Below are positions 1 to 64,000 of a stretch of DNA of 64,000 nucleotides, one piece after another. The translations under genes were made by a program, and so were the position numbers. This stretch comes from Sideroxydans sp. GTDB taxonomy: Bacteria > Pseudomonadota > Gammaproteobacteria > Burkholderiales > Gallionellaceae. The DNA is taken from NCBI GenBank assembly GCA_027310725.1, contig DAIDAG010000059.1, positions 62,001 to 126,000 of the forward strand, read 5' to 3'. Numbering within the stretch: the first letter of the stretch is position 1; each line of letters starts with the position of its first letter. The notes below the pieces were generated by a model, which had not been told where the DNA came from, made no database searches, and saw only the letters and a program-made list of their open reading frames with translations.

Positions 1-2
1 CC

Positions 3-278
3 GTGGCCGGTTTCAGGGGAGAGACGCTGTTCGGCCCGAGGGCGGTCAATCTGCTGCATCGGGTAACACACGGCACACCCAGACTGGTAAACATCATTGC
101 GCACAAGGCGCTGCTGCTCGCCTATGCGGAAGGGCGCCAGCAGGTGCAGGCAAGGCATGTAAAAAAGGCCGCAGCCGATACGCCGGAATCGTACAGGGAC
201 TGGATGATATGGGTCTGGTGGGGTGCTGCCGCGGTGGCGGCGTCTGCGATCGTCGCGCTGGGCGTGTGGCTGCAATGA
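3..278 (+). CDS. C-terminal fragment of MshM/ExeA-like AAA ATPase (runs off left edge)
   Basis: RAVNLLHRVTHGTPRLVNIIAHKALLLAYAEG resembles the ExeA/MshM C-terminal AAA region; a TPR MshN-like gene follows with overlapping start. Confidence 0.65.
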   Translation: MAGFRGETLFGPRAVNLLHRVTHGTPRLVNIIAHKALLLAYAEGRQQVQARHVKKAAADTPESYRDWMIWVWWGAAAVAASAIVALGVWLQ

Positions 279-1342
279 GTCTCATCAATCAGGTATTGAA
301 CGAACTCGAAAGTCGGGGCGCAACCGTGCCTTTGGGCGAACAAACGATACGTGCCGTTCCCCCGCGCAGGAAGTCGCACGCTGTGCGCTATGTACTTGTC
401 GCTGTCGCGTTGGTGATCCTGCTGGTCGCAGGGAAGTGGTATCAGGGGCGCACAATGACTGTCGTGCACGAACAGCCTGTAGTGACAGCCATGCCGAAGG
501 TGGTGGCGCTTCCGCCGGTCGCTCCGGCGTCGGCAATAGTTTCAGTACCCGTCGAGGCGACGAGCATGATGGCCGTGTCCGGCGTATCAGCGCCTGCCGC
601 CGATTTGCATGGCAAGCCGGTCCTGGTAGTGAAGAGCGAAGAACAGCCTGTAACCGCGCCCGATGTGAAAAAGGCTGCGCGGCACAAATCGAGGCAAGCC
701 GCGGATCGGACCGCGGATGACGCTGACGTCATGCCGGCAGAAAACTCTCCCGACCTGGAGCTCAAGAAGGTCAGTCCGCAGCAGCGGGCAGAGAACGAAT
801 TTCGCAAAGCCAATCTGGCATTGCAGGAAGGGAGGACGAATGATGCGCTGGCCGGCTATGAAAGCGCGCTGCTCATCGACGCGTCGTATAAAGACGCGCG
901 CAAAGCCTGGGTCTCCGTGTTGATCAGTCTGAAACGCAACGAAGACGCCGAACGCGTGCTGCAAAAGGGGTTGAAGCGCGACCCGCACGACGCTTCGTTT
1001 GCCATGCTGATGGCGCGTTTGCAGGTGGAGCGCGGCGCTATGCAGCTGGCCCTTGACACGTTGCAGAAGACGTTGCCCTATGCCGAGGATCAGGCCGATT
1101 ACCAGGCGTTTCTGGCAGCCCTGTTGCAGCGCCAGAACCTGCAGGAAGAAGCCGTTGCACATTATCAAGTCGCGCTGAAACTGGCACCCAATAACGGTAT
1201 CTGGCTGATGGGTCTGGGAATCTCGCTGCAGGCGCTAAAACGCAATGATGACGCCCGTAACGCCTATCAGCGCGCGTTGGCCTCGAATAGCCTGAGCGCC
1301 CAGTTGCAGGCGTTCGTGCAGAACAAACTCAAAGAACTTTGA
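275..1342 (+). CDS. mshN: TPR-containing MshN-like MSHA biogenesis protein
   Basis: Starts MSLINQVLNELESRG at 275, overlapping the upstream stop; one TM segment then TPR units (AENEFRKANLALQEGRTNDALAGYESALLID). Confidence 0.65.
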   Translation: MSLINQVLNELESRGATVPLGEQTIRAVPPRRKSHAVRYVLVAVALVILLVAGKWYQGRTMTVVHEQPVVTAMPKVVALPPVAPASAIVSVPVEATSMMAVSGVSAPAADLHGKPVLVVKSEEQPVTAPDVKKAARHKSRQAADRTADDADVMPAENSPDLELKKVSPQQRAENEFRKANLALQEGRTNDALAGYESALLIDASYKDARKAWVSVLISLKRNEDAERVLQKGLKRDPHDASFAMLMARLQVERGAMQLALDTLQKTLPYAEDQADYQAFLAALLQRQNLQEEAVAHYQVALKLAPNNGIWLMGLGISLQALKRNDDARNAYQRALASNSLSAQLQAFVQNKLKEL

Positions 1343-1344
1343 AT

Positions 1345-2112
1345 TTAATGGTCGTGCGGCAATGTCCGTGCCACCACCCAGGCGCTCACTTCGCGTGCAC
1401 CGGCTTGCTTCAGTGCCTGTGCCAATTCACCGATCGAAGCGCCCGTCGTCATCACGTCGTCCACGATCGCCACATGTTTGCCGCGCACACCGGCGTCGGA
1501 CTTGCAGGTGAAGGCCTGGCGCATGTTCTTGTCTCGCTCTTTCCACGGCAGCGAGGATTGCGGCGGCGTGTTGCGCACCCTCTCGCAGGCATGCGCAAGC
1601 AGGGGGATGTCCAGCCGGCGCGAGATGCGGCGTGCCAGCAACATCGATTGGTTGAAGCCTCTTTCGCGCAATCGCACCGGATGCAGCGGCAAGGCAACCA
1701 GACAGTCCGGTGTGGCGGTTACCCGCTTGACCACGGCATCGGCAAGATAATTGACCAGTATCAGGCGATCACGAAACTTGAGCGACTGGATCAACTTGTC
1801 GAGCGGGAAGTTATAGCTGAATGCGGCCACGGTATGGTCGAAGGCTGGAGGTTGCTTCAAACATTCCCCGCATACATCGCCAGCCGGGGTGGGTAGGGCG
1901 CAAACCGGGCAGTGTTTTCCGGTCAGGCGCGGCAATTCGGCATCGCAAGCCGCGCAACACAGACCGCTCTGGCTGGGCGCGCCACAGAGCAGGCAGGGCT
2001 GCGCAGGCAATAAGCGCATAAATTTTGCACTGATGTCTAACGGGCGATGGGATAAAATAGACAAGTCGTTCCGATCCTGTGATGTTCCGGGGCGAAGCTG
2101 ATTCCCTGTCAT
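1345..2112 (-). CDS. comF: ComF family phosphoribosyltransferase-like protein
   Basis: N-terminal CxxC zinc motifs (CLLCG, CPVCALP, CGECL) and PRPP loop [13 protein letters not shown]; start codon uncertain (an internal Met at [13 protein letters not shown] is likely). Confidence 0.85.
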
Positions 2113-2135
2113 TCTACTTGCTTGCCCATACTTTT

Positions 2136-3134
2136 ATGCAAACCAAAACCGTCGAATTCGTCCGTCCCGCCCAATCCCAAACGACGCCGCAGCGCTGGAG
2201 CGTCGCGGAAGTCGAGGCACTGTTCAAATTGCCCTTCTCGGACCTGATGTATCGCGCGCAACAAGTGCACCGCGAGCATTTTGACCCGAACGCGGTGCAG
2301 CTTTCCACCTTATTGTCGATCAAGACAGGAGGCTGTGCCGAGGACTGCGGCTACTGTTCGCAGTCGTCATACCACTCCGCGGGGGTGGAAAATACAAAAA
2401 TGCTGGAACTTGACGAGGTTTTGAAGGCGGCCAAAGCGGCAAAAGAAGCCGGTGCCGGACGCTTTTGCATGGGAGCCGCGTGGCGCGAACCTTCCAGGGA
2501 AGATATGACGGCTGTGCTGGATATGGTCAAGGAGGTGCGGGCACTGGGTTTGGAGACTTGCGCTACGCTGGGCATGCTGAACGACGAGCAGGCCGGACAG
2601 TTGCGGGACGCCGGGCTGGATTATTACAACCACAACCTGGATACCGCCCCCGAGTTCTACGGCAACATCATCAGTACGCGCGACTATCAGGACCGGATCG
2701 ACACGCTGGAACGCGTGCGCAACGCAGGCATGCATGTTTGCAGCGGCGGCATCATCGGCATGGGCGAGAGCCTGACGCAGCGTGCCGGCCTGATCGCGCA
2801 ATTGGCAAACATGGATCCCTACCCGGAAAGTGTGCCCATCAACAACCTGGTCAAGGTGGAAGGCACGCCGCTGGCGGATACGGAAGACCTCGATCCGCTG
2901 GATTTCGTGCGCACCATCGCCGCCGCGCGTATCACCATGCCGCAAGCCTTTGTGCGTCTCTCTGCCGGACGGGGGGAGATGAGCGATGCGGTGCAGGCGC
3001 TGTGCTTCCTCGCCGGTGCCAACTCCATTTTCTACGGCGACCAGTTATTGACCACGGGCAATCCCGCAGTCGAACGGGACCGCGCGCTGATGGGCAAGCT
3101 GGGCATGTACCCGCTTGCAGAAACAGACCATTAG
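2136..3134 (+). CDS. bioB: biotin synthase
   Basis: Radical SAM motif [28 protein letters not shown] at 2136. Confidence 0.97.
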
Positions 3135-3212
3135 CCACAGAGCACACAGAGATCACCGAGAGACCCTCGTTCTGTTCTGATTTTCTCTGTGTACTCTGTG
3201 CTCTCTGTGGCC
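3134..3212. repeat. palindromic interspersed repeat (CCACAGAG...CTCTGTGG family)
   Basis: gccacagagcacacagag ... ctctgtgtactctgtgctctctgtggc inverted arms between bioB and bioF; related copy at 59729-59800. Confidence 0.8.
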
Positions 3213-3215
3213 AAC

Positions 3216-4376
3216 ATGCCTTTCACCGAATTACAAAACGAACTGGACGAACGCGCGGCACTCGGCCTTCTGCGCAGCCGCCGCACGCTGTCGAGCCCGC
3301 AGTCCCCGCACATCATCGTGGACGGCAAACCCTATCTCGCCTTCAGCAGCAACGATTACCTCGGCCTCGCCAATCATCCGCAACTCATCGCGGCGCTGCA
3401 ACAGGGTGCGCAGCAATGGGGCGTCGGTGCGGGGGCGGCGCATCTGGTGAACGGACACTTCGAGCCCCATCACCGGATTGAGCAGCAACTAGCCGCTTTT
3501 GTCGGCAAGCCTGCAGCACTGCTGTTTTCCACCGGCTATATGGCGAACCTTGGCGCAGTGCAGGCGCTGGTCGGCAAGGGGGATACGGTGTTCGCCGACA
3601 AGCTTAATCACGCCTCGCTCAACGATGCGATGCTGCTCTCGCGTGCCGGAGTGAAACGCTACCGGCATGGCGATATGGCGCAACTGGAAAAGATGCTCGC
3701 ACAGACACACAGCGGGCGCAGACTTGTCATCACCGATGCCGTGTTCAGCATGGATGGCGATATCGCCCCGTTGCGCGAATTGCTCGCCTTGTGCGAGCAA
3801 TATGATGCCTGGCTGTACGCGGACGATGCGCACGGCTTCGGTGTTGTCGGCGAGAGGGGGCGCGGTTCAATGGCGCATTTCGGCATCGCGTCCGAACGTA
3901 TCATCTACATGGCGACGCTGGGCAAGGCGGCTGGCGTATCAGGCGCGTTCATCGCGGCAGAGCAGGTCGTCGTCGACACGCTCATCAACCATGCACACAG
4001 TTACGTCTACACCACGGCCACGCCGCCTGCCTTGTCTGTTGCGCTGTCGCAGAGCCTGCAGCTGATCGCCCAGGGTGATGGATTGCGTGCGCATCTGCAG
4101 AGATTCGTCGCGCAATTGCGCAACGGCCTGTCCGATCTGCCATGGCAACTGATGCCTTCGGATACCGCGATACAACCGCTCCTGGTCGGCGACAACCGGC
4201 AGGCACTGAAGCTGAGCGAGAGTCTGCGCGCGCGCGGAATCTGGGTTGCGGCGATCCGCCCACCTACCGTGCCACAGGGCACCGCAAGGTTGCGTATCAC
4301 GCTATCGGCAGCGCACAGCGCGGCAGATGTGGATCGACTCATCGGGGCATTGCATGAGCTTGCGCAGGAATCGTAA
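3216..4376 (+). CDS. bioF: 8-amino-7-oxononanoate synthase
   Basis: MPFTELQNELDERAALGLLRSRR; PLP aminotransferase class II motifs (YADDAHGFGVVGERGRG); position in bio operon. ORF start at 3189 possible. Confidence 0.95.
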   Translation: MPFTELQNELDERAALGLLRSRRTLSSPQSPHIIVDGKPYLAFSSNDYLGLANHPQLIAALQQGAQQWGVGAGAAHLVNGHFEPHHRIEQQLAAFVGKPAALLFSTGYMANLGAVQALVGKGDTVFADKLNHASLNDAMLLSRAGVKRYRHGDMAQLEKMLAQTHSGRRLVITDAVFSMDGDIAPLRELLALCEQYDAWLYADDAHGFGVVGERGRGSMAHFGIASERIIYMATLGKAAGVSGAFIAAEQVVVDTLINHAHSYVYTTATPPALSVALSQSLQLIAQGDGLRAHLQRFVAQLRNGLSDLPWQLMPSDTAIQPLLVGDNRQALKLSESLRARGIWVAAIRPPTVPQGTARLRITLSAAHSAADVDRLIGALHELAQES

Positions 4377-4398
4377 ATTCGCGCAGCGATGCGTTTGC

Positions 4399-4437
4399 AC
4401 CCTCTCCCTCCGGGGGAGGGTTGGGGTGGGGGAAACG
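4399..4437. repeat. palindromic C/G-rich repeat (ccctctccctccgggggagggttggggtggggg)
   Basis: Inverted copy of the element at 4666-4704 inside bioH. Confidence 0.75.
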
Positions 4438-4468
4438 TGCGAAGCTGCCTTCGTTCATGGGATGGGAA

Positions 4469-5305
4469 ATGTCTTCATTGCACGTTGAGAGCATCGGCAG
4501 CGGAGCGCCGTTGTTGCTGATTCACGGTTGGGGCATGCACGGCGGTGTCTGGGAGGAAGTGGCACAGAAGCTGGCCGCAGATCTCCGGGTGCATAGCGTC
4601 GATCTGCTGGGCTACGGAAAGAGTGCAAGGATCGATCTTCCTCCGCAGGAGAAGATGGCGATTGTCCCCTCTCCCTCCCCAACCATCCCCCGGAGGGAGA
4701 GGGGGATGGATTCGTTGAATGAAATAGTTGAGTTACTCGCAACGCAGTTCAGCGAGCCGCTCACCGTATGCGGATGGTCACTGGGAGGCCAGATCGCATT
4801 GCATTGGGCGGCACGCGAACCTGATAAAGTGCGGCGCCTGATCCTGGTCGCGAGCACGCCGTGTTTCGCCCAGCGTGCAGACTGGACTTGCGGCATGGAG
4901 AGCGATGTTTTGAGGCAATTTGCCGGCGATCTGGAACAGAACCATGCGGCCACCCTGCGCCGTTTCATCGCGTTGCAGCTGCGCGGCAGCGAGAACGAAC
5001 GCGAATTGCAGGTGCGGTTGCGCGAACGCCTGTTCAGTCGCGGTGAACCGGACATGGCTGCCCTGCGTGCCGGATTGGATATCCTGCGTGATGTCGATCT
5101 GCGAGGTGAATTGCAGGATATCAAGCAACCAGCCATGATTATTGCCGGTGAGCGCGACAAATTGACGCCGCCCGCAGCGTCGCGCTATATGGCGCGAACC
5201 ATGCCATCGGCGCAATTGATGGAAGTGGAAGGTGCGGCACATGCCCCATTTCTGTCGCACCCTGAGATTTTTATCGAACAAATAAAGAGCTTTCTGCATG
5301 AATGA
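4469..5305 (+). CDS. bioH: pimeloyl-ACP methyl ester carboxylesterase, with in-frame repeat insertion
   Basis: alpha/beta hydrolase: HGWGMHGGVWE, GWSLGG, AAHAPFLSHP; between bioF and bioC; alternative start at 4457. Confidence 0.92.
   Translation: MSSLHVESIGSGAPLLLIHGWGMHGGVWEEVAQKLAADLRVHSVDLLGYGKSARIDLPPQEKMAIVPSPSPTIPRRERGMDSLNEIVELLATQFSEPLTVCGWSLGGQIALHWAAREPDKVRRLILVASTPCFAQRADWTCGMESDVLRQFAGDLEQNHAATLRRFIALQLRGSENERELQVRLRERLFSRGEPDMAALRAGLDILRDVDLRGELQDIKQPAMIIAGERDKLTPPAASRYMARTMPSAQLMEVEGAAHAPFLSHPEIFIEQIKSFLHE
4666..4704. repeat. palindromic repeat inside bioH (cccctctccctcc ... ggagggagagggg)
   Basis: 13-bp perfect inverted arms 4666-4678 / 4692-4704; encodes non-conserved IVPSPSPTIPRRERGMD. 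Confidence 0.8.
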
Positions 5306-6167
5306 ATTCGAGATAGACAAACGGCAGGTCAGGCGAGCCTTCAACCGCGCCGCGCAGCAGTACGACGCGGCCGCAATCTTGCAACGCGAAGTGTGCACGC
5401 GCATGCTGGAGCGGCTGGACTACGTCAAGCTGCAGCCCGCGCGCTTGCTGGATGTCGGTAGCGGCACGGGCTGGGGCACGCGCCAATTGGGCGAGCGCTA
5501 CCCGCAAGCCGAGATCACCGCGCTCGATATCGCGATTGGCATGCTGCAGCTGGCGCGCGGAACGTCGGGCTGGTGGAGCAAGCTGTTTTCATCCAGGCGC
5601 CAGAATTACCTGTGTGCCGATGTCGAGGCTCTGCCTGTCGCCTCCGGCAGCATCGGAATGGTGTGGTCGAATCTCGCGCTGCAATGGTGCAACGATCTGC
5701 CCGCGACCTTCGTCGAGTTGAACCGTGTGCTCAAAGTGGACGGCTTGCTGATGTTTTCCAGTTTCGGCGTGGATACCTTGCGGGAGTTGCGAACCGCCTT
5801 TCACGACGTGGATGGCTATAACCATCTCAGCCGTTTCGCCGACATGCACGACATCGGCGATATGCTGGTGGCAGCGGGCTTTACCGATCCGGTGATGGAG
5901 ATGGAACGGATCACGCTGACGTACAACGATGTGCGGGCCGTGATGCAGGACCTGAAAAGCATCGGTGCGCACAATGCGACCGCCGGTCGCGCGCCCGGCA
6001 TGATGGGCAAGGCGGCATGGCAGCGCGTCACCGAGAATTACGAGAAGCTGCGCCGCGACGGCAAACTGCCGGCCACCTTCGAGATCATCTACGGCCATGC
6101 GTGGAAACCTGCTCCGAAGGCGACAGCGGACGGGCGTGCCATCATCAGGACCGATTTCAAGCTATGA
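5298..6167 (+). CDS. bioC: malonyl-ACP O-methyltransferase
   Basis: SAM motif LLDVGSGTGWGTRQL; overlaps end of bioH. Confidence 0.95.
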   Translation: MNEFEIDKRQVRRAFNRAAQQYDAAAILQREVCTRMLERLDYVKLQPARLLDVGSGTGWGTRQLGERYPQAEITALDIAIGMLQLARGTSGWWSKLFSSRRQNYLCADVEALPVASGSIGMVWSNLALQWCNDLPATFVELNRVLKVDGLLMFSSFGVDTLRELRTAFHDVDGYNHLSRFADMHDIGDMLVAAGFTDPVMEMERITLTYNDVRAVMQDLKSIGAHNATAGRAPGMMGKAAWQRVTENYEKLRRDGKLPATFEIIYGHAWKPAPKATADGRAIIRTDFKL

Positions 6168-6844
6168 GTTATTTCGTCACCGGAACCGATACCGGCGTGG
6201 GCAAGACGCTAGTGAGTTGCGCGCTGCTGCACGCCTTCGCGGCGCAGGGCAAGCGCGTGGCCGGATTCAAACCGGTCGCGGCGGGTTGCGACGATGACGA
6301 CCACAACGAAGACGCCAAACTGCTGCGTGCCGCAAGCACGGTGCAGGCGGCCTACGGCCAGATCAATCCCTATTGCTTCCATCGTCCTATCGCCCCGCAT
6401 CTGGCCGCACGGCATGCCGGGGTGAACATAGAGTTCGGACGCATCATGGCCTCGTACCGGGAACTGGCCGGGCAGGCCGACGAGGTCATCGTCGAAGGGG
6501 CGGGGGGATTCTGCGTGCCGCTGAACGACAGGCAAACCAGCGCGGATCTCGCCAGACAACTCGAGCTGCCGGTCATACTGGTGGTGGGCATGCGGCTGGG
6601 GTGCATAAACCATGCCTTGCTGACGATGCACGCTATCGCCCATTACCAACTAGAATGTGCGGGTTGGGTAGCCAATGTGCTGGATGCGGGCATGCCCGCT
6701 TTGCAAGAGAACATCCAGGCATTGCGCGAGCGCATCGCGGCGCCGCTGTTGGGCGTCATCCCCTGTCAGCCGCAACCGGATGCCAGAGCGGCGGCTGCGC
6801 ATTTGAACTTGGAGATGCTGGAGAAAAAAGAAGTCGATGGTTGA
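6164..6844 (+). CDS. bioD: dethiobiotin synthase
   Basis: MSYFVTGTDTGVGKTLVSCALL P-loop; EGAGGFCVPL; overlaps bioC stop. Confidence 0.95.
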   Translation: MSYFVTGTDTGVGKTLVSCALLHAFAAQGKRVAGFKPVAAGCDDDDHNEDAKLLRAASTVQAAYGQINPYCFHRPIAPHLAARHAGVNIEFGRIMASYRELAGQADEVIVEGAGGFCVPLNDRQTSADLARQLELPVILVVGMRLGCINHALLTMHAIAHYQLECAGWVANVLDAGMPALQENIQALRERIAAPLLGVIPCQPQPDARAAAAHLNLEMLEKKEVDG

Positions 6845-7547
6845 ATTCAGTCTTGTCGCGGTTTTCCTGGTCGGGCTGCTCAGCGGCGTACATTGTCTGG
6901 GCATGTGCGGCAGCATCGTCGGTGTCTTTACCGCACAGGTGCCGAAAGATGCGGCGCGCTGGCCGTTCCACTTGGCCTACAGCAGCGGGCGCATCGCGAG
7001 CTATGCGATAGCGGGGGCATTGGTTGGCGCGGTGGGGCAGGCCGGCTTGCTGATGCGCGACGCGGTTCCGGTGCAACATTTGCTCTTTACGTTGTCGAGC
7101 CTGATGCTCGTCGTGCTGGGCTTGTATCTTGCCGGTGTGTGGGGGGCGGTGCGGCAACTTGAACGGTTGGGCGGAGGTCTGTGGAAACGCCTGCAGCCCT
7201 ACACGACCAGACTGTTGCCGGTAAACACGGTGCCGCGTGCGCTGGGATTGGGCGCGTTATGGGGCTGGCTGCCGTGCGGGCTGGTGTACAGCGTGCTGCT
7301 CACCGCGCTGGCCAGCGGCAGCGCATTGCGCGGCGCACTCATCATGCTGGCTTTCGGTCTGGGCACCCTGCCGAATCTGCTCGCGATCGGCCTGTTCTGG
7401 GAAGGTATCAAGGGCTGGGTGCAGTCGCACCGCGTCAGGCTGATGGCAGGGCTCTTGGTGGCGATGTTCGGCGTGTATGGTTTGGTCAAAGTCGGATACA
7501 CATTTTATATAAACGGATGGAGCGGTAGCTGTCATGTCCCTGCGTAA
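6837..7547 (+). CDS. sulfite exporter TauE/SafE-like (urease accessory UreH-like) membrane protein
   Basis: SGVHCLGMCGSIVGVF; ALGLGALWGWLPCGLVYSVLL, typical DsbD/SafE-like two-half TM protein. Confidence 0.8.
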   Translation: MVEFSLVAVFLVGLLSGVHCLGMCGSIVGVFTAQVPKDAARWPFHLAYSSGRIASYAIAGALVGAVGQAGLLMRDAVPVQHLLFTLSSLMLVVLGLYLAGVWGAVRQLERLGGGLWKRLQPYTTRLLPVNTVPRALGLGALWGWLPCGLVYSVLLTALASGSALRGALIMLAFGLGTLPNLLAIGLFWEGIKGWVQSHRVRLMAGLLVAMFGVYGLVKVGYTFYINGWSGSCHVPA

Positions 7548-8121
7548 CCTGTTGCTGTTCTTGTTGCTGTCCCTGCTTGCCGCGTGCGGCGAGCAAACCC
7601 TGCCTTCCCCGTTCCAGGCCGGCGACGTGAGTGCGAAGTATGCACAAGCGGATTTTCATCTGAACGATGCCTCCGGCAAGCAGGTCAGCCTGGAGGATTT
7701 TCGCGGCAAGGTCGTGGTGCTGTTCTTCGGGTATACGCATTGCCCGCAGGTGTGCCCGACCGAACTCGCGGAACTGGCGCAGATGATGCGCAAACTGGGG
7801 AAAGACGCAGACAGGGTGCAGGTGCTGTTCATCACGCTTGACCCGGAACGCGATACGCCGGAACTGCTGGCGAAATATCCGGCGGCGTTCTACCCGACTT
7901 TCAAGGGACTGTCCGGCGATAGTGCGGCGACCGCACAGGCGGCGAAGGCATTCGGCGTGACTTACGAAAAGCAACCGAACAAGAACGGCGGTTACGATCT
8001 GGATCATTCTGCCGGGACCTATTTCATCGCCCCCAGAGGTCGCCCGATCCTGCTGTCGCCGTTCTGGCAACATTCCGACATGTGGGTGCAGGACGTCAGG
8101 TTATTGCTGGCATTCAGATGA
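7534..8121 (+). CDS. SCO1/SenC family copper chaperone lipoprotein
   Basis: Lipobox LLAACG; FFGYTHCPQVCPTEL CxxxC motif; DPERDTPE; conserved His in DHSAGTYFI. Confidence 0.93.
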   Translation: MSLRNLLLFLLLSLLAACGEQTLPSPFQAGDVSAKYAQADFHLNDASGKQVSLEDFRGKVVVLFFGYTHCPQVCPTELAELAQMMRKLGKDADRVQVLFITLDPERDTPELLAKYPAAFYPTFKGLSGDSAATAQAAKAFGVTYEKQPNKNGGYDLDHSAGTYFIAPRGRPILLSPFWQHSDMWVQDVRLLLAFR

Positions 8122-9938
8122 ATTCGTTGATCGACCTGTTGCGGTTCGAGCTGGACGAAAAAAATCTGCAGATACGCGCGGAACAGGTTCGGGCACGCAT
8201 CGACAGTTATCCGCTGATGCTGGTCGCGGAACTGGTGCTGGCGCCGATGCTGGTGATGCTGATGTGGGACAGGATCGCACACCCCACGTTGCAGATATGG
8301 CTGGTGGCTGTCTATGCCGTACATGCCATAGAGTACTATTTTTGGCGCCGCCGGCGCACACTCACGAAGACCGTTTTGCAGAATCTCGACTGGGACCGGA
8401 CGTTCCGACGTTTGACCGGGCTGGTCGCAATCACATGGGGCAGCGCCGGCGTCCTGATGTTCGCTCCCGGCGATCTGGCTTATCAGGCACTGCTGATCTG
8501 TGTGGTGATGGGTATGTCGGCGGGCGCCGCGACCAGCAACCCCTTCCATCCTCCTTCGATGTTCATCTATCTGACGATAATGATCCTGCCTCTGCTGGGG
8601 CGGCTCGCATGGGAGAACGATCCGACGCATTGGATATTGTTCGGCATGTTGACCATGTTCTTCATTTTCGTTCTCAAATCGTCACTCGAGCTGATCCGCA
8701 CCTTTGAACAGTCGCAGCGGCGCAGGTTCGAGAATGAGCTTCTGGTGGGTGCTCTGCTGGAGCGGAAAAGGGAAGCCGAGGCTTCGCGCCAAGTGGCGGA
8801 ACAGGCCAGTCAGGCGAAATCGAAGTTCCTCGCGACCGCCAGCCACGACTTGCGCCAACCTTTGCAGGCATTGCGATTGTTCTCCGATGCCTTGCAGGAT
8901 ACCGCCAGGGAAAAGGAGACGATCCGTCTTGCCGGGCAGATCGGCAAATCGGTCAATGCCCTGGTCGACATGTTCGACGATCTGCTGGATGTCTCGCGCC
9001 TGGATGCGGGTATCGTCGAGCCGCGCAAGCAGCATTTCATGCTGGGGTCGTTGTTCGACCGGATATACGGCGACTTTGCGCCGCTGGCGCAGGCAAAGGG
9101 CCTGAGTTTTCAGTTGCCCGTCTGTAACGGCAACAAGTGCGGCCCGCAAGACATATGCAATGTAGTGATCTACAGCGATCCCTTCCTGCTGGAGCGCATG
9201 CTTCGCAACCTCATTTCCAATGCACTTCGCTATACCGATACCGGCGGCGTGGTCGTTCGTTGCAGCTGCAGGATAGGCATGGTCGGCCTGGAAGTCGCCG
9301 ACACCGGCATCGGCATCCGGGCGGAGACCTTGCCCCACATCTTCGAGGAATATTATCAGGCCGACAATCCGCACCGGGACAGGCGCAAAGGGCTGGGGCT
9401 GGGTTTGTCCATCGTGCGCCGGATCGAGAGTCTGCTGGAATGCAAAGTGCTGGTCAGTTCGAGGCCGGGCATCGGATCGGCATTCAGTTTCGATATCCCG
9501 TTAGGCAATTCCGAAAACCTGGCACAGCCCTTCGTGATCACCCATTCGCAATACGACCTGAACGGCCGGGTCGTTGCACTGGTGGAAGACGATCCCGATA
9601 TCCGCGAAGTGACTGCCGACCTTCTGGAGCAATGGGGATGCAAAGTGACGGCTGGCGAGTATGCGGAAGACGTCATGCGCAAGCTGGATATCGCCGGGTT
9701 GAGGCCCGATCTGCTGGTGTGCGATTTCCGCCTGCCCTACGGCATGACGGCCATCCATGTCATCAAAATGATGCGAGAAAAATGGGGCAAGGACCTGCCT
9801 GCGGTGGTGCTGACCGGGGACACCGCCAGTGCAACCCTGCAGGAGATACACGACAGCAAAGCGATCCTGCTGCACAAGCCGATCGCGCCGATACGCTTGC
9901 GGGCGATGATGCATTTCGCCCTGAACGGCGAAACCTAG
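8118..9938 (+). CDS. hybrid sensor histidine kinase/response regulator
   Basis: TM domain, H-box SHDLRQPLQALRLF, ATPase GLGLGLSIVRRI, C-terminal receiver with CDFRLP and HKP. Confidence 0.92.
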   Translation: MNSLIDLLRFELDEKNLQIRAEQVRARIDSYPLMLVAELVLAPMLVMLMWDRIAHPTLQIWLVAVYAVHAIEYYFWRRRRTLTKTVLQNLDWDRTFRRLTGLVAITWGSAGVLMFAPGDLAYQALLICVVMGMSAGAATSNPFHPPSMFIYLTIMILPLLGRLAWENDPTHWILFGMLTMFFIFVLKSSLELIRTFEQSQRRRFENELLVGALLERKREAEASRQVAEQASQAKSKFLATASHDLRQPLQALRLFSDALQDTAREKETIRLAGQIGKSVNALVDMFDDLLDVSRLDAGIVEPRKQHFMLGSLFDRIYGDFAPLAQAKGLSFQLPVCNGNKCGPQDICNVVIYSDPFLLERMLRNLISNALRYTDTGGVVVRCSCRIGMVGLEVADTGIGIRAETLPHIFEEYYQADNPHRDRRKGLGLGLSIVRRIESLLECKVLVSSRPGIGSAFSFDIPLGNSENLAQPFVITHSQYDLNGRVVALVEDDPDIREVTADLLEQWGCKVTAGEYAEDVMRKLDIAGLRPDLLVCDFRLPYGMTAIHVIKMMREKWGKDLPAVVLTGDTASATLQEIHDSKAILLHKPIAPIRLRAMMHFALNGET

Positions 9939-9993
9939 AAGCCCTTGCAGGGAGTGGTATGATTGCGGGCGCGAAAGTATTGGGGGGTAAAAG

Positions 9994-10680
9994 ATGAAGA
10001 TCAAGGTGCTCATGGCGGATGACCATGCGTTGTTCCGCGATGGCATGCGCTATGTGCTGCAGCAGCTTGCCGACGAGGTCGAGATACTGGATTCCGGGAA
10101 TTTTCAGGACGCATTGCAGCTGGTACATGACAATCCCGATGTCGATCTCGCGCTGCTCGATCTGAATATGCCGGGCAGCGAAGGCGTTCCGTCCATCCAG
10201 TTCTTCCATCTGCGGCATCCGGATATTCCGCTGGTGGTGGTCTCCGGTTCCGATCACCGGGACGATATCGAGAGCGTGATGGAATCGGGCGCGATGGGGT
10301 TCATCTCCAAGATGTCGTCCAGCAAGATCATGTTGTCGGCGTTGCGCATGGTGCTGGAGGGCGGAGTCTATCTGCCGCCGCAACTCCTGCAGCAAGCGGT
10401 GAACAATGTCGATCAGGGCGAGACGCTGGTGAACAAGCGTTCGCAACGCGCTGCAAAATTCGGGCTCACTACGCGCCAACTGGAAGTGTTGACCTTTCTT
10501 GCCTCGGGTCTGGCGAATAAGGAGATATCCAGAAAGATGAACCTGGCCGAGGGTACCGTCAAGATACACACTGCGGCGGTCTACCAGGCCCTGCATGTCA
10601 ACTCTCGGCTGGAAGCCGTCAGCGCGGCACGCCGCCTGGGATTCCTTCCGCCCGCCCCCAACGACTCCGAGGGAATTTGA
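9994..10680 (+). CDS. LuxR/NarL-family response regulator
   Basis: Receiver [46 protein letters not shown]. Confidence 0.93.
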
Positions 10681-12953
10681 TGGCGCTACCCGAAAGCCCC
10701 CGTCCGCCATTGCCGGAAAGATTGCTCGGCCTGTTGCGCGAATCGCGCTGGCTGCTGCTGGTGGCGGTAGCGCTCTATCTGATCCTTATTCTGGCCGGTT
10801 ACGACCGCGCCGATCCATCCTGGTCGCATAGCGCGAGCGCGGCGATCACTCGCAACCCCGGCGGGGTGCTGGGTGCGTGGCTGGCGGATGTCCTGCTCTA
10901 CCTGTTCGGCTTTTCCGCCTGGTGGTGGGTGACGCTGATGTTGCAGCGCGTATGGGCCGGCTATCACCGCATCCGTGCCGACAGCATTTTCGACAAGCGC
11001 GCGCTGTGGGTTTCCCTGCTGGGTTTCCTGGTGTTGTTGTTTTCCAGCAGCGCACTGGAAGCCTTGCGCCTCTATACGTGGAAGGTGGCATTGCCGCTGG
11101 CTCCCGGCGGTATGCTGGGGGGCGCACTGGGCGGCGCGTTGTCGCATGCGCTGGGCTATACCGGCGCCACCTTGTTGCTGTTGGCATTGATGGTGGTGAG
11201 TTTCAGTCTTTATACCGGATTATCCTGGCTCCGTTTTGCCGACTGGCTGGGTACGGTGCTGGAAGAGGCCTGGTTCTGGGCGCGAAATGCCTGGCAGACG
11301 CGGCAGGACAAACGCATCGGTGTGCAGGCGATGCAGGAACGCAGTGTGGTGGTCGAAGAAGAAAAAAAGCGCGTGGAAGAACATCAGCCTATCCACATCG
11401 AGATGCCCGTCTTCGAAGTGCCGCGTTCGACGCGTGTGCAAAAGGAGAAGCAGGTCTCCCTGTTTGCCGATATGCCGGATTCGGACCTGCCGCCGTTGCA
11501 TCTGCTGGATGAGGCGAAGCAGCAGGTCGAAGTGGTTTCCGCCGAGACGCTGGAATTCACCTCGCGCCTGATCGAGCGCAAACTCAAGGATTTCGGCGTC
11601 GAGGTCAAAGTGGTCGGTGCCTATCCCGGTCCCGTCATCACGCGCTACGAGATCGATCCTGCAGTCGGCGTAAAGGGCAGCCAGATCACCAATCTGGTGC
11701 GCGACCTGGCGCGGGCCCTGTCCGTGGTCAGCATCCGCGTGGTCGAGACCATACCCGGCAAGAGCTACATGGCACTGGAACTGCCCAACCCGAAACGCCA
11801 GATCGTGCATCTCTCGGAGATACTCGGCTCCCAAGTCTATGCCGAGATGCATTCTCCGCTGACCATGGCGATGGGCAAAGATATTTCCGGCAAACCGGTG
11901 GTCGCCGACCTGGGCAAGATGCCGCATGTGCTGGTGGCAGGTACCACCGGTTCCGGCAAATCGGTGGCGATCAATGCCATGATCCTGAGCCTGCTGTACA
12001 AGTCCACGCCGCAACAGGTGCGCCTGCTGCTGGTCGATCCCAAGATGCTGGAACTTTCCGTGTACGAAGGCATTCCGCATCTGCTCGCCCCCGTGGTCAC
12101 CGATATGCGTCAGGCTGCTTCTGCCCTCAACTGGGGCGTTCAGGAAATGGACAAGCGTTACAAGTTGATGTCCGCACTCGGCGTGCGCAACATCGCCGGC
12201 TACAACCAGCAAGTGCGCGACGCCGTCAAAGCCGGAAAGCCGCTGACCAATCCGTTCACGATCACGCCGGAGAATCCGGAAGCGCTGGAAGAACTGCCGT
12301 TCATCGTGATCTTCATTGACGAACTCGCCGACCTGATGATGGTGGTGGGCAAGAAGGTGGAAGAGCTTATTGCGCGCCTGGCGCAGAAAGCGCGCGCTGC
12401 GGGCATCCACCTGGTGCTGGCGACGCAACGCCCCTCGGTCGACGTTATCACCGGGTTGATCAAAGCCAACGTGCCGACGCGCGTCGCGTTCCAGGTATCG
12501 AGCAAGATCGACTCGCGCACGATTCTCGACCAGATGGGGGCGGAAGCGTTGCTGGGCCAGGGCGACATGCTCTACCTGCCGCCGGGCAGCGGCTATCCGC
12601 AGCGCGTACACGGGGCGTTCGTTTCCGACCAGGAAGTCCATCGCGTCGCCGAATATCTCAAGGCGCAGGGCCAGCCGAACTATGTCGATGGCGTGCTGAC
12701 TTCGCTGGATGAAGCGGCCGAGGGTGAATACGATGGCGGGGGAGGCGAAGCCGAGGCCGATGCACTGTACGATCAGGCAGTGGAGATCGTGTTGAAAACG
12801 CGCCGTCCTTCCATCTCCCTCGTGCAACGCCATTTGCGCATCGGCTACAACCGCGCCGCGCGCCTGATTGAAGCGATGGAAAAAGCCGGGCTGGTTTCGC
12901 CCATGCAAAGCAACGGCAACCGTGAAGTGCTTGCACCCAATCGAGAAGGGTGA
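10677..12953 (+). CDS. ftsK: FtsK/SpoIIIE DNA translocase
   Basis: 4 TM N-terminus, Walker [15 protein letters not shown]-terminal winged helix [31 protein letters not shown] at 10680. Confidence 0.95.
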
Positions 12954-13029
12954 AAGGGAACAGGGGAAAGGGTAGAAGCCGCGGCGCGCGCGGGTTTTAC
13001 CTTTCGCTCTTCCCTCTTCTCCTTTTCCC
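12949..13029. repeat. palindromic purine/pyrimidine repeat overlapping the ftsK stop
   Basis: gggtgaaagggaacaggggaaaggg ... cctttcgctcttccctcttctccttttccc. Confidence 0.65.
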
Positions 13030-13050
13030 ATTAACTCACAGGTCTGGAAT

Positions 13051-13665
13051 ATGTTAAGAAAATTACTCATCACACTTTTGTTGCTTGCATCGACAACCGC
13101 GCATGCGAGTGCCATCCAGAAGCTCCATACCTTCGTCGTTTCGACGCATTCGGCGCAAGCCGATTTCACGCAAGAGGTGCTGGACAAGAACGGCAAACGC
13201 ATCCAGAGCGCTTCGGGCACCATGCAGTTCGAGCGCCCCGGGCGATTCCGCTGGGTCTACAAGAAGCCGTATGAACAGCTCATCGTCGGCGATGGCAAGA
13301 AATTCTGGATGTACGACGCCGACCTGAACCAGGTCACGGTGAAGAAACTGGATGCCGCGCTGGGCAGCAGTCCCGCGGCACTGCTCTCCGGCAGCAACGA
13401 GATCGAGCGCGACTTTGCGCTCAAGGACATCGACGACCGCGACGGTCTGGAATGGCTGCAAGCCACCCCGAAATCGGCCGAGACGACTTTCCAGAAGATA
13501 CTGATGGCGTTCAACGCCAAGTCTGAACTGATGGTGATGGAATTGCACGATTCCTTCGGCCATCACACGGTATTGCGCTTTTCCGGGCTGAAGAGCAATC
13601 CGTCTTTCGGTGCGCAGCAGTTCAAGTTCGTGCCGCCCAAAGGTGCGGACGTGCTGGGCGAGTAA
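13051..13665 (+). CDS. lolA: outer-membrane lipoprotein carrier protein
   Basis: Signal peptide; QADFTQEVLDKNGKRIQSASGTMQFERPGRFRWVYKKPYEQLIVGDGKKFWMYDADL. Confidence 0.95.
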   Translation: MLRKLLITLLLLASTTAHASAIQKLHTFVVSTHSAQADFTQEVLDKNGKRIQSASGTMQFERPGRFRWVYKKPYEQLIVGDGKKFWMYDADLNQVTVKKLDAALGSSPAALLSGSNEIERDFALKDIDDRDGLEWLQATPKSAETTFQKILMAFNAKSELMVMELHDSFGHHTVLRFSGLKSNPSFGAQQFKFVPPKGADVLGE

Positions 13666-14977
13666 TGAGCAGCGCTGACCTGTTTGCTCCCAACCAACCC
13701 GCTGCACCCCTGGCCGAACGGCTGCGTCCAAAAAATATAGACGAAGTCATCGGACAGTCGCATCTGCTTGGCGAAGGCAAGCCGTTGCGCCTTGCCTTCC
13801 AATCGGGCAAGTTGCATTCCATGATCTTGTGGGGACCGCCGGGCGTGGGCAAGACGACACTGGCCAGATTGATGGCATCGGCTTTCGATGCCGAATTCGT
13901 GCCGCTGTCGGCGGTGCTGTCCGGCGTGAAGGACATCCGCGAGGCCATCGCGCAGGCCGAGCAGACTTTGCAGCAGAGCGGCCGCCACACTATCCTGTTC
14001 GTGGACGAAGTCCACCGTTTCAACAAGTCGCAACAGGATGCCTTCCTGCCGTTCGTCGAACAGGGATTGGTCACCTTCATCGGCGCGACCACCGAGAACC
14101 CTTCGTTCGAGTTGAACAACGCTTTGCTCTCGCGGGCGCAGGTGTATGTGCTGCAATCCCTGTCGGAAGCCGAGATGGCGCAATTGTTCGAGCGTGCGCG
14201 GCAGACCGCGTTGCCGGATATCACATTCGATGCGGCGGCGCGGGGGCGCGTTATCGGCTATGCGGACGGCGATGCAAGGCGACTGCTCAATGTGCTGGAG
14301 CAGTTGCAGACTGCGGCGGCTGCGGCCAACTTGAAGAACATCGACGTCGCCTTCCTCGACAACACACTGGCGCAAAAACTGCGCCGCTTCGACAAGGGCG
14401 GCGAAGCCTTCTATGACCAGATCTCCGCGCTGCACAAGTCCGTGCGCGGCTCCAACCCCGATGCGGCTCTGTACTGGCTGGTGCGCATGCTGGACGGTGG
14501 CGCCGACCCTCGCTACCTGGCGCGGCGCATCGTGCGCATGGCGTGGGAAGACATCGGTCTGGCCGATCCGCGCGCCATCCAGCTGTGCAACGATGCAGCA
14601 GCGACCTACGAACGTCTCGGCTCGCCGGAAGGCGAGCTGGCGCTGGCGCAGGCCGTGCTGTACCTCGCCGTCGCGGCGAAATCGAATGCCGGGTATGTCG
14701 CGTATAATGCCGCCCGCGCCTTTGTCAGCCAGGACGGCTCGCGCGAAGTGCCGCTGCACTTGCGCAACGCGCCGACAAAATTGATGAAACAGCTGGATTA
14801 CGGCAAGGATTACCGCTACGCGCACGATGAGGCTGGTGGTTATGCGGCGGGGGAAAATTACTTCCCCGACGGTATGCCGGAAGTGAGCTTTTACGAGCCG
14901 ACCGAGCGCGGGCTGGAAGCGAAGATTGCGGAGAAGCTGGCGCATTTGCGCGAGCTGGATGCAAAAGCAAAGAAAAT

Positions 14978-14981
<4 letters not shown>
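13665..14981 (+). CDS. rarA: replication-associated recombination AAA ATPase RarA (MgsA)
   Basis: LAERLRPKNIDEVIGQSHLL, GPPGVGKTTLARL, FVDEVHRFNKSQQDAFLP. Confidence 0.97.
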
Positions 14982-16378
<1,397 letters not shown>

Positions 16379-16497
16379 TTGTTTTAGTTCCGGCGTAACC
16401 CGAATGCGGGTTAGCCTACACAGCAAGAATACTTGTGGCGGAGGCTAATATGCGCGCAGCGAATGTTAAACGAGCGATAGCGAGTGGCCGTAGCCAA

Positions 16498-16584
16498 AAC
16501 TACCAGCAAGCCGACGGCAGCGTGCTGGTACCGGAAGTGCTGCGTCCTTACATGGGCGGACTGACCTCCATCAACGCGATCTGA
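16498..16584 (+). pseudogene. displaced 3'-terminal fragment of an alternative serS
   Basis: [28 protein letters not shown] matches the serS C-terminus [28 protein letters not shown] at 22/28 residues; both 87 nt including stop. Confidence 0.85.
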
Positions 16585-16748
16585 TCCGAAAGGGGGCTTG
16601 CTTGCTCCTCGCCTCCCGCATATTTTGCCAATGCCGCATGTCGTTGTGCCGGGATTGTTGAACAAATCCATAGCAATCAGCCCGGAACTGCTGCGTCAGC
16701 CATCGTACTGCGGATCAACCGGTTCCTGTTGTCGGCGCGACGGTAAAC

Positions 16749-18125
16749 TTAATTGATGAGACTGCCAACGAAGCTTTTTTTCAAAGTCGGCGGCAACTGA
16801 TACAGATTTTCCTGGGCATCCAGGCGTTTCAGCATGTCCTCGTACAGGCGCACGGTTTCGACGAGGATCACTGCTTCACCTCCCCGCGCCTTGCCTCGCT
16901 TGGCATTCTTGTAGAACGAAGGGCGCGACAGCAAGGGCATCATACGTTTCACGTCGGCCCACACATCCGGGTTCAATCCGGATTGGCTCGCCAGAATGCG
17001 GGCGTCCTCCAGATGTCCCATACCCTGGTTGTAGGCAGCCAGTGCCATCCACAGCCGATCTTCTTCGCTGATACGCAGCGGCAGTTGTTCCTTGAGCAAT
17101 TGCAGGTAATGCGCCCCGGCGAGGATGCTGGAATGCGCATCGAGGCGGTTCTCGAGGTTCATGCGGTCGGCGGTCTCATCGGTCAGCATCATCATGCCGC
17201 GCACATTGGTGTATGAAGTGGCATTCGGGTTCCAGTGCGATTCCTGGTATGAGAGTGCGGCAAGCAATTGCCATTCGATGCCGGTGAGGTCGGCCGCTTC
17301 CTGGAACCAGTGCTTGTAACGCGGCAGCAGGGTGCGCGTCTGGGCGATGAAGGCTTCGGCATCCATCGCATCGAGACGGTCATTGTGGCCGTAGTGGCGG
17401 TCGATCAGCTGGCGCAGGGAGCCGTCCTGCTTGATGCGCGCGAAGAATTGCTGCGCTTCGTCAAACAGTTTTGCGTCGCCGTCGACGGCGAAAGCCCAGG
17501 ACATATCGGAGGGCGAATCGATATCCAGAGCGACGCCCAGTTCGGGATAGTAATTTCGCGCGGTTGCGAGCTGCTCCTCGTTCGCTACCGTGCAGTCCAG
17601 TTCGCCGTCGGCAACTTCCTCCAGCAGTTCGGCAGGCGAGGTGTTGCGCTGCGATCTCCAGCCCAGCTTGTCATGTTCGTGACGCACCTCGCGCAATGCC
17701 GCCTCCTGCGGTGATCCGGCGGCAACGGCCAGCTCGCGGCCGTCGAGTTCGTCCAGGTCATCCGGAGTCGTGCCGTGGCAGATCAGCAGTTCTTCAAGCG
17801 ATTGATAAGCCTTGCCGAAGCGAACCGCGTAGTCGCTCGTGTTGCGGACGCCGGTCGCAAGATGGGCCTTGTGGGCGGCCAGTGCGGGAAGAGCCTGGTC
17901 GATCGGCAAGGGAATAAGCTTCAGTTTCACTTGCAGCTGTTGGGCAAACCGTTCGGCCAGTTCGGTCTCAAAGGTGTTCTCGGCCTCCATTTCGGCAGGC
18001 GGAACGATGACCACCAGCTCGCCCTGATGCCAGTCCGGCAAGGGGTCGACGGCAGTGGTTTTGATCCAGAGCCAGGCACACAGCGCTAGGGCGACCGCGA
18101 GTTGTAGTGGGAGCAAGCTGCGCAT
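16749..18125 (-). CDS. mltF: membrane-bound lytic murein transglycosylase F
   Basis: N-terminal SBP_bac_3-like domain plus SLT domain ALSYQESHWNPNATSYTNVRGMMMLTDETA. Confidence 0.92.
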   Translation of the reverse strand: MRSLLPLQLAVALALCAWLWIKTTAVDPLPDWHQGELVVIVPPAEMEAENTFETELAERFAQQLQVKLKLIPLPIDQALPALAAHKAHLATGVRNTSDYAVRFGKAYQSLEELLICHGTTPDDLDELDGRELAVAAGSPQEAALREVRHEHDKLGWRSQRNTSPAELLEEVADGELDCTVANEEQLATARNYYPELGVALDIDSPSDMSWAFAVDGDAKLFDEAQQFFARIKQDGSLRQLIDRHYGHNDRLDAMDAEAFIAQTRTLLPRYKHWFQEAADLTGIEWQLLAALSYQESHWNPNATSYTNVRGMMMLTDETADRMNLENRLDAHSSILAGAHYLQLLKEQLPLRISEEDRLWMALAAYNQGMGHLEDARILASQSGLNPDVWADVKRMMPLLSRPSFYKNAKRGKARGGEAVILVETVRLYEDMLKRLDAQENLYQLPPTLKKSFVGSLIN

Positions 18126-18128
18126 TCA

Positions 18129-18594
18129 GGAACCTTCAATTGAGTCCCCCATGACCGCGCACATGGTTTTGCGGGATGGGATGCAAGGAAAACGACACCG
18201 CGAATGGTAATTCCATTCGCTAGGAGTAGCACCCCCGACACGGTGCGCGCGAGCGTCAGGTGCGGGAGGGGGTTGCAAGCGGCTGCTCCCGCAAACGGCT
18301 GCTGCGCAGTAACGTGACGCAGCCGCACGACGCAGACCGCCCGCAAAACCATGTGCCCGAAGGGTTGCCGACAAAAATGGGCGCTCGCGGCGTTGCGCTC
18401 CTTGGCATCGTAGTAACACTGCCGCCATGACACGGTGCGTGAAGCGGTGAGTGCGGGAGTGGCGGCATGCGACTGCTCCCGCAAACGGCTGGCTTTGCCA
18501 GTAACGTGTCGCAGGCGCTACCGGCGTCGCGCGCCTTGCGATCATCCCATTTTTGTTAGCAACGCGGTTCATGGTGGACTCAATTGGAGGTTCC
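18129..18594. mobile_element. putative non-autonomous element with imperfect terminal inverted repeats (~24 bp)
   Basis: ggaaccttcaattgagtcccccatg (left) vs catggtggactcaattggaggttcc (right); no credible CDS inside. Confidence 0.5.
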
Positions 18595-18685
18595 CCAACA
18601 TTCTGCCCGAAAATCAAATGTTGCTGGTAAAATGCGCGCCCTCGCGATGCCAAGCATTTTCTGCGCATGTTGCGGGGTAGTATTC

Positions 18686-18775
<90 letters not shown>

Positions 18776-19013
18776 GTTACGTTGTCCCCATGGGCGTTGC
18801 GGTAGCAATGGGTTCTTACCCTTCGCTGCCGTTACACCAGCCTTGAGCTGAAGCAAACAGCCAGCTCGACCATGAAACGCTGGTCCCGGTTCTCCCCATC
18901 CAATGATTCGTAAAATTCTCGTTACCATGCGTTTTCATATTGTTCTGCGATTCGCAGTCGGGTAATGTTCGTGCCGTTGCCGTTTAGCGTTCAACATTAC
19001 GACTGGAGAACAT

Positions 19014-19409
19014 ATGCACAAAGGGAGTTGTCTATGCGGCGCCGTAGAATATGAAATCGCAGGCCCTCTCGGCCCGGTCGTCTATTGCCACTGCTCCCGT
19101 TGCCGAAAGGCGAGTGGTTCTGCTTTTAATGCAATGTCACCCGTCTCTGCGGCAGACTTTCGAATCGTCAAGGGGCAGGAATGCCTGAGGGACTATCGCA
19201 ATAGTGCAGGCGTCAATCGTGTGTTCTGCGGCATGTGCGGTTCCCCGATAATTGGCAAGCGTGATAGCGCGCCGGAAATTGTCCGGGTGCGTATAGGCAC
19301 GCTTGATACCCCGGTAAATAGTCAGGTTTCTTCACATGTCTTTGCTGGTTCCAAGGCATCGTGGGATGAAATTCTCGATCATGCCCCGCAATATGAAGAA
19401 CGTCCCTAA
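19014..19409 (+). CDS. GFA/CENP-V domain protein (zinc-binding)
   Basis: KGSCLCGAVEYEI; CHCSRCRKASGSAFNA; CGMCGSPI. Confidence 0.92.
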   Translation: MHKGSCLCGAVEYEIAGPLGPVVYCHCSRCRKASGSAFNAMSPVSAADFRIVKGQECLRDYRNSAGVNRVFCGMCGSPIIGKRDSAPEIVRVRIGTLDTPVNSQVSSHVFAGSKASWDEILDHAPQYEERP

Positions 19410-19412
19410 TTA

Positions 19413-19691
19413 ATGGCCATGTTTTCACTACCATCCATATGGAATCTGATTATTTCCACCATAGTATTTTCCATTGCGGCCAAATATATCGGCAGCCATC
19501 TGCATAATCGTGGAATCCCGGAAGGCAGGAAGCGCAGTTTATGGGTGTTAGGGCTGGCCTCGCTGCTATCCTGGGGCGCAGGGGAAGCGGCGGATTGGAC
19601 GCAAGAAAGAATAGAAGGACAGCAACCGGCAACGCAAGCTTCGGTTGAGCCTTCACAATTAATGAGGGAAGTCGATCAAATCCGAAAATGA
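19413..19691 (+). CDS. small hypothetical membrane protein
   Basis: 92-aa ORF directly after the GFA gene; two hydrophobic segments. Confidence 0.55.
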   Translation: MAMFSLPSIWNLIISTIVFSIAAKYIGSHLHNRGIPEGRKRSLWVLGLASLLSWGAGEAADWTQERIEGQQPATQASVEPSQLMREVDQIRK

Positions 19692-19991
19692 TTTGCTGAT
19701 CATGCGGCCGGTCTTCGTGAGTATTACCTGGAAATGACGGGCAATTGCCATTCGGTGTTATATCCCCATAGCCAAATATGGCAATAGACCCTCGGTGGAT
19801 AATTGCGCCTAATGGCGCATCTGTCTATTCGCGCTCTGAGGGCTTTGCCTGGTCATGTATTGAAAACGCGGCATTCGTGACAAGATATTCGCAGTGCTCC
19901 GAGCCAAGAAGGCATGCTGAACACTCAAAACATTGGGCACTGGAAATAGCAAGGGTGGTAAATTTTGTAGTTAAACCTGGAGGAGGAAATA

Positions 19992-20309
19992 ATGAAATCC
20001 ATTTTCATCAGCATGACAGTTGTGGCAGGTCTAATGGTTGCAGGTTCCGTTCAGGCGACAGATATGCCGGCAGTTGGCAAGACCAAGTGCGGAGCTTGCC
20101 ACGCCATAGATAAAAAAATGGTGGGTCCTGCATGGATTGATGTTGCGAAGAAGTACAAAGGCGATGTAAATGCCGCAAGCAAGATCGCTGCAAACATAAC
20201 CAAGGGCGGTGAGTTCGGCTGGAAGATGAGCAAGATGCCTCCAAAGGGAATGAACGCTACGGACGCTGAAATCAAAAGCCTCGCGGAATTTATTGCAGGG
20301 CTGAAATAA
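19992..20309 (+). CDS. class I monoheme cytochrome c
   Basis: Signal peptide; CGACH heme motif; distal Met region MSKMPPKGMNATDAEIKSLAEFI; strong RBS ggaggagg. Confidence 0.93.
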   Translation: MKSIFISMTVVAGLMVAGSVQATDMPAVGKTKCGACHAIDKKMVGPAWIDVAKKYKGDVNAASKIAANITKGGEFGWKMSKMPPKGMNATDAEIKSLAEFIAGLK

Positions 20310-20490
20310 AGCCGATCTCGATATAGATATCCATACGCATCTGTAGCGTCTTTCAAATCGATCAACCGTGCCGTGTGGTTGGTTTAAGACGCTCCAGGAG
20401 CGTAACCGGCGCGGTCTCAAGCCAATCCTCCGCTTATGGGTCTTCAGGCGCCAATGGCGACCTGATTTGAAAGCAAATCTATGCGACGGA

Positions 20491-21183
20491 TCATTTGCCC
20501 CGGACATCCGGACTGACTAATTGATAACCAAAACCGCGTAGCGTACGCAACAGTTTTTGCTGGAACGGTTTGTCTATGAGGTCGCGAAGCAAATGCATAT
20601 GCGCCCGGAGCGAATCGCTGTCCGGACGGCCTTCTCCCCATACGAGATGCTGGATGTCATCGCGATTGACTACTTTGGGAGAGCGCGCCATCAGCATCTC
20701 CAGTATCCTGTAGGGGATCGGCGGTAACTTGATCGTCCTGCCGCCGCGACATACCGAACAAGTGAGTGGATCGAGGCTGAGGTCTTCCACAACAATCTTT
20801 CTCTGCTTCGGGATGTAATCGCCGACCCGCCGGTGCAATACTCGCAATCGCAATTCCACTTCGCGCAATGCTGCCGGCTTGGACAGATAGTCGTCCGCAC
20901 CGGCTTCCAGGCCGGCGATCTTGTCGTCCAGGGAATCGCGCCCTGTGATCATCAAGATCGGGGTGGTGTCTCCGTATTCTTCGCGCAATTTCCGGCATAT
21001 CGTAATGCCATCCATTCCGGGCAATATCAGGTCAAGCACTATTGCATCATACTGGTTGGCCGACGCCAGATGCATGCCGGTGATGCCATCCCCTGCCGCA
21101 TCCGGGATATGTCCCTTGGTTTCCAGAAAGTCGAACATGTTTGAAGCAAGTTCGCGATTGTCTTCGATAATCAGTACGCGCAT
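20491..21183 (-). CDS. OmpR-family response regulator (no adjacent kinase)
   Basis: Receiver VLDLILPGMDGI; winged-helix C-terminus ending LLRTLRGFGYQL. Confidence 0.88.
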   Translation of the reverse strand: MRVLIIEDNRELASNMFDFLETKGHIPDAAGDGITGMHLASANQYDAIVLDLILPGMDGITICRKLREEYGDTTPILMITGRDSLDDKIAGLEAGADDYLSKPAALREVELRLRVLHRRVGDYIPKQRKIVVEDLSLDPLTCSVCRGGRTIKLPPIPYRILEMLMARSPKVVNRDDIQHLVWGEGRPDSDSLRAHMHLLRDLIDKPFQQKLLRTLRGFGYQLVSPDVRGK

Positions 21184-21616
21184 TTTCTGAACACTAACGG
21201 CGATCCAGTCGGTTGGGGAACCATGCTGTTATTTGCAATCAACTTCGTTGGGCATGAGAAGGGTGTCGTGAGGATAGTGTACGGACACTTGTGAAGTTAT
21301 CGCAGAGTGCTGATTAAATGAATACGCAGGAATACCTATAGTTCCCGAATCTGAATACTGCCAACAACGCGGCACCGTTGAGAATCGCGGATGCCAATGG
21401 AGCAGTCTTATGGGAGCAACGGAGAGGAAGGGTAAATAAAAATTCATTTGAGCATTTTCCTGAATGCAGCCATTGCGTGAGATCGGAGCGCTCAAGAGGC
21501 ATGGGTTGCTCATGTGTCAACGAACTATCGTCTGCGGGGCATTCTGCATTTTGCTTCTGTACCCGCGTGCTAATACATATGCAATAATCCGGCGGGGAGT
21601 TCAATTGCATACAACA

Positions 21617-22909
21617 ATGAAAAAGTTATTGCAGCCAAATCTTGGTTTTACCCTGGCCGGTTTGATGGCAGCTTCCATTCTCAATCTGATCGCTGAGCCA
21701 ACCCGGCTGGCAATTGTCGGCAACGCATTTGCCGCTGAAACTTCCCCCATCATCATTGCCCATGTCGCTCCCACCACGGGGCGTTTTGCATTGCATTCCG
21801 AATCCGATCGGCGCGGTGCCGAAATGGCGATCGATGAATTCAACGCCCGCGGCGGTCTTTTGGGGCGGGAGATCGTTCTCGTGTCGCGCAATCCCACCCT
21901 GGATGCCGGTCAAGCTTCCCAGGTTGCCGAAGATCTCATCACGCAGAACAAAGTGGGATTCATGTTGGGAGCCATCGACTCCGGGGTCGCCGCGGGCATG
22001 TCCGCCGTTTGCCAAAGATACGGTGTCATCTTTATCAATACCAATTCCTCGGCCCCTTCCGAATCTGTCGAGAATGCCCACCGGACGAAGTTCGTATTCG
22101 ATGCCAGTGCCGCCAATTTCAACCACGCCCTCCTCAAATACGCTTTGGCCAATCGGAAATCCAAGCGGGTCTTGCTGCTGACGGAAGATGACGCATGGGG
22201 GCACAGCAGTGCCGCGGCCTCGCGGCGATACATTTCGGAATATGGCGGCGCGGTCGTCGGCGAGGTGGTTGTACCGGCAGCTCTGCCCGATCCTGCCGGA
22301 GTGATCCGGCAAGTCGCTGCGCTCCCTGCCGACGTGGTGGCGCTCAACATCAGCGGCGACAATCAGATCAGGCTTTTTGCGCAGATCGATCCGAAGATGC
22401 TCGAAAGGCAATCGTGGGTCGTCGGCGAAGTGGATTGGGAGGAGCTCTATCCTGCACCGGGAACTCCGCGCCCCCTGTATGGAATCACCTGGGCCTGGAA
22501 TCTTGATACTCCCGGAACGTCGGAATTTGTAGCCCGTTACAGGGATCGCTACGGGCATACCAGGCTGGATTATCCCGGCGATGTGACACATGCCGCCTAC
22601 TTTGCGACCAAAGCGCTGCTCGCCGCCATCGAGCGTGCCGGCACGACGGACAATCATGCGGTTATACGGCAGCTCGAAAAGGCCAGGTGGACGGCAAAGG
22701 AGCGCATGCAGAATTACCCGGCGTATATGGACCCGGTCAGCCATCATCTTCAGCAAACCATCTACATCGCCACCTGGCACTCGCGAGTCGACCGGCCCGA
22801 GTTGAGCCAGGTGATCCTCGGCTACGACGCCCCCGAAAAAGTCCGGTACGAACAGGAACGGACGACGCGACTTGAATCTTTTGCCGCTACCCCACACTAC
22901 GCGCCATGA
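21617..22909 (+). CDS. type I periplasmic substrate-binding protein (branched-chain amino acid/urea-type)
   Basis: IIIAHVAPTTGRFALHSESDRRGAEMAIDEFNARGGLLGREIVLVSRNPTLDAGQASQVAEDLI; signal-like N-terminus. Confidence 0.88.
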   Translation: MKKLLQPNLGFTLAGLMAASILNLIAEPTRLAIVGNAFAAETSPIIIAHVAPTTGRFALHSESDRRGAEMAIDEFNARGGLLGREIVLVSRNPTLDAGQASQVAEDLITQNKVGFMLGAIDSGVAAGMSAVCQRYGVIFINTNSSAPSESVENAHRTKFVFDASAANFNHALLKYALANRKSKRVLLLTEDDAWGHSSAAASRRYISEYGGAVVGEVVVPAALPDPAGVIRQVAALPADVVALNISGDNQIRLFAQIDPKMLERQSWVVGEVDWEELYPAPGTPRPLYGITWAWNLDTPGTSEFVARYRDRYGHTRLDYPGDVTHAAYFATKALLAAIERAGTTDNHAVIRQLEKARWTAKERMQNYPAYMDPVSHHLQQTIYIATWHSRVDRPELSQVILGYDAPEKVRYEQERTTRLESFAATPHYAP

Positions 22910-25368
22910 AAATACCACGACTGGGTCTTATCTCGCGAATTGCACTGCTCGTCATCTGCGTAGAGGCCCTCGCTTTCAGCGTGCTCGGGTGGTTCTACAC
23001 CGACCGGTTCAGCACCGCCATTGAAGAGCGCACCTATTCGCACCTGCATCTTGTGGGTCGAATGATTGCCAATGACGAGTTGGCGATCAGTTCCATCTCA
23101 CGCCAGTCGGTCATGACCGATCTGGTAGGCGCCCCCTACCTTGACGGCATGGTCATAGGCGGCAACGGGAGGGTCATCGTTTCAAAAAATCCCGCCTACC
23201 TCGGAAGCCTGGCCAGCGATATTCCGGGTTTCGATATGCGCTGGCTTGCCGCTTCCGCTCCCGATGAAAAATTCATCCGGGGCGATGACACGCTCAAGGC
23301 CGTCATGCATATTCATGGCGCCGCAGGCGGCGTGCCGATGTACACCACGGTGATCACGATCAGCACGTCTGAACTCAACGCAATGAAGCGCTCCATCATC
23401 CTCTGGGGCCAACTCGGCTCGCTGGTATTTATCCTGCTCAGTTCCGCTGTTATCGTTTTCATTGCCCAGCGCCTCATCACCCGGCGTGTAAACATTTCCC
23501 TGGAGGTTTTGAAGAAGGTTGAGGAGGGTGCTCTGGATGCCAGAATTCCCGTAACCTCCGTTGATGAGCTGGGACAGATTCAGCAGGGCATCAATTCCAT
23601 GACCGAAAAAGTCGGCACGCTGCTGAACCAGCATCGCCAAAATGCCGAGAAGCTTCGTGAACAGAAGGATCTGCTGGCATCCGTCATCCAGCACGCGCCG
23701 ATCCGCGTGTTCTGGAAAGACCGGGAGTCGCGCTACATCGGTTGCAACAGCCAGTTCGCGCACGATGCCGGGCTGTCCGAACCCGGGGAACTGATCGGCA
23801 AGACCGATCACGACATGAACTGGCGCGAGCAGGCCGAGACTTACCGTGCCGACGACCGGGTCGTGATGGAGTCGGGCATATCAAAGCTGGATTTTGAAGA
23901 AACGCAGACGACACCGGATGGCCGCACCATCTGGCTGAGCACTTCGAAAGTGCCGTTACGCGGCGAGGATAGCCGGATCATCGGCGTCCTCGGCATCTAT
24001 ACCGACATCACGAGCCGCAAGCAGGCCGAAGAGCAGATCCACAATCTTGCCTATTTCGACCCGCTCACCGGCCTGCCCAATCGTACGCTCCTGCTGGATC
24101 GCCTGAAGCATGCCATGACCGCCGGCAACCGCCTCGGGGTTTTCGGTGCGGTGCTTTTGATCGATCTCGATAATTTCAAGACGCTCAATGACACGCTGGG
24201 GCACGATATGGGCGACATGCTGCTGAAGCAGGTCGCGCAGCGCCTGACACAGGTTGTGCGCGAAGGAGACACCGTGGCCCGCCTCGGCGGCGACGAATTC
24301 GTGGTCATTCTTGAGGGCCTGAGTGAAAACGTGCGTGAAGCGGCTGAAAAGACAGAATTCGTCGGCAATAAGATCCTCTCCGTCCTCAATCGGCCCTATC
24401 AGTTTGGAGCGCACGCACATCACAGCTCCCCAAGCATCGGCGCCACTTTGTTCGATGGCAATCCTCATGCCATGGACGACCTGCTGAAGCAGGTGGATAT
24501 CGCCATGTATCAGGCCAAGAAGGACGGCCGCAATGCGCTGCGGTTCTTCGATCCACACATGCAGGAATCCATCAACGCCCGCATGGAACTCGAACTGGAG
24601 CTGCACAAAGCGCTTGAAAAAGGACAATTGCATTTGCATTACCAGATCCAGGTCGACAATTCCGGCCGTCCATTGGGCGCGGAGGCCCTGATCCGCTGGA
24701 ACCATCCCGAGCGCGGCCTGGTATCACCTGCCGAATTTATCCCGCTGGCCGAAGAAACCGGTTTGATCCTGCCGGTCGGGCAATGGGTGCTGGAGACGGC
24801 ATGTTCGCAAATCAAGGCATGGGAACTCGGCGAGCATACCCGCGGCCTGGTTCTGTCGATCAACGTGAGTGCCAAACAGCTTCATCAGGCGGATTTTGTG
24901 GATCAGGTGCGGGCAACTGTGCAACGATACGATATCCGGCCGACATTGCTCAAACTGGAGCTTACCGAAGGCATGTTGCTGGAAAACATCGAAGGCACCA
25001 TTGCAACCATGAATGCACTGAATGCGATCGGTGTCCGGATATCACTGGACGATTTCGGCACGGGCTATTCTTCTTTGCAATACCTGAAACGGTTGCCCCT
25101 CGATCAGCTGAAGATCGACCGGTCGTTTGTGCGGGACATTGCCACCGACAGCAGCGACAAGGCGATCGTGACCACCATCATCGTCATGGCACGCAGCTTG
25201 AACCTGGATGTGATCGCCGAAGGAGTGGAGACGGAAGAACAACGGCAATTCCTGTTCAATGCCGGCTGCAATCATTTTCAGGGTTATCTTTTCAGCAAAC
25301 CGGTTCCGATCGGACAATTTGAACCCTTGCTCGATCGGTCCTGGCGATCGGTACCTGCAAATATCTAG
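22906..25368 (+). CDS. membrane HAMP-PAS-GGDEF-EAL protein
   Basis: HAMP region, PAS (FWKDRESRYIGCNSQFAHDAG), LGGDEFVVIL, EALIRWNHPERGLVSPAEFIPLAEE; 4-bp ATGA overlap with upstream gene. Confidence 0.95.
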   Translation: MKIPRLGLISRIALLVICVEALAFSVLGWFYTDRFSTAIEERTYSHLHLVGRMIANDELAISSISRQSVMTDLVGAPYLDGMVIGGNGRVIVSKNPAYLGSLASDIPGFDMRWLAASAPDEKFIRGDDTLKAVMHIHGAAGGVPMYTTVITISTSELNAMKRSIILWGQLGSLVFILLSSAVIVFIAQRLITRRVNISLEVLKKVEEGALDARIPVTSVDELGQIQQGINSMTEKVGTLLNQHRQNAEKLREQKDLLASVIQHAPIRVFWKDRESRYIGCNSQFAHDAGLSEPGELIGKTDHDMNWREQAETYRADDRVVMESGISKLDFEETQTTPDGRTIWLSTSKVPLRGEDSRIIGVLGIYTDITSRKQAEEQIHNLAYFDPLTGLPNRTLLLDRLKHAMTAGNRLGVFGAVLLIDLDNFKTLNDTLGHDMGDMLLKQVAQRLTQVVREGDTVARLGGDEFVVILEGLSENVREAAEKTEFVGNKILSVLNRPYQFGAHAHHSSPSIGATLFDGNPHAMDDLLKQVDIAMYQAKKDGRNALRFFDPHMQESINARMELELELHKALEKGQLHLHYQIQVDNSGRPLGAEALIRWNHPERGLVSPAEFIPLAEETGLILPVGQWVLETACSQIKAWELGEHTRGLVLSINVSAKQLHQADFVDQVRATVQRYDIRPTLLKLELTEGMLLENIEGTIATMNALNAIGVRISLDDFGTGYSSLQYLKRLPLDQLKIDRSFVRDIATDSSDKAIVTTIIVMARSLNLDVIAEGVETEEQRQFLFNAGCNHFQGYLFSKPVPIGQFEPLLDRSWRSVPANI

Positions 25369-25421
25369 CGCGGGCAGCGGTCATCGGCGGTACGACGGCA
25401 TTCGTTGGGGAAGGTCATTGC

Positions 25422-25694
25422 ATGACAGGATCGAACGGCAAAGACGGGGCAATCCGGAATGAAGGCACCGAGCGCCGCTCGAACCTGCATTTGCGCGATT
25501 TGTTCGAGTACGCCTACCGGATCGCCTGTCCCCTGCTTGAATCCGGGCAAACTGTCAGCAATGCGGGTTCGGCGCATTTTCTGAGAGTTGTCCTGCACGA
25601 TTCTTTTCCGGATCTTCATCCGCAGGACATCGCCATTCTGTCGGTGTCGGTGGAGTGCGTGTTCAGGCAGCGGAGCAAGACGGCAAATCAATAA
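25422..25694 (+). CDS. small hypothetical protein
   Basis: ORF only; no recognised motif. Confidence 0.4.
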   Translation: MTGSNGKDGAIRNEGTERRSNLHLRDLFEYAYRIACPLLESGQTVSNAGSAHFLRVVLHDSFPDLHPQDIAILSVSVECVFRQRSKTANQ

Positions 25695-25728
25695 GGGCCT
25701 TGTTCCGCGCATCCGGCATGCTCATCGA

Positions 25729-26145
25729 TCATTCGCCGAGTAAAACCTTGCCATGGCAGGCCGAACAATTGGAACGGCTTTTCACTTGGGGATTGACCCA
25801 TTCCTTGTTGTTGATCACGTGATGTTCATGCTTGAACCACGGTGTATCGCTGATGCGCAAGCTGGCAGCGCTGTATCTTTCACCGCTGCCGGCATTCTGT
25901 TCCAGAAATGCGAGGATCTTCTTGCTGTCGTTGGCATCGAGCGTCGCATTTGTCCCGAAATGCTTGTCCAGGCCGCCCATCAGGCTACGCCAATTGTCCG
26001 CCGACAACAGTTGCGGAGGGTAGGGTATGTGGCAGCTGCCGCACTCTTCCTTCCATTTTGGATTGTTGGGCGCCTTCAACCTGCCGGCCTCGGCGTGCGC
26101 CAGATTCATTCCAAACACCAGCAATAGTACTGCTACCCGCTTCAT
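25729..26145 (-). CDS. diheme cytochrome c (DHC-like)
   Basis: Signal peptide; CGSCH and CSACH motifs; ECGSCHIPYPPQLLSADNWRSLMGGLDKHFGTNATLD. Confidence 0.88.
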   Translation of the reverse strand: MKRVAVLLLVFGMNLAHAEAGRLKAPNNPKWKEECGSCHIPYPPQLLSADNWRSLMGGLDKHFGTNATLDANDSKKILAFLEQNAGSGERYSAASLRISDTPWFKHEHHVINNKEWVNPQVKSRSNCSACHGKVLLGE

Positions 26146-26453
26146 GCCTTTTCTCCTTGAGTGACGAATTTGATCCAAATTCCGCTGATTCTAAAGCTGT
26201 GCATTCTAACCCCTGGCCGAACTTATCTTTCGGGCAGCTGCCGTTTTTATCGCCTGATACACGCAGGATATGCACCGCAAGCCATTGCGCATCAACAGTC
26301 TCGATAGAATGCGCGTTCTGCTTGCATGCTGGGGCGCAATGCCAATGAATACGCCAATGCAGGCCATCTCGGGTTTTGTCTTGCCGGTATATTTCCGTCT
26401 GTAAAACGCAGTTGCGGTGGTAAAATCCGCACCTGAGATTTTAGCCGCCGACC

Positions 26454-29400
26454 ATGCATCCTTCCTTCGTCCACCTCCGTCTGCATAGCGAATATTCGAT
26501 CGCCGACGGGATCGCTCGGATTGGGGAAGCAGTAGCAGCGGCGAAGGCGGACGGCATGCCTGCGTTGGCGCTCACTGACCTGTCCAACGTGTTCGGGCTG
26601 GTCAAGTTCTATAAAGAGGCGCGCGGGGCTGGCGTCAAACCCATCGTCGGATGCGACGTGTTCGTCACCAATGATGCGGTGCGCGATCAGCCATACCGTT
26701 TAATGTTGTTGTGCCAGTCCCACGCAGGTTACCTGCGGCTGTGCGATCTGCTCACGCGCGCCTACCTCGAGAACCAGTATCGCGGACGTCCCGAGATACG
26801 CAGGCAATGGCTGAGCGGAGGTACGGACGGGTTGATCGCCCTGTCCGGTGCGCATCTCGGCGAAGTCGGGACAACGTTGCTGAACGGCAACGCGGCAAGC
26901 GCGAAGATGATCGCGCAGGAATATGCCGGTTTGTTCCCCGACCGCTTCTATCTTGAGGTACAGCGCTACGGTGCGCCGCGCGAAGAGCTGCATCTGCGCG
27001 ACACAGTCAGGCTGGCGGCAGAACTGGCATTGCCGGTGGTCGCTACACATCCGGTGCAATTCCTTGCCATCGACGATTTCAAGGCGCACGAGGCGCGAGT
27101 GTGCATCGCCGAAGGCTATGTGCTGAACGACAAGCGCCGCGTGAAGCAATTCACTGAGCAGCAATATTTCAAGACGCAGGCCGAGATGGCGACCCTGTTC
27201 GCCGACCTGCCGGAAGCGTTGCGGAACAGCGTGGAGATCGCCAAGCGCTGCAATCTCACGCTGAAACTGGGCAAGCCGCACCTGCCGGACTTCCCCACGC
27301 CCAACGGCGAGACACTGGACGACTTTTTGCGCAGCGAATCGCAGCGCGGACTGCAGGAGCGCATGCTGCATCTCTATCCCGATGAGGCGCAGCGCGCGGC
27401 CAAGATGCCGGAGTATCAGGCGCGCCTGGAATTCGAGGTCAACACCATCATCAACATGAAGTTCCCCGGTTACTTCCTGATCGTGGCGGACTTCATTCGC
27501 TGGGCGAAATCCTTCCGCGACGAAAAATTTCCCAATGGTGTGCCGGTAGGGCCGGGGCGCGGTTCGGGCGCGGGTTCGCTGGTGGCGTATTCGCTGGGCA
27601 TCACCGATCTCGACCCGCTGCGCTACGAACTGCTGTTCGAGCGCTTCCTGAATCCGGAGCGCGTCTCCATGCCCGACTTCGACGTGGACTTCTGCCAGGA
27701 CGGGCGCGAGCGTGTGATCGAATATGTGCGCCACAAATACGGCGTGCAGAACGTGTCGCAAATCGCCACCTTCGGCACCATGGCCTCCAAGGGCGTCATT
27801 CGCGATGTCGGTCGCGTGCTGGATTTTCCGTACGGCCTGTGCGACAAGCTCTCCAAGCTGGTGCCGGTGGAAGGCGTGAAACCGGTTTCGCTGAAAAAGG
27901 CGCGCGAGATGGAGCCGGAGTTCAACGCCGTCATCGCCAGCGAAGAAGGCGTGGAAGAATTGATGGAACTGGGCGAGCGTCTGGAAGACCTGACGCGCAA
28001 CGTCGGCATGCATGCGGGCGGCGTGCTGATCGCACCGGGCAAGCTCACCGACTTCTGCCCGCTGTATTGCGCCGAGGGCAGCGAAAGCACGGTGAGCCAG
28101 TACGACAAGGACGATGTGGAGGCGGTCGGTCTGGTGAAGTTCGACTTCCTGGGGCTGCGCACGCTGACGATCATTGATTGGGCGGTGCGGTACATCAAGG
28201 ATTCAGGAATTGAGATTTCGGATTTGGGAGGTGGCAACGCTGAAGCAGGCGCGGAGGCCAAATCCAAAATCCAAAATCCAGAATCCTTCAACATCGACAC
28301 CATCCCCCTCGACGACAAGGAAACCTACGACCGCATTTTCAAGACGGCGAACACTACCGCGGTGTTCCAGTTCGAATCGCGCGGCATGAAGGACACGCTG
28401 GTGAAAGCGAAGCCGGACTGCCTGGAAGACCTCATCGCTTTGAACGCCCTTTACCGGCCGGGCCCGATGGATTTCATTCCCGATTACATCAACTGTAAAC
28501 ACGGGCGCCAGCAGGTGATCCTTCCGCACCCGCTGCTGGAGAAGGTGGTCGGCAATACCTACGGCATCATGGTCTACCAGGAGCAGGTGATGCAGTCGGC
28601 GCAGGTGGTGGCGGGTTACACGCTGGGCGGCGCGGACATGCTGCGCCGCGCGATGGGCAAGAAGAAGGCCGAGGAGATGGCCGAGCAGCGCAGCATCTTC
28701 GTCGCGGGTGCGGGGAAGAACGGTATCGAAGAAAAAAAGGCGAACGAGATCTTCGATACCATGGAGAAGTTCGCGGGGTACGGCTTCAACAAGTCGCACG
28801 CCGCGGCGTATTCACTCGTGGCGTACCAGACCGCGTATCTCAAATGCCATTACCCTGCCGCGTTCATGGCGTCGACCATGACCTCGGAAATGGTGAACAC
28901 CGACAAGGTGAGTTTCTTCTACCAGGATACGGTACAGCAGGGGCTGACCATCCTGGCGCCGGACATCAATTCATCGTGCTTCCGTTTTCAGCCGGTGGAT
29001 GCAAAGACCATCGCTTATGGATTGGGTGCCGTGAAGGGCACCGGCGAAGCGGCAGTGGAGAACATCGTGCAGGCGCGCCGGGACGGACCGTTCAAGGATC
29101 TGTTCGACTTCTGTCATCGCGTGGACAAGCGCGTCGTCAACCGTCGCGCGGTTGAGGCGCTGATCCGCGCGGGCGCCTTCGACAGGATCAACGACCATCG
29201 CTATCAGCTTATCGCGTCGCTGGATGCGGCACTGGGCAGCGCCGAACAGAAAGCGCGCGCAGCTAACCAGAACAGCCTGTTCGGCGACGACGAAGCGCAC
29301 GCGATGCCGGTACAAATGGCGGATGTGCCGCGCTGGAAGATGCGCGAACAACTGGCACAGGAAAAGACCGCGCTGGGGTTTTACCTGAGCGGGCACCCCT

Positions 29401-30026
29401 ATCAGGAATTCGCCGCGGAACTGTCGCACTTCGTGAAGCACAAGCTGGCCGATATCACGCCGGACATGGTACAGGCCCCGAGCGGTAACGGCGGCGGTTA
29501 CGGCAACGGGCGGCGCAGCAATGCGGTAGCGCTGGTGCTGGCGGGCATGGTCAGCGGCGTGCGTATCCTGCAGACGCGGCGCGGCAAGATGGCGGTGGTG
29601 ACGCTGGACGACGGCAGCGCGAAGCTGGAGATGACCGTGTTCAACGACATCTACGAGGCGAACCGTCCGTGGATACGCGACGACGAATTGCTGGTGGTGC
29701 GGGGCAAGGCCAACCTGGACGACTACTCCGGCAACATGCGCGTCACCGCGGAAGAGTTGTTCGATTTCGCGTCTGCCCGTGCTGTGTTCGCCAAGCGCCT
29801 GGATATCTTCTGTTCCATCGACGACAAGGTACGCGTTCCGCAACTGGCGGGAATGCTCAAACCCTACTGCGGCGGCCAGTGCCCGGTACAGATCAATTAT
29901 CGAAATCTCGTCGGCAGCGCTCCGCTGCGTCTTGGAGAGTCCTGGCAGGTCACTTTGCCGGATGAATTGCTCGACGGATTGCGTGCGATGTGCGGTGCGC
30001 AGAACGTGCAGGTCGTCTACGCATAA
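26454..30026 (+). CDS. dnaE: DNA polymerase III alpha subunit, with in-frame repeat insertion
   Basis: PHP domain FVHLRLHSEYSIADGI; VGPGRGSGAGSLVAYSLGITDLDPLRY; FLNPERVSMPDFDVDFC. Confidence 0.98.
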   Translation: MHPSFVHLRLHSEYSIADGIARIGEAVAAAKADGMPALALTDLSNVFGLVKFYKEARGAGVKPIVGCDVFVTNDAVRDQPYRLMLLCQSHAGYLRLCDLLTRAYLENQYRGRPEIRRQWLSGGTDGLIALSGAHLGEVGTTLLNGNAASAKMIAQEYAGLFPDRFYLEVQRYGAPREELHLRDTVRLAAELALPVVATHPVQFLAIDDFKAHEARVCIAEGYVLNDKRRVKQFTEQQYFKTQAEMATLFADLPEALRNSVEIAKRCNLTLKLGKPHLPDFPTPNGETLDDFLRSESQRGLQERMLHLYPDEAQRAAKMPEYQARLEFEVNTIINMKFPGYFLIVADFIRWAKSFRDEKFPNGVPVGPGRGSGAGSLVAYSLGITDLDPLRYELLFERFLNPERVSMPDFDVDFCQDGRERVIEYVRHKYGVQNVSQIATFGTMASKGVIRDVGRVLDFPYGLCDKLSKLVPVEGVKPVSLKKAREMEPEFNAVIASEEGVEELMELGERLEDLTRNVGMHAGGVLIAPGKLTDFCPLYCAEGSESTVSQYDKDDVEAVGLVKFDFLGLRTLTIIDWAVRYIKDSGIEISDLGGGNAEAGAEAKSKIQNPESFNIDTIPLDDKETYDRIFKTANTTAVFQFESRGMKDTLVKAKPDCLEDLIALNALYRPGPMDFIPDYINCKHGRQQVILPHPLLEKVVGNTYGIMVYQEQVMQSAQVVAGYTLGGADMLRRAMGKKKAEEMAEQRSIFVAGAGKNGIEEKKANEIFDTMEKFAGYGFNKSHAAAYSLVAYQTAYLKCHYPAAFMASTMTSEMVNTDKVSFFYQDTVQQGLTILAPDINSSCFRFQPVDAKTIAYGLGAVKGTGEAAVENIVQARRDGPFKDLFDFCHRVDKRVVNRRAVEALIRAGAFDRINDHRYQLIASLDAALGSAEQKARAANQNSLFGDDEAHAMPVQMADVPRWKMREQLAQEKTALGFYLSGHPYQEFAAELSHFVKHKLADITPDMVQAPSGNGGGYGNGRRSNAVALVLAGMVSGVRILQTRRGKMAVVTLDDGSAKLEMTVFNDIYEANRPWIRDDELLVVRGKANLDDYSGNMRVTAEELFDFASARAVFAKRLDIFCSIDDKVRVPQLAGMLKPYCGGQCPVQINYRNLVGSAPLRLGESWQVTLPDELLDGLRAMCGAQNVQVVYA
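28199..28286. repeat. palindromic element inside dnaE
   Basis: Arms 28199-28227 and 28258-28286 are inverted repeats with 24/29 matches (ggattcaggaattgagatttcggatttgg / ccaaatccaaaatccaaaatccagaatcc). Confidence 0.85.
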
Positions 30027-30300
30027 CCCCGTTTTTGCTCTGTCGATGCCTTATGTCTCAAGTAATATGCAGCTACCCCGATATCGCACCACCATAACCC
30101 GAACCGGGATCGTCTGCCGGGTGTGCTTTTCGATTGTCCTTTCAAGATTCACGCAATTTCTGTCAAGATTCATTCCGGGCTCAACGGAAAGCGGCAAAAG
30201 CGTGCCGTGGTTCCGAACCCGTTTACGGCCATCCCGGTATGTTTTCATGGAATCTTTGCATCGGGTTGAGTTCGCCAATTCAGATCAGGAGTGTCCCCAA

Positions 30301-30921
30301 ATGTCCAAGGTCACCAAAGTGCTGTTCATGTTTTGCATCGGGCTGGGTGTCACTGCATGTTCCACACCGGCCGCCAAAGTGGAAAAAATGGCAGCGTGCG
30401 TGTTTCCGGATTCCGACGATGCGGCTCCCCCGTGGGTGTGCGGCGCTCCTGTTGAAGGTATGGCCGCAGGGGCGGTCGGCTCGGCAGCAAGATCGGATGC
30501 GGGTACCGCCTTCATGAAGCAGATTGCCGCGAATGCGGCGCGCGCCGAACTCGCGCAGACCATGAAAGTGCAAGCGCAGACCCTGATCGAACAATATGCC
30601 GAAACAAGCGGTGCCGGGAGCAAGGAAATGGTTGGCCGCGTGCGTGCTTCGGTGGCTAGGCAAATCACCGGTCAAACGCTTTACGGCTCCCGCGTGTTCA
30701 AAAGTATGGTGGCGCCGGACGGAGAGATGTTCGTGCTTGTGGGTCTCGATGAGCCCGGAATACAGAGCGTCGTCGAAACTGCGATCAAGGCCAGCATGAA
30801 CAACGATCAGGCAATCTGGAAACAATTCAAGACAAAAATGAATCTGGATGAGCTTGCTGCTGAAATCGCAAAACAGAAAGAGGGGCCTGCCGCGGCGGGC
30901 CCGGATAACGCGCAGCACTGA
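30301..30921 (+). CDS. LPP20-like lipoprotein, hypothetical
   Basis: Lipobox GVTACS; AGAVGSAARSDAGTAFMKQIAANAARAELAQ. Confidence 0.65.
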   Translation: MSKVTKVLFMFCIGLGVTACSTPAAKVEKMAACVFPDSDDAAPPWVCGAPVEGMAAGAVGSAARSDAGTAFMKQIAANAARAELAQTMKVQAQTLIEQYAETSGAGSKEMVGRVRASVARQITGQTLYGSRVFKSMVAPDGEMFVLVGLDEPGIQSVVETAIKASMNNDQAIWKQFKTKMNLDELAAEIAKQKEGPAAAGPDNAQH

Positions 30922-31133
30922 TCATTCCCCGGAAGCGATGCGTGCAGTCACGCGAGCCTGAAACCGGGGCGCGTATCGGGCTCAGTGCTGCAATTGATGA
31001 CTCGTACGGGTTACCCCGTTGGGGTAGATGGCCCTAAACGGTGATTCCTTTCTTGAATAGCCTCCGAACGCAGGAGTAGAATCGCACGCCTGCAAGATGC
31101 GCATTCAATTGAGGGGTGTACAAGTAATACCAG

Positions 31134-33143
31134 ATGGACGCCGTTGGAATATTGCCTCTAGATGTAGTTGGCTGGCTGGTCCAGTTCTGGGTAGCTCTCG
31201 GAGTGGGAGGGCTGGCACTGCAACGCGCACCACACCTGATCAATCGCGTCATCTTTCCGCTCAGCGCGCTGACATCGCTGCTGTTGGCGCTCGCGGGACT
31301 CTGGGCCCTCGCCGCTGCGCCCAATATCCTGGTACTGCCGCTGGGTTTGCCCGATCTCCCGTTCCATCTCCGCCTCGATCCGCTGTCCGCGTTCTTCCTG
31401 ATCCTGCTGGGCGGCGCATCTCTCGGTGTGTCCCTTTATAGCGCCGGTTATTTCAAGGCCATGGCAGGCGGCACGCTCGGCCTGGTATGCCTGGAGTATC
31501 ACCTGTTCCTCGTCGGCATGACGCTGGTGCTGCTGGCGGACGATGCCTATATGTTCATGGTGGCGTGGGAGACCATGGCACTGTCATCCTATTTCCTGGT
31601 CACCACCGATCACAATATTCCCGAGATCCGCAAGGCGGGATATCTCTATCTGCTGATCGCGCATGTCGGCGCGATCGCGATCCTGCTCAGCTTCGGCGTG
31701 ATGCAGGGAGGGAACGGCATTGCTGCCTACACGTTCGATGCGATGCGTGCTGCGCACCTGACTTCGTTCTGGTCCTCGGTGGCCTTCCTGCTGGCCCTGT
31801 TCGGTTTCGGCGCGAAAGCCGGCGTGGTGCCGCTGCATGTCTGGCTGCCCGAGGCGCACCCCGCCGCGCCGTCGCCTGTGTCTGCGCTGATGAGCGGCGT
31901 GATGCTCAAGACGGCGATCTACGGCATCCTGCGCGTCACCTTCGACCTGCTGGGCACCCAGCTCTGGTGGTGGGGCGTGCTGGCATTGGCACTGGGCCTG
32001 ATCACCGCGGTGTTCGGCGTGATGTTCGCCGCCGTGCAGGGCGACATGAAACGGCTGCTGGCCTACTCCTCGATCGAGAACATCGGCCTGTTGCTGGTGG
32101 GCATCGGGTTGACCATCATCTTCCATGTCTACGGCAAGAATGCCCTGGCTGCACTGTCGCTCACCGCGACGCTGTACCACAGCCTGAACCATGCCTTCTT
32201 CAAGAGCCTGCTGTTCATCGGCACCGGCTCCATCCTGCACGCCACCGGCGAGCGCAACATGGGCCGCCTGGGCGGACTGATCCACCACATGCCTTGGGCC
32301 GCGGTGTTGATGCTGGTCGGTGTGCTGGCGATCGCCGGGCTGCCTCCGCTCAACGGCTTCGTGTCGGAATGGCTGCTGCTGCAGGCGTTCCTGCTGTCCC
32401 CGGGCTTGCCTAACAGTTACATCAACATGCTGGTGCCGGTGGCCGCGGCCGTGATCGCCCTGGCCGCCGCCCTGGCCGCCTACGTGATGGTGAAATTCTA
32501 CGGTGTCATCTTCCTCGGCCAGCCGCGCGAGAAAGCGCTGGAGCATGCGCACGATGCAGACCTGTGGGAACGCAGCGGGATGATCTGGCTGGCGCTCGCC
32601 TGCGTGGCACTGGGTCTGGCGCCCGTGTTCGTGGTGCAACAGATCGATCTGGTCTCGCACGCGCTGATCGGCTCGGGGCTGGGCAATGCCGCGACCAACT
32701 GGGTGTTCCTTGCGCCGGTCGATACCGAGCGCGCCAGCTATAGTCCGCTGTACTTCCTGCTTGCGGTACTCGGCGTGATGCTGCTCACCACGATACTGGT
32801 GCGGCGCCTGTATCACGGCCGGTTGCGCCGCAGTGCAGCCTGGGACTGCGGTTTCCCGGCGCAGACTGCGCGCATGCAGGACACCGCGGAAGGTTTCGGG
32901 CAGCCGATCCGGCGCATCTTCGAACCATTCTTCAAGATCGAGAGGGAAGTGCCGAGCCCGTTCGATACGCATCCGCGTTACCACGGGCAAACCGAAGACC
33001 GTCTGTGGTACATCCTGTATCTGCCGGTCAAGCTCCTTACCGAAAAGCTCTCGTCCCTGGCTTCGCTGTTGCAGCACGGCCGCATCCATGTGTATCTGGC
33101 CTACACCTTCGTCACCCTGGTCGTGCTGCTGGTATTCGTGTGA
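31134..33143 (+). CDS. HyfB/HycC-like proton-translocating membrane subunit
   Basis: NuoL/M-like: FGFGAKAGVVPLHVWLPEAHPAAPSPVSALMSGVMLKTAIYGILR. Confidence 0.92.
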   Translation: MDAVGILPLDVVGWLVQFWVALGVGGLALQRAPHLINRVIFPLSALTSLLLALAGLWALAAAPNILVLPLGLPDLPFHLRLDPLSAFFLILLGGASLGVSLYSAGYFKAMAGGTLGLVCLEYHLFLVGMTLVLLADDAYMFMVAWETMALSSYFLVTTDHNIPEIRKAGYLYLLIAHVGAIAILLSFGVMQGGNGIAAYTFDAMRAAHLTSFWSSVAFLLALFGFGAKAGVVPLHVWLPEAHPAAPSPVSALMSGVMLKTAIYGILRVTFDLLGTQLWWWGVLALALGLITAVFGVMFAAVQGDMKRLLAYSSIENIGLLLVGIGLTIIFHVYGKNALAALSLTATLYHSLNHAFFKSLLFIGTGSILHATGERNMGRLGGLIHHMPWAAVLMLVGVLAIAGLPPLNGFVSEWLLLQAFLLSPGLPNSYINMLVPVAAAVIALAAALAAYVMVKFYGVIFLGQPREKALEHAHDADLWERSGMIWLALACVALGLAPVFVVQQIDLVSHALIGSGLGNAATNWVFLAPVDTERASYSPLYFLLAVLGVMLLTTILVRRLYHGRLRRSAAWDCGFPAQTARMQDTAEGFGQPIRRIFEPFFKIEREVPSPFDTHPRYHGQTEDRLWYILYLPVKLLTEKLSSLASLLQHGRIHVYLAYTFVTLVVLLVFV

Positions 33144-34102
33144 TGGAATATCTGAACCTGATCCTGGCCATCCTGTTCCAGCTCGCGCAATTGCTGCTGG
33201 TGGTATTGCTCGCGCCGCTGCTCACCGGCTGGGTCAACCAGTGCCAGGCGTGGCTGCAGAATCGCTCCGGTGCGGGCGTGCTGCAGCCGTATCGCGTGCT
33301 GCGCAAGCTGTTCCTGAAGGATGCGGTGATCGCGCACAATGCGTCGCCGCTGTTCCGCGTCACGCCTTATATTGTGTTCGGCTGCATGTGGCTGGCGGCC
33401 GCAATCATTCCGATCATCGCGGTGGACCTGCCGTTCTCGCAGGCTGCTGACGTGATCGCACTGGTCGGGGTGTTCGCGGTGGCCAGGGTGTTCCTCGCGC
33501 TGGCCGCGATGGATATCGGCACTGCGTTCGGCTCGCTCGGTGCCAGGCGCGAGATGCTGGTGTCCTTCCTTGCCGAGCCGGCCCTGCTGATGGTGTTCTT
33601 CACCGCATCGATGATCAGTCATTCCACCCAGTTGCCGCGCATCGTCGATGCATTGGCGCATCATCAGTTCATGCTGTATCCGAGCCTGGCTTTTGCGGCG
33701 CTGGCCTTCGTGATCGTGCTGCTCGCCGAGAATGCGCGCATCCCGGTGGACAATCCCACCACCCACCTCGAACTGACCATGATCCATGAGGCGATGATCC
33801 TGGAATATTCGGCGCGGCATCTGGCGCTGATCGAATGGGCCAGCAGCCTGAAATTGTTCGCATACATTTCCATCGGCATCGCGCTATTCCTGCCGCAGGG
33901 CATCATCGAGGCGGGCAACTGGGCGGGCATGCCGCTGGCCATTGCTTTGCTGCTGCTGAAGTTGCTGGCGGCGGGGGCCGGGCTTGCCGTGTTCGAGGCC
34001 ATCTCGGCCAAGCTGCGCATCTTCCGCGCACCGGAGTTCCTGGGCACCGCGTTCCTGCTGGCCGTGCTGGGCCTGTTGATCCACTTCCTGCTGGGGGCCT
34101 GA
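33143..34102 (+). CDS. HyfC/HycD (NuoH-like) membrane subunit
   Basis: PYRVLRKLFLKDAV; ENARIPVDNPTTHLELTMIHEAMILEYSA. Confidence 0.92.
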   Translation: MEYLNLILAILFQLAQLLLVVLLAPLLTGWVNQCQAWLQNRSGAGVLQPYRVLRKLFLKDAVIAHNASPLFRVTPYIVFGCMWLAAAIIPIIAVDLPFSQAADVIALVGVFAVARVFLALAAMDIGTAFGSLGARREMLVSFLAEPALLMVFFTASMISHSTQLPRIVDALAHHQFMLYPSLAFAALAFVIVLLAENARIPVDNPTTHLELTMIHEAMILEYSARHLALIEWASSLKLFAYISIGIALFLPQGIIEAGNWAGMPLAIALLLLKLLAAGAGLAVFEAISAKLRIFRAPEFLGTAFLLAVLGLLIHFLLGA

Positions 34103-34103
34103 A

Positions 34104-34766
34104 ATGCAGATCCCTCTCTCCCTTCAATTCATCAACCTGCTGGCGGCATTGCTGCTGCTGATCGCGTTCGCCATGCTCACGCAGCGGCGCATCCTGTCGC
34201 TGATCAATCTGTTCGCACTGCAGGGATTCGTGCTGGCGCTCAGCACCTTCGTGGTCGCGTATTCCGCTTCGCAGCACCATTTGTATTACTCGGCCGGACT
34301 CACTTTGTTGCTGAAAGTACTGCTGCTCCCCTGGTTGCTGCATCGTTTGATACGCAAACTGAATGTGCGCTGGGACGTGGAGACGATGATCAATATTCCC
34401 ACCACCATGCTGGTCGGCATCGCGCTGGTGATCTTCTCCTTCAACCTGGCCGCACCGATCTCGCAATTGTCCGAGGGCATCACGCGCGGCCTGATCGGCA
34501 TCGCGCTGGCCAGTGTGCTGCTCTCGCTGCTGATGATGCTGACGCGGCGCAAGGCGGTTTCCCAGGTGGTTGCCTTCCTGTCGTTGGAGAACGGCCTGTT
34601 CTTCGCCGCCACCAGTGCGACGCAGGGCATGCCGCTGGTAGTGGAGCTGGGCATCGCGCTGGACGTGCTGGTGGCCACCTTCATCTTCGGTATCTTCTTC
34701 TTCCAGATCCGCGAGACGTTCGACAGCCTGGACATCACCCATATGGAGAAGCTCAAGGATGATTGA
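34104..34766 (+). CDS. HyfE (NuoK-like) membrane subunit
   Basis: Hydrophobic; ALQGFVLALSTFVVAYSA; position between HyfC and HyfF. Confidence 0.88.
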   Translation: MQIPLSLQFINLLAALLLLIAFAMLTQRRILSLINLFALQGFVLALSTFVVAYSASQHHLYYSAGLTLLLKVLLLPWLLHRLIRKLNVRWDVETMINIPTTMLVGIALVIFSFNLAAPISQLSEGITRGLIGIALASVLLSLLMMLTRRKAVSQVVAFLSLENGLFFAATSATQGMPLVVELGIALDVLVATFIFGIFFFQIRETFDSLDITHMEKLKDD

Positions 34767-36216
34767 CTCGCAACTCCTGGCGCTGTTGCTCATCCCGCTG
34801 TCGGGCGGACTGCTGCTGGCCGTGTTCGGTTCGCGCAGCTGGGCGGCAGAGCTCAATTCGCTGATGAGCTTCGGCACGTTCGTCGCATCGGTGATCCTGA
34901 CCATGCGCATCATCGACTCGGGACCGCAAGTCGCCTTCGGCGAAGAGTTCTTCATCGATCAGTTCAATGTCTTCCTGGTCGCATTGACCGCATTCGTCGC
35001 CTTCACGACGTCGCTGTTCTCGCGCCCTTACATGCGCATCGAGCAGCATCACGGCAAACTTTCCGTTGGCATGCTGCACCTGTATTACAGCATGTACCAG
35101 ATGTTCACCTTCGCCATGCTGGTGGCGCTGACCACCAACAACATGGGCATCGTCTGGGTGGCGATGGAAGCGGCGACGCTGACCACGGTCCTGCTGGTCA
35201 GCCTGTACCGCACCCCGGCCAGCCTTGAAGCGGCGTGGAAATATTTCATCCTGTGCGGCGTGGGCATCGCACTGGCCCTGTTCGGCACCATCCTGCTGTA
35301 CTTCGCGGCCGAACGCCTGCTCGGCGAAGGCGGCACCGCGCTGCTGTGGACACACCTGAACCAGGTCAAGTCCGGGCTGGAGCCGACCGTGCTCAAACTG
35401 GCTTTCGTGTTTCTGCTGGTGGGTTACGGGACCAAGGTCGGCCTGGTGCCGCTGCATAGCTGGCTGCCGGATGCGCATGCGGAAGGCCCGACGCCGGTTT
35501 CCGCCGTGCTTTCCGGATTGCTGCTCAACGTTGCGCTGTGCGCTGTGATGCGCAGCAAAGTGCTGGTGGACGGTTCGCTCGGGACGCATTTCGCCGGCAA
35601 CCTAATGATGGGCTTCGGCCTGCTATCGGTGGTGGTGGCTTCAGTCTCGCTGTTCAGGCAAAAGGACATCAAGCGCATGTTCGCCTATTCCTCCATCGAG
35701 CACATGGGGCTGATCACTTTTGCCTTCGGCATGGGCGGCCCGGTCGCCACCTTCGCCGGCTTGCTGCACATGACGGTGCATTCGCTGACCAAATCGGCAA
35801 TCTTCTTCGCGGTCGGCCATGCGGTACAAAAGACCGGAACACAGGTGATGGAGAACATCCGCGGTCTGCTGCAAGTCAGTCCCACAGTCGGATGGGGATT
35901 GGCGCTGGGCACGTTCGCCATTCTGGGGATGCCGCCATTCGGCGTGTTCTCCAGCGAGTTCCTGATCATCACCACCGCCATGCACGAATATCCCTGGACC
36001 ACGCCGATCCTGCTGATCGCGTTGGGCATCGCCTTCGCCGCCATCTTCGGCAAGATCCAGCCTGTCGTGTTCGGCGAGACCACCGCGAAACGGTTGCCGC
36101 ACTCCCCGGCGCTCATTCCGGTTTTTGCCCACCTGCTGCTGGTGTTGATGCTCGGCCTGTACATGCCGCCCTATCTGGCCAACTGGTACCGCCAGGCGGC
36201 GGCGCTGCTGGGGTAA
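34759..36216 (+). CDS. HyfF (NuoN/M-like) proton-translocating subunit
   Basis: VGYGTKVGLVPLHSWLPDAHAEGPTPVSAVLSGLLLNVAL. Confidence 0.92.
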   Translation: MIDSQLLALLLIPLSGGLLLAVFGSRSWAAELNSLMSFGTFVASVILTMRIIDSGPQVAFGEEFFIDQFNVFLVALTAFVAFTTSLFSRPYMRIEQHHGKLSVGMLHLYYSMYQMFTFAMLVALTTNNMGIVWVAMEAATLTTVLLVSLYRTPASLEAAWKYFILCGVGIALALFGTILLYFAAERLLGEGGTALLWTHLNQVKSGLEPTVLKLAFVFLLVGYGTKVGLVPLHSWLPDAHAEGPTPVSAVLSGLLLNVALCAVMRSKVLVDGSLGTHFAGNLMMGFGLLSVVVASVSLFRQKDIKRMFAYSSIEHMGLITFAFGMGGPVATFAGLLHMTVHSLTKSAIFFAVGHAVQKTGTQVMENIRGLLQVSPTVGWGLALGTFAILGMPPFGVFSSEFLIITTAMHEYPWTTPILLIALGIAFAAIFGKIQPVVFGETTAKRLPHSPALIPVFAHLLLVLMLGLYMPPYLANWYRQAAALLG

Positions 36217-36222
36217 ACAACT

Positions 36223-37773
36223 ATGCCGATCAAACATCCCAATTTGAAACTGAGCCGCCTGACCGACGCATTGCCGGCCTGGACTGGCGACATTGCGCCG
36301 GACGATCTGCACGAGATCTGCCGGCAAGTGCATGACGGCGGCGGCAGGCTGGTGGCATTGTGGGGCAGCGATGCCAGGCTGCAATTCGGCGGCTTCAAGT
36401 TGCACGTGGTACTCGTCAATGAAACCGGCATGGTGTGTCTGAACGTGCAGCTGTCAGCAGAGCAACCCGTGTATCCGGACATCAGCCAGATATTCCCGGC
36501 GGCGAATCGCATGCAGCGGGCGACGTACGACCTGCTCGGCATCTATGCACAGGAAGGTCACGATCATCGCAAATGGCTGCGCCACGGCGCCTGGCACAGC
36601 GGCAGTTTCCCCCTGCGCAAGGATTTCGATGCCGCAGCGAGCCGCACCGAAGAGCCTGACGACTACGCCTTCGTGCGAGTGGAAGGGCAGGGCGTGCATG
36701 AGATACCGGTGGGGCCGGTGCATGCGGGCATCATCGAGCCGGGGCACTTCCGCTTCTCCATCATCGGCGAGCGCGTGCTGCGCCTCGAAGAACGTCTCGG
36801 CTATGTGCACAAGGGCATCGAGAAGCGCTTCGAGAGCATGAGCCTGCAGCAGGGCGCAAAGCTGGCGGGTCGCGTGAGCGGCGACAGCACGGTCGCCTAT
36901 GCCTGGGCCTATGCGATGGCAGCGGAAAGCATCGGCGGCGTAACGCCGGCGAGTCGTGCGCTCTGGCTGCGCGCGTTGCTGCTGGAACGCGAACGTGTCG
37001 CCAATCACCTGGGCGACCTCGGCTATCTGGGCAACGACGTCGCGCTGTCGTTCGGTCTTTCCCAGTTCTGGATCCTCAAGGAACAGGTGCTGCGCAACAA
37101 CGCGACAGTGTTCGGTCATCGCTACCTGATGGACAAGATCGTGCCGGGCGGTGTCACGGTAAACCTTGATATCGAAGGCAAGCGCATCATCGAGCAGGAA
37201 TGCGACATGCTGGAACAGCAAGTGCGGCTCCTGCGGGGTATCTACGACGAGCATGCGGGCATGCAGGACCGGTTCATCGGCACCGGCAGGGTGGAGCCGA
37301 AACTGGCCGCTCAGCTCGGCCTGTGTGGACTTGCCGGACGCGCCAGCGCCCAGGCCTGGGATGCACGCGTACAGTTTGCCTGCTCGCCGTATGACAAGCT
37401 GAATGTGCAGATGGCGACCTATCGCAACGGCGATGTCGCGGCACGCGTCATCGTGCGCTTCGACGAATTGTTCGAATCGTTGCGCTTGCAGAGCGAGATA
37501 TTGGCCAAACTGGTGAATGAGGAAGACAAGCCGTCGCTGCTGGAAAAGCTGCCCGGCAACGGATTCGGCATCGGCATGGTAGAAGGCTGGCGCGGGGAAG
37601 TGCTGGTGGCGATCCATACCGATGCCGGGGGAAATCTGGCGCGCGTGCATCCGCACGACCCCTCCTGGCAGAACTGGCCGCTGCTGGAACATGCGGTCAT
37701 CGACAACATCGTGCCGGATTTTCCGCTCATCAATAAATCGTTCAACCTGAGCTACTCGGGGCAGGACCTGTAG
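36223..37773 (+). CDS. HyfG-like fused 30-kDa/49-kDa subunit lacking NiFe-site cysteines
   Basis: NuoC-like N-terminus, NuoD-like core (EPGHFRFSIIGERVLRLEERLGYVHKGIEKRFE); GRVSGDS replaces RxCGxC and the C-terminus lacks DPCxxC. Confidence 0.9.
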   Translation: MPIKHPNLKLSRLTDALPAWTGDIAPDDLHEICRQVHDGGGRLVALWGSDARLQFGGFKLHVVLVNETGMVCLNVQLSAEQPVYPDISQIFPAANRMQRATYDLLGIYAQEGHDHRKWLRHGAWHSGSFPLRKDFDAAASRTEEPDDYAFVRVEGQGVHEIPVGPVHAGIIEPGHFRFSIIGERVLRLEERLGYVHKGIEKRFESMSLQQGAKLAGRVSGDSTVAYAWAYAMAAESIGGVTPASRALWLRALLLERERVANHLGDLGYLGNDVALSFGLSQFWILKEQVLRNNATVFGHRYLMDKIVPGGVTVNLDIEGKRIIEQECDMLEQQVRLLRGIYDEHAGMQDRFIGTGRVEPKLAAQLGLCGLAGRASAQAWDARVQFACSPYDKLNVQMATYRNGDVAARVIVRFDELFESLRLQSEILAKLVNEEDKPSLLEKLPGNGFGIGMVEGWRGEVLVAIHTDAGGNLARVHPHDPSWQNWPLLEHAVIDNIVPDFPLINKSFNLSYSGQDL

Positions 37774-37783
37774 GGGCGAGCAG

Positions 37784-38296
37784 ATGTACCAGATACTCAA
37801 ACAGATCATCAAGACGGGCATCAAGACCGAAACGCCGCCGCAAACTGACGAGGCGATGCGCCATGTCGAACAGCGTTTGCAGCAGGAGATCCTGGACGCC
37901 TTCGGCGGGGCGCTCGCGATCCGGCAAGTCGATGCCGGTTCGTGCAACGGCTGCGAGCTGGAGATCCACGCCGTCAGCAACGCCTATTACAACCTCGAAG
38001 GGCTGGGCATCAGGTTCGTTGCCAGCCCGCGCCATGCCGACCTGCTGCTGGTCACCGGCCCTGTATCGCGGCACATGGAGATCGCGCTGAAGCGCACTTA
38101 CGACGCCACTCCGGAACCCAAGCTGGTGGTCGCGATCGGCGATTGTGCCTGCGACGGCGGCATATTCGGCGAGAGCTACGCCACCTGCGGCAAGATCTCC
38201 AAAGTCATCCCCGTGGATGTGGTGGTAAGCGGATGCCCGCCCACGCCTACTGCCATCCTTCAAGGCATACTGACCGCCATCAGCGCGAAGAAATAG
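37784..38296 (+). CDS. HyfI (NuoB-like) small subunit
   Basis: SCNGCELE, IGDCACDGG, SGCPPTP cluster ligands. Confidence 0.93.
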   Translation: MYQILKQIIKTGIKTETPPQTDEAMRHVEQRLQQEILDAFGGALAIRQVDAGSCNGCELEIHAVSNAYYNLEGLGIRFVASPRHADLLLVTGPVSRHMEIALKRTYDATPEPKLVVAIGDCACDGGIFGESYATCGKISKVIPVDVVVSGCPPTPTAILQGILTAISAKK

Positions 38297-38714
38297 CGCT
38301 TCAATCTGCCGCCATAGTGTTTGCCCGGAACCGGAAAACGGGCACACGGCGTTGGCGGTGTGCATTCCGAACTATTCGACAGACAGTGTTCAAATTCGAT
38401 TTCCGAGTTTGACAGAAGATCGTTGTGGATGGCTTTGTGGCGGAAAAAGAATATGAGTGGGCCGCCGTTGTTGGATAGAAGTCGTTGGGTGAACGTTTGG
38501 CTTTTGATGTCTCAAAGTCGGCCATTACGGAAGTTCAGGATATGAGGTGCGCTACTTCTGCTATTGCCCAGTAGGAGACATTCGCCCTTGCCCGTACTAT
38601 TATGCATATGCGGACAGAAGAAATGGTAGGGACTCAAATGATTCAATTGCTTATAAGAAATGTGTGCGCCTCACTATTGTTAATAATACGGACCGGTGGG
38701 TCTGCCCAATAACT

Positions 38715-38721
38715 GTTAGCT
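38715..38721 (+). other. possible recombination core site (GTTAGCT) at left boundary of cassette array
   Basis: GTTRRRY-type core 22 bp upstream of the first cassette ORF; the rest of an attC/attI is not recognisable. Confidence 0.35.
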
Positions 38722-38742
38722 ATTTGGGTCGACTATTTCTAT

Positions 38743-39195
38743 ATGAGCAATAAAGTTACAGGTGATTGGGGCGAGAAATTTATTGCAAAAACGTTTGCGT
38801 GCCCGAAGTGTAAGAATTACAACTCGCTGAAACGACTTCCAAATAATTTTAAATGTGTAGATATCGTTTGTGATTTTTGTGGCTACCTGGCGCAGGTTAA
38901 AACCGTATCTGTTACTGATGTTAATAAATTTCCCAAAAGTATATTGGGCGCTGCGTGGAAGCCGCAGAAGGACAGAATGAGGGCAGGGATATACTTTCCT
39001 TTGTATATTGTTCTAAAAAGTGGTTCACAATGCTCGGTATTCTACTTGCCAACAGAATTTCAATTGCCAAAGATGTTCAAAAAACGTAATCCTCTTTCCG
39101 ATACAGCTAAGCGTGCAGGCTGGCAAGGCTTCGTGTATGACTTTTCAGATTTTCCAGACGGTATTCCTGTTCGCGTCTGGCCAATTGATAGCTAA
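38743..39195 (+). CDS. DpnI-like PD-(D/E)XK nuclease domain protein (cassette gene 1)
   Basis: Zn-finger CPKC...CDFC, D-x10-QVK, and RNPLSDTAKRAGWQGFVYDFSDFP, which resembles DpnI RKPLAPTARRAGWIGCNIDLSQVP as recalled. Confidence 0.75.
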   Translation: MSNKVTGDWGEKFIAKTFACPKCKNYNSLKRLPNNFKCVDIVCDFCGYLAQVKTVSVTDVNKFPKSILGAAWKPQKDRMRAGIYFPLYIVLKSGSQCSVFYLPTEFQLPKMFKKRNPLSDTAKRAGWQGFVYDFSDFPDGIPVRVWPIDS

Positions 39196-39249
39196 CAAGT
39201 CGTTCAAGCCGACCGTGTTACGCGCGGCGGCTTAACTCCAGCGTTAGGG
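39190..39249 (+). other. integron attC site 1
   Basis: AGCTAACAAGTCGTTCAAGCCGACCGTGTTACGCGCGGCGGCTTAACTCCAGCGTTAGGG: 60-bp imperfect palindrome with RYYYAAC/GTTRRRY cores. Confidence 0.9.
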
Positions 39250-39254
39250 TTCTT

Positions 39255-39803
39255 ATGCGTACCTACACCATTGCTCCGGCTTCACCAACATCATTCAAAG
39301 CGGCAGCTTCGGTGTTCGTTGGCGCATTTGGGACAATCTGGTTATTCATCGAACCGCTTGGCCTGTTCGGACTAGTCCCCACCGTAGGCAGCATCATGGG
39401 CATAGTCTTGTACCTGTTGATGTTGTGTGCTGCATTGCTCGTGGTAGTTGTCTTTCTTCGCAGTTACCGTTGGTACAAAATTCACAATTTACCTTTCGTT
39501 GCCCTCAATGTTGCCTCAGCATCAGACGGAGCAACCTACTCACGTCGTGTTGCCGCGAACATGCAGATTCGTGACTTTTTATACGATTTCCTAAACTTGC
39601 TTTCTCGTGGGCCGGGTAGAGAAAAGCTGCAACTATTCCGTCGCCACTACCTTCCAGTTCTTCAGGTTCGCCGTGGTGATGCATTCATTGATGTCGATAG
39701 CAATCTAACCGCTAGCAATGCTGGGCTTAAGGATCAAGACTTCTGTCAGGTACGTGGTGAGCCGCATAAGGTTGATGATAGGATTTTGTTTTCAAGAGGG
39801 TAG
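39255..39803 (+). CDS. cassette gene 2: hypothetical protein with N-terminal TM segments
   Basis: ORF fills the interval between attC1 and attC2; two hydrophobic segments then a soluble domain. Confidence 0.7.
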   Translation: MRTYTIAPASPTSFKAAASVFVGAFGTIWLFIEPLGLFGLVPTVGSIMGIVLYLLMLCAALLVVVVFLRSYRWYKIHNLPFVALNVASASDGATYSRRVAANMQIRDFLYDFLNLLSRGPGREKLQLFRRHYLPVLQVRRGDAFIDVDSNLTASNAGLKDQDFCQVRGEPHKVDDRILFSRG

Positions 39804-39813
39804 CTATGTCCCA

Positions 39814-39876
39814 GACAAACCCTACAGTCAAGCGGGACTGCGCAGAAGCGCGCAGCCCCTTAGCTCCACGTTAGCC
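39814..39876 (+). other. integron attC site 2
   Basis: GACAAACCCTACAGTCAAGCGGGACTGCGCAGAAGCGCGCAGCCCCTTAGCTCCACGTTAGCC; attC-like spacing, central hairpin and GTTAGCC core. Confidence 0.7.
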
Positions 39877-39894
39877 ATCATCAGTCCGCACACT

Positions 39895-40683
39895 ATGACA
39901 CCGGATGACATCCGCTTCGCATCGGTCAAGGAGGACCGCGGGTGGTACTTCGTGGAGTACTTTCCTCCACACCCTGACTTTCGATTCTCGGTGCTCCAGC
40001 TTTCCGTTGTTGAGTCGCATGACGCCAACGCTGTAGCGAACGCGATGGAATACGAGGCAAGAGACTGGCTCCGGCGTTACCCGGTTCCGGTCATGGTGAC
40101 TGCCTTTTCTCTTGAGGGCGATGTCTTTCCCTTGCAGTCCGCTCGCCCGACTGACCACCTAATCGCTTTCTCCGACCCCACCCAATCAAAGGAAGTTCTT
40201 CGCTGGGAACTTGTCGCAGATGCGGAGTTGCCAGCAGTGGCCCTTGATCGCACGTTTCTGAAGAGGATCTTCGCAAACGTCCCTTCTAAGACAGGCCGAG
40301 AGATCCAGGCCGAGGCACAGAAACACATCACCACCCTAAAGGTCGGCTGGTGGATCGTCTTTCTCTGGGCCGTCGTCGTCCCCCTCGGAGTAGCCGTGCT
40401 GGAGTGGTGGAGTGATCTTCTGGGGCTGGTGGTTCTTGCGTATGCGTTCTTCAAGGCCGCGGTCGAAGCTCTACGTCTTACCGGACACCTCCCAAAATCA
40501 GAGCGAGAGCGGCAGAAGGAGGCTGAAGACTTGAAAATGCGCCACTACTACTATCACTGCGAGCGCAATCCGGAATCCTTTGAACGCCTAAAGGCTGACA
40601 ACTTCCGCCGCGAAGAAATTGAACGAACCAAGTCACAGGCTGCGGCACTCAAGACACAGCAGCATCCGTCTACTGATGGCTAA
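39895..40683 (+). CDS. cassette gene 3: hypothetical protein with central TM pair
   Basis: ORF between attC2 and putative attC3; hydrophobic WWIVFLWAVVVPLGVAVLEWWSDLLGLVVLAYAFF, charged C-terminus. Confidence 0.7.
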   Translation: MTPDDIRFASVKEDRGWYFVEYFPPHPDFRFSVLQLSVVESHDANAVANAMEYEARDWLRRYPVPVMVTAFSLEGDVFPLQSARPTDHLIAFSDPTQSKEVLRWELVADAELPAVALDRTFLKRIFANVPSKTGREIQAEAQKHITTLKVGWWIVFLWAVVVPLGVAVLEWWSDLLGLVVLAYAFFKAAVEALRLTGHLPKSERERQKEAEDLKMRHYYYHCERNPESFERLKADNFRREEIERTKSQAAALKTQQHPSTDG

Positions 40684-40773
40684 CCTCTCGATTAACCGAA
40701 CGCCCGGCAAGCTGCGCTTGCCGGTACCGTCCACCCTGAGGGCTCCGGTCGCCGGTTACCTTGGGCGTTGAAG
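40678..40773 (+). other. putative long attC site 3
   Basis: GGCTAAC...GGCAAGCTGCGCTTGCC...GCCGGTTACCTTGGGCGTTGAAG; right core is non-canonical. Confidence 0.45.
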
Positions 40774-40786
40774 GTCTGGTTTTGAG

Positions 40787-42017
40787 TTGCGATTTCAACC
40801 GGTCGATGCAACACATTGGTTAAACCGTTCTGCTGGTGTTTCGAAGTTTAACGTCTTTCGTGGACGTTCATTTAACTGACGAGCAACTGCATTGAGTTTC
40901 GATTGAGAGTGTACCGACAAGTCTGTTCCTTTGGGGAAGTACTGTCTCAATAAGCCGTTGGTATTCTCATTCGTTCCACGTTGCCAAGGATTCTGCGGAT
41001 CACAGAAATAGACTTTGATGTCGGTTGCCAGCGTGAATCGCTTGTGGTCGGACAGTTCCGTGCCACGATCCCAGGTCAGCGATTTGTAGAGTTCCTGCGG
41101 TAACTTATGAGCATGCTTAATCAGTGCGTTGATGACGATCTCGGTATCTTTGCTGGGAATCCTCACCAACATCACATAACGCGTCTGGCGTTCAACGAGG
41201 GTCGCAATCTGACTGCTACCACTGCCGCATAACAGATCTCCTTCCCAGTGTCCCGGTACCGCGCGATCTTCAACCGAGGCAGGACGCTCACTGATCGATA
41301 CGGCGTCGATAATCCTGCCGTGATCTTCTGTCTTCTGAGTATGATGACGTGAACGACGCATGACGCGAGTCCGCCGCAAGTGCGCCAGAAGCTCCTTCTT
41401 CAATGCGCCTCTGGCCTGGATATAGAGGCTGCGGTAGATGGTCTCGTGTGACACTTGGTAACTTTCGTCGCTTGGGTATGTCTGCTTCAGCCATCCGGCA
41501 ATCTGTTCCGGTGACCACAGCCCTTGGAGCTTAGCGGCCACGATGTGCGCCAACGCTCGATTCTCAACCAGTTTACAGGTCTTGGGGCGAAGTGTCCGAT
41601 CCCAAGCAGCCTGGTCAGCTTTACTGGCCCGATAGCATTCCTGACCACCGTTGCGCTTGATCTCGCGACTGATGGTGGATGGAGCACGCCCGAGGAAAGT
41701 TGCAATCGCGCGAGCCGACTGGCCAGCTACCACCGCACGCGATATTTCCTCTCGCTCAGGAAGCGTCAGCGCCAGTCTGGAACGGCGTCGTTGTGCCGGC
41801 CGTATTCCTCCAGTCTTGGCTAGAATCCCTTCGACCGATGAATGGTTTCGATCGAACAGTTGGGCAATGTGCTGGAGAGAGTCACCTTTCTGCCAGCGCT
41901 CCCACATTAACGCTATTTGACTTTCAGTATAATAAATCCGGGTTCTTCGTTTCATCTGCAACACTCCTTCTGCTTACGCAGATTCTAGTGTGTTGCATCG
42001 ACCGGTTGAAATCGCAA
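40787..42017 (-). mobile_element. IS30-family insertion sequence
   Basis: 29-bp perfect terminal inverted repeats TTGCGATTTCAACCGGTCGATGCAACACA at 40787-40815 and 41989-42017. Confidence 0.92.
40795..41955 (-). CDS. IS30-family transposase
   Basis: HTH (LTLPEREEISRAVVAGQSARAIATFLGRAPSTISREIKRNGG), DDE region GHWEGDLL, LTWDRGTEL, NPWQRGTNENTNGLLRQYFPKG. Confidence 0.95.
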   Translation of the reverse strand: MKRRTRIYYTESQIALMWERWQKGDSLQHIAQLFDRNHSSVEGILAKTGGIRPAQRRRSRLALTLPEREEISRAVVAGQSARAIATFLGRAPSTISREIKRNGGQECYRASKADQAAWDRTLRPKTCKLVENRALAHIVAAKLQGLWSPEQIAGWLKQTYPSDESYQVSHETIYRSLYIQARGALKKELLAHLRRTRVMRRSRHHTQKTEDHGRIIDAVSISERPASVEDRAVPGHWEGDLLCGSGSSQIATLVERQTRYVMLVRIPSKDTEIVINALIKHAHKLPQELYKSLTWDRGTELSDHKRFTLATDIKVYFCDPQNPWQRGTNENTNGLLRQYFPKGTDLSVHSQSKLNAVARQLNERPRKTLNFETPAERFNQCVASTG

Positions 42018-42261
42018 GTGCAAACTGGACGTAATTCAAATTCACGTGAATCGTCCGCTTTGGCCGAGAACCCGTCAGCCACGCTTGGCGCACCTGACTT
42101 TCGATAAATAGCCATTCTTTGAAAAATTTGGCGCACTCCTTGATTTCCATGTGCACGAATAAACCGATCTGAAAATCAGCCCGGATTGTCGCTTTCAGAT
42201 GTTTGCCAGTCTGGCATCGCCATTGCTGATCAATCTCGCAGTTCGGACAGGACGAGTTCAT
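42018..42261 (-). pseudogene. short ORF whose 3' end runs into the IS30 element (probably truncated)
   Basis: MNSSCPNCEIDQQWRCQTGKHLKATIRADFQIGLFVH... reads into the right IR. Confidence 0.4.
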
Positions 42262-42302
42262 CTTGTATACTTCTCTTTCCATAAATCTCACTGTTATACC
42301 CT

Positions 42303-43607
42303 ATGTCCGCGATCACCCAAACCCGAACTGCCGCTCATGAACTGATCGACTTCATTGATGCAAGCCCCAGCCCCTGGCACGCAGTGGCGAGTGCCGAGAT
42401 ACTGCTGCGGGCCAATGGGTTCACCAGGCTTGAAGAAGGTGAGCGATGGCAACTGGCGGCCAATGGGCGCTATTACGTCGTGCGTGGCGGCGCCTCAATG
42501 ATTGCATTCGTGCTGGGCAGCCAGCCCGTGGCCGAAGCGGGCTTTCGCATCGTCGGCGCGCATACCGATTCACCGGGTCTCAGGCTCAAGCCTAAGGCCG
42601 CCATGAGCGGCGACGGCATCTCGCGACTGGCGGTTGAAGTATATGGCGGACCAATATTGGCCACGTTCACCGACCGGGACCTGAGTCTGGCCGGTCGCGT
42701 CGTGTTGCGCGCGGCAGCTGGTCAGGAGACGCGATTGCTGCGCTTCGAGCAGCCGCTGGTGCGGCTTCCCAATCTGGCTATTCATATGAACCGCGAGGTA
42801 AATGAGCAAGGCTTGAAGCTCAACAAGCAAACGGAATTGCCGCTGATCCTGGGCCTGACGGGCGAAGGTGACAACGCCGAAGCGCAATTGCGCAAGCTCC
42901 TGGCTGACGCGGTGCAGGCCGATGCGGCGGATCTGCTGAGCTGGGAATTGTCAGTCTATGACGTGCAGAAGGGTTGCCTGTGGGGAGCAAACAACGAATT
43001 CATCGCCGATAGCCAGCTGGACAATCTTGCGTCCACTCACGCCGCACTCTCCGCGCTGATTGCGACGGAGCAGCCTGCCGCCACCTGCGTGGCAGCCTTC
43101 TTCGATCACGAGGAAGTGGGTAGCGAGAGCGCCACCGGGGCGGGCGGCAGTTTCGTGATGGATGTGCTGCACCGCATCAGCCTCCAGGCTGGATTGGATG
43201 AGGAGGACAGGCGACGCGCCATTGCGCGCAGTTTCTTCATCAGCGCCGACATGGCACATGCCTACAATCCGAACTTCCCGGGAGCCTACGAGCCCGGGCA
43301 TAAAGTGTTGGTGAATGGCGGCCCGGTCATCAAGACCAACGTGAACCAGCGCTACACCACCAATGCCGAGACTGCGGCACGTTTCATGACTCTTTGTGAA
43401 AAGGCAGGTGTGCCGTGCCAGCAGTATGCACATCGCAGCGACCTGGGTTGCGGCAGTACCATCGGTCCCATGATTGCGGCCCAGCTGGGCGTCGCGAGTG
43501 TGGACGTTGGTTCGCCGATGTGGGCGATGCATAGCGCGCGCGAAAGCGCCGGGGCTCATGATCACGCCTACATGATCGCGGCGCTGTCGGCGGCTTTTGG
43601 AAGCTGA
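42303..43607 (+). CDS. apeB: M18 family aminopeptidase
   Basis: IDFIDASPSPWHAVA; GAHTDSPGLRLKP; FDHEEVGSESATGAGGSF; DMAHAYNPNFP. Confidence 0.95.
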   Translation: MSAITQTRTAAHELIDFIDASPSPWHAVASAEILLRANGFTRLEEGERWQLAANGRYYVVRGGASMIAFVLGSQPVAEAGFRIVGAHTDSPGLRLKPKAAMSGDGISRLAVEVYGGPILATFTDRDLSLAGRVVLRAAAGQETRLLRFEQPLVRLPNLAIHMNREVNEQGLKLNKQTELPLILGLTGEGDNAEAQLRKLLADAVQADAADLLSWELSVYDVQKGCLWGANNEFIADSQLDNLASTHAALSALIATEQPAATCVAAFFDHEEVGSESATGAGGSFVMDVLHRISLQAGLDEEDRRRAIARSFFISADMAHAYNPNFPGAYEPGHKVLVNGGPVIKTNVNQRYTTNAETAARFMTLCEKAGVPCQQYAHRSDLGCGSTIGPMIAAQLGVASVDVGSPMWAMHSARESAGAHDHAYMIAALSAAFGS

Positions 43608-43655
43608 AGCAGCGATCGGCCGGATTGCGGCAGGCGACGTCCGGACTGATGCGTC

Positions 43656-43958
43656 CTAGCCGATGATTCCGCTCAACCCCTGCCGTATTTCCCGGATGAC
43701 CGATGTCGAAAAATGAGGGTCCACTTTATCAAGGGCCATGACGACCAGAAGTCCGACTATCAGGGGCTGGACGAGAATGAGCGCGAGCATGGCAAGGGTG
43801 GAAAGGAAGAGCCTCAGGTATTTCCCGGATCGATAATAATTCCTGAGTCGGGTCAGGATGGCGACGACGCGTTTGCGCATCAACATGATCTCGCTGACCA
43901 TCAGGAAAAACGCCAGGACGAAGCCGGCCATGATTGCGATATAGAGTTCTATGTTCAT
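43656..43958 (-). CDS. small hypothetical membrane protein
   Basis: MNIELYIAIMAGFVLAFFLMVSEIMLMRKRVVAIL; two hydrophobic segments. Confidence 0.55.
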   Translation of the reverse strand: MNIELYIAIMAGFVLAFFLMVSEIMLMRKRVVAILTRLRNYYRSGKYLRLFLSTLAMLALILVQPLIVGLLVVMALDKVDPHFSTSVIREIRQGLSGIIG

Positions 43959-44160
43959 GATTTCCTTTCGGCGCGCATGGCTGTAATTGCACACTCCCTG
44001 CAACAGCCGCCTGTCATATTTCAGCAACATTCCACGCTTAACATTACCGTAATAATTTCCGGGGATGGAATTTTGCTTTGAATCTCGATCGGCGGGTCAT
44101 CTCCCCGGCGTCTCCGCCAAACCAAGCAAATGGCCAATAGCCCACCGGGTGCAAGACAAA

Positions 44161-44868
44161 ATGTTGCAACATGCAAGCGGATACCCAGGCACGAATGCCG
44201 CCAAATCGATCCTTCTGATTGAAGACGATCCCATGATAGGCCAAAGCCTGATCCGGGCGCTGAACGATATCGGCATGAAGGTCGATTGGGCGCGGGACGG
44301 CATCAAGGGGCAGGCGTCCATTGAGTCGGGAGGCTACGACCTTGTCCTGCTCGATCTGGGGCTGCCCGGAAGATCGGGCATGGAAGTTCTGAGGGCGATG
44401 CGCGCCTGCGGAGACCGCACCCCTCTGTTCATCATCACTGCAAGAGACGAAATCGACGACCGGGTGATCGGCCTCGACGAAGGTGCCGACGATTACCTGG
44501 TCAAGCCGTTCGGGGTCAGGGAGCTGGTGGCCAGGATACTCGGCGTCCTGAAGCAAAACGGCGACAACACGCAGACATTGCTCGGCAGCGCGGAGATCAC
44601 GATAGACACGATGACCAAGGAAGCGACGTACCGCGGAAAGACCCACTTGCTGTCGGCGAGGGAATTCGCCCTGCTGCAAGCGCTCATCGAATATCCGGGA
44701 ATGATCCTGTCGCGCAGCCAGATCGAGGAACGCCTGTACGGCTGGAACGAGGACGTGGAAAGCAACGTCGTCGAAGTGCTGATCCACGCGGTGCGGAAAA
44801 AGTTCGACAACGAGATCATCCGCAACGTGCGCGGCATCGGCTGGATGGTGACCAAGCACACGCCATGA
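44161..44868 (+). CDS. OmpR-family response regulator (QseB/TctD-like)
   Basis: SILLIEDDPMIGQSLIRAL; VLLDLGLPGRSGMEVL; DDYLVKPF; C-terminal winged helix. Confidence 0.92.
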   Translation: MLQHASGYPGTNAAKSILLIEDDPMIGQSLIRALNDIGMKVDWARDGIKGQASIESGGYDLVLLDLGLPGRSGMEVLRAMRACGDRTPLFIITARDEIDDRVIGLDEGADDYLVKPFGVRELVARILGVLKQNGDNTQTLLGSAEITIDTMTKEATYRGKTHLLSAREFALLQALIEYPGMILSRSQIEERLYGWNEDVESNVVEVLIHAVRKKFDNEIIRNVRGIGWMVTKHTP

Positions 44869-46187
44869 TCTCCCTGAAACGACAACTTATCGTCTGGGCG
44901 CTCGGGCTTTTCACGGTAGTGGGATTGCTGGCGGGGGGGATCTCCTATCTGCTCGCGCTGCAGGATGCCAACGTGTTGCTCGACCACCAGCTGCTCCTGG
45001 TTGCCGGAAGTATCGACGAGGGCTCCCAGTTGCCCGCGATGCAGGCCAAATTCCTCGGCGAAAGCAGGGAAGAGCAGGAATCCGATTTTGTGATCCAGGT
45101 CTGGTACGGAAACGAAAAAGTACGCTCGTCCCACCCGGACTTCGACCTGTTGGAAGGGACTGCCACCGGCTATTCAAATATGTCGCTGCGCGGCCAACGA
45201 TGGAGGGCATACACCATCGTGTACCCAGATCGCACGGTGCAGGTTTCACAATCGCATGAGGTTCGCCGCAAGATCGCCACCAATGCGGCATTGCGTGCTT
45301 TGCTCCCCATTGCAGGGCTGTATTCGCTGTCATGGGTGCTAGTCGTATTCGGGATCGGCCGCATCTTCAAGCCGCTGGCCGAAGTGACCAAAGCGGCAAC
45401 GCAGCGCGATGCGTCCAGCCTGGATCCGCTCCCGATAGAACACATTCCGGCCGAGGTCGCTCCCTTGATTACCGAAATGAACGGCTTGATCCGGCGTGTC
45501 CGGGAAACGATAGACGCACAACGCCACTTCATGCTCGATGCGGCGCATGAACTGCGTACCCCGCTTGCCGCGCTGCAATTGCAGATCGAGAACCTGTCCC
45601 AGAGTCGCTCGCAGGACGATCTTGAAGCACGGATCGCAGAATTGAAATCGGGCATACAGCGTGCCTCGCATCTGGTCGGGCAATTGTTGCACATGGCCCG
45701 CTACGGGGCCGAAAAGCAGACGATCCGGACCGACTTGGATCTGGGGAAGCTCGTGAAGTCGTGTATCGCCGACTTCATTCCTATCGCCGAGAAGCGACGC
45801 ATCGATCTCGGCATGATCCACGATGAACCTGCGCTGATCCGGGCAAACGCGGGAGACCTTCGCATCCTGTTCAACAACCTTCTCGACAATGCCATTCGCT
45901 ACACGCCTGAAGGAGGACGTATCGACGTCAGCGTTGTCGTGGCGAACCGGAGGGCAAGCGTCGAGATACTGGATAACGGCCCCGGGATTCCCGAGGAACT
46001 ACTGCCGCGCGTGTTCGATCGCTTCTTCCGGGTCGGCGGCCACGAAATCGAAGGGAGCGGCATCGGGCTGGCCATCGTGAATGCGATCGCAAGCCAGGAG
46101 TCGGCGGAGATCAGGCTAAGCAACAGGCGGGACAGAAGCGGACTTCTTGCGTCAGTCTCATTCAATTTGTCCGCGGCACCGGCCTGA
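44865..46187 (+). CDS. sensor histidine kinase (QseC/TctE-like)
   Basis: H-box DAAHELRTPLAALQLQIENL; NNLLDNAIRYTPEGG; GSGIGLAIV; overlaps RR gene. Confidence 0.93.
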   Translation: MISLKRQLIVWALGLFTVVGLLAGGISYLLALQDANVLLDHQLLLVAGSIDEGSQLPAMQAKFLGESREEQESDFVIQVWYGNEKVRSSHPDFDLLEGTATGYSNMSLRGQRWRAYTIVYPDRTVQVSQSHEVRRKIATNAALRALLPIAGLYSLSWVLVVFGIGRIFKPLAEVTKAATQRDASSLDPLPIEHIPAEVAPLITEMNGLIRRVRETIDAQRHFMLDAAHELRTPLAALQLQIENLSQSRSQDDLEARIAELKSGIQRASHLVGQLLHMARYGAEKQTIRTDLDLGKLVKSCIADFIPIAEKRRIDLGMIHDEPALIRANAGDLRILFNNLLDNAIRYTPEGGRIDVSVVVANRRASVEILDNGPGIPEELLPRVFDRFFRVGGHEIEGSGIGLAIVNAIASQESAEIRLSNRRDRSGLLASVSFNLSAAPA

Positions 46188-46200
46188 TCGGACGGACTAA

Positions 46201-46391
46201 GGAAACGCCGATTAAGTCCGCCGTTCGTGGTGCACCCGCAAGTGGTAGGCCGTGGCTGTAAGGGGCCTTCGCCCCAACAGCACACGCACAGCTTGTCGAA
46301 CCATGAATGAACGACGACGCGCAATCAAGCAGATTGCGGAATCTGCCCTTCGACAAGCTCAGGGCGAACGGAGGACTTAATCGGCCTTTCC
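46201..46391. mobile_element. MITE-like 191-bp repeat with 27-bp terminal inverted repeats
   Basis: ggaaacgccgattaagtccgccgttcg vs reverse complement of cgaacggaggacttaatcggcctttcc: 25/27; contains a ccttcgacaagctcagggcgaac motif. Confidence 0.75.
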
Positions 46392-46462
46392 CTGAATAAA
46401 AAATAAAGCACTTCAGCCGCTTGCACAGAATCATTCGACCGGATTACCGGCAAGTAAAGAAA

Positions 46463-46480
46463 GTGTCATAAATATTTCAC
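46463..46480 (+). promoter_or_regulatory. candidate PhoB (Pho) box
   Basis: GTGTCATAAATATTTCAC matches 15/18 of CTGTCATAWAWCTGTCAY; about 100 bp upstream of the TonB receptor ATG. Confidence 0.5.
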
Positions 46481-46583
46481 CTTGATTTAAGTCTGCCTGC
46501 GTACTTTGCGCCCTCGCCAAGTCAGCCGTTGAGCAACTGCTTGATGCAAGCGCCGATTTAATATAATTTTTCAGGAGGAAGAG

Positions 46584-48776
46584 ATGCAAGTCAGCTTTGA
46601 ATTCAAGATGAAACACCTCACGCATTTGATATTGTGTGCAGCACTGGCAACCGCCGCGCAAGGCTCTTTCGCCGAGGATGTCGTCGATCTGGGTACGGTA
46701 CAGAACACGGCAGGTGCCGACAATTCCGCGACTGCGAAGGATTCCGCATCCTATCAGGCACCGACTAAAGGTTCCCTGGTTGCGACGCAGCCCCAGTCCG
46801 TGATCAGCCAGCATTTCATCCAGGAAAACGCGTCCGCCGCGTCCAATTTTTCTGACATCGTGAATATCGCGCCCAGCGTGTTCAGCGTCGACCCCAACGG
46901 CCCTGGCCTGATGGAAACGCAGAGCCTGACCATGCGCGGCTTCCAGAACGGCCAATACAACGTCACCTTCGACGGGATTCCCTGGGGCGACTCTAACGAC
47001 TTCACGCAACATACCACGTCCTATTTCATGCAGCAGGACATCGGCAACATCGTCGTCGATCGCGGTCCCGGCGACGCCAGCAATATCGGCAACGCCACCT
47101 TCGGCGGCACGATCGCCGTCAATTCCAAGGATCCGATGCAGGAAGCGAACACCAACCTTTACGCCTCTCTCGGCAGCTTCAATACGCGTCTGTTCGGCGC
47201 GCAACTGGATACCGGCGTCCTGAAGAATGACGGTGATGCCAGCGCGTTCGTCGATTACAAGAACCTGACCTCGGACGGCTACCTGACCAACGCCGGGCAA
47301 CGCCGCGAAAACATCTTCTTCAAATATTCCAGGCCGGTATCGGACAATACCGTGCTGACTTTCGTGACGATGCAGAACAAGCTGCACCAGAACGTGGCCC
47401 TGGGCACGACCGCAGCCAACATTCAAAAATACGGCCCGAATTTCGGGCTGAACAACGATCCGACCAGCCAGGACTATTTCGGATATAACTACGACAACAT
47501 CACTTCCGATTTCGAATACCTCGACCTGAAATCCCAGCAGGGTGATCTGGCAATAGACAACAAGCTATATACCTATGCCTACTACCACGACGGCTTTAAT
47601 GGAGCAGATCCCGGCCTTGGCCAACCGAACGGCACAAGCTACGGCCCGAACAATGTACCCGGACAGATGATGACCATGAACTACAGGTCTGTCGGCGACA
47701 TGCTGCGCATGTCCGAGGCGATGGGAGCAGGCAAACTGGACTTCGGCTTCTGGGTCGATTACCAGACCAACAACCGCTGGCAAAAGGAAGTCGACTACAC
47801 ATTGGGCGGCGCACTTGATCTCGCCGCCGGCAAGGTTGGCGCGATGGACCGCAACATGAGAGACACCCTGACCACCATCCAGCCCTATGTGCAGTATGAG
47901 TGGAAAGCGACGGACGCCCTGACCGTGACACCGGGCCTGAAGTACGTATCCTTTAACCGCACCATCGATGCGGCCGTGAATCAGGGAGCGACCAACGCCC
48001 CGTTGAATTCATCGCAGACATGGACCAAGGCATTGCCCACATTGACCGCCCATTACATGATCCAACCGGAGTGGTCGGCTTATGCGCAATATGCCCAGGG
48101 CATGCTGGCGCCGAACATCAACGCGTTCTATCCGGCCGGTGGCACGACCGCGACGATTCCTTCGCAACTGTCCCCCGAGCAATCGACGAACTACCAGCTC
48201 GGCACGACCTGGGCCAGCAAGCGCCTGACCCTGTCCGGCGATGTCTATTTGGTCGACTTTTCCAACCAGAACACCGGCACGCCTTGCGGAATCTACACCT
48301 GCTATAACAACACGGGCGGCGTGAAATACAACGGCGTTGAGGGCGAAGGCACTTATGTTCTGGGTTCGGGTATGAGCCTCTACGGCAACTATGCCATCAA
48401 CAACTACTCGATGAGCACCGCTGGCGGGACATTGCAGAATGTGCCCAAGAATACGGCGACCGCAGGCCTGATCTACAACCAGGGGCCGGCTTATGCTTCC
48501 CTGATCGCGAAGGAAGTCGGGCAGCGCTACAGCGGTGTGGACGTCAATGGCAATGCGATCCCGTTTGCGAGCTACACCATCGTGAACTTCGCATCGAGCT
48601 ACACGTTCAGCAAGGACGACGGCCTGGGCAAGAACACCAAGGTCGGATTCCAGATCAACAACCTGTTGAACAAAAATAACATCTTTGCATCGTTTGCCAA
48701 TGATGCAAACGGCAACCCGATGTTCTACACGATACCGACGCGCAGCTTCATGGTGTCGTTGTCGGCAGATATGTAA
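46584..48776 (+). CDS. TonB-dependent outer-membrane receptor
   Basis: Signal peptide, plug domain (QSLTMRGFQNGQYNVTFDGIPWGDSND; IVVDRGPGDASNIGNATFGGTI), C-terminal aromatic-rich barrel strand (SFMVSLSADM). Confidence 0.93.
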   Translation: MQVSFEFKMKHLTHLILCAALATAAQGSFAEDVVDLGTVQNTAGADNSATAKDSASYQAPTKGSLVATQPQSVISQHFIQENASAASNFSDIVNIAPSVFSVDPNGPGLMETQSLTMRGFQNGQYNVTFDGIPWGDSNDFTQHTTSYFMQQDIGNIVVDRGPGDASNIGNATFGGTIAVNSKDPMQEANTNLYASLGSFNTRLFGAQLDTGVLKNDGDASAFVDYKNLTSDGYLTNAGQRRENIFFKYSRPVSDNTVLTFVTMQNKLHQNVALGTTAANIQKYGPNFGLNNDPTSQDYFGYNYDNITSDFEYLDLKSQQGDLAIDNKLYTYAYYHDGFNGADPGLGQPNGTSYGPNNVPGQMMTMNYRSVGDMLRMSEAMGAGKLDFGFWVDYQTNNRWQKEVDYTLGGALDLAAGKVGAMDRNMRDTLTTIQPYVQYEWKATDALTVTPGLKYVSFNRTIDAAVNQGATNAPLNSSQTWTKALPTLTAHYMIQPEWSAYAQYAQGMLAPNINAFYPAGGTTATIPSQLSPEQSTNYQLGTTWASKRLTLSGDVYLVDFSNQNTGTPCGIYTCYNNTGGVKYNGVEGEGTYVLGSGMSLYGNYAINNYSMSTAGGTLQNVPKNTATAGLIYNQGPAYASLIAKEVGQRYSGVDVNGNAIPFASYTIVNFASSYTFSKDDGLGKNTKVGFQINNLLNKNNIFASFANDANGNPMFYTIPTRSFMVSLSADM

Positions 48777-48837
48777 TTACTTTCCGACCAACCAAGCCAT
48801 GGGGGAGCTTGTCTCCCCCATTACCAATTTAGAGATC

Positions 48838-49509
48838 ATGAATATTTCACACATACTTGAACTTGCAAACGACTCCGGCGGCACGCTGTACCTGATGCTG
48901 CTGCTGTTGCTGATCGCGCTCACCGTGATCATCGAGCGCACCCGCTACCTTTCCAACATGCAGCATGGCGGCGAGCAACTGATCGCGATGCTGAAGGAAG
49001 GGGCGAACAAGGCGACGCTGGCCCTGCCCGAAATGCTCGCGCAACTGCCGCATGCGAACCTGTTTGTTACGCTGCAGAACGAGCCGGTCAGCAATGCGGA
49101 CCGCGCCACGCTCGACGGCCATCTGGAAGAGGCGATCATGCACGAGGTGCCCACGCTCGACCGTTCCCTGTGGATGCTCGATACCGTGATCACGCTGGCG
49201 CCGCTGCTGGGTCTGTTCGGTACCATCGTCGGCATGTTCAACGCGTTCCACGCGCTGGGCGACGTCCAGAACGACGCCACGCAAGTGACGGGCGGCATCG
49301 CCGAGGCGCTGATCGCCACGGCATCCGGCCTGTTCATCGCGATGATCGGCCTGGTGTTCTTCAATGCCCTGAATACCCGGGTGCGCATCATTCTGCACCA
49401 GCTGGAAACGATCAAGATCATGCTGCTGAACCGTCACGACCAGTTCAGGACCCAGGCGGCACCGACGCGCTGTGCGGTCGAAGTGCTTCACACGCAGGCG
49501 AGGGCATGA
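48838..49509 (+). CDS. exbB: ExbB/TolQ-like proton channel
   Basis: LDTVITLAPLLGLFGTIVGMFNAFHALGDV; GGIAEALIATASGLFIAMIGLVFFN. Confidence 0.92.
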   Translation: MNISHILELANDSGGTLYLMLLLLLIALTVIIERTRYLSNMQHGGEQLIAMLKEGANKATLALPEMLAQLPHANLFVTLQNEPVSNADRATLDGHLEEAIMHEVPTLDRSLWMLDTVITLAPLLGLFGTIVGMFNAFHALGDVQNDATQVTGGIAEALIATASGLFIAMIGLVFFNALNTRVRIILHQLETIKIMLLNRHDQFRTQAAPTRCAVEVLHTQARA

Positions 49510-49510
49510 G

Positions 49511-49909
49511 ATGAGGTATCTGGAAACACGCAAGGCCAGGATAGAGATCATTCCGATGATCGACATCATGCTATTCCTGCTGGTCTTCTTTGCGATGCTC
49601 ACGTTGCGCATGATTCCGAGCTCCGGGCATGTGACCCGGCTGCCGACGAGCTCGACCGCCGTCGCGATCCCGCACCCGAAGCTGCTGGTCGAGATCAATC
49701 CCGACGGATCGTTGCAGGTGGAAAACCGTACCCTGACGCCCGCGCAATTGACCGAACTCCTGCACCAGCGCGACAGCAGCAAGACCGCGGTGACGATCGC
49801 CGGCAGCGATACCTCGTCGCTGCAGCAGGTCATGACCGTCATCGACGCGATCAAGGCGGGCGGCGCGACCGAGGTCGGCCTCGCTACCCGCACCACTGCG
49901 GGCAGATAG
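49511..49909 (+). CDS. exbD: ExbD/TolR-like protein
   Basis: ARIEIIPMIDIMLFLLVFFAM. Confidence 0.92.
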   Translation: MRYLETRKARIEIIPMIDIMLFLLVFFAMLTLRMIPSSGHVTRLPTSSTAVAIPHPKLLVEINPDGSLQVENRTLTPAQLTELLHQRDSSKTAVTIAGSDTSSLQQVMTVIDAIKAGGATEVGLATRTTAGR

Positions 49910-49912
49910 ATC

Positions 49913-50530
49913 GTGGCGAACAGTCGTGATCAATTTCAGGCCCTGGGGCTGGCAGCCGCGATCGAGTTTGCGCTGCTGGCAGGCGCGGCGTTTGCCCTGA
50001 CCAGCACGTCCTCGATGAAGCCCGTGCTGTCCGGTTCCGAGACCATCTCGCTGGTGAGCGAAGACCAGCCGCCGCTTGTTCCGAAGCCCAAGCCGCAAGT
50101 GCAACCTCAACCCAAGGCGCAGCCAAAACCGCAAGCGGTGCCCGAAGAGCCCAAGCCGGAATTGCCGCAGGTCGCAGAGGCGCAGGCAAATGCATTTACC
50201 GAACCCACTCCTCCACCGCCGCCGGTAGCGGTGGCAGGCAATGCCGAACCCAGCGCAGAATATGCGGCGAAGGTCCGGGCTGCGGTGCAGGCTGCGCAGT
50301 TCCTGCCTCCTGCCGCGTACAGCCTGCACTACACGGGGCGGGTGAAGGTGGAGTTCCACATGCGCGACAAGGTGCCCAGTGCAGTCCGCTTGCTGGTTGG
50401 CAGCGGTATAGGCATGATAGACCGGGTCGCGTTGCAATCCGTACAGAACGCGAAGTATCCGGAGCCCCCGCCCGAGATCCAGGGCAGCGACCACGTCTAC
50501 CAGGTCTGGGTCGAATTCAGCCGCGAATAA
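49913..50530 (+). CDS. tonB: TonB family protein
   Basis: N-terminal TM, proline/lysine-rich stretch, C-terminal TonB domain VKVEFHMRD...YQVWVEFSRE; GTG start. Confidence 0.88.
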   Translation: MANSRDQFQALGLAAAIEFALLAGAAFALTSTSSMKPVLSGSETISLVSEDQPPLVPKPKPQVQPQPKAQPKPQAVPEEPKPELPQVAEAQANAFTEPTPPPPPVAVAGNAEPSAEYAAKVRAAVQAAQFLPPAAYSLHYTGRVKVEFHMRDKVPSAVRLLVGSGIGMIDRVALQSVQNAKYPEPPPEIQGSDHVYQVWVEFSRE

Positions 50531-50566
50531 CGGGTCACCGGCAATCTAAACTCATTGGAAGGTTTC

Positions 50567-51988
50567 ATGTTCAGGCTATCCGGCATTTCATTCTGCCGTT
50601 CGCTATCCATGCTCGCGGCTGCGGGTCTGCTGTCCGCTTGCGCGGCGATCGATGGGCAGATTCCGGTTCCGGTGCACACAGCCTATGTCGTGATGGGAGA
50701 GAACGGTACAGCGGTTGCACGGATGCTGACGACGGATGCGCAGTGTCCGGTTATCCGGTTCGACGGCCGCGAAGCAACGATGGACCTGCGCGCAGCGCCC
50801 GAATCAATGCCGTTGCGTCCCACGATATCGGCGCCGGCCGATTCGAAGGCATCGGACTTCCCGATCCGCGTTTGCGAGAAATCGATTCCACCCGGTACAT
50901 TGAAGGCGGACATCGGTGATATTGCATTACCGTTGCCCGCACCGGAGAGCAAACGGATCGTCGTGATCGGCGACACGGGTTGCCGCCTGAAGAAAAGCGA
51001 AGCTGCCTATCAGGCCTGCAACGATGCGAATCAATATCCGTTCGCAAAAGTGACAGCGGTTGCCGCGAACTGGAAACCGGACCTGGTGATCCATGTGGGC
51101 GATTTTCAATACCGGGAAAATGAATGTCCTGCCGGCAATACGGGATGCGCGGGCAGCCCGTGGGGTTACGGCTGGGATGCATGGCAGGCCGATTTCTTTC
51201 AGCCTGCGGCAGCGTTGCTGAAAGCGGCGCCCTGGGTGATGGTCCGCGGCAATCACGAATCCTGCACACGCGCCGGCCAGGGCTGGTGGCGCATGATCGA
51301 TCCGCGCCCCTTGCTGCCGGGACGCGATTGCAACGACGCAGCCAACGACGCGACGGGCGACTACAGCGATCCCTATGCGGTTCCGCTCGGCGGTGATGCG
51401 CAATTGATCGTGCTGGACACTTCAAATACTTCCTCGGGTGTGATCCCCGCGGGAGACATCCGCCAGATCAAATATCGCGATATGTATGGCAAGCTTGAGA
51501 AGCTGTCGCAGCAGGCGTCTTACAACATTGTCGCGAACCATCATCCGATACTCGGCTTCTTTGCCAGCCAGGACAAGCAAGGCAAGGTGACATTGTGGCC
51601 CGGCAATCAGGGTCTGCAATCCGTGTTCGGCGCCATCGATCCGCTGATCATGCCGCAGCGCATCAACGCATTGCTTTCTGGCCATGTGCATATGTGGCAG
51701 GAAGTCAGCTTCTCCAGTCCGCACCCGACGCAGCTTATCGCGGGATTTTCGGGAACCATGGAAGACTTGGTGCCGCTGCCAGCCGAGCTTCCGCGCGGCG
51801 CCACACCGGCACCGGGTGCCGTGGTAGAACGCCATAGTTCATGGGCAGGCGGTTTCGGCTTCATGACGATGGAACGCACAGGCACCAACCAGTGGGAAGT
51901 CGGGGTGTGGGATACTGCCGGACATCAGGTCAATTCCTGCCGCGTGGATGGCAGGCATTCCGCCTGCGACCTTACGCAGATCAAATAG
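50567..51988 (+). CDS. exported calcineurin-like metallophosphoesterase
   Basis: Lipobox LLSACA; VIGDTGC, HVGDFQYRE, VRGNHESC, NHHPILG, LSGHVHMW. Confidence 0.9.
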   Translation: MFRLSGISFCRSLSMLAAAGLLSACAAIDGQIPVPVHTAYVVMGENGTAVARMLTTDAQCPVIRFDGREATMDLRAAPESMPLRPTISAPADSKASDFPIRVCEKSIPPGTLKADIGDIALPLPAPESKRIVVIGDTGCRLKKSEAAYQACNDANQYPFAKVTAVAANWKPDLVIHVGDFQYRENECPAGNTGCAGSPWGYGWDAWQADFFQPAAALLKAAPWVMVRGNHESCTRAGQGWWRMIDPRPLLPGRDCNDAANDATGDYSDPYAVPLGGDAQLIVLDTSNTSSGVIPAGDIRQIKYRDMYGKLEKLSQQASYNIVANHHPILGFFASQDKQGKVTLWPGNQGLQSVFGAIDPLIMPQRINALLSGHVHMWQEVSFSSPHPTQLIAGFSGTMEDLVPLPAELPRGATPAPGAVVERHSSWAGGFGFMTMERTGTNQWEVGVWDTAGHQVNSCRVDGRHSACDLTQIK

Positions 51989-52028
51989 CATTCCAATTTT
52001 TAATAAGAAATTTTCTTTGGAAAACATT

Positions 52029-53078
52029 ATGCATATCAAGATGCTGATTCGAACTATTTTCATTATTTGCCTTTTGGGCAGTCATTCCGCCCAGTCGGCT
52101 CAAACCGCTGCAAATGTCGAATTCAAACTGGTCAATCGCTACCATGTTGGCGGCGATGGAAAATGGGATCTGCTCGCTTTTGATGCACAGCGTCATCGTC
52201 TGTTTGTCAGCAGGACCACCCATGTTCAGGTTGTTGATGCGGACTCAGGAAAGGTAATTGGAGAAATTCCCGGTACTGACGGCGTGCATGGCATTGCACT
52301 CGCGGATGATTTGAATACGGGATTTACCAGTAACGGCAAAAGCAATTCCGTCACGGCATTCGATCTGGTCACGCTGAAGGTCATTGCAACCATCAATATT
52401 GCCGGCTTGAATCCGGATGTGATTCTTTACGACCCGAAGTCAAAGCATATATTCACCTTCAATGGTCGTTCGGCTAACGCCACAGTAATTGATGCGTTAT
52501 CGCTCAAGGAAATCGCTACGATTGCTTTGCCCGGGAAGCCGGAGCTCGCAGTCAGCGACAATGCGGGCAAGGTATATGTGAATATCGAAGATAAAAATGA
52601 AATCGCTGTTATTGATAGTGACTCCGACAAGGTTCTCGGTAATTACACGTTGGGCAATGGAGTCGAGCCTACCGGGTTGGCGATCGATCTTCAGCATGAG
52701 CGGCTGTTCTCGGTTTGCGCCAACAGAAAAATGGTCATACTGGATTCTGTAACCGGAAGAATTGTCTCGGAGGTCGACATTGGAGAAGGCCCCGACTCGG
52801 CCGCATTTGACCAAGACCTGGGAATCGCTTTCAGCTCGAATGGTGACGGAACATTGACTGTAGTCAAAGAAGATGATCCGGACCATTTTTCCGTAATGAA
52901 AAATATCAAGACGCAAAAGGGAGCGCGGACCATGGCTTATGATGCGATCAACCATCGTGCCTATCTCGTGACGGCTTCATTTGGCAAAACTCCGCCTGCA
53001 TCGGCGGAGCAGCCAAAGCCGAGGCCGACAATCATTCCGGACAGTTTCGTTGTGCTGGTCGTTTCATCGTATCCTTGA
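52029..53078 (+). CDS. YncE-like beta-propeller protein (exported)
   Basis: Signal peptide; repeated blades (RLFVSRTTHVQVVDADSGKVIGEIPGTDGVHGIAL). Confidence 0.85.
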   Translation: MHIKMLIRTIFIICLLGSHSAQSAQTAANVEFKLVNRYHVGGDGKWDLLAFDAQRHRLFVSRTTHVQVVDADSGKVIGEIPGTDGVHGIALADDLNTGFTSNGKSNSVTAFDLVTLKVIATINIAGLNPDVILYDPKSKHIFTFNGRSANATVIDALSLKEIATIALPGKPELAVSDNAGKVYVNIEDKNEIAVIDSDSDKVLGNYTLGNGVEPTGLAIDLQHERLFSVCANRKMVILDSVTGRIVSEVDIGEGPDSAAFDQDLGIAFSSNGDGTLTVVKEDDPDHFSVMKNIKTQKGARTMAYDAINHRAYLVTASFGKTPPASAEQPKPRPTIIPDSFVVLVVSSYP

Positions 53079-53112
53079 CGTATCCAGAGTCAATTAACTG
53101 TGCTGAACCCCC

Positions 53113-53874
53113 ATGAATAATTCCGCTGAACACACACTGAGCAAGGTCCCGGAAGTCACCCTGATCTTCTGGATCATCAAGATCGCCGCCACGACATTGG
53201 GCGAAACCGGTGGCGATGCGGTATCCATGTCTATGAACCTGGGCTACCTCATCGGGACCGCAATCTTCGCTGCGATCTTTCTGCTTGCCGTGGTCGCGCA
53301 GATCAGGGCGAAGCGCTTTCACCCCTTTCTGTACTGGGTGACCATCATCGCCACGACAACCGTCGGGACGACCCTGGCAGACTTTGCGGACCGTTCGCTC
53401 GGGATCGGATATGCAGGCGGATCGACTCTGCTGTTTGCGCTCTTGATGGGTTCACTGGCTGTCTGGTACAGGTCGCTCGGATCCGTTTCGGTCGAGACAG
53501 TGAGCACTCCGAAAGTGGAGATGTTCTATTGGATAACGATCATGTTCTCCCAGACCCTGGGTACCGCGCTGGGTGACTGGACGGCCGACACAGCCGGGCT
53601 CGGATACGGAGGCGGGGCGATCATCTTCAGCGTCCTGCTGGGCATGGTCGTCGCTGCCTACTACTGGACAAGTATCTCCCGGACTGTGCTGTTCTGGGCT
53701 GCGTTCATTCTTACCCGGCCTTTGGGTGCCGTCGTGGGTGATTTTCTCGACAAACCGCTGGATGCGGGTGGCCTTGCACTGAGTCGGTATTCAGCCTCGG
53801 CAGTGCTGCTGGCGATCATTGTCGCCTGCATCCTGATCTTTCCCCAGCGGGCCGGGAAAACATCCGGGCATTGA
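53113..53874 (+). CDS. COG4705-like multi-spanning membrane protein
   Basis: Four internal T-x-G-x-x-x-x-D repeats; multi-TM. Confidence 0.75.
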   Translation: MNNSAEHTLSKVPEVTLIFWIIKIAATTLGETGGDAVSMSMNLGYLIGTAIFAAIFLLAVVAQIRAKRFHPFLYWVTIIATTTVGTTLADFADRSLGIGYAGGSTLLFALLMGSLAVWYRSLGSVSVETVSTPKVEMFYWITIMFSQTLGTALGDWTADTAGLGYGGGAIIFSVLLGMVVAAYYWTSISRTVLFWAAFILTRPLGAVVGDFLDKPLDAGGLALSRYSASAVLLAIIVACILIFPQRAGKTSGH

Positions 53875-54668
53875 TACAGGGATGGGTGGTTCGATGCATT
53901 TCGTTATTTGAGTATCAGGTGGAGAGGCTGCCGATCAGGAAGTTGTTCCTTGCCGCCGTGGCGATATCCAATTCGGCCTGGGCCGGTCCGCCGTTCATGA
54001 CCGATGATCCAGAGCCGGTGAAATATCAGACCTGGGAAATCAATTACGCCATCTATAAGACGTGGCGCCAAGGATCAGCATCGGCAAACCTGCCCACCGT
54101 AGACATCAACTACGGAGCTACCCCCGACGTTCAACTGCACGTACAGCCGGGCTATTCCTACGAGGGCACGACGACAGGCAGGCACTGGGGCATTGACGAT
54201 ACCCAAGTCGGCGTGAAGTACCGGTTCCTGAATATCGAACAGGGAGATTCGTCGTTCATGGCAGGCATCTATCCGCTGCTCCAGATGCCGACCGGGAACA
54301 GGGGGCTTGGGCCCAATCGCGGCACAAGCCAGAGCTTCATTCCGCTCTGGCTGCAGCGCGACAGCGGCAAATGGACGATGTATGGCGGGGCAGGATACTG
54401 GATCAATCCCGGTGTCGGTTACAGGAACTCGGTCTACGTTGGAGGTGTGGTGCTTTACCAGGTCGCGCCATCACTCCAACTGGGAGTGGAGATTTTTCAT
54501 GAGACACCGGACGCCGTGGATGGGCAAAGCACGGTGGGTTTCAATCTGGGAGGAACCTGCAGTCTGACACGCGATTACAACTGGTTGTTTGCGGCCGGGA
54601 GAGGCCTGGTCAATGCTGCCGCCACGAACCAGCTTTCCGTTTATACGGCGCTGCAGGTGCTCTATTGA
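53871..54668 (+). CDS. putative outer-membrane protein (MetA-pathway-of-phenol-degradation-like)
   Basis: GPPFMTDDPEPVKYQTWEINYA...PDVQLHVQPGYSYEG, amphipathic strands; true start uncertain. Confidence 0.65.
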   Translation: MIQGWVVRCISLFEYQVERLPIRKLFLAAVAISNSAWAGPPFMTDDPEPVKYQTWEINYAIYKTWRQGSASANLPTVDINYGATPDVQLHVQPGYSYEGTTTGRHWGIDDTQVGVKYRFLNIEQGDSSFMAGIYPLLQMPTGNRGLGPNRGTSQSFIPLWLQRDSGKWTMYGGAGYWINPGVGYRNSVYVGGVVLYQVAPSLQLGVEIFHETPDAVDGQSTVGFNLGGTCSLTRDYNWLFAAGRGLVNAAATNQLSVYTALQVLY

Positions 54669-54735
54669 CGATCCCGTGATGCTTGAAATGAATTGAAGCA
54701 ACGCAACACCAAAACTTTGACTTGAAGGAGATGTG

Positions 54736-55287
54736 ATGGCAACTGGATGGAAGAACACAACTTTAAAATACGGATGGCTATCGATCTCACTGCACTGGAT
54801 CATGCTGCTGCTGATCGTTGCGACATATACCGCGATGGACATCAAATCGATCTTCCCGAAAGGCAGTTCCGGACGCGAGGTGATCGCGATCTGGCACTAC
54901 ACGTTCGGCCTGTCGGTCTTCTGCCTCGTCTGGCTGCGCCTGTTGGCGCGCCTTGCTGGCCAAGTGCCTGCAGTCCAACCGGCGTTGCCTGCCTTGCAGG
55001 CTCAATTGGCCAAGGTGGTGCATCTTGCGCTGTATGCCCTGATGATAGGCTTGCCTTTGCTGGGCTGGCTGACGCTCAGTGCCAGGGGGAAACCGGTGCC
55101 GTTCTTCGGCGCGGAGTTGCCGGCATTGGTCGACAAGAGCCAGGATGCGGCGAAGTGGCTGAAGGAAATTCACGAATCGCTGGCAACGGCAGGCTACTTC
55201 CTGATTGGTCTGCATGTGGCCGCTGCGCTTTATCACCACTTCGTGAAACGCGACAACACCCTGAAGCTGATGTTGCCCTGGCGTTGA
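54736..55287 (+). CDS. cytochrome b561 family protein
   Basis: LKYGWLSISLHWIMLLLIVATY; HYTFGLSVFCLVWLRLLARL; GYFLIGLHVAAALYHHFVKRDNTLKLMLP. Confidence 0.92.
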   Translation: MATGWKNTTLKYGWLSISLHWIMLLLIVATYTAMDIKSIFPKGSSGREVIAIWHYTFGLSVFCLVWLRLLARLAGQVPAVQPALPALQAQLAKVVHLALYALMIGLPLLGWLTLSARGKPVPFFGAELPALVDKSQDAAKWLKEIHESLATAGYFLIGLHVAAALYHHFVKRDNTLKLMLPWR

Positions 55288-55345
55288 ACGGAATGGCTGT
55301 GACGGGCAGCAATTGAGGTTTCTGTAATTGGCAACGTTACACAAA

Positions 55346-55390
55346 ACCTCCCACCTCGTCATTCCGGCGTAGGCCGGAATGACGGAGGTT
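55346..55390. terminator. hairpin repeat between convergent genes, possible bidirectional terminator
   Basis: aacctcccacctcgtcattccggcgtaggccggaatgacggaggtt. Confidence 0.5.
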
Positions 55391-55421
55391 CGCAAAATTT
55401 GCGCAATGAATTATGGAAAGG

Positions 55422-56816
55422 TCAACAAGTGATCTTCCGCTGCTCCAGTTGATGCGTGCAGTCCAGCGCGGCGAGTTTGTAGCACTCTGCCAGCGTCGGA
55501 TAGTTGAAGACATTGCTGATCAGGTCGCGGACCGTGCCGTGCAGGTTCATCACCAGCTGGCCAATGTGGACGAGTTCGCTGGCCTGTTCGCCGACGATGT
55601 GCACGCCCAGAAGTTTCTCGTTGCGCGCATCCACGATCAGTTTCAGCATGCCCTGCGCATCGCCGATGATCTGGCCGCGCGCGCTGTCCTTGAAGTTGGC
55701 GCGTCCGACGACACAGGGGATGTTCTGCTGGTGGACTTCCTTTTCGGTCATGCCGACGTAGGAGATTTCCGGAATGGTGTAGACCGCCATCGGCAGGTTG
55801 TCCGCCGTGACATATTCGGCGCCGCCCAGGGCATGCAGCACGGCGGCGCGTCCCTGTTCCATTCCGGTGGAGGCGAGGGCGGGACGGCCGATCAGGTCAC
55901 CCACGGCGTAGATGTGCGGCACGCTGGTCTGGAAATGCCGGTCGACCCCGATCCAGCCGTCCTGCACGCTGACGCCGGCCGCGGTCAGGTTCAGGCCGCC
56001 GCTGTTGGGTTCCCTGCCCTGTGCGTAGAGCACCGCATCGGCACGAATCTGTTTGCCGCTTTCCAATACCGTGACTGTCCCGTTGCCTTCATGGCGTATC
56101 TCCGCAACGCGCTCCCGCATGTGGAACGTGACGCCCATGCCGAGGAAGCTGTCGGCCAGCACGCCGACGACATCCTCGCTCAGGTACTCCAGCAATTGCG
56201 CGTGACTGTCCACCACGCAGACTTGCACGCCCAGGGCGGCAAAGATCGAGACGAATTCACAGGCTATGACTCCGCCACCCACGACGAGCAGGCTGTCCGG
56301 CAGGTGGCGAAGATTCAGGATCGAGGTCGAATCCAGCACCGTCTTTTTATCGAAGGGAACGTTGGCGGGACGGCGCGGCCTGGAACCGCAGGCAAGAATG
56401 ATGATCTCGGCGGAGATATGGCGGGTGTTGCCTGCAGTGTCGTCGACCTGCACCGTGTGCGCGTCGACGAACGAGGCTTCGCCCGGGATCAGTGCCACGC
56501 CGTGGCGCAACAGGCGCTGCAGGATCACCGACTCCTGCTGTGCGATCACGGCTTCCTTGCGGCGCACCGCGTCCGCCAGCAAGCCGTGGCGGCTGCGGCC
56601 GTCGGGCGCGAGCGCCTGACGCATGCCGCCGGAGCGCGAAAGCAGGTACGATACTTCGCGCATGGCTTTGCTGGGTATGGTGCCGGTCTGCAATCCCGCG
56701 CCGCCGATCTTGGGTTTGCGTTCGACGATCGCGGCACGCTTGCCCATGCGCGCCGCCTGCCAGGCTGCATGTTGGCCGGCGGGGCCGGAACCGATGATGA
56801 GTACGTCGTAGTCCAT
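55422..56816 (-). CDS. sthA: soluble pyridine nucleotide transhydrogenase-like flavoprotein
   Basis: VLIIGSGPAGQHAAWQAARMG; GTIPSKAMRE (lacks redox cysteines); YTIPEISYVGMTE. Confidence 0.9.
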   Translation of the reverse strand: MDYDVLIIGSGPAGQHAAWQAARMGKRAAIVERKPKIGGAGLQTGTIPSKAMREVSYLLSRSGGMRQALAPDGRSRHGLLADAVRRKEAVIAQQESVILQRLLRHGVALIPGEASFVDAHTVQVDDTAGNTRHISAEIIILACGSRPRRPANVPFDKKTVLDSTSILNLRHLPDSLLVVGGGVIACEFVSIFAALGVQVCVVDSHAQLLEYLSEDVVGVLADSFLGMGVTFHMRERVAEIRHEGNGTVTVLESGKQIRADAVLYAQGREPNSGGLNLTAAGVSVQDGWIGVDRHFQTSVPHIYAVGDLIGRPALASTGMEQGRAAVLHALGGAEYVTADNLPMAVYTIPEISYVGMTEKEVHQQNIPCVVGRANFKDSARGQIIGDAQGMLKLIVDARNEKLLGVHIVGEQASELVHIGQLVMNLHGTVRDLISNVFNYPTLAECYKLAALDCTHQLEQRKITC

Positions 56817-56845
56817 GTTGGGTTGTCCGCTATGAAAGTATCAAT

Positions 56846-56957
56846 CCGTTCGCCTTGAGCTTGTCGAAGGGTGGGCTCTTCAGTTACTGCCTGCGCCGTT
56901 TCCGCTCATGGTTCGACAGGCCTGTCCTGAGTACATCGAAGGGCTCACCACGAGCGG
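56846..56957. repeat. imperfect palindromic repeat (CCGTTCGCCTTGAGCTTGTCGAAGGG...)
   Basis: Inverted arms with ccgctcgtggtgagcccttcgatg on the other strand; shares the cttcgacaagctcagggcgaac motif with 46201-46391. Confidence 0.65.
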
Positions 56958-56971
56958 AGTTTTTTGTCGAA

Positions 56972-59044
56972 TTACTTGATGCGCATGCCGGGCTGCGCGC
57001 CCGCATCCGGCGACAGGATGAACAGTCCCGGCGTCTCTCCAGAAGCCGCCAGCACCATGCCCTCCGACAGGCCGAACTTCATCTTGCGCGGCGCGAGGTT
57101 GGCGACCATCACCGTCATGCGGCCTTTCAGCTTTTCCGGGTCGTAGACCGATTTGATGCCGGCGAACACGGTGCGCGGTTGCGCTTCGCCGATATCCAGC
57201 GTCAGCTTCAACAGCTTTTCCGCACCTTCTACATGCTCGGCATTCACGATGTGCGCCACGCGCAGGTCGATCTTGCTGAAGTCGTCGATGCTGATGGTTT
57301 CGGCGATCGGTGTGATGGCGTGTTGCTGGTGCTCGGCGTGGCGTGTTTCAGAATGCGATTCGGTCATAGGCTTCAGGCTTTCCTGGTTGGCGGCGACCAT
57401 GGCTTCGATCAGCTTGGGATCGAGGCGGGCGGCCAGATGTTGGTATGGCTTGATTTCATGTCCTTCGCTCAATACTGTGAGTGAAGGCTGCCACCTGAGA
57501 GGATCGATATTTAGAAAATCTTCAATCTGCTCAGCTAATTTCGGCAACACAGGCTTGAGGTAAAGAGTGAGCAAACGAAAGACGTTTAGGCTTGTGCTGC
57601 ATACTTCATGCAAACGAGTTGTTTGAGTTCCATCCTTCGCAAGTACCCATGGTTTGTTGGAGTCTACATACTGGTTTGCCAAGTCTGTGATGCGCATGAT
57701 TTCTCGAATAGCCCTGGAAAAATCACGAGCATCGTAGGAGGCTGAAATTTCGGCTGTGGCCTCGTGAATTTGATTTAGCAACTCACGATCTTCTTGACTG
57801 GAGCGCAGTGTCAACTTGCCCGCAAAGTGCTTAGTGATAAACCCTGCACTACGGCTCGCGATATTGATGTACTTCCCGATCAAGTCGCTATTCACCTTCG
57901 CCACGAAGTCTTCGAGATTGAGGTCGATGTCTTCCATCGTGCCGTTGAGTTTGGCGGCATAGTAGTAGCGCAGGTATTCGGTGTTCTTGATGTGGTCGAC
58001 ATAGCTGCGTGCGGTAATGAAGGTGCCGCGCGATTTGCTCATCTTCTCGCCGTTCACGGTGAGGAAGCCGTGCGCGAACAGCTTGGTCGGTGTGCGGAAA
58101 CCGGCGTGTTGCAGCATGGCGGGCCAGAACAGGGCGTGGAAATACAGGATATCCTTGCCGATGAAATGGTAAAGCTCGGCATCCGAGCCTTGCTTCCAGT
58201 AGTTGTCGAAATCGATGCCGCTCTTTGCGCACAGTTGCTTGAAGCTGCCCATGTAACCGACCGGCGCATCCAGCCAGACGTAGAAATACTTGCCCGGCGC
58301 ATCGGGAATCTCGAAGCCGAAGTAGGGTGCGTCGCGCGAGATGTCCCAGTCGGTCAGTTTGTTCTCGCCTTCGGCGCCCAGCCATTCCTGCATCTTGTTG
58401 GCGGCTTCGGGCTGCAGTGCGCCGCTGCGCGTCCATTCGCGCAGAAACTGCTGGCAACTGGCGGCGGATAGTTTGAAGAAATAATGGTCGGAGTTGCGCA
58501 ATTCCGGCTTCGCGCCGGATACGGCGGAGAAGGGGTTGATCAGGTCGGTCGGGGCATAGGCCGCGCCGCATACCTCGCAGTTGTCGCCGTACTGGTCCTT
58601 GGCATGACACTTGGGGCATTCGCCCTTGATGAAGCGGTCCGGCAGGAACATGTTCTTGACCGGGTCGTAATACTGCTCGATGGAACGCACCTCGATCAGG
58701 CCGTTGGCTTTCAGCGTGCGGTAGATGCCCTGGGCGGACTCTTTGGTCTCGTTGGAATTGGTTGAGCCGTAGTTGTCGAAAGCCACATGAAAGGCGGCAA
58801 AATCGTCGTAATGTTCCTGCCAGACGCGGGCGATCAGCTGTTCCGGCGTGATGCCTTCCTTTTCGGCGCGCAGCATGATGGGCGTGCCGTGGGTGTCGTC
58901 GGCGCAGACGTAATGGCAGGTGTTGCCGCGCATCTTCTGGAAGCGGACCCAGATATCGGTCTGGATGTATTCGACGAGGTGGCCTAAGTGGATGCTTCCA
59001 TTGGCATATGGAAGGGCGGAGGTAACGAGGATTTTACGCGGCAT
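56972..59044 (-). CDS. metG: methionyl-tRNA synthetase
   Basis: [45 protein letters not shown]-terminal tRNA-binding domain. Confidence 0.98.
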
Positions 59045-59143
59045 ATTGCAAGATTCCCTGGATAAGACGCGATTGTAGCAAAACCCGCACACGGCTGCGG
59101 AATTGGGTAAAATCGCGCCCGCACAAACCCTCAAGGAAGCTAG

Positions 59144-59710
59144 ATGAGCATCAAGGCAGACAAATGGATACGCCGCATGGCGGAACAGCACGGCATGATC
59201 GAGCCGTTCGAACCGAACCAGGTGAAGGAAGTGGACGGCAAGAAGATCGTATCCTACGGCACCTCAAGCTACGGTTACGACATCCGCTGCGCGCGCGAAT
59301 TCAAGCTGTTCACCAACATCAACAGCACCATCGTCGACCCCAAGAACTTTGACCCGAATTCGTTCGTGAACGTGGAAGCCGATTATTGCGTGATCCCGCC
59401 CAATTCGTTCGCGCTGGCGCGCACGGTCGAATACTTCCGTATCCCGCGCAACGTGCTGACCATCTGCCTCGGCAAGTCGACCTACGCGCGTTGCGGCATC
59501 ATCGTCAACGTCACGCCGTTCGAACCGGAATGGGAAGGCTATGTGACGCTGGAGTTCTCCAATACCACGCCCTTGCCCGCGAAGATCTACGCCAATGAAG
59601 GCGTGGCGCAGGTACTGTTCTTCGAGAGCGACGAAGTGTGCGAGACCTCGTACAAAGACCGCGGCGGCAAGTATCAGGGCCAGGTCGGTGTCACGCTGCC
59701 GAAGACCTGA
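59144..59710 (+). CDS. dcd: dCTP deaminase
   Basis: [51 protein letters not shown]. Confidence 0.97.
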
Positions 59711-59728
59711 GATGCTTAACCCCCTTTC

Positions 59729-59800
59729 TGCCACAGAGACCACAGAGTACACAGAGAGAGTGAGCATGGCTTTCTCTGTGATCTCTGTGTACTCTGTGGC
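59729..59800. repeat. palindromic interspersed repeat (CCACAGAG...CTCTGTGG family), copy 2
   Basis: ctgccacagagaccacagagtacacagag ... ctctgtgatctctgtgtactctgtggc. Confidence 0.8.
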
Positions 59801-59819
59801 TATTTAGGTTTTGACGGCA

Positions 59820-60041
59820 ATGATCGCTGAACAACAAATCATCTGGCGCACTCCCGAGGGCAAGATCGTCGCCTGCGTGGAGAAGAACAAGGTGTTGCAG
59901 GAGAACCTCGCCGAGATACGCCAGGTCTGCCAGGATGCGCTCGAAGATGCGGTGCTCATGGGCTGCGACGAGCAGCAGTTCCTTCAAGTGTTGGCCGGGC
60001 TGGTCGCTCACCTCAAGAACCCCTATCCGCCACGCGAATAG
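59820..60041 (+). CDS. small conserved-looking hypothetical protein
   Basis: MIAEQQIIWRTPEGKIVACVEKNKVLQENLAEIRQVCQDALEDAVLMG. Confidence 0.65.
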   Translation: MIAEQQIIWRTPEGKIVACVEKNKVLQENLAEIRQVCQDALEDAVLMGCDEQQFLQVLAGLVAHLKNPYPPRE

Positions 60042-60125
60042 CGCCTTTCGTATTTACCCCGTCGCCTATAAAACCTGCGACAATCCGCGCCACTTTAATC
60101 TGTAACCCCCTGTAGGGAGCTATCC

Positions 60126-60260
60126 ATGAAGTTCAATTTTAGTTACGACATCACATTGGCTTGCAGTCAATATGAGTCTTCACTGAAATCTCACCTCTTA
60201 TCCAGTATTCTGGGTTCGCAAAGTGTCGTTCATTGCCATAAATTGAGGTACTCAAGATGA
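60126..60260 (+). CDS. 44-aa upstream ORF overlapping decarboxylase start
   Basis: MKFNFSYDITLACSQYESSLKSHLLSSILGSQSVVHCHKLRYSR*; TGA at 60258-60260 overlaps the ATG at 60257. Confidence 0.45.
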   Translation: MKFNFSYDITLACSQYESSLKSHLLSSILGSQSVVHCHKLRYSR

Positions 60261-62503
60261 AATTCAATTTTCCCATCATCATCATCGACGAAGATTATCG
60301 TTCGGAGAATGCCAGCGGTCACGGCATACGCGCGCTGGCGGAAGCGATCGAGAAAGAGGGCATCGAAGTTGTCGGCATGACCAGTTATGGCGATCTGACT
60401 TCTTTCGCGCAGCAGCAGAGCCGCGCGTCGGCTTTCGTGCTGTCCATCGACGATGAGGAGTTCGGTGGGGGCAGCGAGGAAGAAACGGAAGTCGCGTTGC
60501 GTACCCTGCGCGCGTTCGTGGAAGAGATCCGTTTCAAGAACGCCGACATTCCGATCTACCTGTACGGGGAGACGCGCACCTCGCGCCACATTCCGAACGA
60601 CATTCTGCGCGAGCTGCACGGCTTCATCCACATGCACGAGGACACGCCGGAATTTGTGGCACGCCACATGATCCGTGAAGCGAAGTCATACATGGATTCG
60701 CTGGCGCCACCGTTCTTCCGCGCGCTGGTGGACTACGCGCAGGACGGTTCATATTCCTGGCACTGTCCCGGACACTCCGGCGGCGTCGCGTTCCTGAAAT
60801 CGCCGGTAGGGCGCATGTTTCACCAGTTCTTCGGCGAGAACATGCTGCGTGCCGATGTGTGCAACGCGGTGGATGAACTGGGGCAACTGCTCGATCACAC
60901 CGGTCCGGTCGCGGCTTCCGAGCGCAACGCGGCGCGCATTTTCAATGCCGACCACCTGTTCTTCGTTACTAACGGCACCTCGACCTCCAACAAGATCGTG
61001 TGGCACTCGATGGTGGCGCCGGACGACATCGTGGTCGTGGACCGCAACTGCCACAAGTCCATCCTGCATGCGATCATGATGACCGGCGCGGTGCCCGTGT
61101 TCCTGACGCCGACGCGCAACAACTTCGGCATCATCGGGCCGATCCCCAAATCGGAATTCGAGCCTGAGACCATCCAGAAGAAGATCGATGCCAACCCGTT
61201 CATCAAGGACAAGACCAAGAAGCCGCGCATTCTGACCATCACTCAGAGCACTTACGACGGCGTGATGTACAACGTGGAAATGCTGAAGGCGATGCTGGAC
61301 GGCAAGATCGATGCGCTGCATTTCGACGAAGCCTGGCTGCCGCACGCGGCGTTCCACGATTTTTACATGAGTATGCACGCCATCGGGCGCGGCCGTCCGC
61401 GCGCCAAGGAATCCATGATCTTCTCCACGCAATCCACGCACAAATTGCTGGCCGGCTTGAGCCAGGCCTCGCAGATTCTGGTGCGCGACAGCGATACGCG
61501 CAAGCTCGATCGCGACTGCTTCAATGAAGCCTACCTCATGCACACCTCCACTTCGCCGCAGTACGCCATCATCGCCTCGTGCGACGTGGCGGCGGCGATG
61601 ATGGAACCGCCGGGCGGTACGGCGCTGGTGGAAGAAAGCATCTGCGAGGCGCTCGATTTTCGCCGCGCCATGCGCAAGGTGGATGCCGAGTTTGGCGCGG
61701 ACTGGTGGTTCAAGCTGTGGGGCCCCGACTACCTGTCGGAAGAAGGCATGGCCGAGCGCGAAGACTGGGTGCTGCGCACCGAGGATCGCTGGCACGGCTT
61801 CGGCAAACTCGCCGAAGGCTTCAACATGCTCGATCCGATCAAGGCGACCGTCATCACGCCGGGGCTGGATGTCGACGGCGATTTTGCCGACAGCGGCATC
61901 CCGGCCAGCATCGTCACCAAATACCTCGCCGAGCACGGCGTGGTGGTGGAGAAATGCGGCTTGTATTCCTTCTTCATCATGTTCACCATCGGCATCACCA
62001 AGGGCCGCTGGAACACCATGGTGACCGAGCTGCAGCAGTTCAAGGACGACTACGACAAGAACCAGCCGCTGTGGCGCGTGCTGCCCGAGTTCATTGCCAA
62101 GAATCCGCGTTACGAGAAGATCGGCCTGCGCGACCTGTGCGACCAGATCCACGGCATCTACAAGGCCAACGATGTGGCGCGCCTGACCACCGAGATGTAT
62201 CTGTCCAGCATGGAGCCGGCGATGAAACCGTCGGATGCGTTTGCCAAAATGGCGCACGGAGAAATCGATCGCGTTTCCATCGACGACCTGGAAGGGCGTA
62301 TCACCGCGGTGTTGCTGACACCCTATCCGCCGGGCATTCCCCTGCTGATCCCGGGTGAGCGCTTCAACAAGACCATCGTCGATTACCTCAAGTTTGCGCG
62401 TGATTTCAACAGGCGGTTCCCCGGTTTCGAGACCGATATTCACGGACTTGTGGCGGACAAAGGCAACGGAGATTGCGTGTACTACGTCGACTGCGTTAAA
62501 TAG
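60257..62503 (+). CDS. Orn/Lys/Arg decarboxylase (PLP fold type I)
   Basis: SWHCPGHSGGVAFLKSPVG; STHKLLAGLSQAS PLP-Lys motif; DALHFDEAWLPHAAFHDFY. Confidence 0.95.
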   Translation: MKFNFPIIIIDEDYRSENASGHGIRALAEAIEKEGIEVVGMTSYGDLTSFAQQQSRASAFVLSIDDEEFGGGSEEETEVALRTLRAFVEEIRFKNADIPIYLYGETRTSRHIPNDILRELHGFIHMHEDTPEFVARHMIREAKSYMDSLAPPFFRALVDYAQDGSYSWHCPGHSGGVAFLKSPVGRMFHQFFGENMLRADVCNAVDELGQLLDHTGPVAASERNAARIFNADHLFFVTNGTSTSNKIVWHSMVAPDDIVVVDRNCHKSILHAIMMTGAVPVFLTPTRNNFGIIGPIPKSEFEPETIQKKIDANPFIKDKTKKPRILTITQSTYDGVMYNVEMLKAMLDGKIDALHFDEAWLPHAAFHDFYMSMHAIGRGRPRAKESMIFSTQSTHKLLAGLSQASQILVRDSDTRKLDRDCFNEAYLMHTSTSPQYAIIASCDVAAAMMEPPGGTALVEESICEALDFRRAMRKVDAEFGADWWFKLWGPDYLSEEGMAEREDWVLRTEDRWHGFGKLAEGFNMLDPIKATVITPGLDVDGDFADSGIPASIVTKYLAEHGVVVEKCGLYSFFIMFTIGITKGRWNTMVTELQQFKDDYDKNQPLWRVLPEFIAKNPRYEKIGLRDLCDQIHGIYKANDVARLTTEMYLSSMEPAMKPSDAFAKMAHGEIDRVSIDDLEGRITAVLLTPYPPGIPLLIPGERFNKTIVDYLKFARDFNRRFPGFETDIHGLVADKGNGDCVYYVDCVK

Positions 62504-62557
62504 CGGTTTCCACGTTTCATGCCCGGGGGCTGACATAGAGAATGCCAGGTACGGCAT

Positions 62558-62980
62558 ATGAGTGAAGACAACGACAAGCTGCGCATCGACAAATGGCTGT
62601 GGGCGGCCCGCTTCTTCAAGACGCGCAGCCTTGCTGTCGATGCCGTGGAAGCCGGCCGGGTGACGATGAACGAGGCGCGCATCAAGCCCGCCAAAGCCAT
62701 CGGCCCCGGCGACCATCTGGTCATCCGCCTCGGGCAATATCATTTCGAAGTCGAAGTACTGGGACTTTCCAACAAGCGGGGTCCCGCATCGGAAGCGCAG
62801 AAGCTTTACCGCGAAAGCGATGAAAGCAAAGTGCGGCGGGCCGAGATCGCCGCGAATCTCAAGGCACTGCCGCAACCGGCATTCAAGGGCAGACCGACCA
62901 AACGTGACCGGCGCGAGATAGAGCGTTTCGAATCCACAACCGGCCGCAGCTCGAAGAGCGCGTGGGGCGATTTCGAGTAA
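62558..62980 (+). CDS. hslR: S4-domain ribosome-associated heat shock protein Hsp15
   Basis: LRIDKWLWAARFFKTRSLAVDAVEAGRVTMNEARIKPAKAIGPGDHLVI; KGRPTKRDRREIERF. Confidence 0.92.
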   Translation: MSEDNDKLRIDKWLWAARFFKTRSLAVDAVEAGRVTMNEARIKPAKAIGPGDHLVIRLGQYHFEVEVLGLSNKRGPASEAQKLYRESDESKVRRAEIAANLKALPQPAFKGRPTKRDRREIERFESTTGRSSKSAWGDFE

Positions 62981-63018
62981 CGGGGTTGGTGCCGCAACTT
63001 TCATGGCCACTATTCAAT

Positions 63019-63543
63019 ATGACGATCGAAACCGGCAGCAAACCGCGTAAAACCACATGGCGCAACCTTGCCATCAATATATTGCTGTTCGCCGTTGTCG
63101 TCGTCGGCATCCGTACCTGGCAACAACGAGACATGATCAGCGGCGCGGCGCCGGCCCTGCGTGGCGCCACACTGACAGGACAACCCTACATCCTGCCCGC
63201 GCATCCGGCGCAGCCCGTGCTGGTGCATTTCTGGGGAACATGGTGCCCGATCTGCCGTGCAGAACAGGGTTCTATCGCCGCCATCGCGCACGATCATCCG
63301 AATATCATCACCGTCGCCATGCAAAGCGGAAAACCGGAAGAGGTTGCGAGGTACATGCGTGAACAGGGAATCGACTTTCCGGTGGTGAATGATGCCGACG
63401 GCGGCATCTCCAACGCGTGGGGAGTGCACGCAGTCCCTGCCAGTTTCATCATCGCGCCCGATGGGAAGATACGCTTTGTCGAGGTCGGCTATACCTCCGG
63501 GCCGGGACTCAGATTTCGACTTTGGCTGGCGGGAATAATCTGA
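63019..63543 (+). CDS. membrane-anchored thioredoxin-like protein
   Basis: VLVHFWGTWCPICRAEQGSI; cis-Pro AVPASFIIAPDGKI. Confidence 0.9.
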   Translation: MTIETGSKPRKTTWRNLAINILLFAVVVVGIRTWQQRDMISGAAPALRGATLTGQPYILPAHPAQPVLVHFWGTWCPICRAEQGSIAAIAHDHPNIITVAMQSGKPEEVARYMREQGIDFPVVNDADGGISNAWGVHAVPASFIIAPDGKIRFVEVGYTSGPGLRFRLWLAGII

Positions 63544-63692
63544 TTCCGAACCAGGCTAAAAAAGCTCATCAGAAATGCCGGCATAGCCATGTATCATGCC
63601 CAGGCAAGTGACGCGACAATATGCAGACATATCGGCCAAGCATGCATGGGACAGGTATTTGAGACAGGATATTTTATAATTTTCACGACCCT

Positions 63693-64000
63693 ATGAATGA
63701 CATAGAAGCCCTCGCCGAAAGCCAGCTGAACGACAAGCACTACCTGCAGAGCGTGACCCATCTGGGGGATACTCGCTCCATCGTTGCCAACCGCGAAATT
63801 TACACATCCACCGGGATGAAGCTGATCGGCGCGGGTATGCAGATCGACAGTTCGCTGTATGACCGCTTGCTCCAGCATAAACTCGTCCCGCCTCTGGATC
63901 AGAGCCTGACCACCGAGGACGCCGTCAATGGCGCAAGCCTCATGGAACAGGCGACACGGATGATGCAGGAGGACAAACAGCTGGCCCTGATACAGTCCGT
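63693..64000 (+). CDS. partial CDS, possibly HD-domain/HD-GYP phosphodiesterase N-terminus (runs off right edge)
   Basis: MNDIEALAESQLNDKHYLQSVTHLGDTRSIVANREIYTSTGMKLIGAGMQIDSSLYDRLLQHKLVPPLDQSL; open to window end. Confidence 0.5.
   Translation, partial: MNDIEALAESQLNDKHYLQSVTHLGDTRSIVANREIYTSTGMKLIGAGMQIDSSLYDRLLQHKLVPPLDQSLTTEDAVNGASLMEQATRMMQEDKQLALIQS

Follow-up and report, generated by a model that had tools for sequence, protein, structure and literature searches.

A single-domain DpnI-family nuclease in a Sideroxydans integron cassette belongs to a widespread branch with conserved counterparts of DpnI methyl-reading residues

An integron cassette harbors a DpnI-family gene

The window, i.e., the whole 64,000-nt stretch of Sideroxydans sp. 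DNA analyzed here, contains an array of short open reading frames (ORFs) and attC sites that ends at a transposase gene. The features of this array are as follows.

38716–39243, forward strand: probable extent of the nuclease cassette, bounded by a GTTAGCT-like junction (38715–38721) and the attC core site, with the 5′ end placed by eye
38743–39195, forward strand: ORF encoding the monodomain DpnI-family nuclease (150 codons plus stop; Pfam PF06044, DpnI fold match)
39190–39249, forward strand: attC of the nuclease cassette, 60 bp, aadA type, scoring above 200 shuffles
39255–39803, forward strand: 182-aa ORF in the following cassette, unmatched in Pfam, NCBIfam and PADLOC
39813–39876, forward strand: probable second attC, ending in GTTAGCC; assigned by eye and unscored in the automatic scan
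39895–40683, forward strand: 262-aa ORF in the third cassette, read from the ATG at 39895; also unmatched in Pfam, NCBIfam and PADLOC
40690–40773, forward strand: probable third attC, with a score equal to that of the best shuffle
40795–41964, reverse strand: IS30-family transposase closing the array (NCBIfam NF033563, 297 bits)

The 150-aa ORF is present where the earlier note had placed it, and its assignment to an integron cassette is borne out by the attC site, which encloses the TAA stop codon and is 89% identical to aadA2 attC sites found on thousands of plasmids. Like other cassettes with aadA-type attC sites, this one consists of a short ORF ending in attC and is oriented in the same direction as its neighbors. 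Upstream of the nuclease gene the attC scan revealed no site above control, and no RNA family was found in the array. Unlike in the usual integron, no IntI gene above cut-off (TIGR02249) was detected in the genome assembly, which is 65% complete; the array may therefore represent a cluster of attC sites that lacks an integrase.

In a close relative, the sequence agrees with the window up to position 38314 and again from 42114, and in another relative up to 38397. Since these matches break off at the array, it lies in a variable site, about 3.7 kb long, next to hydrogenase genes. The variable site (38315–42114) extends from the hydrogenase genes to an M18-type aminopeptidase; at this position, the sequence in related genomes differs in both content and length.

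A homologue in Corticibacter populi (L024:5992–6438) constitutes a second independent cassette case, with aadA-type attC sites at 4361–4416, 5929–5988 and 6442–6500 and thus on both sides of the gene. Here, an IntI gene above cut-off lies on a contig of identical length, and so probably on the same contig, about 107 kb from the cassette.

Sequence and predicted structure place the protein in the DpnI family

The 150-aa product is a member of PF06044 (the DpnI/Dam-replacing family) by both sequence and fold. Pfam reports this family at an E-value of 1.3e-18 (67.8 bits, cut-off 26.7), and a phmmer search against the PDB returned DpnI (4esj) as the sole significant relative (1.9e-9), with residues 12–139 aligned to the DpnI catalytic domain. 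The alignment to DpnI given in the earlier note is thus reproduced by both searches. The PADLOC model for methyl-directed type II systems matches weakly (8.5e-9), and Mrr_cat is absent among the Pfam matches at E-values up to 10. An AlphaFold model built on a 45-row alignment (pLDDT 93.2, pTM 0.87) superposes on the DpnI catalytic domain, one of the two comparisons on which the earlier note had staked its proposal. In Foldseek searches of the PDB, the top match was the DpnI structure with DNA in the catalytic domain (4kyw; 7e-10, TMq 0.73, rmsd 2.7 over 136 columns), followed by 4esj, also DpnI, and then by SPARDA effector nucleases and Hjc at E-values of about 0.002–0.02. The kinship with DpnI is solid and far beyond chance. 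The residues considered below are located in the gene as follows, with counts from an 81-row alignment of homologues.

38773–38775, forward strand: Glu11 in helix 1, aligned with DpnI E25 and invariant also in winged-helix DpnI-type relatives; 79/80
38800–38880, forward strand: span of the zinc-finger cysteines C20, C23, C43 and C46; each 81/81
38845–38847, forward strand: Asn35, equivalent of DpnI Asn48 (guanine N2 contact; PMC4117772); 80/81, partly biased by the search pattern
38860–38901, forward strand: active-site motif D40-x10-Q51-V-K53; D 81/81, Q 79/81, K 81/81
39085–39129, forward strand: methyl-/guanine-reading loop R115-x2-L118-x5-R124-x2-W127-x-G129, corresponding by alignment to DpnI R126, L129, R135, W138 and G140 (DpnI roles, PMC4117772); R115 80/81, L118 80/80, R124 75/80, W127 77/80, G129 79/80

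The spacing of the D-x10-Q-V-K motif, the CPKC/CDFC pair and the RNPLSDTAKRAGWQGF stretch were all found as described before. The four cysteines of the proposed zinc finger are likewise present, but they do not lie just before the motif, as had been stated: C43 and C46 fall inside the D-x10-Q stretch. DpnI has the same layout (C34, C37, D53, C56, C59, E64, K66).

The protein shares with R.DpnI (PDB 4kyw, 4esj) the catalytic fold, the Cys4 zinc site, the active-site Asp and Lys and the helix Glu, as well as the methyl cleft (L129/R135/W138/G140), the guanine readers (R126/R135/N48) and the absence of a methyltransferase partner beside the gene. It is not R.DpnI proper, a PD-(D/E)XK-wH enzyme of type IIE/IIM. 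As previously noted, it ends after the nuclease domain, before the C-terminal winged-helix effector domain of R.DpnI would begin, and the Glu of the D..ExK motif is missing: DpnI E64 is replaced by Q51, while D40 and K53 are present. It also differs from R.DpnI in length (∼148 aa in the branch versus 254), in its W-x-P-Q-x2-R-M and RAGWQGF features and in its location in an integron cassette, here and in C. populi.

Monodomain homologues form a separate branch

Homologues were searched with the window protein and two ∼53% relatives as seeds; a first contig scan with a single sequence as query had yielded no matches, and an alignment query did. Matches were obtained at 79 loci of GTDB species genomes and on 3 viral contigs in IMG/VR. 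A phage origin was rejected, with no match among 50,697 phage records and 3 in IMG/VR. Intact homologues are nearly all about 141–163 aa long (∼148 aa) and share the C-terminal end point of the window protein. In the tree, the monodomain proteins form one branch apart from three winged-helix DpnI relatives (support 100/100). A truncated DpnI can be ruled out for the window protein, given this separate branch and the end point common to nearly all intact homologues across many phyla. No description of the monodomain branch was found in the literature searched, which did not include REBASE.

Pseudomonadota, Actinomycetota, Chloroflexota, Planctomycetota and others are intermixed in the tree, a pattern that a transferred defense gene would produce; phylum changes more than once, which suggests horizontal transfer without proving it. 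The window copy sits among marine sequences on a long branch (0.8 versus a median of 0.27) and has a shorter N-terminus.

Because the search patterns spanned part of residues 32–47, conservation in this region is inflated; E11, C20, C23, Q51, K53 and residues 115–129 lie outside the patterns. Across 42 monodomain and three winged-helix relatives, E11, C20, C23, D40, C43, C46, K53, R115, L118, G126, W127 and G129 are invariant. Loss of the D/Q/K residues among homologues had been named beforehand as an outcome that would speak against the proposal, and the residues are kept (81, 79 and 81 of 81). Q51 is the native residue of the whole monodomain branch rather than a sign of decay or an oddity of the window copy, because D and K are retained in all 81 rows and Q in 79 of 81 of an otherwise intact family. 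One winged-helix DpnI relative (L005) likewise carries QLK. The first-helix E11, invariant in both the monodomain and the winged-helix types, may help in metal binding.

Decayed relatives exist as well (L006, L081, L083, L084). The relic in L006 (1501–1605), from a genome of the same order, retains the first ∼36 residues. In two Actinomycetota genomes (L085 and L086, 6001–6648), the family's first ∼55 residues run in frame into helicase-like sequence, a fusion that may represent a chimera or a recombination scar.

Six DpnI methyl- and base-reading residues are retained

The DpnI catalytic domain is separately specific for Gm6ATC: L129, R135 and W138 form a cleft for both methyl groups, with G140 supporting W138, while R126 and R135 read the guanines and N48 contacts guanine N2; the mutation W138A nearly abolishes activity (PMC4117772). 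Cutting inside the site has also been ascribed to the catalytic domain's own specificity (PMC11037411). All six residues N48, R126, L129, R135, W138 and G140 are identical in the window protein (N35, R115, L118, R124, W127, G129), with 37 of 123 aligned positions identical overall; on the simplifying and incorrect assumption of independent positions, this has a probability of about 5e-4. The earlier suggestion that the reading specificity is missing or different is therefore contradicted, and a loss of methyl reading was rejected given the conservation of the reader residues. Since these residues are identical here and near-invariant in the branch, we infer that the branch has retained the methyl reader within the catalytic domain and lost the second one.

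The first helix differs. In DpnI, S17 and Q18 contact the minor groove, with Q18 contacting T (PMC4117772). In an ungapped alignment these readers correspond to N3 and K4 of the window copy; at position 4, which corresponds to Q18 by ungapped extension, 72 of 74 branch members carry Q.

Dam methyltransferases are rare among carrier genomes

In agreement with the earlier note, no methyltransferase gene was found beside the window ORF. The window genome (assembly 65% complete) lacks a detectable D12/Dam-class gene and has one N6_N4-type gene on another contig. Only one of 50 carrier genomes has a Dam-family gene above cut-off, compared with 77 of 274 genomes in the class of the window, although most carriers lie outside that class and the comparison is not phylum-matched. 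With this limit, the rarity of Dam among carriers fits a Gm6ATC cutter.

A potential conflict with Gm6ATC cutting is seen in Luteimonas sp. BDR2-5 (L014:2495–5758), where an intact Dam-family methyltransferase, with M.DpnII as closest solved structure, lies 2 kb from the DpnI-like gene. A ParB-like gene and the gene of a protein X are located between them. Protein X adjoins the nuclease gene in L014 and in L002, and both nucleases carry K at R124 (DpnI R135).

Protein X was the only small recurrence of note, and a conserved partner gene was rejected: no other gene cluster occurs in more than four of the neighborhoods examined, and among 131 flanking genes scanned with Pfam and PADLOC only scattered defense genes were detected, with Eco57I-type genes in 3 cases.

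A candidate one-domain methyl-dependent restriction nuclease

Based on its family, fold and conserved residues, the window protein is probably a stand-alone, one-domain restriction nuclease that depends on N6-methyladenine (6mA), probably of the Gm6ATC type, and uses a D..QxK site. A more far-reaching proposal extends this to the whole branch: widespread single-domain adenine-methyl-dependent nucleases of ∼148 aa with a native D..QxK site would read and cut Gm6ATC without a winged helix and would spread among phyla partly as integron cassettes. We consider this broader proposal evenly balanced between right and wrong. Among the observations that speak against the reading as a 6mA-dependent nuclease are the exchange of E64 to Q, the K4, shorter N-terminus and long branch of the window copy, and the Luteimonas sp. 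BDR2-5 methyltransferase 2 kb from a nuclease with K for R124.

In an unlikely alternative, the protein is a modification-dependent nuclease of this branch with another target, either a modification other than 6mA or 6mA with ApT in a different sequence context, with the loop kept as a scaffold and the specificity of the window copy (K4, divergent N-terminus) shifted. Besides the altered minor-groove position 4, R124 is K in three members, and DpnI itself retains partial activity as R135A and as W138F/H/Y (PMC4117772). Moreover, a 147-aa QVK relative (L120; G584:C14:125628–125996, reverse strand) and the divergent monodomain QVK relative L082 have Y and M at the positions of the methyl-reading W and the supporting G, so that readers vary in nature. 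However, the major-groove readers R115, L118, R124, W127, G129 and N35 are all retained in the window copy. In their own right, L120 and L082 are possible natural specificity variants.

We regard it as very unlikely that the gene encodes a decayed or catalytically dead DNA-binding remnant in the cassette array. The exchange of E to Q at the metal site, the window copy's long branch and changed N-terminus and the existence of decayed relatives would fit such a remnant, but the ORF is intact, all zinc and major-groove reader residues as well as D and K are present, and the Q is itself conserved in an otherwise intact family. Even less probable is a non-specific or structure-specific DNA nuclease for repair, recombination or a toxin-like effector function that shares only the fold: Hjc and SPARDA chains come next among the fold matches, the helix Glu, D and QxK resemble the resolvase-type PD-(D/E)XK layout, and there is no partner or methylase to account for safety, but DpnI is far ahead in both fold and sequence, and near-invariant base- and methyl-reading residues are unexpected for such a nuclease.

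If the protein is a 6mA-dependent nuclease, methyl reading and cutting would take place in the same ∼148-aa, zinc-stapled PD-(D/E)XK domain. The loop with R115, L118, R124, W127 and G129 would enter the major groove, where the Trp/Leu/Arg cleft would accommodate both neighboring 6-methyl groups of a fully methylated ApT, and the outer guanines would be read by the arginines together with N35. Metal-dependent cleavage of the strand by D40, Q51 and K53, either inside the site or at it, would follow. Acting alone and with no methyltransferase, in hosts expected to lack Dam, the nuclease would be a type IV/IIM-like restriction factor directed at incoming DNA that carries methylation at Gm6ATC or a closely similar site, and thus probably a one-gene defense enzyme that cuts methylated invading DNA. 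The main mechanistic doubt on one-domain reading comes from DpnI, whose catalytic domain binds DNA poorly when the winged helix is damaged: the winged-helix mutation R231A severely impairs the contact of this domain with DNA (PMC4117772), so that an isolated domain must bind DNA in another way.

Comparison with known systems and implications

The proposed enzyme would resemble the PD-(D/E)XK-wH 6mA-dependent type IV enzymes (FcyTI, Psp4BI and others; PMC11037411) in nuclease family, expected 6mA reading and stand-alone genes; because that survey sought winged-helix fusions, members without the winged helix lie outside it by design. With the Mrr/MspJI-type nucleases, for which Mrr-type motifs are given as (D/E)..(D/E/Q)xK (PMC3874153), it would share the tolerance of Gln in the xK motif and modification-dependent restriction, but unlike them it has neither an Mrr_cat match nor a separate reader domain.

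A natural nuclease-domain-only branch with intact readers and Gln in place of the metal-binding Glu makes one-domain methyl-specific cutting directly testable. DpnI, the textbook example of a 6mA-dependent enzyme, is believed to need two intercommunicating readers. If the proposed function is true, the members of the branch would count among the smallest restriction enzymes that depend on modification, and the branch could yield a very small tool enzyme for 6mA mapping, and it would add a one-gene defense module to the integron cassette repertoire.
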